64,000 bases of DNA from positions 16,728 through 80,727 of the forward strand of contig JAGBEV010000057.1 in NCBI GenBank assembly GCA_017936785.1, written 5' to 3'. The DNA is from Lachnospiraceae bacterium. GTDB lineage: Bacteria; Bacillota; Clostridia; Lachnospirales; Lachnospiraceae. Made by a program: the position numbers and the translations under genes. The notes under the pieces are model-generated. The model saw only the letters and a program-made list of their open reading frames with translations, ran no database searches and was not told where the DNA came from. Shown piece by piece: positions 1 to 64,000 of this stretch (position 1 is its first letter; every line of letters begins with the position of its first letter).

Positions 1-9
1 TGACGAGGT

Positions 10-1128
10 ATGAGAGCAATAGGAATTATTTTAGCCGGCGGTAACAACCACAGAATGGGAGATTTATCCAAAAAAAGAGCTATTTCGGCTATGCCCATTG
101 CAGGAAGTTACCGGGGTATCGATTTTGCATTGAGTAATATGACCAATTCCCATATTCAGAAAGTAGGCGTATTTACCCAATATAATGCCAGAAGTTTAAA
201 TGAACATCTGAGTTCTTCCAAATGGTGGGATTTTGGTAGAAAACAGGGAGGTCTGTTCGTGTTCACGCCAACAGTTACCAGTGATAATAACTCCTGGTAC
301 AGGGGAACTGCAGATGCGATCTATCAAAACCTTTCTTTTTTGAAAGCCAGCCATGAACCTTATGTTGTTATTGCATCCGGTGATTGTGTTTATAAGATGG
401 ACTACAACAAAGTGCTGGAATATCATATTGCAAAGAAAGCAGATATTACAGTGGTATGTAAAGAGATGGATGCCGGAGAAAATGTAGATCGTTATGGTAC
501 TGTTAAGATGAATGAAGATTTCCGTATTGAAGAATTTGAGGAAAAGCCCATTGTAGCAAAATCCAATACGATTTCCTGTGGTATTTATGTCATTCGTAGA
601 AGACAGTTGATCGAACTGATTGAAAAATGTGCGGAAGAAAATCTTTATGATTTTGTTAAGGATATTTTGATCCGTTATAAGAGCCTGAAAAGAATTTACG
701 GCTATAAGATGACGGACTACTGGAAGAATATTGCGACGATTGAAGATTACTTCAATACAAATATGGATTTCCTGAAACCGGAGATCCGCAGGCACTTCTT
801 TAGGGAATATCCGGATATCTACTCCAAAGTAGATGATCTTCCGCCTGCAAAATACAATGTAGGGGCAAAATTGAAAAACTGCCTGATCTCCAGCGGAAGT
901 ATCATTAACGGAACAGTGGAAAATTCAGTTATCTTTAAGAAGGTATTTGTAGGCAATAATTGTACCATTAAAAATTCCGTTATTTTGAATGATGTATACA
1001 TTGGAGACAATACCTACATTGAAAATTGTATTGTGGAAAGCCATGATACGATTCGTGCCAATTCGTATCTGAAAGGGGAAGATGGCATAAAGGTTGTAGT
1101 AGAACAAAATGACAGATTTGTAATCTAA
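10..1128 (+). CDS. glgD: Glucose-1-phosphate adenylyltransferase, GlgD subunit
   Basis: GlgD-type subunit of ADP-glucose pyrophosphorylase, 372 aa, which works with GlgC to supply ADP-glucose for glycogen synthesis in the cytoplasm. The N-terminal nucleotidyltransferase fold opens with LAGGNNHRMGDLSKKRA, a divergent version of the GlgC nucleotide loop as is usual for the GlgD paralogue. From about residue 285 the protein carries hexapeptide repeats of a left-handed beta-helix (NSVIF, NSVIL, YIGDN). The ATG follows GAGG by one base, and bases 1-3 could be the stop codon of an upstream gene, so glgC probably lies just outside the window. Glycogen phosphorylase is encoded at 27997. Function confident; catalytic or regulatory role of this subunit not shown by the sequence. 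Confidence 0.93.
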   Translation: MRAIGIILAGGNNHRMGDLSKKRAISAMPIAGSYRGIDFALSNMTNSHIQKVGVFTQYNARSLNEHLSSSKWWDFGRKQGGLFVFTPTVTSDNNSWYRGTADAIYQNLSFLKASHEPYVVIASGDCVYKMDYNKVLEYHIAKKADITVVCKEMDAGENVDRYGTVKMNEDFRIEEFEEKPIVAKSNTISCGIYVIRRRQLIELIEKCAEENLYDFVKDILIRYKSLKRIYGYKMTDYWKNIATIEDYFNTNMDFLKPEIRRHFFREYPDIYSKVDDLPPAKYNVGAKLKNCLISSGSIINGTVENSVIFKKVFVGNNCTIKNSVILNDVYIGDNTYIENCIVESHDTIRANSYLKGEDGIKVVVEQNDRFVI

Positions 1129-1155
1129 TCTGCAGAAAACTAAGGGGGACACCAG

Positions 1156-1431
1156 ATGAATATTACTGACGTACATGTGCGGAAGATCAGCCATGAGGGA
1201 AAGATGAAAGCAGTTGTATCCATTACTCTGGATGACGTATTTGTAGTACATGACATCAAGGTGATTGACGGTGAAAAAGGATTATTCATTGCAATGCCAA
1301 GTAAAAAAACAGCTGATGGAGAATATCGGGATATCGCACATCCCATCAATTCAGCAACAAGACAGATTATCCAGACAACTATTCTCAGAGCTTATGAGGA
1401 CGCATTGTCCACAGAAGAGCCTGAAGTATAA
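1156..1431 (+). CDS. spoVG: Septation/regulatory protein SpoVG
   Basis: SpoVG, 91 aa, close to the usual family length. In other Firmicutes it is a small site-specific RNA/DNA-binding regulator that affects asymmetric septation and other processes. The family signature is clear at the N-terminus ([11 protein letters not shown]) and in the segment [26 protein letters not shown]-type ribosome site lies about 8 bases before the ATG. It sits 27 bases after glgD with no terminator between, so the two may share a transcript, and it is followed by a strong terminator. Confidence 0.95.
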
Positions 1432-1466
1432 GGGACTGATATTTCGAGAAGGTTAAACGAGGGTAA

Positions 1467-1503
1467 AAAAGAGGCTGGTGCCATTGGCATCAGCTTCTTT
1501 TTA
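1467..1503 (+). terminator. Rho-independent terminator after spoVG
   Basis: GAGGCTGGTGCC pairs with GGCATCAGCTTC across an ATT loop (with G-U pairs) and is followed by a T run; it closes the glgD-spoVG unit. Confidence 0.85.
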
Positions 1504-1536
1504 CGGGAAATGTCGGTATTTGTCGATTGATGCTGG

Positions 1537-1565
1537 TGGACATAAATCATTTTTTATACTAATAT
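1537..1565 (+). promoter_or_regulatory. Candidate sigma-A promoter for the 1572-1903 RNA
   Basis: TGGACA (1537-1542), 17-base spacer, TAATAT (1560-1565). Start predicted near 1572, after the spoVG terminator. Match is moderate; its value lies in its position in front of a non-coding structured stretch. Confidence 0.4.
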
Positions 1566-1571
1566 TATTGT

Positions 1572-1903
1572 ATAAGAAACACGAAAAATGTCAAAGTATG
1601 AAGACGTTTTTCAATTTCAGATGCCACATTACTTGCATGTCATGTAACGGCAATGCCATATCTTCCATAGGCACTTTCGGACAATGATTCCGGAGTGTCC
1701 GCGTATCGGAATACGGCAGCTTATGTACCCCTTCGGATATTTGTCTGAAATAAGCCGCCGATTGCAGAAATAGAATTCTGCCTTGCCCGAAGTACCTTGG
1801 GTATTTGACGTTACAGGGATGCAATGTGGAAAATAGATAACTGTAACACATTAAAATCAAGGATGGATTCCTGTATGGCAGGAACCCATCTTTGATTTTT
1901 TAC
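1572..1903 (+). ncRNA. Candidate structured non-coding RNA of unknown family
   Basis: No convincing gene lies between spoVG and ddh, yet this stretch is dense with perfect stems: CGGACA/TGTCCG (1678-1683/1696-1701), CGTAT-CGGA-ATACG (1702-1715), CGGCAGCTTAT with ATAAGCCGCCG (1714-1724/1750-1760, one mismatch, exclusive with part of the preceding stem), GCAGAA/TTCTGC (1764-1769/1776-1781), GTTACAG/CTGTAAC (1810-1816/1841-1847), and a terminator stem at 1853-1902. A promoter-like element precedes it. I do not recognise the conserved cores of tmRNA, RNase P, SRP RNA or a lysine riboswitch. It is either an independent RNA of about 330 nt or a long leader for ddh; the second promoter at 2025 favours independence. 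Confidence 0.5.
1853..1902 (+). terminator. Strong terminator ending the 1572-1903 RNA
   Basis: AAAATCAAGGATGG (1853-1866) pairs with CCATCTTTGATTTT (1886-1899); an inner TTCCTG/CAGGAA stem extends it, and Ts follow. No coding gene ends upstream of it, which supports a non-coding transcript. Confidence 0.85.
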
Positions 1904-2024
1904 AGACCGGTCACATATTTATTTACATTAGGTCAGGAAATTCCATAAAATCAAAAAATGAAGTTTATAAATGGGGAGGTTTTTGGTATGATATTAAGGC
2001 AGGAAAGTGTAATGAGTAATATAC

Positions 2025-2052
2025 TTTCACATTAGTTTTTGAATGATATACT
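2025..2052 (+). promoter_or_regulatory. Candidate sigma-A promoter for ddh
   Basis: TTTCAC (2025-2030), 16-base spacer, TATACT (2047-2052). An inverted repeat GAAAGT (2003-2008)/ACTTTC (2023-2028) overlaps the -35 box and could be an operator. The promoter covers the earlier in-frame ATG at 2039, arguing that ddh starts at 2075. Confidence 0.55.
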
Positions 2053-2074
2053 ATATGGAAGGGAAGGAAAAGAA

Positions 2075-3055
2075 ATGAAAATCGGAATTATCGGTTACGG
2101 AAATTTAGGAAGAGGAATTGAATGTGCCATTAAGCAGAATGCGGATATGGAGCTGGCAGCAGTATTTACCAGAAGAAATCCTTCGGACGTAAAGATATTG
2201 ACAGAAGGAGTTCCGGTGTATCCTGTAGATGAGATCGAAAAGATGGAGGGTAAACTGGATGTAGTGGTTCTTTGCGGCGGAAGCGCAACTGACCTGCCAA
2301 GACAGACACCGGTATATGCAAAATATTTTAATGTTATTGACAGCTTTGATACCCATGCAAGAATACCGGAGCATTTTGAACAGGTGGATGCTGCAGCAAA
2401 GGAAGGCGGTCATGTGGCATTGATCTCCTGCGGCTGGGACCCGGGTATGTTTTCTTTGAACAGATTATATGCAAATGCTATTTTGCCGGAAGGCAATGAT
2501 TATACTTTCTGGGGAAAAGGTGTCAGCCAGGGACATTCAGACGCCATCCGCCGTGTAGAGGGAGTAAAGGACGGCAAACAATATACAATCCCTGTAGAGG
2601 AGGCTTTAAAGGAAGTCAGAAGCGGAAGCAATCCCCAGCTTTCTACAAGACAGAAACATATCAGAGAATGTTTTGTAGTTCCCGAGGAAGGAGCAGATCT
2701 GGCAAAGATCGAAGAGACCATCAAGAATATGCCCAATTACTTTGCGGATTATGATACCACTGTACATTTTATCAGTGAAGATGAATTAAAGAGAGATCAC
2801 AGCGGAATACCCCATGGAGGATTTGTATTCAGAACAGGAGTTACAGGCTGGGACAAGGAAAACAAGCATGTTATTGAATACAGCTTAAAGCTGGACTCCA
2901 ATCCGGAATTTACTGCTTCCGTGCTTCTTGCTTTTGCAAGAGCTGTCAACCGCCTCCATCAGGAAGGACAGACAGGCTGCAAGACCGTATTTGATATTGC
3001 GCCTGCATATCTCAGCCCTAAATCGGGAGAAGAATTGAGAAAGCATTTATTATAA
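2075..3055 (+). CDS. ddh: meso-Diaminopimelate D-dehydrogenase
   Basis: NADPH-dependent meso-diaminopimelate dehydrogenase, 326 aa, close to the well-studied corynebacterial enzyme. It reductively aminates tetrahydrodipicolinate in one step to meso-DAP for lysine and peptidoglycan. The N-terminal Rossmann loop reads IGYGNLGRG; DSFDTHARIPEHF and CGWDPGMFSL are characteristic substrate-side segments. The start at 2075 has a GGAAGGGAAGG ribosome site; an upstream ATG at 2039 lies inside the -10 region. It is a single-gene unit with its own promoter, followed 57 bases later by pth. Confidence 0.93.
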   Translation: MKIGIIGYGNLGRGIECAIKQNADMELAAVFTRRNPSDVKILTEGVPVYPVDEIEKMEGKLDVVVLCGGSATDLPRQTPVYAKYFNVIDSFDTHARIPEHFEQVDAAAKEGGHVALISCGWDPGMFSLNRLYANAILPEGNDYTFWGKGVSQGHSDAIRRVEGVKDGKQYTIPVEEALKEVRSGSNPQLSTRQKHIRECFVVPEEGADLAKIEETIKNMPNYFADYDTTVHFISEDELKRDHSGIPHGGFVFRTGVTGWDKENKHVIEYSLKLDSNPEFTASVLLAFARAVNRLHQEGQTGCKTVFDIAPAYLSPKSGEELRKHLL

Positions 3056-3112
3056 TCTGCTGACAGGCAAAAATGAGAGTCAGAAAAAGCAGATCGGGGA
3101 CAGGTAAGAACA

Positions 3113-3682
3113 ATGTTTATAATTGCAGGACTTGGAAATCCTTCCAGGGAATATGATAAAACAAGACATAATGCAGGCTTTGATACAGTTGACTATCTGG
3201 CAGAAAAGCATGGGATCAGCATCAGTGAAAAGAAACATAAGGCGCTGGTTGGAAAAGGCATCATCGCCGGTGAGAAAGTAATTCTCATAAAGCCTCAGAC
3301 CTTTATGAATTTAAGCGGGGAGAGTATCCGTGCTGTATTGGATTTTTATAAGGCGGATGAGAGAGAAGAACTGATCGTGGTTTATGATGATATTTCCTTG
3401 CCGCCGGGGCAGCTTCGAATCCGCAAAAAGGGCAGTGCAGGCGGACATAATGGCATTAAAAATATAATTGCCCATCTGGGGCATGACACCTTTATGCGGG
3501 TAAAGGTCGGTGTAGGTGAAAAGCCTCAGGGATATGATCTGGCAGATTATGTACTGGGCAGGTTTTCCAAAGAGGACCGGGCGGTCATGGAGGAGGCTTT
3601 TAAGGAGGCTGCAGATGCCATTGAGGTCATGATAACAGAAGGACCGGATGCAGCGATGAATTTATATAATAAAAAGAAATGA
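3113..3682 (+). CDS. pth: Peptidyl-tRNA hydrolase
   Basis: Peptidyl-tRNA hydrolase, 189 aa, full length. It releases peptides from tRNAs that drop off ribosomes. The N-terminus carries the signature GLGNPSREYDKTRHNAGF with the catalytic His at residue 19, and the conserved PQTFMNLSG and YDDISLPPG segments follow. The order pth-mfd is common in Firmicutes; mfd begins 37 bases downstream, so they are probably co-transcribed. Confidence 0.96.
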   Translation: MFIIAGLGNPSREYDKTRHNAGFDTVDYLAEKHGISISEKKHKALVGKGIIAGEKVILIKPQTFMNLSGESIRAVLDFYKADEREELIVVYDDISLPPGQLRIRKKGSAGGHNGIKNIIAHLGHDTFMRVKVGVGEKPQGYDLADYVLGRFSKEDRAVMEEAFKEAADAIEVMITEGPDAAMNLYNKKK

Positions 3683-3719
3683 CTGCCTGAACGGAAAGAA
3701 ATAGAAAGAGGAATAAACA

Positions 3720-6700
3720 GTGAAAGTATTACAGGATTGTCTAAAGGGGCTTTCGGATTTTGAGGAAATGCAAAAGAGTATACAGAGCGGAAAAAGCATA
3801 GCTGTTTCCGGCTGTGTGGATTCTCAAAAAGTTCATATGATGTGGGGGCTTTCCGAAGACTTTCCTTATCGGGTCGTTGCCACTTATTCCGATAAAAGGG
3901 CAAGGGAGCTTTATGAGGACTTTTCCTTTTATACTAAGGATGTGCTGTATTTTCCGGCAAAGGATTTTATCTTTTTCCAGGCAGATATTCACAGCAACAA
4001 GGTAACAAGGGAAAGAATAGCAGTATACCGCAGAATTTTAGAGGCGGAACCGGTTACGATCATTACGACTTTTGATGCTTTTATGGCTCCCTGTATGCCA
4101 TTGGGTGTTATGGAAAAGAACGTTATCATGCTGGATGGGGACAGTGTGGTGGATGAAAAAGCGCTGGCAGCCAAACTGGTGCGCATGGGATATGAAAGGG
4201 TTCCCCAGGTGGAAGCAGGAGGTCAGTTTTCCATTCGGGGCGGGATCATAGATGTATTTGATCTGACAGAGGAAAATCCTTATCGTATTGAACTGTGGGG
4301 GGATGAAATTGACTCCATCCGCAGCTTTGATGTGCTGAGCCAGAGGTCTATTGAACAGCTTTCAGAGATCATCATTTATCCGGCTACAGAGCTCCTTCTG
4401 ACTTCAAAACAGAGGGAAGAAGGGCTTGAAAAGATCCAAAAAGAAGCAAAACAGGTGGAAAAGACATTCCGGGAAGCACATGAGCCGGAGCTTGCCGCAA
4501 GAGTCAGGAATCAGATAGAGACTCTCCGGGAGCAGCTGGAGGAATTTGGTGTTCTGGCAAACCTGGATAGTTATATCCACTATTTCTGTGAGGAAACTGC
4601 TTCTTTTCCCCAGCTTTTGTCAAAGGAAGAGACCATATTTTTTATAGATGAGCCCCTTCATGTGGCAGAGCATACAGATGCCATTGAACTGGAGTTTCGG
4701 GAAAGCATGAAAAACCGTCTGGAGAAAGGCTATACCCTGCCGGGACAGACTGAAATTCTCTATCCGGCGAAGGAGATATTGGCGGGATTGCAAAAGAGAT
4801 TTCTTGCATGTATTTCCACTTTAGATGGAAGAACTCCGGGAATTGATATAGATAAGAAATATTATATTACGGCGAAAAGTATTCAGTCCTTTCATAACAG
4901 CTTTGAAGAACTTTGTAAAGAGTTAAAACGCTACAAAAAGAACAGTTATCAGGTACTGCTGGTTACGCCTTCCCGTACCAGGGCAAAAAGGCTGGCTGAT
5001 GAATTGCGGGATATGGAGTTGTCATGCTTTTACAGTGAAAATGCAGAGGATGTCCCTGATAAGGGGCAGATCATGTCCGTATATGGACAGATTTTAAAAG
5101 GATTTGAATACCCTCATTTGAAATTTGCAGTTATAGCGGAAAGTGATATATTCGGCAGCAAGGGTGTTAAGAAGAAAAAGAAAAAACGCTATGAAGGTCA
5201 GAAGATCAACGATTTTACGGACTTAAAGGTGGGAGATTATGTAGTTCATGAAAGCCATGGACTGGGTGTTTACCAGGGCATTGAAAAGGTAGAGATCGAT
5301 CATGTGGTCAAGGATTATATGAAGATTGCCTATCGGGACGGAGGAATCCTTTATGTACGTGCCACAGGTTTTGATGTGATCCAAAAATATGCTGCCGCCG
5401 ATGCAAAGAAGCCCAAATTAAATAAATTGGGCACTCAGGAATGGGAAAAGACCAAAACGAAGGTAAAGGGCGCAGTTTCTGAGGTGGCGAAGGAACTGGT
5501 GGAGCTTTATGCTGCACGTGCCAACAAGGAAGGCTTTGCATATGGAAAAGATACTGTATGGCAAAAGGAATTTGAAGAGTTGTTTCCCTATGAGGAGACG
5601 GAAGATCAGCTGATCGCCATTGAAGCTACCAAAAAGGACATGGAAAGCACAAAGATCATGGACCGTCTGGTCTGTGGGGACGTAGGCTTTGGTAAGACGG
5701 AGATCGCAATCCGTGCTGCTTTTAAGGCGGTTCAGGAAGGAAAGCAGGTAGTGTATCTGGTACCCACTACTATTTTGGCAAAACAGCATTATGATACCTT
5801 CAAGCAAAGAATGAAAGATTATCCTGTTACCATAGAAATGCTGTCTCGTTTCCGTACTTCGGCAGAGCAGAAGCATACCATTGAAGAAATGAAAAAGGGC
5901 ATGGTGGATATTGTCATAGGCACTCACAGAGTGCTCTCCAAGGATGTGGCATATAAGGATCTGGGACTTTTGATCATTGATGAGGAACAGCGGTTCGGAG
6001 TTACCCACAAGGAAAAGATCAAGCAGCTAAAAAACAATGTGGATGTTCTGACGCTGACTGCCACCCCTATTCCCAGAACTCTTCATATGAGCCTGATCGG
6101 AATCAGGGATATGAGCGTACTGGAGGAGGCACCTAACGATCGTATGCCCATTCAGACCTATGTGATGGAATACAATGAGGAGATGGTCAGGGAAGCCATT
6201 AACAGGGAATTAGCAAGGAACGGACAGGTTTATTATGTGTACAACCGGGTGGATTCCATTGCAGAGATCACAGCATCAGTACAGGCGCTGGTTCCCGATG
6301 CGGTAGTTGCATTTGCCCACGGGCAGATGAAGGAATCGGAACTGGAGAAGATATTGTACGAATTCATCAACGGTGAGATCGATGTGCTGGTGGCAACTAC
6401 CATTATTGAGACAGGTATCGATATCCCCAATGTAAACACCATGATCATTCATGATTCAGACAGCATGGGGCTGTCCCAGCTTTACCAGTTGCGAGGCCGT
6501 GTGGGAAGAAGTAACCGAAATGCCTATGCCTTTCTGATGTACCGGAGGAATAAGGTATTAAAGGAAGTGGCGGAAAAGAGGCTGGAAGCCATCAAGGAGT
6601 TTACGGACTTAGGAAGCGGCTTTAAGATCGCCATGAAGGATCTGGAGATCAGGGGAGCCGGAAACCTTTTGGGAAAAATGCAGCATGGACATATGGAAGC

Positions 6701-7247
6701 AGTAGGATATGACCTTTACTGTAAAATGTTAAATGAAGCAGTAAAGCATTTGAAAGGAATTGATCTGAAAGAAGATTTCCAGACCACCATCGATCTGGAC
6801 ATCAATGCTTTCATTCCGGCAGAGTATATCTTAAACGAATTTCAAAAGCTGGATATCTATAAGAGAATCGCAGCAATTGAAAACGAGGAAGAATGTGATG
6901 ACATGCGTGCCGAGCTTCTGGACCGTTTCGGAAGTCTTCCCGGGGCGGTGGAAAACCTGCTTCAGATATCCCTGATCCGTGCCAGGGCACACCGGATGTA
7001 TGTGGAAGAGATCAAGGGCAAAAAAGATGGGATAACGGTAATCATGAATGTAAGAGCGGATATCAGGGCGGAGAATATTCCCCTTGTCATAGAAGAGCTG
7101 GGAGGAAAAATAAAATTTACCATGAAGAATATTCCAACATTTACCTATAAGCTTTACCCTACCGGATTTGACAAAAAGGATGAAGAAATGCTTTTGGAGA
7201 CCACGGCAAAGATCATTGCCTGTATGGAAAAACATCTGATGCTGTAG
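3720..7247 (+). CDS. mfd: Transcription-repair coupling factor Mfd
   Basis: Mfd, 1175 aa, full length. It binds RNA polymerase stalled at DNA damage, pushes it off and recruits UvrA. Visible parts are a UvrB-like N-terminal region, a CarD-like polymerase-interaction domain ([17 protein letters not shown], near residue 505), and a RecG-like superfamily 2 motor with Walker A GDVGFGKT (Lys 659), DEEQ (754-757) and the TATPIPRTL motif. A RecG-like segment RGRVGRS and a C-terminal TRCF domain complete it. The start is GTG at 3720 with AGAGG 8 bases before. Confidence 0.96.
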
Positions 7248-7305
7248 GATAGTATAGACTTGATCGGCAGGGAGATACACAAATCATACAAAGGAGGCTG
7301 TATGG

Positions 7306-8250
7306 ATGTATACTTATTCATTGCAGCAATGGCTGCTGTTCTTTTTTACTTATTGTTTTCTGGGCTGGTGCTGGGAGTCCGCTTATGTGTCCGTTAAACA
7401 GAAGCACTGGGTCAACAGGGGATTTTTAAACGGACCCTTTCTGCCCATTTACGGCTCCGGCGCACTGGCAGTTCTGGTAGCAACCCTTCCCGTTCGGGAA
7501 TATCCGGCATTGGTCTATGTGTTCGGATTGATCGGGGCGACTCTTTTGGAACTGGTAACAGGTATCTGTATGGAGCGGTTGTTTCATGTGCGGTACTGGG
7601 ATTACAGCAACCAGAAATTTAATTTTAAGGGGCATATTTGTTTGAGCTCATCTATTGCATGGGGATTTTTTTCTCTGGCGATGATCTATGGATTTCATAA
7701 ACCAATCGAAAGCCTGGTGACGGGGCTGCCATATTGGTTAGAAAATACAGCCGCTTTTATTCTGACTGCCGTAATTGCAGGAGACTTTGCAGTCAGCTTC
7801 AAAACAGCTATGGAACTGCGGGATATTCTGGATGGAATGGAACGTGTGAAAGAAGAGATGAGAAGGATGCAGAGAAGGGCGGAGATCATCGAAGCCTTCC
7901 TTGCAGACAGTGCAGAGAAGAAGAGCGAGGAACTGCAGGAAAAGAAGGAAGAATTGCTGGAACGCAGGGACGAGTTTAAGGAGGAATTGCAGGAATTCAA
8001 GGACGAATTCAAGGCAGGTGTACAGGGACGCAAAGAAGATGTTGTGGATGAATTGCGCCAGATCCGTGAAAAACAGCAGATGTATGTTGAAAGAATGAAG
8101 AACGGCATCAGGAGAAATGTATCTGTAGAGCATATGTTAAAGAGAAATCCCACAGCGGTTTCCGGTAAATATGCTGCAGTTTTCAGGGAATATAAGGAAC
8201 AATTCATAAACAATGTAAAAGAAGAAATAGAAGAGAGATTGAAGCGATGA
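7306..8250 (+). CDS. CmpB-type putative ABC-transporter membrane protein with coiled-coil tail
   Basis: Integral membrane protein, 314 aa, resembling the CmpB/'putative ABC transporter type IV' family (motifs FTYCFLGWCWE, NRGFLNGPFLPIYG, and RYWDYSNQ). About five membrane segments fill residues 1-185. The C-terminal third is a highly charged coiled coil of EEL/EFK heptad-like repeats, longer than in many relatives, probably cytoplasmic. The transported substrate is unknown and no ATPase lies nearby. The next gene overlaps its end by 4 bases (ATGA), implying translational coupling. Confidence 0.75.
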   Translation: MYTYSLQQWLLFFFTYCFLGWCWESAYVSVKQKHWVNRGFLNGPFLPIYGSGALAVLVATLPVREYPALVYVFGLIGATLLELVTGICMERLFHVRYWDYSNQKFNFKGHICLSSSIAWGFFSLAMIYGFHKPIESLVTGLPYWLENTAAFILTAVIAGDFAVSFKTAMELRDILDGMERVKEEMRRMQRRAEIIEAFLADSAEKKSEELQEKKEELLERRDEFKEELQEFKDEFKAGVQGRKEDVVDELRQIREKQQMYVERMKNGIRRNVSVEHMLKRNPTAVSGKYAAVFREYKEQFINNVKEEIEERLKR

Positions 8251-8609
8251 AATTTATACCTTTATCAAAAAAAGCAGGTTGGGATATGCCAACACAGGAA
8301 AGCCTGAAAGAAGAATTTGACAATGCCGGGCAATTTGGAGAAATCAGAGTCGGAAAGGACCATTTGTTTTATAGAAGCTTTATCCGCGTGCGTTTTGTGC
8401 CTTTCAGGGAATGCAGCCGGATCTTTTTGCGGATAGAATTTGGAGAATACGGAGAATTTCCTGTTCATGAGCATTATATTATAGCAAAGACCAGACAGGA
8501 AGAAGAATTTGCTCTGCGGCTGGACCGGCCTGATGATGCTAAAAATGTCATGGTATTTTTGGCAAAGAATCACAAGGGAATAGAGCTGGGAAAAGATAGG
8601 GAAAAATAG
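8247..8609 (+). CDS. Hypothetical protein, 120 aa
   Basis: Soluble 120-aa protein that I do not recognise. It has no signal or membrane segment and looks like a mixed alpha/beta fold with basic and acidic patches. The ATG overlaps the stop of the CmpB-like gene as ATGA, so it is translationally coupled and probably works with that membrane protein. It is the middle gene of a run of tightly spaced genes leading into the histidine kinase at 8895. Confidence 0.75.
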   Translation: MKFIPLSKKAGWDMPTQESLKEEFDNAGQFGEIRVGKDHLFYRSFIRVRFVPFRECSRIFLRIEFGEYGEFPVHEHYIIAKTRQEEEFALRLDRPDDAKNVMVFLAKNHKGIELGKDREK

Positions 8610-8651
8610 AAACTTAAAATGCGGGACGGAAATTTGCCAGGAGGTTTGAAT

Positions 8652-8867
8652 ATGGATGAAAATGCAATGATAGAAGAAATTTTAAAGCATTTGGATGGTG
8701 AAACCGGACAGGGAGTTGCACGAATGAGTGTACAGATCGATGAGAATTCCCGGGAGGATAAACAGGTAGATCACGGGTGCTGTCATATGTATGGAAGACC
8801 GGCCAGTGAGACCGTAGCACTTTTGGATATGTATACGGATATCAGCCACGGGGAGGCTGATCGTTAA
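8652..8867 (+). CDS. Small acidic protein, 71 aa
   Basis: Small acidic protein of 71 aa, family not recognised. The start at 8652 is chosen because AGGAGG lies 9 bases upstream; an in-frame ATG at 8619 has no comparable site. The C-terminal half contains the distinctive segment GCCHMYGRPASETVALLD, with a Cys-Cys-His that could bind a metal. It is 27 bases upstream of the hybrid kinase and probably in the same transcript. Confidence 0.65.
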   Translation: MDENAMIEEILKHLDGETGQGVARMSVQIDENSREDKQVDHGCCHMYGRPASETVALLDMYTDISHGEADR

Positions 8868-8894
8868 AAGGTGTATGTGTTAGGAGGGGACAAA

Positions 8895-11480
8895 ATGATG
8901 TATGTCATGATAAATATCATACAGATCATGGGTATCGTTGTTGGGTTTCTGGCGTTGGTGGTAGTTGCAATACAAAAGCCTTCCGAAAACCAGAAAATTT
9001 TGATGATCGCATGCAGTTGTGCATTTTTGAGTATTTTGGCATATACCTTGGAGATCAATGCTAAAACCTTAGAGGCTATGGTCATGGCATTGAAATTTGG
9101 ATATGTAGGAAAATGCTATGTACTGCTTTTCTTTCTGATGTTTATGGCTACTTATTGCAAAGTGCCCTTTCCCAAAAAGGTATTCGGCTTTTTTCTTTTC
9201 TTTAATACGATCATTCTGGCATTGATCTTAAGTTGTGAAAAACATTCTCTTTATTACAGAAATCTCCATATTACATATGGCGGACTATTCCCACGCCTGG
9301 CATTTGATAAGGGAATATGTTATTGGATGTTTATGGCTGTTATGCTTTTTTTAATGGGATGGTATCTCGTAATTTCCCTGATGGAATTGCACAAGCGGGA
9401 GGGAATTGAGAGAAAGCGGCTGATTTTGCTGTCCTTAGCGGGAATTATCCCTTCTATTATGCTGGCGGTTTATCTGACAGGAATCTTAAATGTTTTTGAT
9501 CTGGTTCCCCTGGGAATAGAAATATCCTGTACTTTATTGACATTTAATGTGGTAAAATACGGACTTTTGGATACTTTGCAGCTGGCAAAAGAAAAGGTGA
9601 TCGAAAGTACCAAGGAAGGTCTGGTCATAGTAGATCCCAACAATAATCTGCTCTATGCCAATAAGGTCGCAAGACATCTTTTTCCGGATATTGACGATAT
9701 CAAAAAAAGGGGCGATCAGATAAAGGAGATTTTTGGAGAAAACCACAGGGAAGCTATTTTTGAAATGAACGGAAGGAATTATGAAATCCGTGTTTCCCGG
9801 ATCACAGATGATTCTTATCTGGAAACGGTAAAGGGATATCTGGCATGGATTTTTGATATGACCTTTATTAACCGGTATACGGAAGAAATGATAAAACTGC
9901 GGCAGGAAGCGGAAAAAGCAAATCTGGCAAAATCTTCTTTTCTTGCCCATATGTCTCATGAGATCAGAACGCCCATGAATGCCATTATCGGTTTTTCTGA
10001 TTTATGTCTGAAGGAAAGACCTGAAGGGGAAATTGGAGAATATGTGAAAAATATACGGACTTCTGCAGGAACATTGATGAATCTGATCAACGAAGTCCTG
10101 GATATATCCAAAATCGAATCAGGCAAAATGGATCTTGCAGAGATCGATTACAGCATCAAAGAAGTAATGGATGAAACAATTTCCCTTATCAGTCCTTCCA
10201 TAAATGAAAAGAAACTGACTTTCCGTTATCTGCTGGGAGATCAGATGCCCTCCATACTCCGGGGTGACCGGATGAGAGTGAGAGAGATCATTATCAACCT
10301 TTTGTCCAATGCCGTAAAATATACGGAAGAAGGAACCATCTTATTTAAGATCAAGGAAGTGGAACGCAAAGGGGAACGGATTCTTCTGGAGATTATTGTA
10401 AAGGATACGGGTATTGGAATCCGGCAGGAAGATAAGGAAAGAATTTTTAATAAATTTGAGCAGTATGATATTTATAGAAATTATTCCGTAGAAGGAACCG
10501 GACTGGGACTGGCTATTGTAAAAAGCCTGACTGACCTGATGGATGGAAGTGTGGAGGTAGAGAGTACCTATGGGGAAGGAAGTACTTTCAGAGCCAGAAT
10601 ATGGCAGCAAATAGGCGATTCAACACCTATTGGCGAGTGCCGCGGCACAAACCGGGATCTGGAAAAAATGGAGAACACCCCTATCAATGTCCAATTTCCC
10701 AATACAGCAGTTTTGGTGGTAGATGATAATAAAGTGAATTTAAAGGTTGCATACGGTTTGTTGAAATTGTATGGAATAGAAGCACATTTGGCACAATCGG
10801 GTTTAGAGTGTCTGAAGGAAGCCGGGAACAGAGTTTATGATATGGTATTTATGGACCAGATGATGCCGGAAATGGATGGAGTAGAGACTTTACATTGTTT
10901 AAGGAATGAAGTGGAAGGTTACGGAAAAGTTCCTGTTATTGTATTAACGGCAAATGCGCTGGTAGGTGTAAAAGAAGAAATGTTGGCGGCGGGCTTTGAT
11001 GATTTTATGGGAAAACCTATGGAGCTGACAGAATTGGAGAGGATTCTGTATCGTTTTGCAGGAGACAAGAGTGTAGGCGTAACCGGTCATGACATGAATC
11101 CTCATGGACAGGAAAATGCGGAAAAATATAAGATCCTGTTACAAGAAGGAATCGAGGCGGAAAGGGGAGAAGCATTTTGCGGGGGTGCAGAGGGATATAG
11201 GGAGATTTTGAAAACCTTCGCAGAAAATGGTTCTTTTCAAAAAAAAGATTTATGTGATGCACTAAAACAGCATGATCTTAAACAGTATGAAATATTAGTA
11301 CATGGATTAAAAAGCTCTGCTGCTGCCATTGGTGCCCATATGTTATCTCAATTGGCAAGAGACCATGAAGAGGCGGCAAGAGAAGAGGATCTGGATTTTA
11401 TAAAAGAGCATTTTGAACAATTGCAGGAGGTTTACAGGAAAACCCTGGAAGCAATACGGGGGTATTTGGAGTCTGTTTAG
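8895..11480 (+). CDS. Hybrid sensor histidine kinase/response regulator with 7TM input and Hpt domain
   Basis: Membrane-bound hybrid kinase, 861 aa. Order: about seven membrane helices (residues 1-225, 7TM-type input), a PAS-like segment (GLVIVDPNNNLLYANK, near 245), HisKA with phospho-acceptor His 355 in MSHEIRTPMNAI, an HATPase domain (DTGIGI, GTGLGLAIVKSL), a receiver domain with phospho-acceptor Asp 654 in FMDQMMPEMDG, and a C-terminal Hpt domain with His 803 (VHGLKSSAAAIGA). It therefore holds a full phosphorelay but has no output domain; a separate regulator would be needed. The ligand is unknown. Start at 8895 follows AGGAGGGG by 8 bases. Confidence 0.9.
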   Translation: MMYVMINIIQIMGIVVGFLALVVVAIQKPSENQKILMIACSCAFLSILAYTLEINAKTLEAMVMALKFGYVGKCYVLLFFLMFMATYCKVPFPKKVFGFFLFFNTIILALILSCEKHSLYYRNLHITYGGLFPRLAFDKGICYWMFMAVMLFLMGWYLVISLMELHKREGIERKRLILLSLAGIIPSIMLAVYLTGILNVFDLVPLGIEISCTLLTFNVVKYGLLDTLQLAKEKVIESTKEGLVIVDPNNNLLYANKVARHLFPDIDDIKKRGDQIKEIFGENHREAIFEMNGRNYEIRVSRITDDSYLETVKGYLAWIFDMTFINRYTEEMIKLRQEAEKANLAKSSFLAHMSHEIRTPMNAIIGFSDLCLKERPEGEIGEYVKNIRTSAGTLMNLINEVLDISKIESGKMDLAEIDYSIKEVMDETISLISPSINEKKLTFRYLLGDQMPSILRGDRMRVREIIINLLSNAVKYTEEGTILFKIKEVERKGERILLEIIVKDTGIGIRQEDKERIFNKFEQYDIYRNYSVEGTGLGLAIVKSLTDLMDGSVEVESTYGEGSTFRARIWQQIGDSTPIGECRGTNRDLEKMENTPINVQFPNTAVLVVDDNKVNLKVAYGLLKLYGIEAHLAQSGLECLKEAGNRVYDMVFMDQMMPEMDGVETLHCLRNEVEGYGKVPVIVLTANALVGVKEEMLAAGFDDFMGKPMELTELERILYRFAGDKSVGVTGHDMNPHGQENAEKYKILLQEGIEAERGEAFCGGAEGYREILKTFAENGSFQKKDLCDALKQHDLKQYEILVHGLKSSAAAIGAHMLSQLARDHEEAAREEDLDFIKEHFEQLQEVYRKTLEAIRGYLESV

Positions 11481-11510
11481 AAAAAGATTTTATTTATTTG
11501 TTGAAAATGA

Positions 11511-11538
11511 TTGTATATTTTGTGGGTTATGGTAGAAT
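11511..11538 (+). promoter_or_regulatory. Candidate sigma-A promoter
   Basis: TTGTAT (11511-11516), 16-base spacer, TAGAAT (11533-11538), just after the kinase stop and before the zinc-ribbon protein gene. Confidence 0.55.
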
Positions 11539-11618
11539 CAAGATAATGTTAGAACAAGTTTCTACAGATGCAGCTTTTAGTTAAGTTTTGGCAGGACCAA
11601 AGAGAAGGAGAAGGAGAG

Positions 11619-12011
11619 ATGAAGTGCTTAGCATGCGGTAAAGACAGTGTGGGGGAATTGTGTAATGCGTGCATTCGCTCCGAAGAAGTGAAATATTCTA
11701 AGGACTGGGTGTATAAGGAAGGCCTTTTGATGAAAAAGACAGAGGATTTTAAGGTGGTCATATCTACCATGCGTGTTAGTGGGAAGTTCGCCATTTGTGA
11801 CAATACTTCAGGTATGAACGCACGTCTGGATAGTGCATCACACTACATCAAAAATGTAAAAGGGATAGTTTCAGCTACTTATAATAAAAAAGAATGTATA
11901 GCAATTGCCATAGAGAATTCGGCAACGGGCATGAAGAGATTTCTTCTTATGCCGATGTTTGATGGCAATAAAGCCGATCTGGAAGCGGCTATTAAAGCCT
12001 GTCAGGGCTGA
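11619..12011 (+). CDS. Hypothetical protein with N-terminal zinc ribbon
   Basis: Soluble 130-aa protein. The first 17 residues hold two cysteine pairs, CLAC and CNAC, a short zinc-ribbon knuckle; the rest is a PH-like or beta-rich domain without recognised motifs. The start at 11619 is set by a purine-rich GAAGGAGAAGGAG site; the longer frame from 11568 would begin inside the leader. It has its own promoter and terminator, so it is monocistronic. No function can be assigned. Confidence 0.75.
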   Translation: MKCLACGKDSVGELCNACIRSEEVKYSKDWVYKEGLLMKKTEDFKVVISTMRVSGKFAICDNTSGMNARLDSASHYIKNVKGIVSATYNKKECIAIAIENSATGMKRFLLMPMFDGNKADLEAAIKACQG

Positions 12012-12031
12012 TCAGTAAATGTGTTATGGGG

Positions 12032-12075
12032 AAAAGGGGCTGTTGTATTTAGAAATCGAATACAACAGCCTTTTA
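12032..12075 (+). terminator. Rho-independent terminator
   Basis: GGCTGTTGTATT (12038-12049) pairs perfectly with AATACAACAGCC (12059-12070), flanked by A run and T run. Confidence 0.9.
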
Positions 12076-12097
12076 ATATGGGCGTTATCTCGTTTTT

Positions 12098-12126
12098 TTG
12101 CATAATTCTCATATTAAAGCTATAAT
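12098..12126 (+). promoter_or_regulatory. Near-consensus sigma-A promoter
   Basis: TTGCAT (12098-12103), exactly 17 bases, TATAAT (12121-12126); drives the glycosyltransferase-PlsY-like pair. Confidence 0.8.
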
Positions 12127-12161
12127 AATGAAAAGTATGTTTGGAAAAAGGAGCATTTCCC

Positions 12162-13307
12162 ATGAAAGCATTGATTTTATCCTGTAATACAGGAGGAGGG
12201 CACAATTCTGCCGGACTGGCAATGAAAGAGCGCATTGAGGCAGAAGGCGGAGAGGCATATTTTTTTGATTATCTGACCTTAGCAGGAAGAAAGGTATCAC
12301 GGATTGTAGGGAATGGCTATGTTAATCTGGTACAGAAGACACCTGTGCTGTTTGGGCTGGTTTACCGGCTGGGTGCTATAGTAAGCAGAATAACCAAACG
12401 TTCACCGGTCTACTATATCAATGGAATGATGGCAAAATATTTGAATAAGTTTTTGGAGATCAATGATTTTGATGTTATCATTATGCCCCATTTATATCCG
12501 GCGGAGACCATTACCTATATGAAGAGAAAGGAAATGCCCCTGCCCCTTACAATTGCCATCGGAACGGATTATACCTGTATTCCTTTTTGGAGTGAGACAG
12601 AATGTGATTATTATATGATTCCCCATGAGGAACTGACAGATGAGTTTATTTCGGGAAAAATCACAAAGGATCAGTTATATTCTTCCGGAATTCCCGTATC
12701 CATGAGATATACGGAGAATATTGACAAAGAGGATGCAAAAAAGGAATTGTACCGGGAACTGGATTTATCAAAGGCGGATAAAGAGAGGCTGCTGTTGGTA
12801 ATCGGAGGAAGCATGGGAGCAGGAAATCTAAAGGTGCTGACCCGGGTCATTTATTTGCTGAAAAAGCGAAAAGACAGGATCATTGTCATCTGCGGAAGTA
12901 ATGAGAGAATGAAAAGACGGCTGGAACATATTTTCCGAAAAAGGGAAAGTGTAACTATTTTAGGAAAAACTGATGAAATGCCTTTGTTTATGAAAGCGGC
13001 AGATGTGATCTACACAAAGCCCGGCGGATTGACATCTACGGAAGCTGCGGTTGCAGGAAGTGCGCTGGTTCTTACGACACCGATTCCCGGTTGTGAAACA
13101 AAAAACCGCCGCTTTTTTGGCAGACATGGGATGTGTGTCAGCGGAAGGAATCCTTATGCACAGGCAGCAGCCGGTTTACGTATATTGAACAATCATGAAA
13201 AGATTGATCAAATGATATACAATCAGCACAATGCCATACCTCAGGATGCGTCCTTGAGAATTTATCAGTTTATAGAGGCAAAACTGAGGGAAAGGAATGA
13301 TATATAA
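12162..13307 (+). CDS. MGDG-synthase-like glycosyltransferase (UgtP/GT28-type)
   Basis: Glycosyltransferase of the monogalactosyldiacylglycerol synthase/UgtP group, 381 aa. Relatives transfer a sugar from a nucleotide sugar to diacylglycerol at the membrane. The N-terminal glycine loop CNTGGGHNSA, an acceptor-side MGDG_synth region, and the C-terminal donor-binding segment YTKPGGLTSTEA are clear. Start at 12162 has AAAAAGGAG 8 bases upstream. Its last base overlaps the start of a PlsY-like acyltransferase gene, which points to membrane lipid synthesis. The sugar used cannot be read from sequence. Confidence 0.85.
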   Translation: MKALILSCNTGGGHNSAGLAMKERIEAEGGEAYFFDYLTLAGRKVSRIVGNGYVNLVQKTPVLFGLVYRLGAIVSRITKRSPVYYINGMMAKYLNKFLEINDFDVIIMPHLYPAETITYMKRKEMPLPLTIAIGTDYTCIPFWSETECDYYMIPHEELTDEFISGKITKDQLYSSGIPVSMRYTENIDKEDAKKELYRELDLSKADKERLLLVIGGSMGAGNLKVLTRVIYLLKKRKDRIIVICGSNERMKRRLEHIFRKRESVTILGKTDEMPLFMKAADVIYTKPGGLTSTEAAVAGSALVLTTPIPGCETKNRRFFGRHGMCVSGRNPYAQAAAGLRILNNHEKIDQMIYNQHNAIPQDASLRIYQFIEAKLRERNDI

Positions 13308-13927
13308 TGCAAAAAGCAGGCATGATCATTTTGGGGTATTTCCTGGGAAGCATTCTTTTTGGGGAGATCTTTTTGAAATCTATAAAAAAGAAGGATATAA
13401 GAGAAGCGGGGAAGGATGGAAACCCCGGTACATTCAATGCTTTTGCTGCAGGAGGAATGGTTTGCGGTATCTTAACTCTGCTCTGTGATATGGGAAAGGG
13501 AATACTGCCTGTGGCGCTGTATCTGAAATGTAATGGAAGACAGACAGGTGACTGGATGCTGACATTAGTAATGGCAGCTCCGGTGCTGGGTCATGCCTTT
13601 CCGGTCTATAAGGGATTTAAAGGCGGAGGAAAAGCAATTGCCGTTAGCTTTGGCTCACTATTGGGATTTTTTCCCGATCTGGTTCCCGCATTGATTCCGG
13701 CAGCATTTTATTTGATTTTTTCAGCATTCCGCATCCAGCCCCATGGAAAAAGAAGCATTCTGGCTTATGCCTGTACGATGATACTGTCTTTGGTTTTGGT
13801 CAAAGATCTGGTGGTAAGATTTGGCATGATGCTGATCAGCGTTATAGTGATTTCAAAACATCTGCCAGAGCTGTGGGAAAACTTTACAGAAGTTTTTTGT
13901 AAAACAAAATCCGACAGAAAAAATTAA
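13307..13927 (+). CDS. PlsY-like glycerol-3-phosphate acyltransferase
   Basis: Polytopic membrane protein, 206 aa, of the PlsY family that moves an acyl group from acyl-phosphate to glycerol-3-phosphate. The three family motifs are present: GNPGTFNAF, DMGKGILPV, and GHAFPVYKGFKGGGKAI. The ATG overlaps the stop of the glycosyltransferase by one base (TAATG), so the two are coupled. It may be a second, divergent copy alongside a housekeeping plsY elsewhere, dedicated to the glycolipid cassette; that part is inference. Confidence 0.85.
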   Translation: MQKAGMIILGYFLGSILFGEIFLKSIKKKDIREAGKDGNPGTFNAFAAGGMVCGILTLLCDMGKGILPVALYLKCNGRQTGDWMLTLVMAAPVLGHAFPVYKGFKGGGKAIAVSFGSLLGFFPDLVPALIPAAFYLIFSAFRIQPHGKRSILAYACTMILSLVLVKDLVVRFGMMLISVIVISKHLPELWENFTEVFCKTKSDRKN

Positions 13928-14006
13928 GGTATAAAATGCCTTCATTTACAAATAATACTATCACGAAATAAGTGACAGAATGTTTGATAGATGGAGGAAT
14001 TTTAAT

Positions 14007-14552
14007 ATGAAAGCCACAGGTATAGTCAGAAGAATTGATGATCTGGGACGTATTGTTATCCCAAAAGAAATCAGAAGGACATTACGCATCAGGGAAAGTG
14101 ATCCCCTGGAAATTTTTACCGGAAGAGAAGGAGAAATTGTTTTAAAAAAGTATTCCCCTATAGGAGAAATGAGTTCCTTTGCAAAACAATATGCAGAAAG
14201 CCTTGCCCAGGTTTCCGGCAAAGTTGCCCTGATTGCTGACAGGGATCAGTTTATTGCAACAGCAGGAGGCGGAAAAGCCTTTAATGGCAAGGGGTTAAGC
14301 CGCCATCTGGAAGATGCGCTGGAGAGAAGAGAAACGATTTTAGCAGGTAAGGGAGAAAAACAGTTTTTGGAAATCGCATCGGAAATAAAGGATGCTTATG
14401 AACAGGAAATGATTGCTCCCATTATCTGTGAAGGCGATGTGATCGGTGCCGTTATTTTACTGGAGACGGAAGATAAGAGCAAAATGGGTGAAGTGGAAAA
14501 GAAATTGGCACAATCTGCTGCGGCTTTTCTGGGAAGGCAGATGGAGCAGTAA
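14007..14552 (+). CDS. spoVT: Stage V sporulation regulator SpoVT
   Basis: SpoVT, 181 aa, near the usual 178. It is a forespore AbrB-family regulator that tunes sigma-G genes and spore coat/germination traits. The N-terminal AbrB swapped-hairpin domain reads MKATGIVRRIDDLGRIVIPKEIRR and the C-terminal half is the GAF-like domain of SpoVT. Start at 14007 has GGAGG 9 bases upstream; the earlier ATG at 13980 lacks a site. Strong terminator follows. (N-terminal quotation shortened families aside, the DLGRIVIPKE core is diagnostic.). Confidence 0.93.
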   Translation: MKATGIVRRIDDLGRIVIPKEIRRTLRIRESDPLEIFTGREGEIVLKKYSPIGEMSSFAKQYAESLAQVSGKVALIADRDQFIATAGGGKAFNGKGLSRHLEDALERRETILAGKGEKQFLEIASEIKDAYEQEMIAPIICEGDVIGAVILLETEDKSKMGEVEKKLAQSAAAFLGRQMEQ

Positions 14553-14572
14553 TAAAATATGAAAAAAACGTG

Positions 14573-14603
14573 AAAAATGGAGTGGGATACTCCATTTTTT
14601 TCT
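14573..14603 (+). terminator. Rho-independent terminator after spoVT
   Basis: AAAAATGGAGT pairs with ACTCCATTTTT around GGGAT, followed by Ts. Confidence 0.9.
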
Positions 14604-14651
14604 ATTTTATGATACCATTATAGCAATGGATAAAAATAAATGGTGGCTGAT

Positions 14652-17492
14652 ATGAAAAATTGTATGATGAAAACAACCTTGAGGGAAATAAAAAGCAGTT
14701 TTGGAAGATATATGGCGATTATGGCGATCGTAGCCCTGGGCGTAGGGTTTTTTGCAGGTCTGAGAGTTACCACACCTGTAATGGTCAGGGCAGGAGATCA
14801 GTATACAGAGGAAAATGCTTTATATGATTATCGGTTATTAAATACGCTGGGATTTGAGGAAGAGGACGTTGATGCCTTTATAAAGGATGAAAAGGTGGCG
14901 GCGGCAGAAGGCAGCATCAATGAAGATTTTATTTGCGGAACGGAAACCGGAGAAGCTTATGTAATAAAGGCGCATTCCCTGACACAGAATATCAATCGTG
15001 TGGTTTTAAGGGAAGGACGTCTGCCGGAATCGGATGATGAATGTGTACTGGATAACCGTGCAAGAGATCTGGCAGGACTGACAGAGTTAAAGCCGGGGGA
15101 TAAGATTTCTCTGGATGAAAGCAATGATGAAGATACTTTTGATGCTTTTACATATGATTCTTATACTGTTGTTGGTTTTGTGGATTCACCCTATTATCTG
15201 AACTATGAAAGGGGAACATCCAGACTGGGAAGCGGTAAGGTAAGTGCTTTTATCTATATGCCCATAGGCGGCTTTACAGCAGAATACTATACGGAGATTT
15301 TTGTGACGCTCAAAGGGCATGAAGAGCTGTTTTCCGACCAATATGATCAGTTAGTTGAAGATCATGAGAATGTAATAACGGACATTTGTAAGACACAGGC
15401 AATGCGCCGTTACGATTCTATTATGGAAGAGGCTTTGGGAGAACTGGATGATGCGCAAAAGGAACTGGATGATAAAAAAGCAGAGGCGGAAGAGGAGTTA
15501 GCAGATGCCTATGACGAGCTGGTACAGGCACAGGAAGAACTGGATGATGCCAAAGCAAAATTAGATACACAGGAAAAGCAATTGAATGCGCAGGAAAATG
15601 AACTGCTTTTAATTCCGGAGGCAATGAGACCGGCGGAAGCGGTTGCTGCTGTTCAAAGTGGCAGAAATCAGATAAAGAATGCAAAAGCTGAAATGAAAGA
15701 TGCACAGCAGGAAATCGATGATGGCTGGATGGAATATGAAGATGCGCAGGCAGAATTTGATGAAGAGATTGCAGACGCCCAGGAGAAAATTGATGATGCC
15801 AGAAAAGAAGTTGATGATATAGAGGAGCCGGATAGCTTTGTGCTTACAAGGGACAGCAATATAGGTTATGTGTGTTTTGAAAATGATTCGGATATTGTGA
15901 GATCCATATCTGCCGTATTTCCTCTGTTTTTCTTTTTGGTGGCAGCTCTGGTGTGTATGACAACTATGAACCGTATGGTGGAGGAGCAGAGAACCCAGAT
16001 CGGAGTGTTAAAGGCATTAGGCTACAGTGGTGCCAGGATCATGGGGAAATATATTTTCTATGCAGGCAGTGCGGCGGTCGCAGGCGGCGTTCTGGGATTT
16101 TCTTTTGGCAGTTATCTGTTTCCCAAGGTAATCTGGTCAGTTTATGATATCATGTACGGTTTTGCGGAAGTGGAATATTTATTTGATATTCCGTTGTTCC
16201 TTATATCCATGGCAGCCGCCCTTCTTTGTTCTGTGGGAGCTACTTATTTTACATGCAGGGTAGAGCTTATGAGCACGCCTGCGGATCTGATCCGCCCCAA
16301 GGCTCCTAAAGGAGGAAAAAGAATCCTTCTGGAACGGATTACATTTCTCTGGAACAGACTGAAGTTTTTGCAAAAGGTATCCATACGGAACCTGTTCCGA
16401 TATAAAAAACGTTTTTTCATGATGGTCGTGGGAATCGGAGGATGTACAGCTCTTTTGGTAACAGGTTTTGGCATTAAAGACTCTATTGGAGGAACAGTAG
16501 GACAGCAATATGATCATATACAGCTCTATGATGTGCTGGCTTCTTTTGATAAAGAGCTGACAGAGGAGCAGGTAGAAACATTAAAAGAAGAGACAGAAGA
16601 GGTTTCCGATGGATTTGTCCGCATCAGAGAGGAAACAGTCAATCTGCAGACCGGTAAAGGAGATAAGGGATGCACTCTGGTGGTTCCTGAAAGTACAGAA
16701 GATCTGGGAGCATTTCTGGATCTGCATACATCTGGGGGTGAGCATATTGAGTATCCGGGAACCGGCGAAGCCGTACTCACAAGAAAGATGTCTGAGAAGT
16801 ACAATTTAAAGGTAGGAGATACGCTGACTTTCAGGGATGATGATATGAATACCTTTACCTGTACCATCAGCGGAGTCTGTGAGAACTTTGTATACAATTA
16901 TGTATATATCAACAGGGAAACTTATGAGCAGACTTTATCAGAAGAACCGGAATTTGCCCATGCATTTTTCAAAATTAAAGAAGGAATGGATCTCCATGAA
17001 GCTGCTGCTGTGATCACTGAGGCTGACCATATCAGTGGGGTAACGGTCAATCAGGACTTCAGGGATCGTTTTGACAATATGATCAAGAGCCTGAATTATA
17101 TTGTTTTGTTGGTCATTATCTGCGCAGGAGCTTTGGCATTTATCGTATTATACAACCTGACCAACATCAACATTACAGAACGAATCCGGGAAATCGCAAC
17201 CATTAAGGTTCTCGGTTTCTACCCAAATGAAACTGCTTCTTATGTATTCAAGGAAAACTTCGCCCTGACAGGAATCGGAGCTGCCGTCGGTCTTATACTG
17301 GGAATCTATCTCCACCGGTTTGTCATGTACAACATCGATATTGATGCCATAACCTTTGATGTGCACATAACTTCCATAAGTTTCCTATTAAGCTTCCTTA
17401 TTACTTTCCTGTTCACTGCCTTTGTTGATGTGGTCATGTATTTCAAACTGGACCGTATCAATATGGTAGAATCTTTGAAATCTATAGAGTAG
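14652..17492 (+). CDS. Large FtsX-type ABC transporter permease with central coiled coil
   Basis: ABC permease of the FtsX/MacB superfamily, about 946 aa. One N-terminal membrane helix (IMAIVALGVGFFAGL), a large extracytoplasmic region containing a long acidic coiled coil (roughly residues 260-400, repeats of EELDDA), then FtsX helices near 415-545, a short linker (STPADLIRPKAPKGG), a second helix-plus-extracellular half, and the last FtsX helices (about 815-930). This is the usual two-FtsX-domain plan. No ABC ATPase gene lies on either side, which is unusual. Start uncertain: ATG 14652 has GGTGG upstream; ATG 14640 is an alternative. Possible role in lipid or peptide extrusion or signal transfer, not shown. 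Confidence 0.88.
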   Translation: MKNCMMKTTLREIKSSFGRYMAIMAIVALGVGFFAGLRVTTPVMVRAGDQYTEENALYDYRLLNTLGFEEEDVDAFIKDEKVAAAEGSINEDFICGTETGEAYVIKAHSLTQNINRVVLREGRLPESDDECVLDNRARDLAGLTELKPGDKISLDESNDEDTFDAFTYDSYTVVGFVDSPYYLNYERGTSRLGSGKVSAFIYMPIGGFTAEYYTEIFVTLKGHEELFSDQYDQLVEDHENVITDICKTQAMRRYDSIMEEALGELDDAQKELDDKKAEAEEELADAYDELVQAQEELDDAKAKLDTQEKQLNAQENELLLIPEAMRPAEAVAAVQSGRNQIKNAKAEMKDAQQEIDDGWMEYEDAQAEFDEEIADAQEKIDDARKEVDDIEEPDSFVLTRDSNIGYVCFENDSDIVRSISAVFPLFFFLVAALVCMTTMNRMVEEQRTQIGVLKALGYSGARIMGKYIFYAGSAAVAGGVLGFSFGSYLFPKVIWSVYDIMYGFAEVEYLFDIPLFLISMAAALLCSVGATYFTCRVELMSTPADLIRPKAPKGGKRILLERITFLWNRLKFLQKVSIRNLFRYKKRFFMMVVGIGGCTALLVTGFGIKDSIGGTVGQQYDHIQLYDVLASFDKELTEEQVETLKEETEEVSDGFVRIREETVNLQTGKGDKGCTLVVPESTEDLGAFLDLHTSGGEHIEYPGTGEAVLTRKMSEKYNLKVGDTLTFRDDDMNTFTCTISGVCENFVYNYVYINRETYEQTLSEEPEFAHAFFKIKEGMDLHEAAAVITEADHISGVTVNQDFRDRFDNMIKSLNYIVLLVIICAGALAFIVLYNLTNINITERIREIATIKVLGFYPNETASYVFKENFALTGIGAAVGLILGIYLHRFVMYNIDIDAITFDVHITSISFLLSFLITFLFTAFVDVVMYFKLDRINMVESLKSIE

Positions 17493-17529
17493 TATGTGAT
17501 AATAAACAGAACATAGTGATTGGTATATA

Positions 17530-17580
17530 AAAAAGTTGGCACTAAGATTGGAATCTTTCCAAGCTTAGTGCCATTACGTT
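17530..17580 (-). terminator. Terminator for the pncB unit, between convergent genes
   Basis: TGGCACTAAG (17537-17546) pairs with CTTAGTGCCA (17564-17573), extended by TTGGA/TCCAA. On the minus strand a T-rich tail follows, so it mainly serves pncB and may also stop the permease transcript. Confidence 0.85.
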
Positions 17581-17593
17581 ATTTGGTATGTTG

Positions 17594-19048
17594 CTATTCC
17601 GCTCCCATGCGGTCCAGCAGCTCGATCTTAATGTCATACAATTTTTTAGACAGATCCACATAAACCTTATGAGGATTTACCAGTCTTCTGGTTTCCGGCC
17701 ACAAGGTTTCAAGCTCCTGCCTGCAATATTCCCTGATTTCCATAACCTTAGGAGATTCGTAAACACATTCTCCGTTTTTGAAAACAGGAACCATCATTTC
17801 TCTCATGGTGTATGTGCCGCCTTTTAATTTGGTCTTTTTCCAGGGCTCAATAGGATCAAAGAGCATCAGATCATCATCTTCATCAAATTTTTCATCTACA
17901 AGACAGATCAAATCCGCTTTTACTTTGCCGGAATCCTTTTCATAAATACGATAAATAGTTTTATTTCCGGGATTGGTAACTTTTTCCGTATTTTCGGAAA
18001 GCTTGATCTTGGGAATAAACTGACCGTCAGCACCCTTTACAGCAGCCAGTTTATAGACGCCGCCAAAGGAAGGGCAGTCCTTTGCAGTGATCAGGTGTGT
18101 TCCAACACCCCAGGAAGTAATGGCTGCGCCCTGAACCTTTAAGGAATCGATCAGATACTCGTCCAGATCGTTAGATGCAGATATGATCGCATCAGGAAAA
18201 CCGGCTGCATCTAACATTTTGCGGGCTTTTTTGGAAAGGTAGGCAAGGTCTCCGCTGTCCAGCCGGATGCCGTAGTTTTTTAATTCCATACCGGAATCCC
18301 GCATTTCCTGAAATACCCGGATCGCATTGGGAATACCGGATTTTAAGGTGTCATAAGTATCTACCAAAAGCAGACAGGCATTGGGATAAATTTCTGAGTA
18401 TGCCTTAAATGCTGTATATTCATCCGGAAAACTCATGATCCAGCTGTGTGCATGAGTTCCTTTTACGGGAATATCAAAAAGCTGTCCTGCAAGCACATTG
18501 GATGTGCCGATACATCCGCCGATCACTGCTGCGCGGGCGCCATAGATACCTGCATCAGGACCCTGTGCCCGGCGGAGACCGAATTCCATGATTCCGTCAC
18601 CTCTTGCGGCAAAGCATACTCTGGATGCTTTGGTGGCGATCAGGCTTTGATGATTTACGATGTTTAGGATTGCAGTTTCCACAAGCTGAGCCTGCATGAT
18701 GGGAGCGATCACTTTGACCATGGGCTCTCTGGGGAACATAATGCTTCCTTCCGGAATCGCATAAATATCGCCGGTAAACTTAAAATCCTTCAGATAATCC
18801 AAAAAGTCCTCATCAAATAAATTCAGGCTGGCAAGATAATCAATATCTTCTTTAGAAAAATGAAGATTTTTGATCAGGTTGATAACCTGCTCCAAGCCTG
18901 CACAGATGGAATAACCGCTGCCCATGGGGTTATTGCGGAAAAAGGCATCAAAAATAACGGTTTCATTCTGGTCTTTGTTGCGGAAATAGCCCTGCATCAT
19001 GGTCAACTCATAAAGGTCTGTCAGCAGAGTCAGATTCTGTCTGTCCAT
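17594..19048 (-). CDS. pncB: Nicotinate phosphoribosyltransferase
   Basis: PncB, 484 aa, first step of NAD salvage from nicotinate (nicotinate + PRPP + ATP to nicotinate mononucleotide). N-terminus LLTDLYELTMMQGYF is diagnostic, followed by the SGYSICAGLEQ, GTHAHSWIMSF and RLDSGDLAYLSKKAR segments; the histidine in GTHAHSW region corresponds to the autophosphorylation area. Length matches the long Gram-positive form. It starts immediately after the stop of the upstream MFS gene (no spacer), so the two are translated together. Confidence 0.95.
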   Translation of the reverse strand: MDRQNLTLLTDLYELTMMQGYFRNKDQNETVIFDAFFRNNPMGSGYSICAGLEQVINLIKNLHFSKEDIDYLASLNLFDEDFLDYLKDFKFTGDIYAIPEGSIMFPREPMVKVIAPIMQAQLVETAILNIVNHQSLIATKASRVCFAARGDGIMEFGLRRAQGPDAGIYGARAAVIGGCIGTSNVLAGQLFDIPVKGTHAHSWIMSFPDEYTAFKAYSEIYPNACLLLVDTYDTLKSGIPNAIRVFQEMRDSGMELKNYGIRLDSGDLAYLSKKARKMLDAAGFPDAIISASNDLDEYLIDSLKVQGAAITSWGVGTHLITAKDCPSFGGVYKLAAVKGADGQFIPKIKLSENTEKVTNPGNKTIYRIYEKDSGKVKADLICLVDEKFDEDDDLMLFDPIEPWKKTKLKGGTYTMREMMVPVFKNGECVYESPKVMEIREYCRQELETLWPETRRLVNPHKVYVDLSKKLYDIKIELLDRMGAE

Positions 19049-20305
19049 TTATTTTTCCTCCAAATTCTCTGCTTTCATGATTTTTTCAGATTTGCAAAGG
19101 AAGCAGAAACCTGTTGCAAATAATACTATTAGTGATAATACACCATATTTGGAACTGTGTAAAAAGAAAGCACATGCCGAAATGATCAAAGGACCAAAAA
19201 AGTCTGCAAATTTGCCGAAAATATCAAAGAATCCAAAATATTCGCTGGATTCCTTTTTGGGGATCATTTTACCAAACTGGGAACGGGATAGTGCCTGGAT
19301 ACCACCCTGGCAGATGCCTACACACAAGGCAAGAATCCAGAATTCCAATGCTGTATCCAGACCATATCCAAAGGCGCAGATACCCATATAAAGTATGATG
19401 TAGACTTTCATTACCCGGATGGTGCCGAACCTTTTGGCAAAGGAAGCGCTTAAAATGCTGAAGGGGAAAGCTACGATCTGGGTTAAGAGCAGGGCTAAAA
19501 CCATCTGAGTGGAATCAATGCCCACCTCTCCGCCATAGGTAGTTGCCATGGATATAATGGTGTAGACTCCGTCAATATAGAAAAAGTATCCCAAAATGTA
19601 AAATAACAATTTCCTGTCACGGCGCAATTTGAGGAATGTCACACCCAGACGTCGGAATGAGTGTGAAATTACATGTTTTTTCGGTTTCAAATAATGGGTT
19701 TGTTTTACGTTTTTCAGAAGGGGAATGGATAAAACAAGCCACCAGACCATAGTGATAATGAAAGAAAGCTTGGTAGCAGTAACTGTATCCAGACCAAAAG
19801 GAGTCAGAAGAATCAGAAGGATTCCGATGACAAAGGGGATACAGCTTCCGATATAGCCGCAGGCAAAGCCCATGGAGGAAATGTAATCCATCCGCTCATC
19901 TGAAGTCACATCGATCAGCATGGCATCATAGAAAATATTACAAGCTGCATAGCCGATACGGGCGATGATGATACAGGATAGAAAAGAAATCCAGCCGGGA
20001 GCAAAGATCATTGCTAAGCCGCCTAAAATGCCCAGCCCCAGAAACCAGCCAAAGATCCGCTTCTTCATATTCTGGTAATCTGCCAATGCGCCTAAGATAG
20101 GAGAAAGGCATGCCAGAATCAAAAGTGCCACAGAGGTGGTTGTGCCCCAAATAGAGGTAGCATGCTCCGGTGCCACATTTGCTGCATCTGCAAGAGAACG
20201 GAAATAAATCGGTATGGTGGCTGTTAAGATCATGGTAAAGGCGGAATTTGCCACATCATATAAGATCCAGCTTATTTCATGTTTGGTCAGTTTGGTTTTT
20301 TCCAT
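19049..20305 (-). CDS. UMF1-family MFS transporter
   Basis: Major facilitator, 418 aa, about 12 membrane helices, most like the UMF1/Atg22-like group (ISWILYDVANSAFTMI at the N-terminus; LGALADYQNMKKR between helices 2 and 3). Relatives are thought to export or import small metabolites, but no substrate is established. It is the first gene of a two-gene unit with pncB, zero bases apart, which suggests a link to nicotinate or NAD metabolites; that is context only. Confidence 0.88.
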   Translation of the reverse strand: MEKTKLTKHEISWILYDVANSAFTMILTATIPIYFRSLADAANVAPEHATSIWGTTTSVALLILACLSPILGALADYQNMKKRIFGWFLGLGILGGLAMIFAPGWISFLSCIIIARIGYAACNIFYDAMLIDVTSDERMDYISSMGFACGYIGSCIPFVIGILLILLTPFGLDTVTATKLSFIITMVWWLVLSIPLLKNVKQTHYLKPKKHVISHSFRRLGVTFLKLRRDRKLLFYILGYFFYIDGVYTIISMATTYGGEVGIDSTQMVLALLLTQIVAFPFSILSASFAKRFGTIRVMKVYIILYMGICAFGYGLDTALEFWILALCVGICQGGIQALSRSQFGKMIPKKESSEYFGFFDIFGKFADFFGPLIISACAFFLHSSKYGVLSLIVLFATGFCFLCKSEKIMKAENLEEK

Positions 20306-20340
20306 AAATTCTCTTTCCGGGAAACGTAAAGCTTCCCTTT

Positions 20341-20369
20341 ATTTTATGCTTTTTGACATAAGGTGTCAA
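20341..20369 (-). promoter_or_regulatory. Consensus sigma-A promoter for MFS-pncB
   Basis: On the minus strand TTGACA (plus 20364-20369), 17 bases, TAAAAT (plus 20341-20346). Confidence 0.85.
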
Positions 20370-20380
20370 TACAACTGACA
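20353..20380 (-). promoter_or_regulatory. Nested inverted repeats over the MFS-pncB promoter (candidate operator)
   Basis: Plus-strand TTGACA-TAAGG-TGTCAA (20353-20369) and TGTCA-ATACAAC-TGACA (20364-20380) share the central TGTCA, which is also the -35 box. This is the layout of a repressor site. With pncB downstream, a niacin-responsive repressor (NiaR type) is a reasonable guess, but I cannot confirm its motif. Confidence 0.45.
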
Positions 20381-20483
20381 AGACAGCTGCAGCCTTTTCC
20401 TGTCTGTGTCTATCGGTTGTATATTCTGTTTATTATTAGTAGTATATCATTGGGGAGTTATTTAGACTATAACTAATATTTGC

Positions 20484-20546
20484 AAAAAAAGTAAAAATAT
20501 CGGTCAGATTTGTAAAGGGAGGGTAAAATAAATCTGACCGATATTT
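20484..20546 (-). terminator. Strong terminator for the MATE/kinase-like unit
   Basis: A perfect 17-bp stem, AAATATCGGTCAGATTT (20495-20511) with its complement at 20530-20546; on the minus strand a T-rich run follows (the A run at 20484-20490). Confidence 0.9.
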
Positions 20547-20579
20547 GTTGGTTAGAACAAGATATTAGAATTTGGGGCT

Positions 20580-21173
20580 TTATTTGGCATTGTATAATGC
20601 GGCAAGGGTTTCAACACATTGGTCAATACCTAAAACGCCGCTGTCCAGAGCAACATGGTAGTTTTGGACAGAGCCCCATTTCATGTCGGTATAAAATTGA
20701 TAGTATGCGGCACGGCGTTTATCCTTATCTCTTAATCTCTTCTCTGGGGCGATGTCACGTTCGCCGTATTGTTTTACAATACGTTCTGCACGTTTTTGAA
20801 GGTCGGAATGTATGAATACGGTTAAGCAGTCTGCTTTGTCACGCAGAATGTAATCAGCGCAGCGTCCTACGATGACACAGGGACCTTTTTCGGCAAGCTC
20901 CAGGATTATCTTTCGTTGAACTGACCAGATATCATCCTGATAGGAATGTCCGTTAAAGTCACGGTCGGCAAAGGCGCTTCCCAGCCAGCCGCTGTGTGCG
21001 GTGTATTCGCCCCGTTCAGCAATATATTCTTTGGAAAAATTGCTTTCCTCAGCGATTTTTTCAATGAGTTCGTAGTCGTAACAGGGGATTCCTAATTTAG
21101 CAGCAACTTCTTTACCGATTGTTCTTCCGCCGCTTCCGAACTCCCTGCTGATTGTAATGATCCTGTTTTTCAT
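20580..21173 (-). CDS. Cytidylate-kinase-like family protein
   Basis: P-loop kinase of the cytidylate-kinase-like family (PF13189 type), 197 aa. The phosphate-binding loop is in ISREFGSGGRTIGKEVA near the start, with a lid-like basic segment (RDKDKRRAAYYQFYT) toward the C-terminus. It is not the housekeeping CMP kinase; the physiological substrate of this family is unknown. Its ATG overlaps the stop of the MATE gene upstream by 4 bases, so the exporter and the kinase-like protein form one coupled unit under the leader at 22600. Confidence 0.85.
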   Translation of the reverse strand: MKNRIITISREFGSGGRTIGKEVAAKLGIPCYDYELIEKIAEESNFSKEYIAERGEYTAHSGWLGSAFADRDFNGHSYQDDIWSVQRKIILELAEKGPCVIVGRCADYILRDKADCLTVFIHSDLQKRAERIVKQYGERDIAPEKRLRDKDKRRAAYYQFYTDMKWGSVQNYHVALDSGVLGIDQCVETLAALYNAK

Positions 21174-22582
21174 GAATTTTGCTCCTTTCCATCAGATTTT
21201 AAAAATTTATAAGTGTAGGCAATGACGATTGCCGAGATAATAAATGTCAGAACATCCGATACAGGCATGGAATACAATACGCCGTCCAGTCCAAAGAAAC
21301 GTGGAAGCAATAATGCAAAACCTACGCCGAATACAACCTCACGGACCATGGAAAGCATAGTGGAAAGAAAAGCCTTGCCAAGGGATTGTAAATAAATGAA
21401 GGTTGCTTTATTCACTGTTGCTAAGATCATCATACACAGATAAAGGCGGAAGCATTTAACAGCAAAATCAGTGTAGTATACACTTTCATTGGCAGCACCG
21501 AAGATGCCGATCAGCTGTCTGGGAAGAAGTTCAACGATTAAGAGTGCCACTGCGCCTACAACAGCTTCTGCGATCAGAAGGTGAGTAAAAAGGCTTGCGG
21601 CACGATCATTACGTTTAGCACCGATATTATACCCTACAATAGGGATACAGCCGGCTGCCATACCTACGGCAATAGAGATTACGATCTGGAAAAATTTCAT
21701 GACAATGCCCAGAACTGCCATAGGAATCTGGGCATATTGGGTCTGACCGAAAATCGGATCAAGGGCACCGTATTTTAAAGTCATATTCTGGATGGCTGCC
21801 ATAGCTGCTACCAGGGAAATCTGAGAAAGGAAGCTGCAGATACCTAAAGGAAGATATTTTCCTGCAAGCTTTCCGTGAATACGGAAACTGCCCTTTTCCA
21901 GATGAATGGCTTTCATGTGGCACAGATACCAGATGGATAATCCGGCAGTTAATACCTGACCCAGTACAGTTGCTACAGCGGCACCCATCATACCCCATTT
22001 ACAAACAAAAATGAAAACAGGGTCTAAGATGATATTTACAAATGCACCTGCCAAAGTAGATATCATGGCGAATTTAGGACTTCCGTCAGAACGGATAATA
22101 GGGTTCATTGCCTGACCGAACATATAGAAAGGAACTCCCAGTGTAATCCAAAAGAAATATTCCTTTGCATGATAAAAGGTATCTTCGTTGACCCGTCCAC
22201 CGAACATGGTTAAAATCTGTTCCTGAAAAACAAGATAGAATATCATAAGTATAATACCGCTGATGATACATAAAAGTATTGCACTGCCGATACTCTTGTG
22301 TGCATCTTCTTTTTTGTCAGCGCCCAGACAAATGCTGACAAAAGCACAGCAGCCGTCGCCGATCATGACTGCAATTGCCAGTGCCACAACAGTCAATGGG
22401 AAAACAACAGTATTTGCTGCATTGCCATAAGAACCCAGATAGCTGGCATTGGCAATAAAAATTTGGTCAACGATGTTGTAGAGTGCAGCGACCAACAGTG
22501 AAATAATACAGGGCACTGCATAGTTTCTCATTAGTGAACCGATTGGTTCAGTCTCAAGAAAGGCGTTAGATTTTTCGTTCAT
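21170..22582 (-). CDS. MATE-family multidrug/metabolite exporter
   Basis: MATE exporter, about 470 aa with 12 membrane helices. Typical segments: IGSLMRNYAVPCIISLLVAALYN at the start (family N-terminus, here shortened: PIGSLMRNYAVP), QAMNPIIRSDGSPKFAM, and PIVGYNIGAKR. Relatives exchange Na+ or H+ for cationic drugs or metabolites. The start at 22582 is chosen because GGAGGAG precedes it; a weaker in-frame ATG lies 15 bases upstream. First gene of a unit with the kinase-like gene, controlled by an attenuator-like leader. Confidence 0.9.
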   Translation of the reverse strand: MNEKSNAFLETEPIGSLMRNYAVPCIISLLVAALYNIVDQIFIANASYLGSYGNAANTVVFPLTVVALAIAVMIGDGCCAFVSICLGADKKEDAHKSIGSAILLCIISGIILMIFYLVFQEQILTMFGGRVNEDTFYHAKEYFFWITLGVPFYMFGQAMNPIIRSDGSPKFAMISTLAGAFVNIILDPVFIFVCKWGMMGAAVATVLGQVLTAGLSIWYLCHMKAIHLEKGSFRIHGKLAGKYLPLGICSFLSQISLVAAMAAIQNMTLKYGALDPIFGQTQYAQIPMAVLGIVMKFFQIVISIAVGMAAGCIPIVGYNIGAKRNDRAASLFTHLLIAEAVVGAVALLIVELLPRQLIGIFGAANESVYYTDFAVKCFRLYLCMMILATVNKATFIYLQSLGKAFLSTMLSMVREVVFGVGFALLLPRFFGLDGVLYSMPVSDVLTFIISAIVIAYTYKFLKSDGKEQNS

Positions 22583-22599
22583 TTTTTTCTCCTCCATTT

Positions 22600-22756
22600 T
22601 GCAAAATAAAAAAGCGTGAAACCAAAAGAGCTGGATTTATGCCCATGGCTACACGCTTTCAGCCAAATCTTATAAAAAGATTTGAAATATTCTTTTCATA
22701 AAGAAAAACAGCATTTGGCAATCAACTGGTTTTACGCAATCATGCCACACGCTGTG
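22600..22756 (-). promoter_or_regulatory. Candidate attenuator or riboswitch leader upstream of the MATE gene
   Basis: Read on the minus strand, about 150 nt of leader lies between promoter and MATE start. A terminator-like stem (AAAGCGTG, plus 22652-22659, with CACGCTTT, plus 22611-22618) ends in a T run just before the ribosome site. The near-repeat AGCGTGTGGC at the leader's beginning (plus 22744-22753) can pair with the same CACGCT arm, giving a mutually exclusive fold. Other stems: ACAGC/GCTGT, GGCA/TGCC, AAATCTT/AAGATTT. I do not recognise a known riboswitch core. Confidence 0.55.
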
Positions 22757-22761
22757 TTATG

Positions 22762-22790
22762 ATTTTAATCGATTTTTTTCATGGATTCAA
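22762..22790 (-). promoter_or_regulatory. Sigma-A promoter for the MATE leader
   Basis: Minus strand TTGAAT (plus 22785-22790), 17 bases, TAAAAT (plus 22762-22767); start near 22755, giving a leader of about 170 nt. Confidence 0.7.
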
Positions 22791-22799
22791 GGGTAAATT

Positions 22800-23116
22800 T
22801 CAACAAAAATATTTTTATCAATGTTTTTAAATTTTGTATTGTGTTTTCAGAAATTATGTGCTAAAATGTTGATAGAAACGAAATAACGTTTAATAGTAAG
22901 CGCGCGCTAATCTATATTTTCAAGATGTATTCTCAGTTCTAAAGAATACAAGTCTTAGGTTTTTCGCCAAATTTTCAACCAATTTTATAAATGTATACAA
23001 ACAGGCGGAAAGACCATTCTCCTGTTTGCGGCGTATGCAAAAACAGGAGGTTAACTGAATGAAGAAATACAAGAAAAACAGATAAGAAACTGCTTTTGCC
23101 CAAATAAGGGATATGA
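22800..23116. other. AT-rich intergenic stretch with decayed sequence
   Basis: No complete gene seen. It holds a run of short frames broken by stops directly upstream of the Rpn-like remnant, probably the decayed 5' part of that gene, and a short GCGCGCGC-like patch near 22900. Confidence 0.4.
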
Positions 23117-23686
23117 ATGGAAAGGACATTTTTGATGATCCGGTTGTATCCGGGGATCAGCAGGAATAAGAACTTTCGTTATCCGCCTATCATTCCTGTT
23201 GTATATTATGAGGGGAGCGGGCAATGGACTGCCGATCTGCATTTAAAAGAACGCATTATGCTGCATGAGATTTTCGGGGAATTTATACCTGATTTTACAT
23301 ACAAAGTAGTAAAAATCCATGACTATTCTGATGAAGAGTTATTATCCAAAGAAGACGAAATGTCCTTTTTGATGTTGATCAATAAGATACAGGAATCAAA
23401 GGATTTCAGTGAATTTTTAAAATTGCCTCAGGATAAAGTCAGCGCGATCGTTCAAAAGGCACCGGGGCATGTTCTGGAAATTATTGCCGGAACCATCTGG
23501 AGTTTGTGCATGAAAATGAATGTTCCGCAGGAGGAAGCAAAGCAGTGTGTAGAAAAAGTAAAGGAGAGGCATATGGGGTATTTATTTGAAAATATGGAAA
23601 AGATAGATATACAGGCTGAAAGGAAGAAGGTGGATGAAGAGCGAAAGAAAGCAGAAAAAATCTTAGAGGTTTATTGGGATGAATAG
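23117..23686 (+). pseudogene. Rpn/PD-(D/E)XK transposase-nuclease family, 5'-truncated remnant
   Basis: The 189-aa frame resembles the central and C-terminal part of Rpn-type recombination-promoting nucleases/putative transposases: YPPIIPVVYYEGSGQWTA, then DYSDEELL and a charged coiled C-terminus. The N-terminal nuclease part that should precede it is missing; upstream frames are broken by stops. The first residues before NKNFRYPP look like out-of-frame leader, and the ATG at 23117 has no good ribosome site. Likely a dead gene. It lies just before the ileS promoter. Confidence 0.65.
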
Positions 23687-23707
23687 TTTATTTTCCGGCT
23701 TCTGCTC

Positions 23708-23737
23708 TTGACAAGGGACTTTTTGCGGAATTATAAT
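23708..23737 (+). promoter_or_regulatory. Consensus sigma-A promoter for ileS leader
   Basis: TTGACA (23708-23713), 18-base spacer, TATAAT (23732-23737); both boxes perfect. Confidence 0.85.
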
Positions 23738-23754
23738 ACAAACAGTTTAAAATA

Positions 23755-24034
23755 AGAAAGACGTTGACGAAGAGAGTACATTGTTTTTGAAAATTTAAGC
23801 GAGCCGGTGAGGGTGTAAGACCGGTATGAGTAGGAAACTATGGAAGATCACTTCTGAGTTGCGAGGACCAAAGACAGAATAGATTTATTTTGCAGAAGCG
23901 AATGGTATTCAAGTCCAGTAGTCCGAGACGGAAATCCCCCGTTATGGGAAATCATATGAATCTATTAAGAGAGTATGCTGTAACAGGTGGTAACGAATTT
24001 TAACCTTCGTCCTTTTACGGGCGGAGGTTTTTTA
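23755..24034 (+). promoter_or_regulatory. tRNA-Ile T-box leader of ileS
   Basis: T-box riboswitch that senses uncharged tRNA-Ile. It contains the stem I start with GAAGAGAGTA (23769-23778), the distal GGTGAGGG loop region, a candidate specifier codon ATC at 23847-23849 followed by A, and the T-box sequence ACAGGTGGTAACGA (about 23983-23996) whose TGGT can pair with the ACCA end of tRNA-Ile. The terminator stem AACCTTCGTCC/GGGCGGAGGTT with a T run occupies 24002-24033; the T-box sequence is placed to form the competing antiterminator. Confidence 0.9.
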
Positions 24035-24076
24035 TGTATGAAATACTTATTACAGCGAAAAGGAAAGGAGTAAATC

Positions 24077-27000
24077 ATGTACCAAAAAGTTGAAACCAAT
24101 GTCAATTTTGTTGAACATGAGAAAGCAACAGAAAAATTCTGGCGTGAAAACAACATTTTTCAAAAAAGTATGGATAGCCGTAAGGAAGGACCTACTTATA
24201 CCTTCTATGACGGACCGCCTACAGCTAACGGAAAACCCCATATCGGACACGTACTGACCCGTGTCATTAAGGATATGATTCCCAGATACCGTACTATGAA
24301 GGGCTGTATGGTTCCCAGAAAAGCAGGATGGGATACCCATGGTCTGCCGGTTGAACTTGAAGTGGAAAAATTACTGGGATTAGATGGTAAGGAACAGATT
24401 GAGGAATACGGTCTGGATCCCTTTATTCAGAAATGTAAGGAAAGCGTTTGGAAATACAAAGGTATGTGGGAAGATTTCTCAGGCACCGTTGGTTTCTGGG
24501 CGGATATGGATGATCCTTATGTTACCTATCATGATGACTTTATCGAATCCGAATGGTGGGCTTTAAAAGAAATCTGGAAGAAAGACTTATTATATAAAGG
24601 TTTTAAGATCGTACCTTATTGTCCCCGCTGCGGAACACCCTTATCATCTCATGAAGTTGCACAGGGCTATAAAGCGGTTAAAGAACGTTCTGCAACAGTT
24701 CGTTTTAAACTGGTAGGAAAAGACGAATATTTCCTTGCATGGACCACAACACCATGGACACTGCCAAGCAATACGGCACTCTGTGTAAATCCGGAAGAGA
24801 CTTATGCAAAGGTAAAGGCAGCAGACGGTTATACCTATATTATGGCTGAAGCACTTTTGGATACGGTTCTCGGCAAACTTGCAGAAGACGGCAAAGCTGC
24901 TTACGAGGTTGTAGAAACATATGCAGGTAAGGACCTGGTTGGTACAGAATATGAAGCACTTTACAAATGTGCTGCTGATCTTGCAGAGAAACAGCATAAA
25001 AAAGCGCACTTTGTTACAGCAGATAATTACGTTACATTGACAGACGGTACAGGAATCGTTCATATTGCTCCTGCATTTGGTGAAGATGATGCCAGAGTAG
25101 GACGTGAAAATGACCTTCCTTTTATCCAGTTTGTTGATGGAAAAGGTAATCTGACAGAAGAAACACCTTTTGCCGGATTATTTGTAAAAGATGCTGATCC
25201 TAAGGTATTAGTAGATCTGGATACCAGAGGCTTATTATTTGATGCACCGAAGTTCGAGCATGATTATCCATTCTGCTGGAGATGTGATACTCCCCTTATT
25301 TACTATGCCCGTGAGTCCTGGTTCATCAAAATGACAGCAGTAAAAGAGGATCTGATCCGCAACAATAATACTGTTAACTGGATTCCTGAATCCATCGGTA
25401 AAGGACGGTTTGGCGACTGGCTTGAAAATATTCAGGACTGGGGCGTTTCCCGTAACCGTTACTGGGGTACTCCTTTAAATGTATGGACATGTGAATGCGG
25501 TCATATGGAATCTATCGGAAGCCGCCAGGAATTATTTGAAATGAGCGGAAACGAAGCGGCAAAGACAGTAGAGCTGCACAGACCTTATATAGATGAGATT
25601 ACGATTAAGTGTCCAAAGTGCGGCGGCACTATGAAACGTGTACCTGAAGTAATCGATTGCTGGTTTGACTCCGGTGCAATGCCTTTTGCACAGCATCATT
25701 ATCCTTTTGAGAATAAGGAATTGTTTGAAAGCCAGTTCCCGGCACAGTTTATTTCCGAGGCTGTTGACCAGACAAGAGGATGGTTCTACTCTCTGTTAGC
25801 GGAATCTACCTTATTATTTAATAAAGCACCTTATGAAAATGTTATTGTATTAGGTCACGTACAGGATGAGAACGGTCAGAAGATGAGCAAATCCAAAGGA
25901 AATGCTGTTGATCCTTTTGAGGCTTTAGCAGAATACGGTGCTGATGCCATCCGTTGGTATTTTTATATCAATTCCGCTCCATGGCTGCCTAACCGTTTCC
26001 ATGGAGATGCAGTAAAAGAAGGACGCAGCAAATTCATGGGTACCTTATGGAATACTTACGCATTCTTTGTGCTGTATGCCAATATTGATGATTTTGATGC
26101 AACAAAATATACTTTGGAATATGATAAATTGTCCGTTATGGATAAATGGCTTTTATCCAAACTGAATTCTGCAGTAAAGGCTGTAGATGAAAATCTGGAT
26201 AATTACAGAATCCCCGAAGCTGCAAGGGCTTTGACCGGCTTTGTGGATAACATGAGCAACTGGTATGTGAGAAGAAGCCGTGAACGTTTCTGGGCAAAGG
26301 GAATGGAGCAGGATAAGATCAATGCTTACATGACTCTTTACACGGCACTTGTTACTATTGCCAAGGCAGCTGCGCCTATGGTTCCTTTTATGACAGAGGA
26401 CATTTACCGCAATCTGGTCTGCAGCATTGATGAGAATGCACCTGAAAGTATTCATTTGTGCGATTTCCCCAAGGTAGAGGAATCCATGATTGATACAAAG
26501 TTAGAGCAGGATATGGATGAGGTATTAAAGATCGTCGTTATGGGACGTGCCGCAAGAAATGCAGCAAACATCAAGAACCGCCAGCCTATTGGAGATATGT
26601 ATGTAAAAGCGCCCAGTGAATTATCCCAGTTCTATATTGATATTATTGAAGATGAGTTAAACGTAAAGAAAGTTGCATTTACAGATGATGTAAGCGCATT
26701 TACTACCTACAGCTTCAAGCCCCAGCTCCGTACTGTAGGACCTAAATACGGTAAACAGCTTGGGGGTATCCAGAAGACCCTTGCAGCGTTGGACGGCAGC
26801 AAGGCAATGGATGAACTGAATGAAAAGGGCATGTTGAAGTTTGACGTGGATGGTGTGGAAGTGACCTTATTCAAAGAAGATCTGCTGATTTCCATGGAGA
26901 AGAAGGAAGGTTTTGTAACAGAGGCAGACAATACGGTTACTGTAGTCCTTGATACAAACCTCACAGAAGAACTTATTGAGGAAGGCTTTGTATTTGAGAT

Positions 27001-27229
27001 CATCAGCAAGATCCAGACCATGCGTAAAGACAGTAAGTTTGAAGTAACTGACCATATCAAAGTTGCTGTTACCGGCAATGAAAAGCTTGGAAATATTGTT
27101 ATGGCAAATAAGGATTCCATTGCATCCAAGGTTCTTGCCGATGAAATGGTTACTGATGGAAGTTTTGCAAACAGTAAAGAGTGGACAGTTAACGGAGAAA
27201 AGGTTACAATCTCTTTAGAGAAAGCGTAA
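24077..27229 (+). CDS. ileS: Isoleucyl-tRNA synthetase, long (type 2) form
   Basis: Class I isoleucyl-tRNA synthetase, 1050 aa. HIGH-type motif HIGH at residue 55 (GKPHIGHVL), KMSKS at residue 602, a CP1 editing domain with TTPWTLPSN, and zinc-type CxxC pairs (CPRCG, CPKCG). The length and motifs (AGWDTHGLPVE, long C-terminal extension) fit the eukaryote-like type 2 enzyme rather than the 920-residue type of Bacillus; type 2 enzymes are known for mupirocin insensitivity. Controlled by the T-box just upstream. AAAGGAG ribosome site. Confidence 0.96.
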   Translation: MYQKVETNVNFVEHEKATEKFWRENNIFQKSMDSRKEGPTYTFYDGPPTANGKPHIGHVLTRVIKDMIPRYRTMKGCMVPRKAGWDTHGLPVELEVEKLLGLDGKEQIEEYGLDPFIQKCKESVWKYKGMWEDFSGTVGFWADMDDPYVTYHDDFIESEWWALKEIWKKDLLYKGFKIVPYCPRCGTPLSSHEVAQGYKAVKERSATVRFKLVGKDEYFLAWTTTPWTLPSNTALCVNPEETYAKVKAADGYTYIMAEALLDTVLGKLAEDGKAAYEVVETYAGKDLVGTEYEALYKCAADLAEKQHKKAHFVTADNYVTLTDGTGIVHIAPAFGEDDARVGRENDLPFIQFVDGKGNLTEETPFAGLFVKDADPKVLVDLDTRGLLFDAPKFEHDYPFCWRCDTPLIYYARESWFIKMTAVKEDLIRNNNTVNWIPESIGKGRFGDWLENIQDWGVSRNRYWGTPLNVWTCECGHMESIGSRQELFEMSGNEAAKTVELHRPYIDEITIKCPKCGGTMKRVPEVIDCWFDSGAMPFAQHHYPFENKELFESQFPAQFISEAVDQTRGWFYSLLAESTLLFNKAPYENVIVLGHVQDENGQKMSKSKGNAVDPFEALAEYGADAIRWYFYINSAPWLPNRFHGDAVKEGRSKFMGTLWNTYAFFVLYANIDDFDATKYTLEYDKLSVMDKWLLSKLNSAVKAVDENLDNYRIPEAARALTGFVDNMSNWYVRRSRERFWAKGMEQDKINAYMTLYTALVTIAKAAAPMVPFMTEDIYRNLVCSIDENAPESIHLCDFPKVEESMIDTKLEQDMDEVLKIVVMGRAARNAANIKNRQPIGDMYVKAPSELSQFYIDIIEDELNVKKVAFTDDVSAFTTYSFKPQLRTVGPKYGKQLGGIQKTLAALDGSKAMDELNEKGMLKFDVDGVEVTLFKEDLLISMEKKEGFVTEADNTVTVVLDTNLTEELIEEGFVFEIISKIQTMRKDSKFEVTDHIKVAVTGNEKLGNIVMANKDSIASKVLADEMVTDGSFANSKEWTVNGEKVTISLEKA

Positions 27230-27241
27230 AGGAGTGCCTTC

Positions 27242-27706
27242 ATGGAACCGAGAAAAGAAATTATTATCAATGAAGAATTAAAGACTGCCATTAAAATGAT
27301 GGCAGAAGACAATAACAGCAAAAACCAGAATGACATGATCGACATTCTGATGAAATCCAAACTGCTGATTCCGGTAAAGATTTCTCCTGCAGCAAAGAGG
27401 GATGACCAGGGAAATTACATTTTATCTCCCAAACATAAGATTACTTTTGCTACAGTAAAAAACTATCAGGATATGAAAAATCCTGACTGGAACTATTTTA
27501 TCGGATTTACTGACAGCGAGGAATTTAAGGCATGGACCAATGGCAAGCATATAGATGCTTTTCTGGCGGATTTCAATGACTATGCGGTTATGCTGTTGAA
27601 GCCTGATGCAAAGTGCAAAGGTTTTGTATTAAATCCTGCAGGCGGTAATGTTTGTTTCCCCACTGATGTGGTAAAGAAAATCATTAAGAGCAGGGAAGCA
27701 AAATAA
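27242..27706 (+). CDS. SseB-domain protein
   Basis: Soluble 154-aa protein with the SseB N-terminal-type domain: a paired strand/helix pattern (LLIPVKI..., YFIGFTDSEEFKAW, VLNPAGGNVCFPTD). Such small SseB-like proteins are common and poorly understood in Clostridia. It follows ileS by 12 bases and precedes a terminator, so it is on the T-box-controlled transcript. No specific role can be given. Confidence 0.75.
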   Translation: MEPRKEIIINEELKTAIKMMAEDNNSKNQNDMIDILMKSKLLIPVKISPAAKRDDQGNYILSPKHKITFATVKNYQDMKNPDWNYFIGFTDSEEFKAWTNGKHIDAFLADFNDYAVMLLKPDAKCKGFVLNPAGGNVCFPTDVVKKIIKSREAK

Positions 27707-27739
27707 GTATAGCTATTTTGTAATAATAATCAATCAGTA

Positions 27740-27786
27740 AAAAATACCCACTTTTGAACCGAAAAAGGTTGAAGTGGGTATTTATA
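27740..27786 (+). terminator. Terminator of the ileS unit
   Basis: AAATACCCACTT pairs with AAGTGGGTATTT around a loop that itself pairs (AACC/GGTT). Confidence 0.9.
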
Positions 27787-27996
27787 TGACCCGTGGCAGG
27801 AAAGAACTGTTTTTTGTATAATTTATCCATAAAAATTGAAAATTCAATAGGAAATATTTCATAGTTTGCAATTTTTCAACCCTTTTTATTTGTGAAAAGA
27901 TATTGTATAATGGACTTTGGTGTAATGCACTTGAAATAAGTGTTATTATACATGAAATTTGAATTACGTTAGTCAGAGAACTTGAGGAGGAAATTT

Positions 27997-30489
27997 ATGG
28001 CAAAGAAAGAAACAACCGTATTATCAACCTTTGATAAAGAGTTATTTAAGAGAAGCGTTCTTTACAATGTAAAGACTCTTTACCGCAAGACTCTTGATGA
28101 AGCAACGGACCAGCAGATTTTTCAGGCTGTTTCCTATGCGATCAAAGATGCAATCGTAGATCATTGGTTAGAGACACAGAAACAGTATGAAAAAGAGGAC
28201 CCCAAGACCGTTTACTATATGTCTATGGAATTCTTAATGGGTCGTGCTCTTGGCAATAATATGATCAATTTACAGGCATATACGGCTGTAAAGGAAGCAC
28301 TGGATGAACTGGGACTGGATATCAATGTTGTTGAAGATCAGGAACCTGATGCAGCTTTAGGCAACGGTGGTTTGGGAAGACTTGCCGCATGTTTCCTGGA
28401 TTCCCTTGCAACTCTGGGATATTCTGCATACGGATGCGGTATCCGTTACAGATATGGTATGTTCAAACAGGAAATCCGTGACGGATATCAGGTAGAAGTA
28501 CCGGATAACTGGTTAGCAGAAGGAAATCCTTTTGAATTGCGCCGTCCTGAATATGCAAAAGAAGTTAAATTTGGCGGTTATGTTTCTGTTCGTCAGGATG
28601 AAAACGGCAGAAATGTATTTACTCAGGAAGGTTATCAGTCAGTAACCGCTATTCCTTATGATATGCCTATCGTAGGCTATGGCAACGGCATTGTAAACAC
28701 CCTTCGTATCTGGGATGCCCAGCCTGTAGAATGCTTCAAGCTGGATTCCTTTGATAAAGGTGACTATCAGAAGGCTGTTGAACAGGAAAACCTTGCAAGA
28801 AATATCGTAGAAGTTCTTTATCCTAATGACAATCACTATTCAGGCAAGGAGCTGCGTTTGAAACAGCAGTATTTCTTTGTATCTGCATCCGTTCAGGAAG
28901 CAGTTGCAAAATATATGAGAAATCATGACGATATTCATAAATTCTATGAGAAGGTAACATTCCAGTTAAATGATACCCATCCTACTGTTGCAGTAGCAGA
29001 ATTGATGAGAATCTTACTGGATGAATATTATCTGACATGGGAAGAAGCATGGGAAGTAACAACAAAGACCTGTGCATATACAAACCATACCATTATGGCA
29101 GAGGCTCTTGAGAAATGGCCCATTGAGTTATTCAGCCGCCTGCTTCCCCGTATCTATCAGATCGTGGAAGAGATCAACCGCCGTTTTGTAGAGAAAATTG
29201 AAAATAAATATCCCGGCAATCAGGAAAAAGTCCGCAAGATGGCTATTATCTATGACGGACAGGTTAAGATGGCACATCTTGCCATTGCAGCCGGCTATTC
29301 CGTAAACGGTGTTGCAAGATTACATACAGAGATCTTAAAAAATCAGGAATTAAAAGATTTCTATGAGTTAATGCCTGAGAAATTCAACAACAAGACAAAC
29401 GGTATCACACAGAGACGTTTCCTGTTACACGGCAATCCGCTTCTTGCCGACTGGGTAACTGCCCATGTTGGCTCTGACTGGATCACAGACCTACCTAAGA
29501 TCAAAAAGCTGAAAGTATTTGCAGAAGATGAGAAGGCCCAGCAGGAATTCATGAATATCAAGTACCAGAATAAGGTACGTCTTGCCAACTACATTTTAGA
29601 GCACAACGGTGTGGAGGTTGATCCCCGTTCCATCTTTGATGTACAGGTTAAGAGATTACATGAGTACAAACGCCAGTTATTGAACATTCTTCATGTTATG
29701 TACTTATATAATGAGATCAAAGAGCATCCTGAAATGGAATTCTATCCCAGAACTTTTATTTTCGGGGCAAAAGCAGCAGCAGGCTACAAAAATGCCAAGT
29801 TGACCATCAAGCTCATTAACTCCGTTGCAGATGTGGTAAATAATGACGCTTCCATCAACGGCAAGTTAAAAGTTGTATTTATTGAAAACTACCGCGTATC
29901 CAATGCAGAGTGGATTTTTGCCGCAGCAGATGTTTCCGAGCAGATCTCCACAGCTTCCAAAGAAGCATCCGGTACAGGTAACATGAAATTTATGTTAAAC
30001 GGTGCCCTGACTTTGGGAACCATGGACGGTGCCAATGTGGAAATCGTAGAAGAGGTTGGAGAAGAAAATGCTTTTATCTTCGGTTTGTCCTCTGATGAAG
30101 TTATTCAGTATGAGAACTACGGCGGATATAACCCTATGGATATCTTCAACAATGATGCAGATATCAGAAAGGTATTGATGCAGTTGATCAACGGAACCTA
30201 CAGCCAGGATACAGAGCTGTTCCGTGACCTGTATAACTCTCTGTTAAATACGCAGTGTACTGCAAAGGCAGATACTTACTTTATCTTAAAAGATTTCAAA
30301 TCCTATGCAGAAGCACAGAAACGTGTAGAAGCAGCTTACAGGGATGAAAAAGGCTGGGCAAAGAGCGCTATCTTAAATGTGGCATGCAGCGGCAAATTTA
30401 CATCCGACAGAACCATTCAGGAATATGTGGATGAAATCTGGCATTTGGATAAGGTAGTACTTCCTAAGAAAAAAGTGGAATCCAAATAA
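27997..30489 (+). CDS. glgP: Glycogen/maltodextrin phosphorylase
   Basis: GT35 glycogen phosphorylase, 830 aa, full length; releases glucose-1-phosphate from alpha-1,4-glucans. N-terminal signature SMEFLMGRALGNNM, glucan site region DEATD...; PLP-binding segment EASGTGNMKFMLNGA near the C-terminus with the cofactor Lys. Start at ATG 27997 is set by AGGAGG 6 bases upstream; an in-frame TTG 15 bases earlier would overlap that site. A TATAAT box at 27906-27911 with a weak -35 may be its promoter. Functional partner of the glgD gene 27 kb away. Confidence 0.96.
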   Translation: MAKKETTVLSTFDKELFKRSVLYNVKTLYRKTLDEATDQQIFQAVSYAIKDAIVDHWLETQKQYEKEDPKTVYYMSMEFLMGRALGNNMINLQAYTAVKEALDELGLDINVVEDQEPDAALGNGGLGRLAACFLDSLATLGYSAYGCGIRYRYGMFKQEIRDGYQVEVPDNWLAEGNPFELRRPEYAKEVKFGGYVSVRQDENGRNVFTQEGYQSVTAIPYDMPIVGYGNGIVNTLRIWDAQPVECFKLDSFDKGDYQKAVEQENLARNIVEVLYPNDNHYSGKELRLKQQYFFVSASVQEAVAKYMRNHDDIHKFYEKVTFQLNDTHPTVAVAELMRILLDEYYLTWEEAWEVTTKTCAYTNHTIMAEALEKWPIELFSRLLPRIYQIVEEINRRFVEKIENKYPGNQEKVRKMAIIYDGQVKMAHLAIAAGYSVNGVARLHTEILKNQELKDFYELMPEKFNNKTNGITQRRFLLHGNPLLADWVTAHVGSDWITDLPKIKKLKVFAEDEKAQQEFMNIKYQNKVRLANYILEHNGVEVDPRSIFDVQVKRLHEYKRQLLNILHVMYLYNEIKEHPEMEFYPRTFIFGAKAAAGYKNAKLTIKLINSVADVVNNDASINGKLKVVFIENYRVSNAEWIFAAADVSEQISTASKEASGTGNMKFMLNGALTLGTMDGANVEIVEEVGEENAFIFGLSSDEVIQYENYGGYNPMDIFNNDADIRKVLMQLINGTYSQDTELFRDLYNSLLNTQCTAKADTYFILKDFKSYAEAQKRVEAAYRDEKGWAKSAILNVACSGKFTSDRTIQEYVDEIWHLDKVVLPKKKVESK

Positions 30490-30537
30490 TGTTTTTGGAA
30501 ATGCTGATAATATAAGGCAATAAAATAAAGTTATGGT

Positions 30538-30575
30538 GATACCCGCTGATGGATAAATTGGCGGGTATCTCTGTA
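30538..30575 (+). terminator. Hairpin between glgP and the next gene (weak terminator)
   Basis: GATACCCGC pairs with GCGGGTATC, but the 3' tail TCTGTAAT is poor in T; it may only attenuate. Confidence 0.45.
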
Positions 30576-30592
30576 ATAAGGAGGAAATCAAA

Positions 30593-32326
30593 ATGCTCTG
30601 GATGGCGATCAGTTATCTGATGATGCTTATTTCCGGTTTTGGACTGGGGATGGGAGCGGTCAAAGGCTTGGCATGCTTATGCGGACTAAAGAATAAAAGA
30701 ATAAACCCGGTTCATTATCTGATAACAGGATTTGTCATTTTGACGGTTTATGCCCAGGTTGTCAGCCTGTTTACCGGGGTTACCTATCTATTTGCCTTTA
30801 TTGCGCTGGGAATCTCAATTATATTGTTGCTGGTATTCCATAAAAGCGTATTTATGGGAATAAAGGATTGTTTGAAGCATATTAAATGGTTTGAATGGAT
30901 CTTATTTCTGGCTTTTCTGGTTTTTGTGATGTTTCTGACCAGCTTGTATCCCAAGCAGTATGATAATTACCTCTATCAGGCTCAGATGCTGCGTTACTAT
31001 GAGGAGTACGGTTATATTAAGGGCATGGGCAATATCAGCACCAGACTGGGATTTAACAATTCCATTTATGCGCTGATGGCTTTGTACAGCTTTAAAGGAA
31101 TATATGGTTTTTCACTGCATACGGTAAATTCAGCACTTTGTGTGTTCTTTGGCATCTTTGCCATTCATGGACTATGCCATATCAGAGAGAGCCGGGCATA
31201 TGTTTCTGCCGGGCTTCGGGGAGCGGTGCTGGCTTATGTATTTTATAATGCGGAGCTTTTAAATTGCATTGGAACCGATCTTTCTGCAGGAATGTTGGGA
31301 CTGCTGATTTTGATCCTGTTTGCGGAAGCGGTGGAGCAGAAAGAAAAAGATACTTTTGTTTATGGCTTGATCGCCCTTGATATTGTTTATGTAGTTACGA
31401 TCAAGGTGTCCATGGGAATGTTGGGAATACTGGTCCTTTATCCGGCTGTCATGATGATAAAGAAAAAGGAATGGAAAAGAATCCTCCTGTTTATCATGTT
31501 CGGGCTGCTGATAGTTTTTCCATGGTTCATGAGAAATGTACTGATTTCCGGCTGGCTGCTCTATCCATTTCCGCCATTGGATTTATTTGATGTAAAATGG
31601 AAAATCCCTTATGAGTCCGCAGTTTATGAGATGGCTTTGATCAAGGGATGGGCAAGGATTCAGACTTCTAAAGTGTTTGATACCATGGAAATGGCATTTG
31701 GGGAATGGTTTCCGATCTGGTTCCGGTCATTGCCCCTTAGATATAGATTGTTATTATATTTAAATGCACTTTCTTTTGTTTATGAAATATTAGAAGTGGT
31801 TTATGGCATCTGGAAGAAGAAAAGAGAGATACTATCCTTCGGATTGCTGAAAATAACGGCTTTGGCAGGGGTTCTATACTGGCTGCTGTCGGCGCCGGAT
31901 ATTCGGTTTGGCTGGTGTTATCTGGTGGCATTTCCAATTATTTGTATTTTTTCTTCAAAAATTTGGCAGGAAATTGAAAAAATTTCTATTTCCAAAGTAC
32001 AGGTAAGTGGTGTACTATTTGGATGTATGGTTTTTTTAGTCTGCGGGTATACCTTCATAAAGGCAGACTGTCCGGAGGTTTTAAAGACTTCAGTAGCAGG
32101 AAGGATCAATTTACATGCCTTCTATATTTATCAGGGAGATTTCTCCGTACTTCCTGTAGAGGAATATGAAATCAACGGAGATACATTTTATTATTCTCCG
32201 GTAGGAGATCAGGTGGGATATTACGGTTTCCCCGGGACAACGGACAAAGCACTATTGGAAAATCTGGGTTATCTGGGAGAAAATTTTGAAGATGGTGTTT
32301 ATTATAAAGGAGGACAATCATGGTAA
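30593..32326 (+). CDS. Polytopic membrane protein, GT-C-like (LIC_10190-type)
   Basis: Membrane protein of 577 aa with about 12-13 helices and an early loop containing [22 protein letters not shown], recalling GT-C glycosyltransferases such as the LIC_10190 group (quote shortened core: [12 protein letters not shown]). These enzymes use lipid-linked sugars on the outer face of the membrane. No substrate can be named. It has an AGGAGG site, and its stop overlaps the start of the hydratase gene by 7 bases, so the two are translated together although no pathway link is evident. Confidence 0.7.
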
Positions 32327-34629
32327 AATTATCAAATGGCGGTGCCTATTTAGTAAACGGTACTGAACTGATTCCCGATGGAGCTGACGCACTGCAGGCA
32401 GTAGCGGCAAAAACCGGGAAAAACACAACAAAGGAAGAGGCTGCAAAGGGAACTATTGCATATGGCATTTTGGAGAACCACAATACTTCCGGCAACATGG
32501 ATAAGCTGAAGATTAAATTTGATAAGCTGACTTCCCATGATATTACTTTTGTAGGCATTATTCAGACTGCAAGAGCTTCGGGATTGGAGAAGTTTCCCAT
32601 TCCCTATGTTTTGACTAACTGCCACAACTCTCTTTGTGCGGTAGGCGGTACGATCAATGAAGATGACCACATGTTTGGTCTGACTTGTGCGAAGAAATAC
32701 GGTGGTGTATATGTACCTCCTCATCAGGCTGTCATCCATCAGTTTGCAAGGGAAATGCTTGCAGGCGGCGGCAGGATGATCTTAGGTTCCGATTCCCATA
32801 CTCGTTATGGTGCACTGGGAACTATGGCAATGGGCGAGGGCGGACCGGAGCTTGTAAAACAGTTATTGAATCAGACCTATGATATCAATATGCCCGGCGT
32901 GGTTGCTGTATATTTTACAGGAGCACCCCAAAAAGGCGTAGGACCTCAGGACGTGGCGCTTGCCATCATCGGTGCAGTATTTGGTAATGGATATGTAAAG
33001 AATAAAGTCATGGAATTTGTAGGACCCGGCGTGGCGAGCATGTCACCTGATTTCCGTATTGGTATTGACGTTATGACCACGGAAACAACCTGTCTGTCTT
33101 CTATTTGGAAAACGGATGATCAGGTAAAAGAATTTTATGATATCCATGGCAGAGTGGAAGAGTATAAAGAATTAAATCCTGCTGATGTGGCTTATTATGA
33201 TGGCTTGATCGAAATTGATTTATCTACTATTAAGCCCATGATCGCAATGCCTTTCCATCCCAGCAATACATATACTATTGAGGAAGTCAATGCTAACTTA
33301 ATGGATATTCTGGATGATGTGGAAAAACGTGCGGCAGTTTCCCTGGATGGAGCAGTTGATTACACTCTGAAAAATAAGGTAGTAAACGGTAAATTCATGG
33401 TAGACCAGGGTATTATCGCAGGCTGTGCAGGCGGCGGATTTGAAAATATCTGTGCGGCAGCGGATATTCTGAAAGGAAGCTATATCGGTTCCGACGGATT
33501 TACTTTAAGCGTATATCCTGCGTCCATGCCCATTTATATGGAGTTGATCAAAAACGGGTGTGCAGCAACCATTCTGGAAACAGGTGCGGTTATGAAAACA
33601 GCATTCTGCGGACCCTGTTTCGGTGCAGGAGATACGCCGGCAAACAATGCCTTCAGTATCCGACACTCCACAAGGAACTTCCCCAACCGAGAAGGCTCCA
33701 AGCTGCAGAACGGTCAGATCTCTTCCGTTGCATTGATGGATGCTCGTTCCATAGCCGCAACAGCAGCAAATAAAGGCGTGTTGACAGCAGCAACGGATTT
33801 TGACGGAGAAATCGGAAAATACAAATATCACTTCGATAAAAATATTTATGAAAACCGCGTATTTGATTCCAAGGGAGTGGCTGATCCTTCCGTAGAGATC
33901 CAGTTCGGTCCCAATATTAAGGACTGGCCCGCTATGGTGGCACTGACAGATAATCTGGTATTAAAGGTTGTATCTGAGATCCACGATCCCGTTACCACTA
34001 CCGATGAATTGATCCCTTCCGGAGAAACCAGCTCTTATCGTTCCAATCCTTTGGGATTAGCAGAGTTTGCTTTATCCAGAAAAGATCCTGCTTATGTAGG
34101 GCGTGCCAAAGAGGTTCAAAAGGCGGAGAAAGCAAGAGAAGCTTTAGTTGGAGGAACTTCCACAGAGCATCCCTGCCAGATACTGCCGGAGATCAAGCCG
34201 GTCATGAACAAGATTAAAGAGAAATTCCCGAATCTGAATCATGAGTCCTTCGGTATCGGTTCTACGATCTTTGCAGTGAAACCCGGTGATGGTTCTGCAA
34301 GGGAGCAGGCTGCAAGCTGTCAGAAAGTATTGGGCGGCTGGGCGAATATCGCCAATGAGTATGCGACCAAGAGATACCGTTCTAATCTGATCAACTGGGG
34401 AATGCTGCCATTTATCATTGATGAAGGAGAACTGCCTTTTAAGAATCTGGATTACATTTTTGTACCGGATATTAAGCAGGCGGTAATTGATAAAAAATCA
34501 GAGATCACGGCTTATGTGGTCAAAGAAGAGGGACTGAAAGAGTTTACTCTGAAGCTGGGCGAGCTGACGGATGAGGAAAGAGAGATCATCCTGAAAGGCT
34601 GTCTGATCAATTATAACAGAGTGTCATAA
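32320..34629 (+). CDS. Aconitase-family hydratase (YbhJ-like)
   Basis: Aconitase superfamily hydratase, 769 aa, most like the uncharacterised YbhJ group. Cluster ligand region includes [13 protein letters not shown] and [20 protein letters not shown] matches the family substrate loop. It keeps cysteines suitable for a 4Fe-4S cluster (TNCHN, CGPC) and a C-terminal swivelling domain. It is not the TCA aconitase; substrate unknown. The ATG has AGGAGG 7 bases upstream and overlaps the membrane protein gene. Confidence 0.85.
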
Positions 34630-34660
34630 TAACATAGCTTGTCAGTAACGGACGATGCAA

Positions 34661-34712
34661 GGGGCATTTGATATTGGTTTTGCAAACAGGAATATCAAAT
34701 GCCTTTGTGTTT
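34661..34712 (+). terminator. Rho-independent terminator
   Basis: GGCATTTGATATT (about 34663-34675) pairs with AATATCAAATGCC (34691-34703); T-rich tail. Confidence 0.85.
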
Positions 34713-34720
34713 ATGTAATG

Positions 34721-34760
34721 GATTCTTATGAATGTTTGTCCTACAGATTCTTATGAATGT
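34721..34760 (+). repeat. Pair of 15-bp direct repeats, 25-bp period
   Basis: GATTCTTATGAATGT at 34721-34735 and again at 34746-34760; each contains ATTC..GAAT-like symmetry. It marks the border between the core block and the accessory region; function unknown. Confidence 0.7.
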
Positions 34761-34851
34761 CTGTCTGCATATCATTGAAAGCATAATAAATGGATGATAC
34801 AATTTTGATTAAATATGAAAATAGAATCGGAATCAAGGAGGTGTAGTAACA

Positions 34852-35376
34852 TTGAAAACGCTGCCTATAAGTGCCGGAAAAGAGGAAATAAAGAATTTGG
34901 TTATCCAGTGGATCGAGCTTTTAGCACAGGAGAAATATTCAGAAGCGTTAGATTTCATTTTGTATGATAATACACAGGAAATAGACGGGAAAATCTGGAT
35001 ATGGACACCTGAAAGGTTAGAAGCGGCTGTTTTTACATACGGGCAGCCATGGTACACAAAGGAGGACATGAAAAGGTTATATGGAATGGACTATCCTGTT
35101 GACCGCAAAGTGACATCTATTTTGAATAGTCCTGATAAAGAGGATTTGTTGGAAGATATTGAAGTGTCCATAGAATTTTTTGATAATGTCATATCTTTTG
35201 AAAAGGCGAAGATGTGGGGAATATCCGGGTTGGATTATAAAAATATCATTGGTGAAATACTTTTTGATGGTGTGCCTATAGATGGAGAACGAAGCGATTT
35301 AACAGCTCTGTTTTGGATAAAAAAGGTAAATGAAAACGATATTACATTGCTCTTTCATGATTTACATATGATGTAA
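34852..35376 (+). CDS. Hypothetical cytoplasmic protein, possibly immunity-type
   Basis: 174-aa soluble acidic protein, TTG start preceded by AAGGAGGTG. No signal peptide or membrane segment. Composition (aromatic-rich, acidic, single domain) and its place among similar small singletons recall immunity proteins of polymorphic toxin systems, but no named family is recognised and no toxin gene lies beside it. Transcribed alone or with the LRR-like gene 73 bases downstream. Confidence 0.7.
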   Translation: MKTLPISAGKEEIKNLVIQWIELLAQEKYSEALDFILYDNTQEIDGKIWIWTPERLEAAVFTYGQPWYTKEDMKRLYGMDYPVDRKVTSILNSPDKEDLLEDIEVSIEFFDNVISFEKAKMWGISGLDYKNIIGEILFDGVPIDGERSDLTALFWIKKVNENDITLLFHDLHMM

Positions 35377-35449
35377 ATTTTTATTTATTTTCATTGTAAG
35401 AAGCAGTATTAAAATAGTCGGGCATTCATTAAGGGGATAACGATTATAC

Positions 35450-36358
35450 ATGGATAAAAATAGAGAATTTATTATTTCATTAACAAGTGAAAATAGTCAT
35501 AAAATCTCAATTCCCAGAGGACAGGGGACTCTTTCAATCGGAACAAAGGGAATTTCAAAAGGGAAGTATGATGTCTGGGTAGAAAAGGACAGTGTGATCA
35601 ACTGGAATGCTTTTAATGATTTTTTTATAGGCGGCGATCAAGAAAGAAAGGCGAAATCTCCTTATGGCGACTGGCCGAGATGGTTCTATTATTCCGGCAA
35701 CGATACGGGGTTTATTGAATGGTCCTATAAAAGAAAAATTGAAGAGTTTCATTGGTTTCCCAAAACAGATATGGCTGTTGATTTTACAAATGCAGACATC
35801 TATCGTTTGTTTATTCATTCGGAGGACAGCAAACTCCAAATTTTAACAGGAGAAAAAATAATCTCTCTTACGCTTTCCGGAAATCTTGAAAATTTTGATT
35901 TCAAAGAGTGTGCTAAGATTCCCTGTTTGACATTTCATCCGGACTGTCCAAAAGAAAAATCAGCTTATCAGTTACCTGTTTACAAAACTTTGGCGCAGGC
36001 AACATATGTAGATATAAATAATTCTCCTGAAAAAGCAGCTTTTGACTGTGAGAGCTTACTCCAGTTTAAAAATTTGAAGGTACTTAATCTTAGCGGAAAT
36101 ATGAAAAGTTTGAATGTACTGGCAGAGTTAAAGAACCTTGAGCACATTGGATTAAGATATATTCCTGATCTACAGGATATGCCCGGGCTGAAAAGGTGGA
36201 GCAGTTTAAAAAGTTTTATCGGCTATAATATTGAAGAAACTGCGGGAAAAGCATTAAGGACAGAACTAAATAAATTGAAGAAAGAAAAACCAATGGGTTA
36301 TTCAAGTGTCACAAAATTGCGGAAACGGATATGGTTTGATGAAGTCAGAGAGTTTTAG
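35450..36358 (+). CDS. Leucine-rich-repeat-like protein
   Basis: 302-aa soluble protein with an N-terminal beta-rich domain and a C-terminal leucine-rich-repeat section (about residues 195-265; LQFKNLKVLNLSGN, LKNLEHIGLRYIPDLQ). No secretion signal, so it acts inside the cell. The codon use is AT-rich like its neighbours. Function unknown; a protein-protein recognition or immunity role is plausible because a second LRR-like gene of similar size occurs at 42990. Confidence 0.7.
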   Translation: MDKNREFIISLTSENSHKISIPRGQGTLSIGTKGISKGKYDVWVEKDSVINWNAFNDFFIGGDQERKAKSPYGDWPRWFYYSGNDTGFIEWSYKRKIEEFHWFPKTDMAVDFTNADIYRLFIHSEDSKLQILTGEKIISLTLSGNLENFDFKECAKIPCLTFHPDCPKEKSAYQLPVYKTLAQATYVDINNSPEKAAFDCESLLQFKNLKVLNLSGNMKSLNVLAELKNLEHIGLRYIPDLQDMPGLKRWSSLKSFIGYNIEETAGKALRTELNKLKKEKPMGYSSVTKLRKRIWFDEVREF

Positions 36359-36398
36359 AAAAGATAATGGAATGCAATATATATAACAATACCCGGAA

Positions 36399-36599
36399 GT
36401 AAAAAAGTGGATAAATACATGTATATGCTGTGGTCAAAGCGGATATGATCCGAATATGCCGCAGGTGTTGACAACAAACTGGGGGCAGGGTGAAGTTAAA
36501 ACTGCCAAAGCATATTATATAAAGAAGTATTTTAGGGCAATGAGCGTCAATGACTTGGGAATCTGTGAAGATTGTCAAAAAGTACAAAGCAGATTATGA
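36399..36599 (+). pseudogene. Remnant of a small cysteine-rich (zinc-ribbon) protein
   Basis: An open frame after the stop at 36378 reads KKWINTCICCGQSGYDPNMP then ends GICEDCQKVQSRL: a CxCC and CxxC pair as in a zinc ribbon, about 65 residues. It has no ATG, GTG or TTG in a usable place and no ribosome site, so it seems to have lost its start. Followed by a strong terminator that would have been its own. Confidence 0.4.
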
Positions 36600-36641
36600 A
36601 GCGTCAGGGCATTGTATTATTAGAATCAAAAAATGAGAATT

Positions 36642-36706
36642 AAAAAAGAAATATGAGATTTTACGAATCTTTTCCATTTGGATAGTAAAATCCATATTTC
36701 TTTTTT
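36642..36706 (+). terminator. Long A/T-rich terminator
   Basis: AAAAAAGAAATATG..GATTTTAC pairs with GTAAAATC..CATATTTCTTTTTT over more than 20 bp with one mismatch. Confidence 0.85.
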
Positions 36707-36791
36707 GATTGCAAAACGATGATCTGATGTCCTTGCACCAACCTTTGGTGGAGAATTGTTCTGACATTTAGATTTTTCTATAACATAGGGC

Positions 36792-36841
36792 TGGAATTGT
36801 TGGTAAAATTATTGTATACTGGTAGTTAGATAAAACTAACT
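36792..36841 (+). promoter_or_regulatory. Promoter with operator-like inverted repeat
   Basis: TGGAAT (36792-36797), 17 bases, TATACT (36815-36820), then AGTTAG-ATAAAA-CTAACT (36824-36841) across the expected start site: a likely repressor site for the membrane-protein genes downstream. Confidence 0.55.
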
Positions 36842-36954
36842 TAAATGGTGGGATTACAACTGAAGAGGAAGGAAAATAAAGGGAATTAAGGATATAAGAT
36901 TGATAGATTGAATGTTAAAAGTAAAGCCATAAATGGTGATTGGGAGGATTGGAA

Positions 36955-37455
36955 ATGATATTGAAAATCGTTATTGAAATAATTATTTTATGGCTTGTAT
37001 TTGCTTTGTATATGGAATTTTTGGTTCGAAAAAAAGGTCCTATTGGAGGAATACAATTTTATCCCAAGCAGGTACAGGAACGAGTAGTGAAATTGGGATT
37101 GATTACCAAAGAAAAAATAAAAAAGCAGTCTGTGGTTTCTATGGTTTTGCTTTTGGCGATTGATCTGGTCCTTCCGTTTATTATGATCATATATGTAAAT
37201 AATGCCAGGACTTATTGGGATATGGTATGGCAGTATTATGTGCTCTTTATGGGACAGGAATTGTATGACTGGTTCGTAGTGGATGTATGGTGGGTGGCAA
37301 TATCTGACTGGTGGCTGATTCCCGGAACAGAAGACTTAAATCATTTATGGCACGATCCAAAGATAAAGTTTTTGGGTAAAATAAAACTAATTTTTGCGGC
37401 AGTGATCATTGCAGTATTAGCCGGTGGTATTTATTGGGGGATTATGGGAGTATGA
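36955..37455 (+). CDS. Membrane protein, 166 aa, unknown
   Basis: Small integral membrane protein with about four helices; contains the aromatic segment LYDWFVVDVWWVAISDWW. Start at 36955 follows GGGAGG by 7 bases; the longer frame from TTG 36940 overlaps that site. Its stop overlaps the start of the next gene (ATGA). The product of the downstream broken gene has a matching segment (FDIIFLDWFLL), so the pair look like paralogues or partners. Controlled by the inverted repeat upstream. Confidence 0.75.
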   Translation: MILKIVIEIIILWLVFALYMEFLVRKKGPIGGIQFYPKQVQERVVKLGLITKEKIKKQSVVSMVLLLAIDLVLPFIMIIYVNNARTYWDMVWQYYVLFMGQELYDWFVVDVWWVAISDWWLIPGTEDLNHLWHDPKIKFLGKIKLIFAAVIIAVLAGGIYWGIMGV

Positions 37456-37863
37456 AGGTAACTTTAATTTTATCATTTATCATGATGGCGGCATTGTTTT
37501 TTATGATATTGGCGGTAGTAGCATTTATTCAATCCAAGAAGTTCTTGGGGTCAGCTCCGAAGGATATACAGGAAGCTATTCTGGAACATGAGGAGCGTTT
37601 TTTCGGAGCCAGAATCTTAGGCTGGCTTATTCTTGTAATCAGTGTTTTGGTTTTTCCGTGTGTATTTACTTAAAGCATTTGATATTATTTTTTTAGATTG
37701 GTTTTTACTTACAAAAACGCATTTTTACCAGCATTATTATCCGGAAACAGAGGGATGCGCAGGATTCCATCAGTTTGGATTTAATCGAAAGGAACAGCTT
37801 AGGCAAATTCTATTGTTTCCGTTTATTGCTTTACTGTCAGCATGGATATGTGCGCTTTTGTAA
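37452..37863 (+). pseudogene. Frameshifted membrane protein gene, paralogue of 36955
   Basis: Two overlapping frames together make one protein. Frame 1 (37452-37673) gives two membrane helices and ends at a stop; frame 2 (open from about 37642 to 37863) continues with YLLKAFDIIFLDWFLL and a final helix LLFPFIALLSAWICALL. The switch lies near 37660-37670 and one extra base explains it. The second part parallels the upstream gene's LYDWFVVDVWWV region. So the gene is interrupted, unless the base is a sequencing error. Confidence 0.6.
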
Positions 37864-37918
37864 GCAGAAAATTTCAGCTTAAAACTGGGGAAAAGGTGAA
37901 TTTGAGCTGCAAAAATGC

Positions 37919-38233
37919 TTATTCTATTATTTTTGTAGGTACATATGAGAAGTCTGAGTTTAAAAGTTGCTGTAGTTCCTCTGTTCCTTCTGTAGAAATA
38001 TCATCTTCGAAAGTATCATCTGATAAAATTTCGGTATTCATATCAAGATCAAGTGTTTCATCTAATGCTTCCTCTAATAAGTCGGCGGTCTGTTCCATTT
38101 GTTTTTCAGATTCAGTTATATAACGTTTTGCCGCTTCCGTTGCATTTTGGTATCCATGAATCATTTTTACACCGATCCCACCTATGATCGGAATCAGCAA
38201 TAAGGCTGATAAAGTAGTTCTATAAAAGTTCAT
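37919..38233 (-). CDS. Small membrane-anchored acidic protein
   Basis: 104 aa: one N-terminal hydrophobic segment (LSALLLIPIIGGIGVKMI) acts as anchor or signal, followed by an acidic helical tail. AGGAGC lies 8 bases upstream on the minus strand. It faces the broken membrane gene tail to tail. No family recognised. Confidence 0.6.
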   Translation of the reverse strand: MNFYRTTLSALLLIPIIGGIGVKMIHGYQNATEAAKRYITESEKQMEQTADLLEEALDETLDLDMNTEILSDDTFEDDISTEGTEELQQLLNSDFSYVPTKIIE

Positions 38234-38346
38234 TGCAAGCTCCTGTTCTTGTTTGTTTCATAATGCGAAAAATATTTATTTCTAATAGGGATTATTGGAT
38301 GTTTTTCAGAAATTTATACATCCGTTTTTACTATTGAAAAATATTT

Positions 38347-38359
38347 CTAATTAAATTAG
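38347..38359. promoter_or_regulatory. Perfect 13-bp palindrome upstream of nitroreductase gene
   Basis: CTAATT-A-AATTAG lies 36 bases before the ATG at 38395 and follows a TTGAAA box at 38334; a MarR-type operator would look like this. Confidence 0.4.
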
Positions 38360-38394
38360 GCTTTTTATAAAGAGAAAACAGGGAGGAAAGAACA

Positions 38395-39150
38395 ATGGAA
38401 GAATTATTTTATCAGATGATATTTAAGAGGAAATCTTTTCACATCTTTAGAGGAGAGAAAGGCTTAACAGAAGAAAAGCTGGCGGAGATTAAAAAGGTCT
38501 TTTGTGGTTTGCGACCACTTATTGAAGATATAGAGGTGGGAATTAAAATTATGCCAAGAGAAGAGACTTCTTGTAAAAGGGGAGAGTATTGTGTGTTATT
38601 GTTCAGTGAACAGAAAGAAGGGCATTTACAGAATATCGGATATCTTGGGGAACAATTGGATCTGTGGCTTGCTTCGCAGAATATCGGAGTGTGCTGGTAT
38701 GGAATGGGAAAAGTGAAAGAAGAGGATAGTAAGCTGGGAGATTTGGATTTTGTTATTATGCTTGCCATAGAGCAGGCGGGGGAAGGGGATTTCAGAAAGG
38801 ATATGTTTAAAAGTAAAAGAAAGCCCCTGAAGGAAATTTGGGAAGGAGAGCCGCTATCCGACGTCAGTGCAATCGTCAGATTTGCGCCCAGTGCATGTAA
38901 TACACAGCCCTGGATCGTGGAGAGAGACGGGAAGGAATTGAAAGTTTTTAGATATAAAAAACCGGGAAAAAGGGGAATGATGCCCATGGATAAAGTGGTT
39001 TATTATAACAGAATTGATATAGGCATTTTTCTGCTGTTTCTTGATGTGTGCCTGACTCATGAAAATATGAAATATGAAAGAACACTTTATCATGATAGTG
39101 GGGACGATTGTGCGGAGAAAACATTGGCTGCGGTGTACAGCGTGGGATAA
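38395..39150 (+). CDS. Nitroreductase-family protein (TM1586-type)
   Basis: FMN-type nitroreductase-like protein, 251 aa, of the two-half 'putative TM nitroreductase' group. N-terminal half starts with FKRKSFHIF; the C-terminal half has the FAPSACNTQPW motif which contacts flavin in this family, and MDKVVYYNRIDIGIFLLFL. Substrate unknown. GGGAGG ribosome site. It stands just before a TetR-led operon but has its own upstream region. Confidence 0.82.
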   Translation: MEELFYQMIFKRKSFHIFRGEKGLTEEKLAEIKKVFCGLRPLIEDIEVGIKIMPREETSCKRGEYCVLLFSEQKEGHLQNIGYLGEQLDLWLASQNIGVCWYGMGKVKEEDSKLGDLDFVIMLAIEQAGEGDFRKDMFKSKRKPLKEIWEGEPLSDVSAIVRFAPSACNTQPWIVERDGKELKVFRYKKPGKRGMMPMDKVVYYNRIDIGIFLLFLDVCLTHENMKYERTLYHDSGDDCAEKTLAAVYSVG

Positions 39151-39185
39151 ATGTTTCCTATACTTTTTTAAATATAGAAATAGTC

Positions 39186-39242
39186 TTGACATTTATTTAT
39201 TAGGGAGTTATATTGTTTTTAATCAATGAAAAAATATTCATT
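39186..39242 (+). promoter_or_regulatory. Sigma-A promoter with TetR-type operator AATGAA-N6-TTCATT
   Basis: TTGACA (39186-39191), 17 bases, TATATT (39209-39214). Directly downstream lies AATGAA-AAAATA-TTCATT (39225-39242), a perfect inverted repeat over the start region: autoregulatory site for the TetR gene that follows. Same half-sites and spacing occur at 45557-45627. Confidence 0.75.
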
Positions 39243-39260
39243 CAATAAATGGAGGGTATT

Positions 39261-39857
39261 ATGCCTAAGTCAGCAGAGCGTTGTAAAGAGATCCGGGAGG
39301 AAATGAGAAATAAGATACTTCATGATTCCATGTTGTATTTTGCCAGGAATGGATTTTCGGGGACAAAGATCAGTGATCTTGCCAAACATATTGGAATCGG
39401 ACAGGGAACCATCTATGTTTATTTTGAATCAAAGGAAGATCTGTTTCAGGAGATACACAAAATGATAAACAGGGATAAGGACATTAAACAGGTAAAATTA
39501 CTTGCTGGACTTCCTATGCCGGCAAAGCAGAAGATACATAAGATGACCAAGGTCATATTGGAGAAGCTGAAGGAAGATGAGAGCTTTGCAGGTGTAATCG
39601 CCTTGAATACCCAGATGGTTTTAGAGCAGGATGAGGGAGGTTCAGCAGGCGATACCACCTATCAGTTGGAATTGTACAAGTACACAGCGAAGATCATAGA
39701 GCAGGGACAAAAAGAAGGAACTGTAGTAGAAGGGGAACCTATGAAGCTGGCGGATTATTATTGGGGCGTTGTGTATTTGTATTCTTTGAAAAAGTTATTT
39801 ACCACCAAGTATGAAATGATCAATGAAGCAGATCTGGAGCGGACAATATTAAAATGA
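39261..39857 (+). CDS. TetR/AcrR-family repressor
   Basis: TetR regulator, 198 aa. The N-terminal helix-turn-helix reads AKHIGIGQGTIYVYFESKED, with the TetR_N signature; the rest is an all-helical ligand domain. Start at 39261 follows GGAGGG; the frame could extend to 39249 but without a site. It heads a probable operon with an SDR (39886) and a condensation-like protein (40668), and its promoter carries the operator described at 39186. It probably represses its own operon. Confidence 0.88.
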   Translation: MPKSAERCKEIREEMRNKILHDSMLYFARNGFSGTKISDLAKHIGIGQGTIYVYFESKEDLFQEIHKMINRDKDIKQVKLLAGLPMPAKQKIHKMTKVILEKLKEDESFAGVIALNTQMVLEQDEGGSAGDTTYQLELYKYTAKIIEQGQKEGTVVEGEPMKLADYYWGVVYLYSLKKLFTTKYEMINEADLERTILK

Positions 39858-39885
39858 TGGATCGTTTTATACAGGAGGAAGGAAT

Positions 39886-40656
39886 GTGGGAAATAAAATA
39901 GCGATCATAACAGGTGCCAGCGGCGGCATCGGAAGAGAATTTGTAAAAAAGCTTCTTGAAGAAGAGGTGGATGAAATCTGGGCAGTTGCCAGAAACAGGG
40001 AAAAGCTGGTGGCGTTACAAAAAGAAATGGGCAGGAAGATAGTTGTTATTCCAAAAGATCTGACAAAATCTAAAGAGCTGTATTCCATAGGTGAGATGCT
40101 TTATAAAGAAAAGCCGGTTGTTGCATATCTGGTCAATAATGCCGGTATCGCAAGAATGGGCTCGTACAAGGAATTTACGGTAGAAGAAATAGAAAACACC
40201 ATCAATATTAACTGCAGTGCGATGGCGGTCTTATGCACCATGTGTATTCCCTATATGCAGAAAGGCAGCAGGATTTTGAATATTTCATCAGCTTCTGCTT
40301 TTCAACCGCAGCCTTATCTGAACCTGTATGGAGCGACAAAAGTTTTTGAACGAAATTATTCCCGTGCCTTAAATGCGGAATTAAAAGGAAGCGGCATAAC
40401 TGTAACGGCGGTATGTCCCGGCTGGGTGGATACGGAATTGCTGATGCGAAAGGTTAATGGAAAGACCGTAAAATTCCCGGGAATGGTATCTGCCGCAAGG
40501 GTGGTGGAAACTGCTTTAAAAGACGCAAAGAGAGGAAAAGATATGTCAGTATGTTCCTTATATGTGAAGTATGAACATGTGATTGCAAAGCTGTTTCCTC
40601 AAAGAGCCGTTATGAGGGTATGGATTAAAGGAATCAGAAAATACGGATTTCAGTAG
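39886..40656 (+). CDS. Short-chain dehydrogenase/reductase
   Basis: Classical SDR, 256 aa: cofactor loop TGASGGIGREF, NNAG motif, and catalytic Tyr-Lys in YGATK, with an upstream Ser (SSAS). NAD(P)-dependent carbonyl reduction or alcohol oxidation is expected; substrate unknown. Start is GTG at 39886 behind AGGAGGAAGG (an overlapping ATG at 39884 is out of frame and stops after five codons). Second gene of the TetR operon, 11 bases before the condensation-like gene. Confidence 0.88.
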   Translation: MGNKIAIITGASGGIGREFVKKLLEEEVDEIWAVARNREKLVALQKEMGRKIVVIPKDLTKSKELYSIGEMLYKEKPVVAYLVNNAGIARMGSYKEFTVEEIENTININCSAMAVLCTMCIPYMQKGSRILNISSASAFQPQPYLNLYGATKVFERNYSRALNAELKGSGITVTAVCPGWVDTELLMRKVNGKTVKFPGMVSAARVVETALKDAKRGKDMSVCSLYVKYEHVIAKLFPQRAVMRVWIKGIRKYGFQ

Positions 40657-40667
40657 AGGGGGATTTT

Positions 40668-41924
40668 ATGAAAAATTTTATCAGCTCAGAAAGAGTGGAT
40701 TTGTTTGAACCTAATATTTATATTCAGTTTCTTGTAAAGATCACGGGCGATCCGACTGCCGATGACTTGATGAAAGCCGTAAAAGAAGCTTTTTTAGCAA
40801 ATGAGTCCACCATGTCAAAGATTGTGCTTACAGAAGATGGAACAGCATTTTATGAAAGAATGTCTGAAAGCGGATGCAGTGTAACAGTAACACAGAAAGA
40901 TTGGGAGGTCCTGATCAGGGAAAATGAAAAACTTGCTTTTCAAATTGATAAAGGCGAGATGATGAGGGTGTTCATTATTACTTCCGATGATGAAATCCGG
41001 ATGCTTATTATGGCACACCACCTGGTGGGGGACGGTAAGTCTGTTGCTTATTTTCTGGAAGATGTCATGAGGGCATTATCCGGAGAGAAGATCGAATATA
41101 AACCGCTACATTTAATAAACGAGGATTTGCTTCCAAAAGAATCAAATCTGCCTCCATTTTATAAGCTCTATGCACGCAGTTTCAATCGAAAATGGCGGCG
41201 AAACAGATGTACCTTTAACTGGGAAGATTATTATCATATCCACGAAGTTTATTGGAGGGAGAAAAGCTCCAATATCATTTGCAAAACTTTTTCTGTAGAA
41301 GATGTAGATAAACTTCGCATCAAAGCACAGAAGATGGGCATATCAGTTAATAGTCTGCTGACAACAGCTTTTCTAAGGGCGAATCCTGAAAATGGCTGCA
41401 TAGGAATGCCTGTGGATGCAAGAAATGACCATAACCGTTCAATGGCAAATCAGGCAACGGGGATCAGTGTAGATCACTATTATTCTGAAAAACTTTCTTT
41501 TGAAGAAAATGCAGGAATTGTTCATCAAAAGGTCCATAAAAAGTTAGACAGCCCTGTTTTTAGATATTTTATTTTGCGCTTTCTGCCATTATTTGATCCG
41601 GCTTTGCTGGATTCCATATTGTTTGCCACATATGATCTGTGTGACAATAAAACCAGTGCAAAACTGGCTGAGGTCATGGGATACAAGGGCGGAAAGACAA
41701 GGGAATTGGGCATTACCAATTTGATCAGGCTAGACATTCCCGATACTTATGGAAGTTATGGGATAAAAAATGTTTTGTTTGTTCCTCCGGTTGTATCTTA
41801 TGCAAAGCATATCATAGGTGTGGTTACTACAGGGGATGGGATGAGGATTTCTTATCATTTTATGAGTGATCAGGATGCTGCAGAAGAGAAGAAGTTTTTT
41901 GAGCGGGCGATGGAGAATCTGTAA
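40668..41924 (+). CDS. Stand-alone condensation-domain-like acyltransferase
   Basis: 418 aa, with the HHxxxDG signature as AHHLVGDGKS (about residues 119-128) typical of condensation domains, carnitine/chloramphenicol-type acyltransferases and alcohol acetyltransferases. The rest of the chain has the two-lobed length of that fold (FTR: GMPVDARN...). No carrier or adenylation domain is fused or adjacent, so it is not an NRPS module. Next to an SDR it could acylate an alcohol made or consumed there. Terminator follows. Fold assignment good; reaction is inference. Confidence 0.75.
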   Translation: MKNFISSERVDLFEPNIYIQFLVKITGDPTADDLMKAVKEAFLANESTMSKIVLTEDGTAFYERMSESGCSVTVTQKDWEVLIRENEKLAFQIDKGEMMRVFIITSDDEIRMLIMAHHLVGDGKSVAYFLEDVMRALSGEKIEYKPLHLINEDLLPKESNLPPFYKLYARSFNRKWRRNRCTFNWEDYYHIHEVYWREKSSNIICKTFSVEDVDKLRIKAQKMGISVNSLLTTAFLRANPENGCIGMPVDARNDHNRSMANQATGISVDHYYSEKLSFEENAGIVHQKVHKKLDSPVFRYFILRFLPLFDPALLDSILFATYDLCDNKTSAKLAEVMGYKGGKTRELGITNLIRLDIPDTYGSYGIKNVLFVPPVVSYAKHIIGVVTTGDGMRISYHFMSDQDAAEEKKFFERAMENL

Positions 41925-41930
41925 GAAGTG

Positions 41931-41991
41931 AAAGCTGTCATATTTTGAAATGTTTGATATGTAAAACGTTTCCGGATATGGCAGCTTTTTA
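41931..41991 (+). terminator. Terminator of the TetR-SDR-acyltransferase operon
   Basis: AAAGCTGTCATAT (41931-41943) pairs with ATATGGCAGCTTT (41976-41988), T run after it. Confidence 0.8.
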
Positions 41992-41999
41992 ATGGGTAA

Positions 42000-42158
42000 T
42001 TAATTATCTTCTATATTCTGCTGGGTGCGCTCTATCATTTCCTCCATGAGTTTTTCGGCTTTCTCATATTCATGATTCTTCAGCGCATCATGAATTTGTT
42101 TTTGGACTACTAATTGTTCTCTTAAAAAACTTTTAAATACTGGCATTTCATTTTCCAT
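42000..42158 (-). CDS. Small helical protein, 52 aa
   Basis: A 52-residue frame on the minus strand, MENEMPVFKSFL... ending QQNIEDN, strongly amphipathic and alpha-helical with Glu/Lys/Gln heptads. AAAGGGG lies 8 bases before the ATG and the gene is flanked by a terminator on one side. No family recognised; could be a small regulator or an antitoxin-like helix pair, but nothing proves it. Confidence 0.6.
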   Translation of the reverse strand: MENEMPVFKSFLREQLVVQKQIHDALKNHEYEKAEKLMEEMIERTQQNIEDN

Positions 42159-42266
42159 GACCTACACCCCTTTCTGCTAGTTTAAGGATATTATAGGTCT
42201 TTTCCTTTCTCCCCGTCAAGCCGTTAGGAAAGCAAAAATATAATTTTCCGTTTAAATAATAAAAAA

Positions 42267-42324
42267 ATTGCGTTCAAGATATATAGAGATAAAATTGACA
42301 CTATTATCAACGCAATGATAAGAT
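42267..42324 (+). promoter_or_regulatory. Promoter with flanking 8-bp inverted repeat
   Basis: TTGACA (42295-42300), 18 bases, TAAGAT (42319-42324). ATTGCGTT (42267-42274) and AACGCAAT (42309-42316) are perfect complements on either side of the -35 box. The 42159-42374 gap holds nothing else recognisable. Confidence 0.5.
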
Positions 42325-42374
42325 AAATTAGATACTGTTTTAGTCAGGACTATAAATAAGGCGAGGGTTGATCA

Positions 42375-42986
42375 ATGAATAAAAAAATATGGGATATCTA
42401 TGCTCCAATCTATGAAAAGGCGATGCGCGCAGACCGCAAAGTTTATAAGTTTATGTATGACCGTATTCCAAAGGTTATTGAGGGGAAAGAAGTATTGGAA
42501 ATTGCCACCGGTCCGGGATTGTTGGCAAAGCATGTTGCGTATGCTGCAAATAGAATGGTTGCCACAGACTATTCGGATGGAATGATCGCAGAAGCCAGAA
42601 AAGGAGAGTATCCTGATAATCTGACATTTGAAGTTGCGGATGCGACGAATCTGCCGTATGATGATGATTCCTTTGACGTGGTGCTGATCGCCAATGCACT
42701 TCATATTATGCCGAATCCTGAGAAAGCACTTCAGGAGATAAACAGAGTATTGAAAAATAAGGGTATATTGATTGCTCCTAATTTTGTAAAACATAAGGGC
42801 GGCTTTATCAGTAGAACATGGTCCGGAATATTAAAAATCGCAGGTGTAAAGTTTGAGCATCAGTGGCAGACAGAGGATTATAAGGAGTTTCTTGAAAAGA
42901 ACGGATGGAAAGTTAAGAATTGTAAAGAAATGAAGGCGCGCATTTCCATGGCGTATGTTGAATGTGTAAGAAATAGGAGTAACTAA
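42375..42986 (+). CDS. Class I SAM-dependent methyltransferase
   Basis: Methyltransferase, 203 aa, UbiE/phospholipid-methyltransferase-like. Motif I is LEIATGPGLLAKH (SAM loop), followed by TDYSDGM, and ADATNLPYDDDSFDVVLIANALHI, the typical acidic and post-II motifs. Small-molecule or lipid substrate likely; not determined. Three bases before the LRR-like gene, so co-transcribed. Confidence 0.85.
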   Translation: MNKKIWDIYAPIYEKAMRADRKVYKFMYDRIPKVIEGKEVLEIATGPGLLAKHVAYAANRMVATDYSDGMIAEARKGEYPDNLTFEVADATNLPYDDDSFDVVLIANALHIMPNPEKALQEINRVLKNKGILIAPNFVKHKGGFISRTWSGILKIAGVKFEHQWQTEDYKEFLEKNGWKVKNCKEMKARISMAYVECVRNRSN

Positions 42987-42989
42987 TTT

Positions 42990-43847
42990 ATGCCAATAAA
43001 ATTTACAGATAGCAAACCATTAACATTTGATAATTTCGATAATCGGGATAATTATCAAGCCTTTTTGTATGGTAATGCTGCAGACATTGGTGGTGGAACA
43101 ATATTAAAAGAGGAAATAGATGTTTTGAGTCAATATCCTGATCTAAAGCGTATTGCTATTATGGGATTACATCAAGATACATTTGAATATTTTGTTGAGA
43201 CATATGGGAAAAAGTTTGAAGCTATCTATTTTTGGAAAAATAAGTTAGTAGAGGATTGGTCTAAATTAAGTAAATTGGAAAACATTGAGGTATTAGCTTA
43301 CTTTCATAATCAGAGAATTGAAGTGCTGTGGGATATGAGAGAAAACAAAAAACTCAGGTTATTAGCTATTGAAGATTTCACCAGATTAAAAGACATGAGT
43401 GGAATTGAAAAGGCTCCTGTCCTGGAAGGATTATTGTTTGGAAATAAGGTCTGGGCAAGAACTTCAATAAATAGATTTCCGGATTTACAATTAACATCCA
43501 TACGAAGAATAAATCACAATGCTGAAGTTTCTTTTGAAGATACATTTCGAATGTTGCAAATTCCATCTTTGGAAAATTTAGATTTTCGAACGAATTTGTA
43601 TCCAACAGAGTTTATAGCCTGGATCTGTGCTAATTATCCAAATTTAAAGGGTTATTGCTTAAATCCGTATGTAAAGTTCACTGATAATAGTGCGGTTATT
43701 TGTGGCAAAAGAAAGCCTTGTATTGATGATATAACAGATGAAAAAGGATTGGCAAAGATCGAGAAAGCTGGAAAAAATTTTGAACAAATGAAAGAAAAAT
43801 ATAGAGGGTTTACATTTTCTCAAATAATGGATGTATTAAAAAGTTAG
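42990..43847 (+). CDS. Leucine-rich-repeat-like protein, unknown
   Basis: Soluble 285-aa protein with irregular leucine-rich repeats through the middle (YPDLKRIAIMG, LSKLENIEVLAYF, NKKLRLLAIEDFTRLKDM, IPSLENLDFRTN). No signal peptide. Very AT-rich compared with the core genes, suggesting acquisition. It lies 3 bases after the methyltransferase. Role unknown; like the gene at 35450 it may be an intracellular recognition or immunity protein. Confidence 0.7.
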   Translation: MPIKFTDSKPLTFDNFDNRDNYQAFLYGNAADIGGGTILKEEIDVLSQYPDLKRIAIMGLHQDTFEYFVETYGKKFEAIYFWKNKLVEDWSKLSKLENIEVLAYFHNQRIEVLWDMRENKKLRLLAIEDFTRLKDMSGIEKAPVLEGLLFGNKVWARTSINRFPDLQLTSIRRINHNAEVSFEDTFRMLQIPSLENLDFRTNLYPTEFIAWICANYPNLKGYCLNPYVKFTDNSAVICGKRKPCIDDITDEKGLAKIEKAGKNFEQMKEKYRGFTFSQIMDVLKS

Positions 43848-43895
43848 CCGGATATATAATGAGAAAATACAGTTTAACGAGGAATAGGTGCATGA

Positions 43896-44561
43896 TCAGA
43901 CTTCTATTCCTAAAAGATAATTTACAGTCTTTGCCATAGTTTGTAAAAGCATTTTGGGTTGATAATATTCAGCCATAGGTCCTTTGCGGTAACAATTGTT
44001 TACAATACAACACATCTGAATACCGGAGTATGCTGATGAGATATAAGTCAGAAGTTCCGTTTCGCTTACCTTTGCCTGTATTTCTCCCTTTTGCAGTTTT
44101 TGCTTAAAATAATCAGAAGTGCGCGACATGATGTATTCCATATGTCCAACACCATGAGCCCCGGCAAGAATCTTTTCGATTCTATGAGGTGCATTCATAG
44201 CAAGTACCGATAATTCAAAATCGATCTTTTCAATTCCCATCAGTTCATCTGACATAAAATCTGCAAGCATATCAAAAATATGGGTGGTAATTTCTTTTGC
44301 TGAGAGTTCATCTGCTCTTGCAAATATTTCATCAACCTTATCCTTAATAGAAACCCTTTTTCGCATTTCCACTAACATATCTGCAAATATTTCGTCAATA
44401 TCGTGATAAAAACGATAAATTCCTCCTTGACTTAATCCGGTACGATTAATAATGTCCTGCATTGTGACGGTGCTTACAGTCTTTTCAATACACAGCTCAT
44501 ATGCAGCCCCTATAATGAGATTTTTTTTATTTGTAATATATTCCTCTGTTACTTTTGGCAT
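43896..44561 (-). CDS. TetR/AcrR-family repressor
   Basis: TetR regulator, 221 aa. Helix-turn-helix segment INRTGLSQGGIYRFYHDIDE, then an all-helical ligand-binding domain. AGGAGAA ribosome site on the minus strand. It is the second gene of a two-gene unit behind the alpha/beta hydrolase (12 bases apart), and the unit's promoter carries two AATGAA-N6-TTCATT operators, so autorepression is likely. The inducer may be a substrate of the hydrolase. Confidence 0.88.
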   Translation of the reverse strand: MPKVTEEYITNKKNLIIGAAYELCIEKTVSTVTMQDIINRTGLSQGGIYRFYHDIDEIFADMLVEMRKRVSIKDKVDEIFARADELSAKEITTHIFDMLADFMSDELMGIEKIDFELSVLAMNAPHRIEKILAGAHGVGHMEYIMSRTSDYFKQKLQKGEIQAKVSETELLTYISSAYSGIQMCCIVNNCYRKGPMAEYYQPKMLLQTMAKTVNYLLGIEV

Positions 44562-44573
44562 ATTAACTTTCTC

Positions 44574-45539
44574 CTACAAATTTGATACATCAAGTAAAGT
44601 TTCAAATACAGTATCCATACCTTCTTTTCCCGGCATATGTCCGGAATTTTTGATAATACGGCAGTTCAAATAGGAATTTCCCAAAGATTCTACTGCTTTA
44701 AGAATATTCGATGTTGATGTCACGATATCTGTATCGCCCTGTAAAATGTAATAGGGTACGTTTACGTTAGAGAGATCTTCGGTCAGGTCCAATTTTAACA
44801 GCTCTGACCATAGACACGTACTTGTGGATGTGCCGTTTATCATAATTGCCTTAAAGTCCTTCAATTTATAGTCCGGACTTGTGATCAATCCTCTGATTAT
44901 TGAACTCACGGGTGCAGGCTTACCTTTTTTATTGGTGTAGCCATCTGTATATTTGCGAATACTTCCAGATAAAAACTGCATGTCTTTGTCACTAAAATTG
45001 TCTGTTGTAATTGCCCGGACCCGCTGCATTTTCCTCTCAGAAAATCCGGCTTTCTCCAACGCTTCATATACTTCATCATTTAAAAACAGCTTTTTTAAAA
45101 CCTGCCCCCAGATAACAACGGCGTCTACTTTTTTTCCAATCTTTTGTACAGCCTTTAAGGCGAGTACACTTCCCCATGACATACCCAAAAGAATTATTTT
45201 GTTAGCAGGAAAAAGTGTCTTGACTTCAGTGATCAAGTCTATGGTCATTTCCACAAAAGATTCCACGGTAAACCGATCCTTCAAATTATAATTATTAATA
45301 CCACAGCCTAACTGATCCCAGTACACCATGATGAAACGTTCTGTAAACATTGGAAATAGTCCTCTGCATCCTACAGAAAAAGGTATGGGGCTTCCCGGAC
45401 CGCCATGTAGATTAATGACAATGGGAAGGTCTTTGCTTTTTCCTTCGATCAGAATTTTCTGTGGGACTTTTCCCAAAGAAAAAGTATATATTTCAGAGAT
45501 TTCATTTTCTTCTATGATCAGTTTTCGGGCTTTGTTCAT
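44574..45539 (-). CDS. Alpha/beta hydrolase (proline iminopeptidase-like)
   Basis: Alpha/beta hydrolase, 321 aa. HGGPGSP oxyanion motif near residue 50, nucleophile elbow GMSWGS, an aspartate in the QGDTDIV segment and a His in NSGHMPG complete the triad; this is the prolyl-aminopeptidase/HGGPG subgroup. Start at 45539 follows AAGGAGC; an upstream ATG at 45602 lies inside the promoter. First gene of the unit with TetR. Substrate is unknown; a drug- or ester-hydrolysing role is possible. Confidence 0.85.
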   Translation of the reverse strand: MNKARKLIIEENEISEIYTFSLGKVPQKILIEGKSKDLPIVINLHGGPGSPIPFSVGCRGLFPMFTERFIMVYWDQLGCGINNYNLKDRFTVESFVEMTIDLITEVKTLFPANKIILLGMSWGSVLALKAVQKIGKKVDAVVIWGQVLKKLFLNDEVYEALEKAGFSERKMQRVRAITTDNFSDKDMQFLSGSIRKYTDGYTNKKGKPAPVSSIIRGLITSPDYKLKDFKAIMINGTSTSTCLWSELLKLDLTEDLSNVNVPYYILQGDTDIVTSTSNILKAVESLGNSYLNCRIIKNSGHMPGKEGMDTVFETLLDVSNL

Positions 45540-45556
45540 GATATATCTGCTCCTTA

Positions 45557-45627
45557 AAAATGAAACTGGTTTCATTTTAATGTGTACTATCATATTTGTC
45601 AATATAAAATGAATGCGTATTCATTTT
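45557..45627 (-). promoter_or_regulatory. Sigma-A promoter bracketed by two TetR-type operators
   Basis: Minus strand TTGACA (plus 45597-45602), 17 bases, TAAAAT (plus 45574-45579). Operator 1 (45557-45578) overlaps the -10 box: half-sites AAAATGAAAC and GTTTCATTTT separated by TG, perfect. Operator 2 (45606-45627) abuts the -35: AAAATGAAT and ATTCATTTT around GCGT. Both reduce to AATGAA-N6-TTCATT, as at 39225. Centres are 49 bp apart. Confidence 0.85.
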
Positions 45628-45796
45628 TAAAATTGTAAGAGTAGATTTATTAGTTTAATCAGTTCACATAGTCCATTCATAATGTGCTATAATTCAATAT
45701 GTGAATGAGATGAGTTTTGCCTGGTAGACATATGGCTTGATTGCTTCAAAACATTTAACAGGGATACAAAATAACTTAAGAAATTCGAGGAGAAAA

Positions 45797-46579
45797 ATGA
45801 GCGAGATAATTGCACAAAGACAATTCAGCCCCATGTATATTTATTTGGACACGGCATTTTTAATACTTCTGGCAGTTTTGCTGTTAAAGCAGAAAAAGTA
45901 TATGACAGTGGCTGTGGGAGTGGCAGCAGGGGTGTTGTACATGATCGTAGATTACGGAATATTTCACTTATTATGCCATACCCGCAGTATCAGTGCCGGG
46001 CACAGCCTGTTTTGGGTATTATTATGGATGAGCATGAGCTATGGCTTTACAAATTTTGTGTGGATATGGTTGTGGATATCCCGTGATAAAAATCTGAAGG
46101 AATGGTCGTTGCTGATCTTGATGTGGTGGTTCTGCTGTCCCATGCTTGCTGCAACCTTCGGAGGTACGGAAGAACTCATAACCATTCAGCGTACCACGGG
46201 AGCCTATCATGGATATATGGCATTGATCTTATTTGTAGGCTATCTGGGTGTGATCATATGGAACCTAAGGCATCAGAAATCTGAACAGAAAATTCCTATT
46301 GGATGGATTCTGGCGATCGGTATTCTGGTCCAGTTTGGGTGGGAAGCAGCTTTGCTGATCGGTGGAATCCGCAGTGCGACTATTGTTTCATGGGGCGATA
46401 AATTGCTTACACTGATCGTAAATTCTCTTTTGGAGACAAACCTAGGAATGCCCTATGTGTATGCACTATATATATTATATTCTTCCCATTTTACAGAACA
46501 GATCACAAAGCGTCATGAAAAGCTGTCCTTTCTGGAAGCTCTTGAAGAAAATAATACTATGGCTGGCATTCACAGGTAA
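45797..46579 (+). CDS. Polytopic membrane protein, unknown
   Basis: 260-aa membrane protein with about seven helices and several Trp-rich segments (FVWIWLWISR). Start at 45797 follows CGAGGAG; upstream frame to 45737 lacks a site. A TATAAT box lies at about 45690 without a good -35. No conserved family is recognised. It stands apart from its neighbours. Confidence 0.75.
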   Translation: MSEIIAQRQFSPMYIYLDTAFLILLAVLLLKQKKYMTVAVGVAAGVLYMIVDYGIFHLLCHTRSISAGHSLFWVLLWMSMSYGFTNFVWIWLWISRDKNLKEWSLLILMWWFCCPMLAATFGGTEELITIQRTTGAYHGYMALILFVGYLGVIIWNLRHQKSEQKIPIGWILAIGILVQFGWEAALLIGGIRSATIVSWGDKLLTLIVNSLLETNLGMPYVYALYILYSSHFTEQITKRHEKLSFLEALEENNTMAGIHR

Positions 46580-46624
46580 TACAGGGAATAAGCCTGATCA
46601 AAAAAAGGGATTGGAGGGGATACA

Positions 46625-47008
46625 TTGGAATTAAATATAAACAGTCCTGCATACTTTTCGGACCATTATGGTGTTGATGATGAAGTATATGATTATTGCC
46701 GCAGGCTGAGAGAGTTTGTAAGGGAAAAAGAATATAGCGAATCTTTACATACGGTAGGAATCATGCCGGTAGCAGCGCCGGAGGAGCTTTATGAGCAGGG
46801 GAAATGGAAAGAAAATATCAGATTTCTTGGTAATAAGTCTGTTGCAGCGATTGTGATCCATATGGATTTTGAAAAATATTATGAGGCAGGCAGTGATATA
46901 AAGATACAAATGATGAAGGAAACCGTTTTAACAGCTGTTAAAAGAATCAAAGCAAAGGGCAGATTTGATTATGAAAGATTTATGGAGGATATAGAATCTG
47001 TTGTGTGA
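46625..47008 (+). CDS. Hypothetical protein, possibly immunity-type
   Basis: 127-aa soluble protein, TTG start with GGAGGGG upstream. It has an alpha/beta pattern ending in an amphipathic helix; phrases such as MPVAAPEELYEQGKWKE suggest an enzyme-like or immunity-like fold, but I cannot name a family. Acidic, no signal peptide. Confidence 0.65.
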   Translation: MELNINSPAYFSDHYGVDDEVYDYCRRLREFVREKEYSESLHTVGIMPVAAPEELYEQGKWKENIRFLGNKSVAAIVIHMDFEKYYEAGSDIKIQMMKETVLTAVKRIKAKGRFDYERFMEDIESVV

Positions 47009-47149
47009 AAATTTTCTGCCCATGAAGTGAAAATGCCCATATTTACTGGGATGCAACCGAAACTTTACATTTAGAAATCCAAAGATGATAGAGTTATTTG
47101 CCTGTAAAAAATATACTATGAGCAAATAAATGAAAAAGGAGAAAACATT

Positions 47150-47917
47150 ATGACATTAGGCAATAAACTATCAAAGCTGCGAAAACAAAATAATTATACT
47201 CAGGAACAGCTCTCGGATATACTGGGAGTTTCCCGACAGGCGATCAGTAAATGGGAATCAGACGTATCTTATCCGGAAACGGAAAAAATAATCCAGTTAA
47301 GTAAATTGTATGACTGTTCGTTAGATTACCTGTTAAAAGACGAGATAACAGATGAAAATTCCTATGATAAAGGTGTTGTCCTTCGTGTAAGAGAACTATA
47401 TTATGAAAAGACCAGTAAAAAGAAGATAAACGGAGTGCCCCTTTGGCAGATCAATATCGGCTTAGGCAGGACGGCCAAAGGAATCATTGCAATAGGTATA
47501 AAATCCAAAGGAATTATTTCTGTGGGAGTATTATCTATGGGGATTTTCTCTTTGGGTGTATGTTCATTGGGCATGGTATCTTTAGGGATTGCAGCATTAG
47601 GAATATTAGCCGCCGGTAATATAGCTGTAGGAATAATGGCAGCAGGAGCTATATCTTTAGGCATTATAGCCTTAGGTGCAATAGCAGTTGGAGAATTTTC
47701 AGCAGGTGCCATGGCGATCGGAAATTATATGGCGGTGGGAGACTATGCAAGGGCTGCCATTGCTGTGGGACAATCGGAAGCCTATGGAATCATTTATCAA
47801 AAGGTTGGAGAATTGACCCCGGCTGATTATAATAATATATGCGATTTGATTCATAAGGAAGTGCCGGCTTACTTTTCATGGGCAGGAGAATTGATGAAGG
47901 TCTTTCTGAAATATTAG
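47150..47917 (+). CDS. XRE regulator fused to a glycine pentapeptide solenoid
   Basis: 255 aa. Residues 1-65 are an XRE/Cro helix-turn-helix (LRKQNNYTQEQLSDILGVSR, ISKWESD). Residues 111-190 are 16 consecutive five-residue units with Gly in position 1, Ser or Ala in position 4 and a small aliphatic in position 5, without a single break; this should form a regular beta-solenoid or other glycine-lined stack. A short C-terminal domain follows (PADYNNICDLIHKE). Related fusions occur in other Clostridia, role unknown. It may bind DNA and a membrane or partner. Ribosome site AAAGGAG. Confidence 0.85.
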   Translation: MTLGNKLSKLRKQNNYTQEQLSDILGVSRQAISKWESDVSYPETEKIIQLSKLYDCSLDYLLKDEITDENSYDKGVVLRVRELYYEKTSKKKINGVPLWQINIGLGRTAKGIIAIGIKSKGIISVGVLSMGIFSLGVCSLGMVSLGIAALGILAAGNIAVGIMAAGAISLGIIALGAIAVGEFSAGAMAIGNYMAVGDYARAAIAVGQSEAYGIIYQKVGELTPADYNNICDLIHKEVPAYFSWAGELMKVFLKY

Positions 47918-47984
47918 AATTTTGGAATTTATGAATCTTGGCATGCTGCATTTGCGGGAGATGAACGGAAAGGAGCGATCTAAA

Positions 47985-48236
47985 TTGAAGAACACGAATG
48001 AACTGCTTGAAAATTTAGATAAACTGCATACAACGGAATTGGGAGTGATAAGGATTAAGAAAAATCTCTCCCTGGAAACGGATATAGCAGTTGACTGGTG
48101 CAGAGAAAAAATAAAATCCGCCAATGCGGTCATCTCTCGGAAGGGAAAAAACTGGTATGTCAGTGTAGATGGCTGTGTGATAACTGTAAATGCCTATAGT
48201 TATACGATCATAACAGCACATAAGGATAAACAGTAG
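47985..48236 (+). CDS. DUF3781-family protein
   Basis: 83-aa protein matching the DUF3781 pattern (LLENLDKLHTTELGVIRIKKNL, then VDWCREKI; core: LHTTELG). TTG start at 47985 chosen because AAGGAG lies 9 bases upstream; longer frames from ATG 47961 or 47922 are possible. Function of the family is unknown. It follows the XRE-solenoid gene by 67 bases and may be co-transcribed. Confidence 0.75.
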   Translation: MKNTNELLENLDKLHTTELGVIRIKKNLSLETDIAVDWCREKIKSANAVISRKGKNWYVSVDGCVITVNAYSYTIITAHKDKQ

Positions 48237-48372
48237 ATAATGATATGAATTTATTTTAAATGAAAAATATCAAAATGCGGAAATAGAATTTACCCAGTGA
48301 AAACATTGCCTTGGCAAAGAAAAGACTGGGAAAATGTTACGATAGTTTTTGGAATAGACATGGAGCTGACGG

Positions 48373-48876
48373 ATGGGGAAGATATCATATAGACTTGCAA
48401 ATTTCAATGATCTGAAAGAAATTTGCAAATTAGTTAATCATGCAATAGAAGAAATGATAAAACAAAATATTTTTCAATGGGATGAGTTATATCCTACTAT
48501 GGATGACTTTCGGGAGGATATAGATAAAGAACAGCTTTATGTGGGATTATTGGATGACCATATAGCTGTCATATATGTATTAAATCAGGATTATGATGAC
48601 GAATATGAAAACGGGGATTGGAAATATAAAAATGAACCATTTTATATTATACATAGACTATGTGTGAATCCTGTTTTCCAAAATAAGGGGATTGCCCGAA
48701 GTACATTGCAGCATATTGAAGAAGAGCTGATAGATTTGGACATTCATACCATCAGGCTGGATGTATATTCCCAAAATCCCTTTGCATTAAAATTATATGA
48801 TAGTTTGAATTATACCAAAGCAGGTTATGCTGATTGGCGAAAAGGAAGATTTTATTTAATGGAGAAGCATTTTTAG
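48373..48876 (+). CDS. GNAT-family N-acetyltransferase
   Basis: GNAT acetyltransferase, 167 aa; acetyl-CoA loop motif in NPVFQNKGIARSTLQHIEEE, catalytic-side beta bulge LCVNP, and a late RLDVYSQNPFALKLYDSLNY. Substrate unknown. Upstream a 12-bp palindrome TTGCC-TT-GGCAA sits at 48307-48318. Confidence 0.85.
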   Translation: MGKISYRLANFNDLKEICKLVNHAIEEMIKQNIFQWDELYPTMDDFREDIDKEQLYVGLLDDHIAVIYVLNQDYDDEYENGDWKYKNEPFYIIHRLCVNPVFQNKGIARSTLQHIEEELIDLDIHTIRLDVYSQNPFALKLYDSLNYTKAGYADWRKGRFYLMEKHF

Positions 48877-48949
48877 CTGTGAATCAGGGATAGCGGTGAA
48901 AGTTTATTAGTGGGTTATCATAAGATCCTATTTTAAAAGGCGGAGTTTT

Positions 48950-49417
48950 ATGGACAAGGAGATAATAAAAAGAGAGAAATTCAGATTTAAATCAAAAGAA
49001 CTTTTCTATAGAAAGCATGGTAAAAAGGAAGAAATGACTGCAAAGAATAATCCCGAGAGCATCTGTATTTATATAGACAGAAGTCGAAATCTGACAGTTG
49101 TACCGTTCTACTATTATGAAGACACTCCCATGGGCGTGGATATTGGAGATTATAAGCTGATCGATCATCCTTATAGCGCAGAGGAAATGGGAAACGTAAT
49201 ATATTCCTGCTATAAAGAAACATGGCAGAAGCCTCATGTTACAAATGAGCAAAGGGCTGAATCCATTCCCTCTTTTAAAAAGATAACAGGTAAGGGCTTT
49301 TCCTATTGGATAAGGCATTATGAATGTATTGAAATCCGTTTTAAAGAACAACTGAACATTCATTTTATGCACAAGGAAGTATCCGGAGACGGCAGGGGAT
49401 ATAGGAAATGCAGTTGA
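48950..49417 (+). CDS. Hypothetical protein, 155 aa
   Basis: Soluble basic protein with several aromatic strands (LTVVPFYYYEDTPMG, FSYWIRHYECIEIRF). GGCGGAG ribosome site. No family recognised; single-domain small protein of the type that accumulates in this accessory region, possibly an immunity protein. Confidence 0.65.
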   Translation: MDKEIIKREKFRFKSKELFYRKHGKKEEMTAKNNPESICIYIDRSRNLTVVPFYYYEDTPMGVDIGDYKLIDHPYSAEEMGNVIYSCYKETWQKPHVTNEQRAESIPSFKKITGKGFSYWIRHYECIEIRFKEQLNIHFMHKEVSGDGRGYRKCS

Positions 49418-49509
49418 TGCGGTTTGTTTCAAGAAGATGGGTGCTCATTTGACAGAAGAGCAGTCCTGAATTTCAATTTAAATAAACTTTTGTAAGGGGA
49501 TTTCATAAT

Positions 49510-50259
49510 ATGAAGACAAAAATGAAGAGTATTGGCGGAAGTCTGTTGATCACACTTTCTTTTGTGGTATTTGTAGGAATCATATCATCTGTTGCAATGA
49601 TGATAATGAAAAATCCTATGGATCATATTTCATTGATCAGTGGAGCAGCGCAGCTGCTGTATCTGGCGCCTGTCTTGATCATATTCAAGATTAAGAAAAT
49701 TACTTTTACAGAGAGATGTTACATAAAAACTGTTCCGTTGAAAAAATATCTTTTTCCCGTTATAGCGGCATTTGGATTTTCTTCATTTTCCAGTATTATA
49801 CAGGAGTCAGTACCTATTCCCCAGAGCCTTCTTGGAAATGCGACAGAAGATCTTGGAAACAGTGTTGCAGCATATATTGTGGCAATTTTTATTATTGCAC
49901 CGATTATAGAAGAAATAGTATTTCGGGGGCTAATCATGACCAGGCTCCGTAAGACCTTTTCGGCTGGCTGGGCAATTTTTTTCAGTGCACTATTATTCGG
50001 ATTTATTCATTTGATGACCGGAAGTGTTGTAACAGCAATACATGCTTTTCTGGGAGGATTGATCTTTGCATTGACTTATGAGAAGACCGGCTCTTTGATT
50101 CCGGCAGTAATAGCACATTTTTCGGCAAACGTAGGTGGCCTGGTGCCGGGGGTAGTTCGTAATTGTGATGTTATAGTACAATATGGTATAGCGGCAGTTT
50201 TTGCAGTGATATCTGCTCTGGCATGTATTGTTTTAGCAAAATCAAAAATATGTGTTTGA
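49510..50259 (+). CDS. CPBP-family intramembrane metalloprotease (Abi-like)
   Basis: Intramembrane protease of the CPBP/Abi family, 249 aa, about seven helices. Catalytic motifs are all present: EEIVFRG, GFIHLMTG, and HFSANVGG. Family members act in bacteriocin self-immunity, peptide maturation or membrane-protein cleavage; no peptide gene is seen nearby. AAGGGG site upstream. Confidence 0.88.
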   Translation: MKTKMKSIGGSLLITLSFVVFVGIISSVAMMIMKNPMDHISLISGAAQLLYLAPVLIIFKIKKITFTERCYIKTVPLKKYLFPVIAAFGFSSFSSIIQESVPIPQSLLGNATEDLGNSVAAYIVAIFIIAPIIEEIVFRGLIMTRLRKTFSAGWAIFFSALLFGFIHLMTGSVVTAIHAFLGGLIFALTYEKTGSLIPAVIAHFSANVGGLVPGVVRNCDVIVQYGIAAVFAVISALACIVLAKSKICV

Positions 50260-50285
50260 TTGAAAATGAAGGAGGAAAAATAAAA

Positions 50286-50915
50286 ATGAATAATCCTTGG
50301 AAAGAGATCGAATTATCAGATTATGAAAATCATATGAAGCTGGATTCTGTTAAGCAGCTTCAAGCAATGAATTCCATGATGAAAGAACAGTTTGACCGGT
50401 ATCCCATAAAATCGGTTATGATATTGGGAGTTGCAGGAGGAAACGGTTTAGAACATATTGATACGGAAAAGTTTCGGAAAGTATATGGAGTGGATATCAA
50501 TAGCAGATATTTGAAAGAATGTGAAGCCAGATATCCTGATTTAGCAGATGTGCTGGAGTGTCTTTGTATAGATTTGATGGATGAGAGTATTGCGCTTCCC
50601 TATGCAGACATGGTAGTAGCAAATCTGTTGATTGAATATATTGGATACCAATGTTTTCAAAACGCGATTAATAGGATCAGACCTGCATACGTATCCTGCA
50701 TAATTCAAATTAATACGGATGATAGCTGGGTGTCGGATTCACCTTATCTTTCAGTCTTTGACGATCTTGATCGAGTGCATCATCAGATGGAGGAGAAAGA
50801 ATTGGCAGATGCCATGAAGTGTATCGGATATTCCCTGACAGAGCAAACGGAGCAGTCTCTTCCTAATGGAAAGAAACTGGTACGATTGGATTTTTGTTTT
50901 GTGGATCAATATTAA
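50286..50915 (+). CDS. Class I SAM-dependent methyltransferase
   Basis: Methyltransferase, 209 aa. SAM-binding region MILGVAGGNGLEHI and acidic VDINSRYL. Start at 50286 set by GGAGGAAAAA; frame is open further upstream into the protease gene. Substrate unknown. The next gene begins 23 bases downstream. Confidence 0.82.
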   Translation: MNNPWKEIELSDYENHMKLDSVKQLQAMNSMMKEQFDRYPIKSVMILGVAGGNGLEHIDTEKFRKVYGVDINSRYLKECEARYPDLADVLECLCIDLMDESIALPYADMVVANLLIEYIGYQCFQNAINRIRPAYVSCIIQINTDDSWVSDSPYLSVFDDLDRVHHQMEEKELADAMKCIGYSLTEQTEQSLPNGKKLVRLDFCFVDQY

Positions 50916-50938
50916 AGTGTGTTATGGGAGGAAACGTA

Positions 50939-51346
50939 ATGAATGCTGCAAAAGATTTTTATTATGTAACGGATGACAAACATCAAATAAAGAGTGCGGA
51001 TGTTGAAAGATTGTTAAAAAGGACATATTGGGCAAGTCAGAGAACAAAGGAAGTCATTCAAAAGTCTATTGACAATTCTATTTGCTATGGAGTATTTGAT
51101 TCTGAAAGCAATCTACTGATCGGATTTGCCAGAGTCGTAACGGATTATGCAACTATATTTTATCTGGCAGATGTAATTGTTGATGAAGCTTATCAGGGAA
51201 AAGGCATTGGGAAATTTTTAGTTGATACAGTTGTAAATGACGATAAAATTAAGGGGCTTCGTGGTATTCTTTTGACAAAAGACGCGCATAAATTATATGA
51301 AAGATTTGGATTTAACCATGAAATGGAGAGGTGTATGGTTAAATAG
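50939..51346 (+). CDS. GNAT-family N-acetyltransferase
   Basis: GNAT enzyme, 135 aa. Acetyl-CoA motif YQGKGIGKFLVD, and typical C-terminal LTKDAHKLYERFGF. Start at 50939 is behind GGGAGGAAAC. Substrate unknown. With the preceding methyltransferase it forms a small unit of modifying enzymes. Confidence 0.86.
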   Translation: MNAAKDFYYVTDDKHQIKSADVERLLKRTYWASQRTKEVIQKSIDNSICYGVFDSESNLLIGFARVVTDYATIFYLADVIVDEAYQGKGIGKFLVDTVVNDDKIKGLRGILLTKDAHKLYERFGFNHEMERCMVK

Positions 51347-51521
51347 TAGTTGTACTAAGAGGATGCAAAGATTTAATTTCCTGAATCAAGAAGGATTGCT
51401 TTTTATGGGTAAATATGTTAAAGTATAATTGTTCTATTTAGAAATATTCTAAAAGGAAATAAAAATAAACTAGGGATAAAAGTATATTTGCCTTGGAGTG
51501 GAATTATTCAGGAGGGATTTG

Positions 51522-52151
51522 ATGGAATTTTATGATGTGGTAAATGCAAGAAGAACAATCAGAGATTTTAAGGATGAGCCGATTGATATGGAGGCAATAA
51601 AAAGGATTATTGCTGCCGGGATGAAAGCCCCCACCAATGATCATATGAGGGATTGGCATTTTGTTGTTGTGAATGACAAGGCTGTGGTACGGAAACTGAT
51701 CAATAAAATACCCAAAAAGGTATCGGATAAGCGGCTGGAATTTATTATAAAATCATGGAAGCTGGAGGATGAATGCCAGCAGAAATCTTATTATGATGCC
51801 ATTCCAAAGCAATATCAGATGCTGTTAAATGCAGGCTGTGTAATCATTCCGGTTTTTAAGCAGGAATGGGATTTGCTACAGCCTAAAGATTTGTCTGCAC
51901 TTAACAGGTTCGCATCAATCTGGTGCTGCATCGAGAATATTTTTCTGGCGGCAACGGCTGAGAACTATGGATACACGCTGAGAATACCTCTTGGAAATGA
52001 ACAGGAATATGTGAAAAGCGTTTTGAATTTTCCGGATGAATATATCATGCCTTGTTATATTGGGATAGGGAAAATAGCGGAAGATGCGGTGTATCCTGAG
52101 CAAAAAGCTTATGTTCTTGATGATAGAATTCATATGAACGGGTGGAAATAA
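51522..52151 (+). CDS. Nitroreductase-family protein
   Basis: FMN nitroreductase-like protein, 209 aa: N-terminus VVNARRTIRDFKDEPID and MKAPTNDHMRDWHFVVV are the flavin-binding signature. Start at 51522 follows AGGAGGG by 6 bases. A MarR gene follows 31 bases downstream, then a PPOX flavoprotein gene: a flavin redox unit under a MarR regulator. Confidence 0.85.
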   Translation: MEFYDVVNARRTIRDFKDEPIDMEAIKRIIAAGMKAPTNDHMRDWHFVVVNDKAVVRKLINKIPKKVSDKRLEFIIKSWKLEDECQQKSYYDAIPKQYQMLLNAGCVIIPVFKQEWDLLQPKDLSALNRFASIWCCIENIFLAATAENYGYTLRIPLGNEQEYVKSVLNFPDEYIMPCYIGIGKIAEDAVYPEQKAYVLDDRIHMNGWK

Positions 52152-52182
52152 TCTGATATTTTAAAGCATTGGAGGAATTTGC

Positions 52183-52623
52183 TTGGAAACAAAAGGCGGA
52201 TTTTATATTACGCAGATCAAACAACTTCAGGATAGGATTTTTGAAAGGCTGCTGGTGGAAAACGGCATAGAGATCAGCGGCGGTCAGGGAAGGATTTTGT
52301 TTATTTTGTGGAAGAAGGATAATCTTACCATAAGTGAGATCAGTAAAGAAACGTCTCTGGCAAAAAACACGGTTTCCATTGTAGTTGACGGAATGGTGCA
52401 TAAAGGCATTCTGGAAAGAAACATTAACCCTGAGAACCGCCGTCAGACCATTATTTCCCTTACAGAGTATGCAAAATCCATACAGGAAAAATATGAAGCA
52501 GTTTCCCAGCAGATGAACCAATTATTTTATCAGGGATTTTCTGAGGATGAGCAAAAGCTGTTTGAGCAGTATCTTGCAAAAATATTAGATACTTTGATAC
52601 AAGAGGAAAATAGGAGAAAATAA
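52183..52623 (+). CDS. MarR-family transcriptional regulator
   Basis: MarR regulator, 146 aa; winged helix with recognition segment LAKNTVSIVVDGMVHKGILERN and a wing with Asn/Arg (PENRRQTIISLT). TTG start with GGAGG upstream. It sits between two flavoprotein genes and probably controls them; ligand unknown. Confidence 0.88.
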   Translation: METKGGFYITQIKQLQDRIFERLLVENGIEISGGQGRILFILWKKDNLTISEISKETSLAKNTVSIVVDGMVHKGILERNINPENRRQTIISLTEYAKSIQEKYEAVSQQMNQLFYQGFSEDEQKLFEQYLAKILDTLIQEENRRK

Positions 52624-52679
52624 AGCCGGGAAATTTTATTGATTGAATAGATGTTGAAGCAAGAAGGGGAGGATGAAAC

Positions 52680-53114
52680 ATGAAAACCAAAGAACAGATA
52701 TATGAATTTATTCAAAAACAGAAGGTGGCATTTATTGCATCGGTGGATGAAGATGGATATCCCAATATGAAAGCTATGTTCGTGCCGCGCAAGATAGAGG
52801 GAAACAGTTTTTATTTTACTACCAATACGTCATCCATGAGGGCAAAACAATTTATGACAAATCCCAAGGCAAGTGTTTACTTTTACAATAAGGGGCGTTT
52901 CCGTTATGAAGGAATCATGTTTACAGGGAACATGGAAGTTTTGCAGGATGCAGAAATCAAGAAGGAAATCTGGCGGACGGGGGACTCCATGTATTACAGG
53001 GAAGGAGTAACAGATCCGGATTATTGTGTGTTGAAATTCACTGCGGTAAAGGGAAGGCATTATTGTGATCTGAAAACGGAGAGTTTCAACATGGAAGATT
53101 TAGAACCGCAATAA
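52680..53114 (+). CDS. Pyridoxamine 5'-phosphate oxidase-like flavoprotein
   Basis: PPOX split-barrel protein, 144 aa: VAFIASVDEDGYPNMKAM and YFTTNTSSMRAKQFMTNPKAS are typical of FMN-binding general stress/PPOX proteins. AGGGGAGG site. Last of the nitroreductase-MarR-PPOX set. Confidence 0.87.
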   Translation: MKTKEQIYEFIQKQKVAFIASVDEDGYPNMKAMFVPRKIEGNSFYFTTNTSSMRAKQFMTNPKASVYFYNKGRFRYEGIMFTGNMEVLQDAEIKKEIWRTGDSMYYREGVTDPDYCVLKFTAVKGRHYCDLKTESFNMEDLEPQ

Positions 53115-53184
53115 AACGTGTGCCGGAACTAATATAAAAGAAGCAAGGAAAAGATATAGATCATGAAGGGATGTATCAATAATT

Positions 53185-53559
53185 ATGAATGAAGATAGCG
53201 GCATCATCGGGATAAAAGAATTATTGCAGGGACTTCCCAGGGAAATGCAATTTTGGCATTGTTTTGGACAAGTTCATGAGTTTAAATATTATAAGATATA
53301 TGATTATGAAGAATGGCATGAACGATATGATGCAGAGATTGTCTTGAGCGATCGGGATGAAAAGGTTAAGATCTGGCTGAAGCTGAAAAATGTTATCGGA
53401 GATATTAAATTGCATATGACACAATCCATAAGCGGACTGAATATAAGAAATCTGCGTAAAGAGTGTGGGTTTGAAAGTGGCGTTGGTTTTCATCTGTATG
53501 ATTTTGAGAATGAGGATATTTCTGTTTATTGTGAGGAAATCGAGGCGAAAATACTATGA
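53185..53559 (+). CDS. Hypothetical protein, 124 aa
   Basis: Soluble acidic protein with the feel of an immunity or small enzyme domain (EFKYYKIYDYEEWHERYDAE, LDV-type strands, final DFENEDISVYCEE). No family recognised. No clear strong ribosome site; ATG 53185 chosen by frame length. Confidence 0.6.
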   Translation: MNEDSGIIGIKELLQGLPREMQFWHCFGQVHEFKYYKIYDYEEWHERYDAEIVLSDRDEKVKIWLKLKNVIGDIKLHMTQSISGLNIRNLRKECGFESGVGFHLYDFENEDISVYCEEIEAKIL

Positions 53560-53598
53560 GCTTTGAAATAGAGATAAAAAAGCTGTGGTGGATTTTTT

Positions 53599-54678
53599 AT
53601 GATACCAAATGATGATTTGACCAGTGTGGATATTTGCGGCTGTCCCAATGGAATAGACTGGAGCGTAATTCATGAGGGTAAACATGTCAGGATAGTAACT
53701 GAAAGCGGTAATGAAACGTTGGTAGATTTGGCAGAGTATTCCATGACTGTATACAAGTTCGCAGACTATATTGAAGAGTATTATAATAATTGCGCACCGA
53801 AAATTTTTCCCAAAGATGAATTTGACAGAAATGGTTATATAGCTTTTTGGAACGAATGGCATAGAAGAAAGGTTAATCTGAAATATCCCATATTAATGGT
53901 TCACGGCATGGGCTTTCGGGACCGGAAATACCTGAATTACTGGGGACGGATTCCCGGCAGGCTGGAAGAACTGGGGTGCAGGATTTATTATGGCTGTCAG
54001 GACAGCAACGGTTCTATTGAAGCAAACGGAGAAATACTTGCAGGAAGAATACGGGAAATCATTGATGAGACAGGCGCAGAGAAGTTAAATGTCATTGCCC
54101 ACTCCAAAGGCGGACTGGATATCCGTTATGCGATTTCCACGCTGGGAGCAGGGAAATGGGTGGCTTCAGTTACTACCATGAATACACCTCACAACGGCTC
54201 AGAGACGGTGGATGCGCTGTTGAAGCTGCCTGATTTTTTAATCCGTTTTGGCTGTAAATGCACAAATCTCTGGATGCGGATTCTGGGGGATCACAAGCCG
54301 GATACCTACTCAGCAATCCGGTCATTTACTACCGTGAGTGCATCAAAATTTAATGAAGAAAATCCTGATATGGATGGGATCTATTACCAGAGCTATGGAT
54401 TTGCCATGAAAAATGCTTTTAGCGATATTTTTTTGGCATGGACCTATCCGGTGGTATACTTTTTTGAAGGAGAAAATGATGGACTGCTGGCGCCGAGAGC
54501 TGTTAAGTGGACCAATTTTCAAGGCGTTTTCCGGGGCAATTCCAACCGGGGAATTTCTCACTGTGACCAGGTGGACTTGAGACACCGCAGGTTTACGAAG
54601 AAACAGGGAGAAGGAGTTTCGGATATTGTTGATGTGTATGTGGATGCAGTAAGGCGGTTGGAAAAAATGGGATTTTAA
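53599..54678 (+). CDS. Lipase-like alpha/beta hydrolase
   Basis: Intracellular-looking alpha/beta hydrolase, 359 aa, lipase class. Nucleophile Ser 169 in AHSKGGLD, oxyanion segment MVHGMGFRDR, an acidic residue in the EGENDGLL segment and His in ISHCDQVDLRH complete the triad. No signal peptide at the start, so the substrate is probably cytoplasmic or membrane-facing. Weak GGTGG site. It precedes the nitrilase cassette but a separate promoter at 54710 starts that unit. Confidence 0.82.
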   Translation: MIPNDDLTSVDICGCPNGIDWSVIHEGKHVRIVTESGNETLVDLAEYSMTVYKFADYIEEYYNNCAPKIFPKDEFDRNGYIAFWNEWHRRKVNLKYPILMVHGMGFRDRKYLNYWGRIPGRLEELGCRIYYGCQDSNGSIEANGEILAGRIREIIDETGAEKLNVIAHSKGGLDIRYAISTLGAGKWVASVTTMNTPHNGSETVDALLKLPDFLIRFGCKCTNLWMRILGDHKPDTYSAIRSFTTVSASKFNEENPDMDGIYYQSYGFAMKNAFSDIFLAWTYPVVYFFEGENDGLLAPRAVKWTNFQGVFRGNSNRGISHCDQVDLRHRRFTKKQGEGVSDIVDVYVDAVRRLEKMGF

Positions 54679-54685
54679 GAAAAAC

Positions 54686-54707
54686 TACTGAACAATTACT
54701 GAACAAT
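54686..54707 (+). repeat. 11-bp perfect tandem repeat upstream of the nitrilase cassette
   Basis: TACTGAACAAT occurs twice in a row (54686-54696, 54697-54707), immediately before the -35 box at 54710. It could be a binding site for a dimeric regulator, perhaps the HTH protein of the cassette. Confidence 0.6.
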
Positions 54708-54709
54708 AA

Positions 54710-54738
54710 TTGATTTTGTTCTAAAATTATGATATAGT
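54710..54738 (+). promoter_or_regulatory. Sigma-A promoter of the nitrilase cassette
   Basis: TTGATT (54710-54715), 17 bases, TATAGT (54733-54738), 8 bases before the ribosome site AGGAGGTGA. It excludes the ATG at 54737 as start. Confidence 0.7.
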
Positions 54739-54763
54739 GAAGTTCCAACAGGAGGTGAGAGTG

Positions 54764-56152
54764 TTGGATGAACTATATAATTTAATTGCTGAAATGATCG
54801 TTTATCTGTTGGAAAAAACCGATGCAGATTTTTATAAAAAATATAATAGCCGTACCCAGACAGAGAGAGACCGGGAAAGAAATATTGTTTGTAAAAATGT
54901 CCCGGGGCTTTTTGAGAAGGATTCGGAACAATGTTGTGATCTGGGGAACAATATAGGAACCAAAACGGAGTTTCTGGAAAGTTTAAAACATTTATTTCTA
55001 TATTGTAGGAAAGCTGAAGAAGACAAGTGTATATTACAATTGCTGGAATTATTAGATGGTTCATTGGAATTTCAAATGCTTAGGGAATTAGAGAGTTTGG
55101 AAGATGAAGCATCAGAAGAATGTCTGAATCCTAATTGGAATAAATTGAAACTTGGAATTGTGCCCCGATGTACCTGTTACTGGGAGAGAGGTCACAGAGG
55201 AAGTCAGCATTATGATAGATTAGATAATTTTTTGAAAAATATTTTGATCATAAACTATCAGGTACTGGGGGAAATGCAGGTTTTTCACCATTTTCTCCCG
55301 GTTAATACATTTTATTCCGCAGAAAAGAAAGGAAGCCTGTCTGTAGCGGTTTCTCCCTTTAAAATGCAGAGAGATTTTGAACAGGAGACTTATGAAAGAG
55401 AAGGGACCTGTTACTTTTCGGTACAATATAGTGGGAATGCGGAATGTGATAATCAAAATATAAAAGACATCATATCTGAAGCAGCGAAAGAGCAGGTTGA
55501 TATACTGATATTTCCTGAAATGCTTGGAAATACTATGATGGTTGACGAAATTGCGGAATATCTGCAGGAGCCTTTCTGGCTAAGTCAAAATAAGCCACCA
55601 GCAATCATATCACTGCCTAGCGTATGGGATGAACATAAAAATACAGTGAATCTTCTAAACCACACCGGAACGATCATTTGCGGTCAAAATAAGCAGGAAG
55701 CATATTTGGAACCCATTGATCCGGGAGGAAGTGCATATGAAGATATCAAAAAAGATTATAGAATCCATTTAATTCATGGAATCGGAATAGGTCGAATGGC
55801 TGTAATGATCTGCAAGGATTTCCTTACAAAAGATTATTTGGATATAATGTTAGAGAATTTAAAGGTTAAATTGATTTTGATTCCGTCTTATTCTACCGGT
55901 TATCATGATTTTGAAACCATGGCAGGAAATTTATTGATGTCGGACTGCTGTGCAGTCTGGGCAAATGCCTGTGGGGCAATAAAGGAGCGAAATGGGGAAG
56001 AAAGAAAAGTAGGATTTGTCTTAAGGAGTGGAAGGAATACTGGGAAAGAGAGAGAATATGTTTGTATTGAGGATTTTTGTTCTCAAAAAGAATATATGGA
56101 AACTCGGCTGAAAGTCTGGAAACTGTATTACAAAACCTTGCTAGGCAGATAG
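54764..56152 (+). CDS. Nitrilase-superfamily enzyme with N-terminal helical domain
   Basis: Carbon-nitrogen hydrolase domain with an unusual N-terminal extension, about 463 aa. The N-terminal 200 residues are helical and Cys/His-dotted (PRCTCYWERGHRGSQHYD) without a known domain. The nitrilase core holds the full Glu-Lys-Cys triad: Glu 252 in FPEMLG, Lys 310 in QNKQEAYLEP, Cys 350 in VMICKDF, with correct spacing. Substrate (amide or nitrile) unknown. TTG 54764 lies 8 bases after AGGAGG; GTG 54761 is an alternative. First gene of a three-gene unit with two downstream genes. Confidence 0.8.
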   Translation: MDELYNLIAEMIVYLLEKTDADFYKKYNSRTQTERDRERNIVCKNVPGLFEKDSEQCCDLGNNIGTKTEFLESLKHLFLYCRKAEEDKCILQLLELLDGSLEFQMLRELESLEDEASEECLNPNWNKLKLGIVPRCTCYWERGHRGSQHYDRLDNFLKNILIINYQVLGEMQVFHHFLPVNTFYSAEKKGSLSVAVSPFKMQRDFEQETYEREGTCYFSVQYSGNAECDNQNIKDIISEAAKEQVDILIFPEMLGNTMMVDEIAEYLQEPFWLSQNKPPAIISLPSVWDEHKNTVNLLNHTGTIICGQNKQEAYLEPIDPGGSAYEDIKKDYRIHLIHGIGIGRMAVMICKDFLTKDYLDIMLENLKVKLILIPSYSTGYHDFETMAGNLLMSDCCAVWANACGAIKERNGEERKVGFVLRSGRNTGKEREYVCIEDFCSQKEYMETRLKVWKLYYKTLLGR

Positions 56153-56167
56153 AAAGGAGGAAGCTAG

Positions 56168-56935
56168 ATGGGTGATTTCTTAGACAGCTATTCTCTTATA
56201 AGAGATTATGTGAAAAGCGGTACAGAGAATAAAGAATTAAGTGAAAACCTGAGAGAATTGCATAAGAGCTATTTGCAGATTCTTATGCAGGGAATGAAGG
56301 CACAAAGCGAAGAACTGATAAGGGCGGAAACGGAAAAACTTCAATATATAAAAAATGTTTATGAAAAATATTTAAAAACAGAAGATGATGCAAAAAATAT
56401 TGCGTATCTGACTGGGATTGTCATAGGTGAAAGTAAGGTAGGGGCAGCTTGGCTGAGAGAACAGACAAATGAAGAGGCATTTGTACAAAACATGGGAATT
56501 TTGCTTTCAAGGGCACATATCAGGGATATTGTAACAAGTATTTATGATACGCCCGGGATTCAGCATAAAACGCTTGCACTACAGACAGGGATTAAAGCCA
56601 ATTACTTAAATCAATTAGCTTCTTTATTGGAAAAGATTAATTGTATCAGACGTTATGGAACAGGCAAATGTACCTATTATGAGTTGACTTTAAGAGGAAA
56701 GGAGTATGTGCAGAAAAATATAGAACCTAAGAAGGATACAGAGAGAAAGCGTGACTTTCTGAAAGAGATGAGTGAATTTAAAGAGATTCAGAAGGAAAAT
56801 TCTTATAAAATTATAAAAAATAGGAAAAATTATTTTGAAAATAAAAAAATAGAAAAGAAAGAAAATATTTATGATAGAAGCAATGTCATAATATTGGAGA
56901 CTTATTATAAAAGGACAAAGTTGCTTGAAATGTAG
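56168..56935 (+). CDS. Winged-helix protein with coiled coil
   Basis: 255 aa. N-terminal coiled coil (about 25-80), then a helical block, a winged-helix DNA-binding-like domain (about 118-185: ALQTGIKANYLNQLASLLEK, YELTLRGKEYV), and a strongly basic Lys-rich C-terminal tail that could bind nucleic acid. AAGGAGG site. It follows the nitrilase gene by 15 bases. It could be a regulator of the cassette or a sensor. Confidence 0.75.
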   Translation: MGDFLDSYSLIRDYVKSGTENKELSENLRELHKSYLQILMQGMKAQSEELIRAETEKLQYIKNVYEKYLKTEDDAKNIAYLTGIVIGESKVGAAWLREQTNEEAFVQNMGILLSRAHIRDIVTSIYDTPGIQHKTLALQTGIKANYLNQLASLLEKINCIRRYGTGKCTYYELTLRGKEYVQKNIEPKKDTERKRDFLKEMSEFKEIQKENSYKIIKNRKNYFENKKIEKKENIYDRSNVIILETYYKRTKLLEM

Positions 56936-56944
56936 GTGGAAAAA

Positions 56945-57547
56945 ATGGAAAAAATAAATAATCTTGTAAAAGAGATCATGAAAAATGATAAGAGCTGGGA
57001 AAATTATAAAGAAATCAAAGAAATTAATGAACCAAAGACCCTTGAACTGTTGAATGATTTGATTTCAGAGGTTCGCAAGATGGTAAAAAATGATGAAGAA
57101 GAATCGCTTGAAATGCTGTCCCAATACGTTGAGAATGATCAACTATGCAAAGATATCATTGCTTTTTCACGGTTTACGTTGATGCACTATAAAAATTTTG
57201 CCATTGTAAGGCAATTGGAAGAAAGCAATAGGGAATTAGCAGCTGTATTATTTCAAAATATCATGGATAAATTTGTGCTTAGACTGGATTTTGATTTTCA
57301 GGAAACATATGAGATCTATAATGCTAAAAGTGAAGAAGAATTTTATGATTTTCTAGAAAGCTATGATACGCTGGTGAGTTATTATGTACAGAGACATTAT
57401 AGCAGAAAGGCAATTGTTAAGGATATCATTGAGGAAACAGAAATTAGTGATGAGGATGCAGAAGTATTTGCAGATTTAATAGGAAGAAATTATAGGGATT
57501 TGCAGCTGAATCTGATCATAGACAGTTTGCAAAAAAATAAGAACTAA
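56945..57547 (+). CDS. Helical protein, third gene of the nitrilase cassette
   Basis: About 200 aa, acidic and almost wholly alpha-helical by composition, no membrane helix and no recognised family. Start chosen at ATG 56945 after AGGTGG; GTG at 56936 is an alternative directly after the stop of the winged-helix gene. Cotranscribed with it. Two terminators in tandem follow, which close the unit. Confidence 0.7.
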   Translation: MEKINNLVKEIMKNDKSWENYKEIKEINEPKTLELLNDLISEVRKMVKNDEEESLEMLSQYVENDQLCKDIIAFSRFTLMHYKNFAIVRQLEESNRELAAVLFQNIMDKFVLRLDFDFQETYEIYNAKSEEEFYDFLESYDTLVSYYVQRHYSRKAIVKDIIEETEISDEDAEVFADLIGRNYRDLQLNLIIDSLQKNKN

Positions 57548-57555
57548 ATCATATG

Positions 57556-57590
57556 CAAAAAGGCATGGCTGTATGGTCATGCCTTTTTTA
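57556..57590 (+). terminator. First terminator after the nitrilase cassette
   Basis: AAAGGCATG with CATGCCTTT around a GCTGTATGGT loop; T run. Confidence 0.85.
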
Positions 57591-57593
57591 TAG

Positions 57594-57631
57594 GAGCTGC
57601 CGCACAAATCTGTTTCTGCGGCAGCTTTTTA
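57594..57631 (+). terminator. Second, back-to-back terminator
   Basis: AGCTGCCGCA (57595-57604) pairs with TGCGGCAGCT (57617-57626); T run follows. The doubled stop insulates the cassette from the sigma factor gene. Confidence 0.85.
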
Positions 57632-57660
57632 TAGCAGCAAGGATAAAATTTTAATAAATT

Positions 57661-57689
57661 TGTAGTAAAATACACTTTTCCTGCGTCTA
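57661..57689 (+). promoter_or_regulatory. Candidate ECF-type promoter of the sigma gene
   Basis: TGTAGT (57661-57666), 17 bases, CGTCTA (57684-57689). The CGTC -10 core and TGnA- type -35 resemble ECF sigma promoters, as expected for autoregulation of the sigma gene that follows. Confidence 0.5.
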
Positions 57690-57709
57690 ATATGCAAAAG
57701 GAGGCAGTT

Positions 57710-58231
57710 ATGAGCCGGCAGACTGACGAACAACAAAAAAATATAGATATGGAAAAGCTTATAGACCTTTACGGAGATGAGCTGCTGCGGTTGTGCTATT
57801 TATATCTGCATGATCTGCAGCTTGCCGAAGATGCAGTACAGGAAACTTATATCAGAATCTTCCGGGGTTATGAAAAGTTTCAGGGAAAAAGCAAAGAAAA
57901 AACCTGGATCACCAGAATTGCCATCAATGTATGTAAAAGCTATCTCCGTTCTCCCTGGAAACAAAAGGTATTCTATGGGGATATTGAGACTGTGCAGGAT
58001 GAAAAGCAAATAGCACAGGAAATGGAAATAAAAGATGACACGGTTATCCGTGCCATTTATCAATTGAAGCCCAAATACAAGGAGGTCATTCTGCTTTTCT
58101 ATTATCAGGAGTTTAAGGTGGCGGAAATCGCACAGATATTGGATATTTCCGCATCGGCTGTAACAGTCCGCCTCACAAGGGCAAGGGAGCAGTTGAAGGA
58201 CCGTTTGGAAGGGTGGTATTTTGATGAATAG
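57710..58231 (+). CDS. ECF-type sigma-70 factor
   Basis: ECF sigma factor, 173 aa: region 2 in LRLCYLYLHDLQLAEDAVQETYI, region 4 in YYQEFKVAEIAQILDISASAV. Start at 57710 with AAGGAGG upstream. The next gene starts at 58224, overlapping by 8 bases, and codes an anti-sigma-like membrane protein, so the pair is coupled. (Region quotes: core LHDLQLAEDAVQETY.). Confidence 0.93.
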   Translation: MSRQTDEQQKNIDMEKLIDLYGDELLRLCYLYLHDLQLAEDAVQETYIRIFRGYEKFQGKSKEKTWITRIAINVCKSYLRSPWKQKVFYGDIETVQDEKQIAQEMEIKDDTVIRAIYQLKPKYKEVILLFYYQEFKVAEIAQILDISASAVTVRLTRAREQLKDRLEGWYFDE

Positions 58232-59603
58232 ATTAAAAGCGCATTTAGATGAAAATCTAAAAGAAATAAAAGTAAATACAGAGTTGCGGGATGAGATCTT
58301 ACAGCAGACAGTTAATGAAAAGGCATCCCGTAAATACCGGAGAGGCAGAAAGGGCTGGCTGCATAGTGCAGGAATTGCAGCAGGACTTTTAGCATTTTTC
58401 CTGACTTCAGTAACGGTTGCAGGGGCAAAGGTTCCCATGATACAAAAATGGATTCATCATCTATCCCCTCAACTGGCAGCAATCCTTTATCCCATTGAGG
58501 AAAGCTGTGAAAAGGAAGGAATTCGTTTAACAGTCGTTGCAGGTGTCAATGACCAGCGCAATGGGGATATTTATTTTACCATTCAGGATACGGAAGGAGA
58601 GGGGCGTACGGCGAAAAAGGTGGACTTTATGGATTCTGCGGGAATTGATGGCAGCAGTATTACCAACGTGGAATTTTTAAGCTATGACGAAGAAAGCCAG
58701 ACGGCATGTTATGTGCTCCATGAATCAGGGGAAAGGAATTTTGAAAACAGCAGAAATACATTTCATATCAGAAGTATGATGGTAAATAAAGAGGAATTTG
58801 ACTGGTATGATACGTGCCTTGATCTGGCGGATCTGGCAAAACCGGGAGCAGATACCGCATCCATGGATGATTACCGCTATGGCGGCGGAAGCGGGGCAGG
58901 AATGGACTCAAATATAAAACCTGAAGTGTTAAAACCCGATGTCACGGAAATTTCTCTGGGGGATCAAATTGATTTTGTCACCATCAGCAATATAGGAATT
59001 GTAGGCGATACGCTGCACATCCAGACAAAGTGGGATACAAGCTTTGATAATCACGGAGAGCTGTGGCTGTTAGCAGAAGGCGAGGAGCCGGGAGAATATG
59101 AAGATGCAGTTTCCTATGATAACTATTACTTCTATACGGAAGCGGATGAACAAGCGACAGGCAATAACCGTTTTACCCATCATATTGAATATGTGTATCA
59201 TCTGGATGATCCGGAAGCATTGGAGGATTATCACCTTTGGGCACGAATGGTAAAAGATGGAGAAATCATAGACGGAAGCTGGGAAGTCAGCTTTGTTATG
59301 GGAGAGCTGGATAAGATCACTATAAAACCGGATATGGAGATTGCAGAGGAACTACAGATCACGCCTATTTCCGTCTATGTAGAAGGGTATGGAAAAGATC
59401 CGGAGAAATGTGAAATTTCCATGAGAATGGAGGACGGAACGCTGATAAATCTTAGTGCAAGGAATATTTTTAAAGGCAGGGGGAATTCCATGGAGCAGGC
59501 GGAGAAGTGGAATTTAAATTTTGTGGCAGACAAAGTCATGGAGCCGGAAAAAGTGGAAGCAGTCTTAATTGATGGTAAGGAAATTTCTGTAAATGTCCGA
59601 TAA
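58224..59603 (+). CDS. DUF4179-type anti-sigma/sensor membrane protein
   Basis: About 459 aa. Residues 1-45 form a cytoplasmic anti-sigma-like basic/helical segment, followed by one membrane helix (SAGIAAGLLAFFLTSVTVAGA, near 50-72) and a large extracellular domain with DUF4179 character. It overlaps the sigma gene by 8 bases. It should hold the sigma factor at the membrane and release it on an outside signal, presumably by proteolysis; the signal is unknown. Confidence 0.85.
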   Translation: MNRLKAHLDENLKEIKVNTELRDEILQQTVNEKASRKYRRGRKGWLHSAGIAAGLLAFFLTSVTVAGAKVPMIQKWIHHLSPQLAAILYPIEESCEKEGIRLTVVAGVNDQRNGDIYFTIQDTEGEGRTAKKVDFMDSAGIDGSSITNVEFLSYDEESQTACYVLHESGERNFENSRNTFHIRSMMVNKEEFDWYDTCLDLADLAKPGADTASMDDYRYGGGSGAGMDSNIKPEVLKPDVTEISLGDQIDFVTISNIGIVGDTLHIQTKWDTSFDNHGELWLLAEGEEPGEYEDAVSYDNYYFYTEADEQATGNNRFTHHIEYVYHLDDPEALEDYHLWARMVKDGEIIDGSWEVSFVMGELDKITIKPDMEIAEELQITPISVYVEGYGKDPEKCEISMRMEDGTLINLSARNIFKGRGNSMEQAEKWNLNFVADKVMEPEKVEAVLIDGKEISVNVR

Positions 59604-59669
59604 TTATATTACAGGCTGCAAAAGAATTTACAGCCGAGTATCAGTCAAAAGGACAGAGAGGGGTATTAA

Positions 59670-60728
59670 TTGAAGATTGATTCCAGCACAATAGGAATGG
59701 AATCCGCCAGAAGCTATGCTTCTACCGCTTCCAGAGCAGTTAGCTATCAGACACGGGTAGTGACGCCGGAAGCTGCCAAGGAAGGAAAAGAAAAGAATTT
59801 TTCGGATTTTTTGGAATCCGGGAACGGAGAGGAAGCCTTAGGGGAAACCAGTCTGTCATTAAGAGAACAGCTTTATTCCATTTCCACTACCCGCAATATA
59901 TCAGGGGTAGATGAGAAAAAGGCAATCGAAAACATTAAAATGCAGTGCATGCAGTATCTGATCTACTGGTTATTTGGCGGCAGTACAAGGGACCGCCTGA
60001 AGGATCAGTTGTCCCAGGTCATGCCGGCACAGAATCTGAGCACGGGCAGTACACAGTTTGTAACAATGCAGTCAACGATGTCCCAGTATTATGCAGAAAC
60101 AGAGCAGACATCCTTTTCAACTACAGGTAAGGTTGTTACTGCAGATGGAAGGGAAATCTCTTTTAACGTGGATTTATCCATGAGCAGAAGCTTTGAACAG
60201 TATTATGAGACTTCCCAGACAACGGAGATCGTGCAGATGATGGACCCCCTTGTGATCAATCTGGATACGGATATTGCATCCTTGTCGGATCAGAAATTTG
60301 AATTTGATATTGACAATGATGGTATTCTGGACAGTATATCCATGCTGCAGAAGGGCAGTGGTTATCTTGCATTGGATAAAAACGGAGACGGTATCATCAA
60401 CGATGGTTCTGAGCTTTTCGGAACCTCCTCAGGAGACGGTTTTTATGATTTATCCATGTATGATGAGGACGGTAACGGCTGGATTGATGAAAATGATGAG
60501 ATTTTCTCCAAGCTGTTGATCTGGTCAAAGGATGAAAACGGCAATGATGAGCTTTATCATTTAAAGGACAAGGGAGTGGGAGCTATTTGCCTGCAGAAGG
60601 TGGCAACAGATTTTTCACTGAATTCCTTAAAGACCAATCAGACCAACGGTCAGATCCGTTCCACAGGAGTATTTTTGTATGAAAACGGAACTGCGGGAAC
60701 TATGCAGCAGATGGATCTGGCTATCTGA
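59670..60728 (+). CDS. EF-hand/dockerin-like calcium-binding protein
   Basis: 352 aa, TTG start with GAGAGGGG upstream. C-terminal half contains three calcium loops of D-x-[DN]-x-[DN]-G type: DIDNDGILDS, DKNGDGIIND, and DEDGNGWIDEND (about residues 210-285). No signal peptide or membrane segment is evident, so localisation is open. The N-terminal half is Ser/Thr/Gln-rich with a helix YLIYWLF. It may act with the ECF pair but that is context only. Confidence 0.75.
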   Translation: MKIDSSTIGMESARSYASTASRAVSYQTRVVTPEAAKEGKEKNFSDFLESGNGEEALGETSLSLREQLYSISTTRNISGVDEKKAIENIKMQCMQYLIYWLFGGSTRDRLKDQLSQVMPAQNLSTGSTQFVTMQSTMSQYYAETEQTSFSTTGKVVTADGREISFNVDLSMSRSFEQYYETSQTTEIVQMMDPLVINLDTDIASLSDQKFEFDIDNDGILDSISMLQKGSGYLALDKNGDGIINDGSELFGTSSGDGFYDLSMYDEDGNGWIDENDEIFSKLLIWSKDENGNDELYHLKDKGVGAICLQKVATDFSLNSLKTNQTNGQIRSTGVFLYENGTAGTMQQMDLAI

Positions 60729-60778
60729 TACATAGAACAGACCAAAGCAGGAAAAACGAAAAATGATTGAAATAGGGA

Positions 60779-60811
60779 GGATGGCATATCAGGAAGATGT
60801 GCCATCCTTTG
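60779..60811 (+). terminator. Rho-independent terminator before spoIID
   Basis: GGATGGCA (60779-60786) pairs with TGCCATCC (60800-60807), T tail. Confidence 0.85.
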
Positions 60812-60841
60812 TCATGTGCCAACCTATCCGGCACATACAAT
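60811..60841 (+). promoter_or_regulatory. Sigma-E-like promoter for spoIID
   Basis: -35 GTCATGTG (60811-60818, 6 of 8 to the known GKMATATT), 15-base spacer, -10 CATACAAT (60834-60841, exact match to the Bacillus sigma-E -10). It rules out the GTG at 60816 as start. Confidence 0.65.
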
Positions 60842-60872
60842 ATTGACAAGTGGGATTGTCAGGTATGATCTT

Positions 60873-61691
60873 TTGAAAGGTTCCAAAATTTTTATTTTTT
60901 TACTTATTTTGATCAGTGTGACTGCTATGCTCCTTTCCCGGGAACCGGAAGAGGAGCATATTATGGTTATTGTAGAAGAGGACAAAGCTGTTATGAAAAT
61001 ACCTGTGGAAGAATATATGGTGGGAGCCATGGCGGCGGTAATCGATCCTGAATACGAAATAGAATGTCAAAAGGCGCTGGCTGTACTGATCCGTGGAAAT
61101 CTGGAAGGGAACAGGCAGGAAAATGAAATGGAGATTAGCATAAGAGAACCATATTATGATTTTGCAATGCGCAGGCAGTTATACGGAGAAAATCAAAAAG
61201 AATATGAAGAAAAATTTACAGAAGCCATCGAATCCACCGGGGGATTGATCGCAGTTTCGGGAAATCATATATTGGAAGGCAATTATCACGGAGTCAGTGC
61301 AGGAATAACCAGGGCAGCAGCAGACAGTGACAGCGTGCCCTGTAACAAATCCATGGAGGCGGAGGATTTCTTTTATCAAAAAGAAGTGAACAAAGAAGAT
61401 GTGGGAAATATCGGAGAGATAAAAAGGGACAGTGCAGGATATGTGGAAGAAATCCTTGTGGATGGAAAGATTGTAAGCGGAGAGTATTTCAGGGAACAAA
61501 TGGGATTACCTTCAGCTAACTTTGAATTGGAGGAGGGAGAAAGCTCTTATCTGATCATCACAAGGGGAAAAGGCCACGGGCTTGGCATGGATATTTATTA
61601 TGCCAATGAACTGGCAAAGCAGGGCTGGAACTATAATCAAATTTTAGATTATTTTTTTAAGGATTTTATTTTAAAGAAAATTATCGTATAA
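60873..61691 (+). CDS. spoIID: Stage II sporulation protein D (SpoIID) family
   Basis: SpoIID-type lytic transglycosylase of engulfment, about 272 aa. One N-terminal membrane helix (IFIFLLILISVTAMLLS), the PVEEYMVGAMAAVI signature, and the C-terminal RGKGHGLGMDIYYANELAKQG motif (core GKGHGLGMD). It cuts peptidoglycan during engulfment together with SpoIIP/SpoIIM in other species. The start is uncertain: TTG 60873 is the first in-frame start downstream of the predicted transcription start near 60849. Next gene codes SpoIIQ-like protein. Confidence 0.85.
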   Translation: MKGSKIFIFLLILISVTAMLLSREPEEEHIMVIVEEDKAVMKIPVEEYMVGAMAAVIDPEYEIECQKALAVLIRGNLEGNRQENEMEISIREPYYDFAMRRQLYGENQKEYEEKFTEAIESTGGLIAVSGNHILEGNYHGVSAGITRAAADSDSVPCNKSMEAEDFFYQKEVNKEDVGNIGEIKRDSAGYVEEILVDGKIVSGEYFREQMGLPSANFELEEGESSYLIITRGKGHGLGMDIYYANELAKQGWNYNQILDYFFKDFILKKIIV

Positions 61692-61715
61692 AGTTTTTTT
61701 CACCGGGCAAAACTA
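61686..61715 (+). promoter_or_regulatory. Sigma-F-like promoter for the spoIIQ-like gene
   Basis: GTATA (61686-61690), 15 bases, GGCAAAACTA (61706-61715), which matches the published sigma-F -10 pattern GGnrAnAnTw. It overlaps the stop codon of spoIID. Forespore expression is what SpoIIQ requires. Confidence 0.6.
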
Positions 61716-61733
61716 TTGCTGAGGTGAAAAAAT

Positions 61734-62600
61734 ATGAAAAGACATAAATTTACAAAATGGAATAAAGAAAGATTTTCAATTTATGCATCAGCCGCATTGA
61801 TCGTGTGCGTATGTGTTGTATCCGGTATATATGCAGGAAGCCAGTCTCCTTCCAAAAAGCAGATCATAGATCTGGAATCCGTAGGAGACGACAGCTCTGC
61901 CTATAGCGCAGACGGAGAAGAACAGGCAGCTGTTGATGACGAAAATGTCCAGGCTTCCGTACAGGAGGAAGAAACAGTACCTGTAGCTACAAACGGACAG
62001 ACAGCTATCCCTTCAGACGCAAGAGAAGGAATGGAGCAGGCAAAAGAGCTTACAGAGACCGGAGATGCTCTTGCTGCGGATCTGACCGGAGATGCTGAGG
62101 TGGCAGAGATCGTAGAGATCAATGAAGAGGATTTCAGCGTGCCTACCATGGCAGGTAGCAACAGCAGTCAGGAGGCAGTTCTTCATTTTAACGGAGAGGA
62201 TGGATTATCCTGGCCTGTGATCGGCAATGTGGTCATGAACTACAGTATGGATGAGAGAACTTATTTTGCTACTTTAAACCAGTATTGCTATTATCCCGCA
62301 GTTGCTATCAGCGCAGAAGAAGGCGCTCCCGTATCTGCCGCTGCAGAAGGAAAAGTATCTAAAGTGGGTATCAATGAAGAAATCGGACAATATGTGATCA
62401 TGGATCTGGGAGACGGATATCAGGCTACCTATGGTCAATTGGCAAATCTGACAGTAGAGCAGGGCGATAAGGTAAGCCGGAGCCAGGTCATCGGCTATGT
62501 GGCAGCGCCGACCAAATACTATAGTCTGGAAGGCACCAATATTTATTTTAAACTGGAAAAGGATGGAGAGTCCCTTGATCCGGTAGGGTATTTTAAATAG
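61734..62600 (+). CDS. SpoIIQ-like protein with degenerate LytM (M23) domain
   Basis: 288 aa, forespore membrane protein of the SpoIIQ type: one N-terminal helix (IYASAALIVCVCVVSGIYAG) then a long acidic linker and a LytM fold from about residue 155 (WPVIGNVVMNYSMDERTY...VSAAAEGKV...GYQATYGQL...GTNIYFKLEKDG). The usual zinc ligands HxxxD and HxH are replaced (no His in the first motif, YFK in place of HxH), so this copy is probably a non-catalytic scaffold of the SpoIIQ-SpoIIIAH channel. SpoIID is directly upstream. Confidence 0.78.
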   Translation: MKRHKFTKWNKERFSIYASAALIVCVCVVSGIYAGSQSPSKKQIIDLESVGDDSSAYSADGEEQAAVDDENVQASVQEEETVPVATNGQTAIPSDAREGMEQAKELTETGDALAADLTGDAEVAEIVEINEEDFSVPTMAGSNSSQEAVLHFNGEDGLSWPVIGNVVMNYSMDERTYFATLNQYCYYPAVAISAEEGAPVSAAAEGKVSKVGINEEIGQYVIMDLGDGYQATYGQLANLTVEQGDKVSRSQVIGYVAAPTKYYSLEGTNIYFKLEKDGESLDPVGYFK

Positions 62601-62614
62601 AACGGGATGAGAAT

Positions 62615-63781
62615 ATGAAACTGGCAATCGTACATGGCAAAGTGCTCACTATGTCGGATAAAGTTAAAAAAGTCATTCCGGGCGGAACGGTTTTGGTTCA
62701 TAATGGTATCATAGAACAGATTTTGGAAAAAGAAGCGCCCATTCCGCCGGAATACCGATTGATGGATGCGAAGGGATGTTTTGTGTTACCGGGGTTTATA
62801 GAGGCGCACTGTCATATGGGAATCACCGAGGAAAAGAAGGGAATGGAGGGTGATGATTGTAATGAGGGAGTGGACCCGGTTACCCCGTCTCTTCGTGCCA
62901 TTGATGCCATCAATCCCATGGATGATGCTTTTCATAATGCCGTGCGTGCGGGGATCACTGCAGCAATGATCGGTCCCGGAAGCTCCAATGTAGTAGGCGG
63001 GCAGTTTGTTGTAGTTAATAATCACGGCAGATGTATAGATGACATGGTGCTCCGTTTTCCGGCAGCCCTTAAGGTGGCTTTTGGAGAAAATCCCAAGGTA
63101 AACTACAGCGGTATGGGAAAATCCCCTTCCACACGTATGGCAATCGCTGCTATGCTCCGCAAGGAACTGCTTAGTGCAAAACAGTATTTAAATAGCCACA
63201 AAAAAGATGAAGAAACCGATCTGCGTTTTGAAGCATACCGGCAGGTATTTGAAAGAAAAATCCCCATTAAGGCACATGTCCACCGGGCAGATGATATTCT
63301 GACTGCCATTCGAATCGCAAAAGAATTTCAACTGGATATGACCTTAGATCATTGCTCGGAGGGGCACCTGATCGCAGAGGAGATCAAAGCATCGGGATTT
63401 CCTGCTATCGTAGGTCCCGATCTGGCAAGCAGGAATAAGATCGAAGTACAGAATATGGCATTTAAAACAGCGGGAATCTTGTCCAAAGCAGGAGTTTTGA
63501 CTGCAATTACTACCGATCATCCGGTATCGATCATTCAAACTCTGCCCTTATGTGCGGCAATGGCAGTAAAAGAAGGCATGGAAATGGAGGAGGCTTTAAA
63601 AGCTATTACCATCAATGCGGCAAAAATATGCAGAGTGGATGATAAAATAGGAAGCCTGGAGCCGGGCAAACAGGGGGATATTGTGATCTATGACGGTCAT
63701 CCCTTTGACATCTTTACCCGGACAATGTGTACCATGATCCGGGGAGAAATCGTCTATCGTGCGCCGGAGTTTTTTATCTAA
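62615..63781 (+). CDS. Amidohydrolase (imidazolonepropionase-like)
   Basis: Metal-dependent amidohydrolase, 388 aa. First metal motif HCHMG (EAHCHMGITEEK), then KAHVHRADD, LDHCSEGH, and TTDHPV as the catalytic Asp region; C-terminal LEPGKQGDIVIYDGHPF is typical of the superfamily. Substrate (imidazolone, hydantoin, or dipeptide-like) not assignable. It starts 14 bases after the spoIIQ-like gene. Confidence 0.88.
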   Translation: MKLAIVHGKVLTMSDKVKKVIPGGTVLVHNGIIEQILEKEAPIPPEYRLMDAKGCFVLPGFIEAHCHMGITEEKKGMEGDDCNEGVDPVTPSLRAIDAINPMDDAFHNAVRAGITAAMIGPGSSNVVGGQFVVVNNHGRCIDDMVLRFPAALKVAFGENPKVNYSGMGKSPSTRMAIAAMLRKELLSAKQYLNSHKKDEETDLRFEAYRQVFERKIPIKAHVHRADDILTAIRIAKEFQLDMTLDHCSEGHLIAEEIKASGFPAIVGPDLASRNKIEVQNMAFKTAGILSKAGVLTAITTDHPVSIIQTLPLCAAMAVKEGMEMEEALKAITINAAKICRVDDKIGSLEPGKQGDIVIYDGHPFDIFTRTMCTMIRGEIVYRAPEFFI

Positions 63782-63902
63782 AGGAAAAGAAAAAAGCACT
63801 TCTTCTGACTTTACCACAGTTTCTCCATGGGGTATAATCAAAATGATTATGTTTTTATATGGAGCATTCCTGTAATTCAGAAATAATGCCAATTGAATAA
63901 AA
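63782..63902. other. Intergenic stretch after the amidohydrolase
   Basis: No gene. A TATAAT box (63833-63838) has no good -35, and a run AAAAGCACTTCTT sits after the stop. The left end of an insertion sequence may begin here. Confidence 0.35.
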
Positions 63903-63977
63903 AGAAACCTCTGATGTATGATTAGAGTGTTCATCTTGGCGGATGAAACAAAAACACTTAAATCAACGGAGGTTTCT
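63903..63977 (+). promoter_or_regulatory. Structured leader that hides the ribosome site of the 63981 gene
   Basis: AGAAACCTC (63903-63911) pairs perfectly with GAGGTTTCT (63969-63977), extended by TG with CG; the GGAGG ribosome site is inside the right arm. Within it AGTGTT/AACACT (63926-63931/63953-63958) and CATC/GATG form an inner hairpin. Such stems keep transposase translation low, and IS110-type elements keep guide (bridge) RNA in this position. Confidence 0.5.
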
Positions 63978-63980
63978 AAA

Positions 63981-64000
63981 ATGAATTTAACACAGAATGA
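63981..64000 (+). CDS. Start of a probable IS transposase (IS110-type?), cut by window end
   Basis: Only MNLTQN is visible, with GGAGG 8 bases upstream. This N-terminus is like that of several clostridial IS110-family transposases I remember, which with the SD-hiding leader suggests an insertion sequence. Weak evidence. Confidence 0.3.

Follow-up and report, generated by a model that had tools for sequence, protein, structure and literature searches.

A nitrilase, a winged-helix protein and a variable third protein form a conserved, possibly defensive cassette in Lachnospiraceae and clostridial bins

Why does a gene for a nitrilase-type enzyme stand at the head of a compact operon, followed by a winged-helix protein and a protein without a known family, and what might such a set of proteins do? 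We examined these questions for a locus in a 64,000-nucleotide stretch of Lachnospiraceae DNA, referred to here as the window. Positions 54764-57547 hold three same-strand open reading frames, A, B, and C, as a sequence-only reading of this DNA had proposed, with intergenic gaps of 15 bp (A-B) and 0 bp (B-C). Gene A begins at a TTG behind AGGAGG, the earliest possible start being a GTG at 54737; this TTG reproduces the residue numbering of the earlier reading and is kept, along with its Shine-Dalgarno sequence, in a same-genus copy (L031). The AT-richness noted before is borne out by GC contents of 0.37, 0.33, and 0.31 for A, B, and C, respectively, against 0.42-0.44 in the four adjoining genes. 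No Rfam RNA reached its gathering score at 50-62 kb of the window. The features of the locus are as follows.

54675..57683, no strand: segment missing in a same-genus relative, whose site is empty (blastn against contig C47 of genome G002)
54687..54708, + strand: 11-bp direct repeat in two adjacent copies, ACTGAACAATT/ACTGAACAATA, a candidate operator (read in the sequence)
54710..54738, + strand: promoter with -35 TTGATT at 54710, a 17-nt spacer, and an extended -10 TG-n-TATAGT ending at 54738 (promoter scan)
54764..56152, + strand: gene A, nitrilase-type protein of 462 aa with E252, K310, and C350 (open reading frame and alignments)
56168..56935, + strand: gene B, winged-helix protein of 255 aa with a Lys-rich tail (open reading frame and family profile)
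56936..57547, + strand: gene C (family C1), protein of 203 aa without a known family (open reading frame and profile searches)
57557..57588, + strand: terminator hairpin 1 (fold of 57545-57592, -19.2 kcal/mol, z -4.9)
57594..57632, + strand: terminator hairpin 2 (fold of 57588-57636, -21.6 kcal/mol, z -4.8)

A and B adjoin one another, together with a third gene, at 18 distinct loci, all of them in Lachnospiraceae or clostridial bins, and many gut bacteria have the cassette, at sites unrelated to one another (L116 duplicates L034, whereas L075, L093, L117, and L122 equal L032, L033, L035, and L037 as proteins). Leave-one-out profiles recognized B in all 17 rows (2.9e-8 at the weakest), as well as in L165 (7.3e-19), and seven of the eight loci that scored above 50 bits with the B profile among 299 family genomes adjoin A. 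One of these seven, in genome G233, was not among the earlier matches. With the window sequences alone (E <= 1e-3), B was recognized at 8 loci of an initial set of 10 other cassettes and C at 5, and scans of genomes and viral sequences with a single window protein were unproductive. Pairwise distances of A and B correlated at 0.86 across 16 loci, with 0 of 2000 permutations as high; at 10 loci with a C1-type third gene, the correlations were 0.92 (A-B), 0.90 (A-C), and 0.88 (B-C), reached by at most 1 of 2000 permutations. The trees and alignments A1, A4, and A6 do not include the broken nitrilases of L031 and L034/L116. Gene trees are concordant within the C1 type, an outcome that shared host history would also be expected to yield. 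That the genes are unlinked neighbours merely resembling an operon is next to impossible: the third gene does differ in family among loci, but synteny refutes this explanation for A-B and for A-B-C1, given the 18 distinct A-B loci, the agreement of the trees, and the conservation of the promoter. The three-gene accessory unit is thus conserved, and our literature search returned no description of such a cassette, in keeping with the earlier view of it as undescribed.

The third gene belongs to C1, the window's family, at 12 of the 18 distinct A-B loci, and to another family, C2, at the remaining 6, a split that rests on leave-one-out and split profiles. A C1 profile detected no similarity in C2 proteins (E 13-53), and the two families are apparently unrelated. 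Because they are dissimilar, the "three conserved genes" are, strictly, two plus a variable third. Synteny and correlated trees bear out co-conservation, and the refuting outcome named by the sequence-only reading, genes that are not conserved together, did not occur. Among the six C2 loci, distances of A and the third gene were not significantly correlated (310 of 2000 permutations). Window C matched nothing in Pfam or NCBIfam above cut-off, and its best PDB profile match had an E value of 0.16. L046 has a C1 relative without A or B, and genome G308 a fragment of one.

The B family profile matches SmtB-, HlyU-, and MarR-type winged helices, mainly at profile positions 110-200, and relatives of B hit HTH_24 (5 of 11) and MarR (3 of 11) at E <= 1, in line with the winged-helix assignment made before; a SLATT_4 identity (E 0.0018) was discarded, as it appeared in only 1 of 11 members. 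The 11-bp repeat is a candidate operator of the cassette. When upstream regions were scored for TGAAYAA-N4-TGAAYAA with at most one mismatch, the repeat was present before 13 of the 19 cassettes (12 of the 18 distinct ones), compared with a mean of 0.43 and a maximum of 2 of 19 in a shuffled control, and in none of 76 (71 distinct) regions upstream of sister nitrilases. By type, this operator-like repeat specific to the cassette promoter is conserved at 12 of 12 C1 loci and at 0 of 6 C2 loci. In the window it matches the pattern without mismatch and both copies are readable by eye, while an automated repeat search at 9 bp reported no family at 54687-54708. B, perhaps jointly with C1, probably binds the repeat; the repeat tracks C1 and not the B tree, which weakens the case for B as the sole binder.

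Taken by itself, the promoter match is at chance level (23 found in the region versus 16.8 +/- 3.7 expected), and it gains credibility from a layout conserved across loci: read by eye, all 12 C1 loci have a TTG-type -35 behind the repeat, and a TG-n-TAnnnT -10 is present in 10 of them, being absent in L039 and L041, although the automated -10 choice differs in several loci. The cassette's own promoter with the repeat before its -35, as first described for the window, is a shared property of the C1 type. Both of the stacked terminators described with it also hold, since the hairpins fold far better than shuffles, yet they are missing from the terminator scan listing. At the place corresponding to hairpin 2, the same-genus loci L181 and L182 have a different hairpin (by eye), and this comparison led us to reject the second terminator as simply the ancestral one.

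Outside the window copy, the host genome has no site that matches the pattern exactly. Allowing up to two mismatches yields 17 matches, versus 2 for a reversed control, an excess that leaves room for a host factor with similar sites, and a few further repeat-like sites are possible. A wide regulon was rejected, since 13 of the 16 other matches (one or two mismatches) lie inside predicted open reading frames and 3 outside. One of those 13, L193, falls in an 84-codon frame that precedes a solute-binding-type gene. Operons of the self-regulated toxin-antitoxin or abortive kind whose antitoxin is a winged-helix protein (AbiE type) are compact and have repeats in the promoter. The cassette shares these traits along with the winged-helix gene; it differs by (i) another enzyme, (ii) direct instead of inverted repeats, (iii) an effector gene in first place, and (iv) a third gene.

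The cassette comes and goes. At the empty site of the same-genus relative (L181), only 133 bp (7678-7810) separate the blastn matches to a lipase-like gene and an ECF sigma gene, and another same-genus relative, G006, has a broken cassette copy at a different site. At all 17 loci measured, the cassette has a lower GC content than the DNA around it. In two loci, which constitute the whole loss pattern, an internal deletion breaks A and leaves B and C as open frames. Stable inheritance does occur as well, as indicated by the ddl-murI flank shared by four related cassette loci. No relative was found in our phage, viral-contig, and plasmid searches.

The nitrilase itself has its catalytic Glu, Lys, and Cys in the order typical of the superfamily. 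The triad Glu252-Lys310-Cys350, previously called intact, is invariant among 14 of 14 and 78 of 78 aligned nitrilases in two alignments, and all 16 intact cassette nitrilases have it; E326, a possible second glutamate, occurs in 15 of 16 cassette proteins. The Glu, Lys, and Cys regions align weakly with pantetheinases by profile (E 0.0057). PF00795 (CN_hydrolase) scored 11.9 bits (E 0.14) with window A, below the cut-off of 23.2, and matched 8 of 14 relatives at E <= 1 (best, 0.0032). The sequence-only reading had staked its proposal against A being a known metabolic amidase, for example the glutaminase of NAD synthetase; this identity was rejected, as Pfam and NCBIfam gave no such family above cut-off and no NAD synthetase domain linked to A, which ends at residue 462. 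Its ~200-residue N-terminal region, in turn, lost the "unusual" standing given to it before, because it is common to the family, with 74 of 80 loci (the best 80 of 93, chosen by motifs from alignment A4) aligning from query residue 1-4.

Members of this nitrilase family that share the N-terminal region also occur in Treponema, Fibrobacter, Ruminococcus, and Lachnospiraceae operons, where sister nitrilases of 27-34% identity to window A have a Nudix hydrolase as partner, no adjoining B or C, and no direct repeat. This pairing was seen in 51 of 74 distinct rows, with the Nudix gene directly downstream in 45 (28 at 0-22 bp, 17 overlapping as called) and upstream in 6; the motif-based picking of loci renders the ratio of cassettes to Nudix operons meaningless, and the Nudix identity refers to one tested member (PF00293, E 4e-18). 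Further, a STAS, HATPase-like, PP2C-type, or 199-aa gene lies at most five genes away in 26 of 74 sister rows and in 0 of 15 cassette rows. The Nudix-paired sisters look like ordinary regulated functions, and they offer a clue to the chemistry of A, whose substrates may be nucleotide- or NAD-like. They also suggest a stress or metabolite-repair role, in which a signal-controlled amidase would act on such metabolites and the cassette would be a variant with its own regulators. While the adjoining Nudix genes and the partner-switch-type genes of the sisters favor this role, we consider it quite unlikely for the cassette, where partner-switch genes are lacking from all 15 rows, none of these rows was classed as Nudix-type, and the whole unit is gained or lost.

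Nitrilases of conflict systems gave the best-scoring described models for the A family. Among 14 A relatives, the best PADLOC matches were to CARF-nitrilase (1.8e-8) and RT-associated nitrilase (2.3e-7), and at E <= 1 RTasNitrilase appeared in 9 of 14 and CARF-nitrilase in 7 of 14. The link between A and conflict nitrilases that had been drawn before thus holds weakly for the relatives, but the best match of window A itself was only 0.005. CARF-nitrilase aligned with its nitrilase part only (235-392 against 223-366 of 457), and singly read proteins matched both models in the nitrilase half, with no CARF domain or RT detected. A PDC-S26 match of L040 was rejected, as it spans residues 15-95 only. 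Moreover, profile searches found no RT domain in A, B, C, or the two preceding genes, as the sequence-only reading had stated, and RVT_1 matched the host genome once, on contig C56 rather than on C38, where the window lies; the fused or adjacent RT of DRT1/UG5 RT-nitrilases is hence missing. DRT1 is a precedent for a nitrilase effector domain in defence (PMC13275509). The likely effector nitrilase of DRT1 (UG1) has intact catalytic residues, as A does, whereas the cassette lacks the RT and has B, C, and a candidate operator instead.

We infer a mobile, self-contained cassette in which B, perhaps with C1, would bind the repeat and control the operon, A would be a regulated amidase-type effector on a small molecule, and the exchangeable third protein, C1 or C2, would restrain A or sense a trigger; conflict or abortive-type defence is its most plausible purpose, and we regard this reading as an even call. 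The nitrilase would do the damage, like the DRT1 effector domain but without an RT. A bolder and more tentative version, to which we give somewhat less than even credence, is a stand-alone nitrilase immune system, where B and C1/C2 would hold the amidohydrolase dormant and sense infection, and A, once freed, would deplete or convert an essential amide-bearing metabolite; if true, this would be an RT-free nitrilase defence module with two subtypes, split by third gene and operator. As a simple three-gene set with the enzyme type of DRT1, the cassette would be directly testable, its conserved repeat providing a handle on its control and the C1/C2 swap one on the role of the third gene.

A winged-helix regulator, a hydrolase, and an operator of their own are also a common catabolic layout. 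The cassette could accordingly be a mobile catabolic or detoxification operon, with a substrate-responsive B, an A whose substrate is an amide or nitrile from the environment, and an accessory third gene. This is rather unlikely in our judgment: the layout, the intact triad, and the many non-defence neighbours (many cassette loci lie among genes reading as housekeeping) agree with it, but no transporter or pathway gene recurs, the groups found in at least 3 loci among the 16 largest neighbour groups listed being B, C1, C2, and a murI-type gene, and A is strongly divergent within one bacterial family, with long branches among cassette rows in a quick tree.

The standalone conflict role suggested before is putative for a cassette that looks defence-like. 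We scanned 115 of 121 cassette neighbour proteins (six short ones left out) and 103 of 104 control neighbours (one very long left out). Around 14 sister loci, the control matches were helicase, SMC/ABC-type, and one PDC-S33 (25 of 35 families listed; a control of descriptive value). For the cassettes, with 25 of 31 families listed, mapped matches other than specific systems were a generic SMC (L045) and a subtilase (L127). Specific defence systems lay within a few genes of 3 of 17 scanned loci (L165 left out), namely a retron II-A with PDC-S15 near L039, Olokun near L120, and CARF-HEPN near L042.

The cassette in the window comprises three open reading frames on the same strand:

54764-56152, + strand, gene A, nitrilase-type protein (462 aa)
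56168-56935, + strand, gene B, winged-helix protein (255 aa)
56936-57547, + strand, gene C, family C1

The host genome consists of 66 contigs (3.41 Mb), with a contamination estimate of 8.77%. The residue numbering proposed for A in the sequence-only reading (E252-K310-C350) is correct with TTG as the start codon, and the two terminators assigned to the cassette correspond to two strong hairpins found 3' of C. The Pfam nitrilase model gives protein A no more than 11.9 bits, although it matches 8/14 relatives at E <= 1, and positions E252, K310, and C350 are unchanged in all 78 aligned relatives. Upstream lies a DUF676/lipase-like gene (window 53599-54678) with relatives in 9/9 genus genomes. 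Among these, G002 alone holds a close one (80%); those in the other genus genomes, together with a second copy in the host's own genome, reach 42-47% and look like paralogues.

With protein A alone as the query, 14 of 397 family genomes (the host's included) yielded a relative, and a sub-alignment scan of the genome_contigs collection gave 93, of which the best 80 were kept. A further cassette, in genome G233, was reached via the B profile. With all searches pooled, the order A, B, third gene occurs at 18 distinct loci. The claim of a conserved three-gene unit stands, strictly, for the adjoining A-B pair; the third gene proved to belong to two families rather than one:

C1 (the window's family), 12 loci: window, L031, L034, L038, L039, L041, L079, L105, L109, L120, L125, L127
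C2 (second family), 6 loci: L040, L042-L045, L165

B is a single family, with 17/17 rows recognised by leave-one-out profiles (weakest E 2.9e-8) and the L165 protein matching the B profile at 7.3e-19. In 299 family genomes this profile found eight loci above 50 bits, seven of them with an adjoining A gene; most lower-scoring matches covered the winged helix alone. The C1 profile did not recognise the third-gene protein of any of the six C2 loci (E 13-53), and a profile built from four C2 proteins recognised both held-out members (1.3e-46 and 5.6e-16). The sequence distances among A proteins and among B proteins correlate at 0.86 (16 loci). Within ten C1 loci the correlations are 0.92 (A-B), 0.90 (A-C), and 0.88 (B-C), with at most 1/2000 permutations as high; they are weaker in the six C2 loci, where A-C is not significant (310/2000 permutations). 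Some of this agreement is also expected from common host history. C1 relatives without A or B occur directly 3' of a DUF815 ATPase gene (L046:8381-10307; PF05673 E 3e-95) and, as an 85-codon frame, in genome G308; the former, used as a query, matched one of 60 family genomes, through the window's own cassette.

The sequence-only reading had placed an 11-bp repeat ahead of the -35 element of A, a layout that recurs in other C1 loci but not in C2 or sister (non-cassette nitrilase) regions. The pattern TGAAYAA-N4-TGAAYAA, with <=1 mismatch and <=200 bp upstream, is present in 13/19 cassette regions (12/18 distinct), compared with 0.43 of 19 (maximum 2) in a shuffled control, and in 0/76 sister regions (71 distinct). 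Its 12 loci are exactly the C1 loci (0/6 for C2), and in those whose sequences were inspected its 3' end immediately precedes a TTG-type -35. The host genome contains no second exact copy; at up to 2 mismatches it yields 17 matches versus 2 for the reversed pattern, and 13 of the 16 other matches fall within predicted ORFs. Since B is the sole cassette protein recognised as DNA-binding-type, it is the likely binder of this candidate operator. The repeat tracks C1 rather than the B tree, in which L039 and L041 (with repeat) group weakly with the repeat-less L040, so C1 may take part in binding. At the C2 locus L042, the half-site of the C1 direct repeat recurs in inverted orientation, as AACTATTGTT-N8-AACAATAGTT, and adjoins TTGACA within 200 bp upstream of 3071 (read by eye).

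In a quick tree, the 74 sister rows form one group (support 100), with the cassette rows outside on long branches. A Nudix-type gene adjoins 51/74 distinct sisters, 45 downstream and 6 upstream; this identity was checked on one partner protein (PF00293 E 4e-18). Such nitrilase-Nudix operons (L048-L127, e.g., L053:7998-9942) occur in rumen Treponema, Fibrobacter, Ruminococcus, and Lachnospiraceae. A STAS, PP2C-type, HATPase-like, or 199-aa gene lies <=5 genes away from 26/74 sisters, 18 of which have at least two kinds, and from 0/15 cassette rows. The STAS and PP2C labels come from comparing one protein each with solved structures; the HATPase-like label comes from reading, a search with that protein having given no match. 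Examples of these partner-switching-type genes near sister nitrilases are:

L050:1840-2574
L053:10032-11603
L065:9899-12749

The possibility that the cassette is a stress or metabolite-repair variant appears unlikely to us.

The top-scoring described nitrilase models for A's family are conflict-associated ones. We favour, with middling confidence, a defence-like effector cassette; a rival reading, a catabolic amidase operon, we consider doubtful. A report on DRT1 (PMC13275509) shows that a nitrilase domain can serve as the effector of an anti-phage system. A check of neighbours for defence genes placed such systems near three of 17 scanned loci: a retron II-A pair (1.7e-81, 1.9e-107) with PDC-S15 at L039; Olokun at L120 (OloB 2.9e-65, along the full length; OloA 1.4e-13, a partial match); and a CARF-HEPN protein (1.5e-19) at L042. 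Matches to SMC (L045) and subtilase (L127) were set aside as generic proteins. The control, 103 neighbours of 14 sister loci, gave helicase and SMC/ABC-type matches and a single PDC-S33 within the 25 families that were listed out of 35. This proximity is suggestive of defence, short of proof. At L039:4419-9117, close to the cassette, IS-type transposase genes (read by eye) precede PDC-S15 and the retron pair.

Comparison between genomes points to a mobile unit. The orthologous place in G002, of the same genus, between the lipase-like and ECF sigma genes, spans 133 bp versus 3,009 in the window. In G006 a cassette occupies a different place, and no other window protein matched in the 19-kb stretch around it (1e-15). 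When the G006 locus L182 (G006:C31) is compared with window 47917-57648, the match breaks off at about 47.9 kb and resumes at about 57.6 kb, so the variable block extends beyond the cassette. AT content exceeds that of the rest of the locus in 17/17 measured cassettes. Stable inheritance occurs as well, because four related loci (L034, L079, L105, and L109) share ddl-murI-type genes upstream; an rpoB-type gene (annotated by reading) lies downstream in three of them, where the locus extends far enough. Gene A is broken by internal deletion in two cassettes, in both of which B and C remain open: L031 has lost the part that corresponds to roughly residues 201-303 in the window's A, including E252, and L034 lacks about 27 residues found in L079 and has a frame change. 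This decay pattern, few in number, fits A being the costly part of the cassette.
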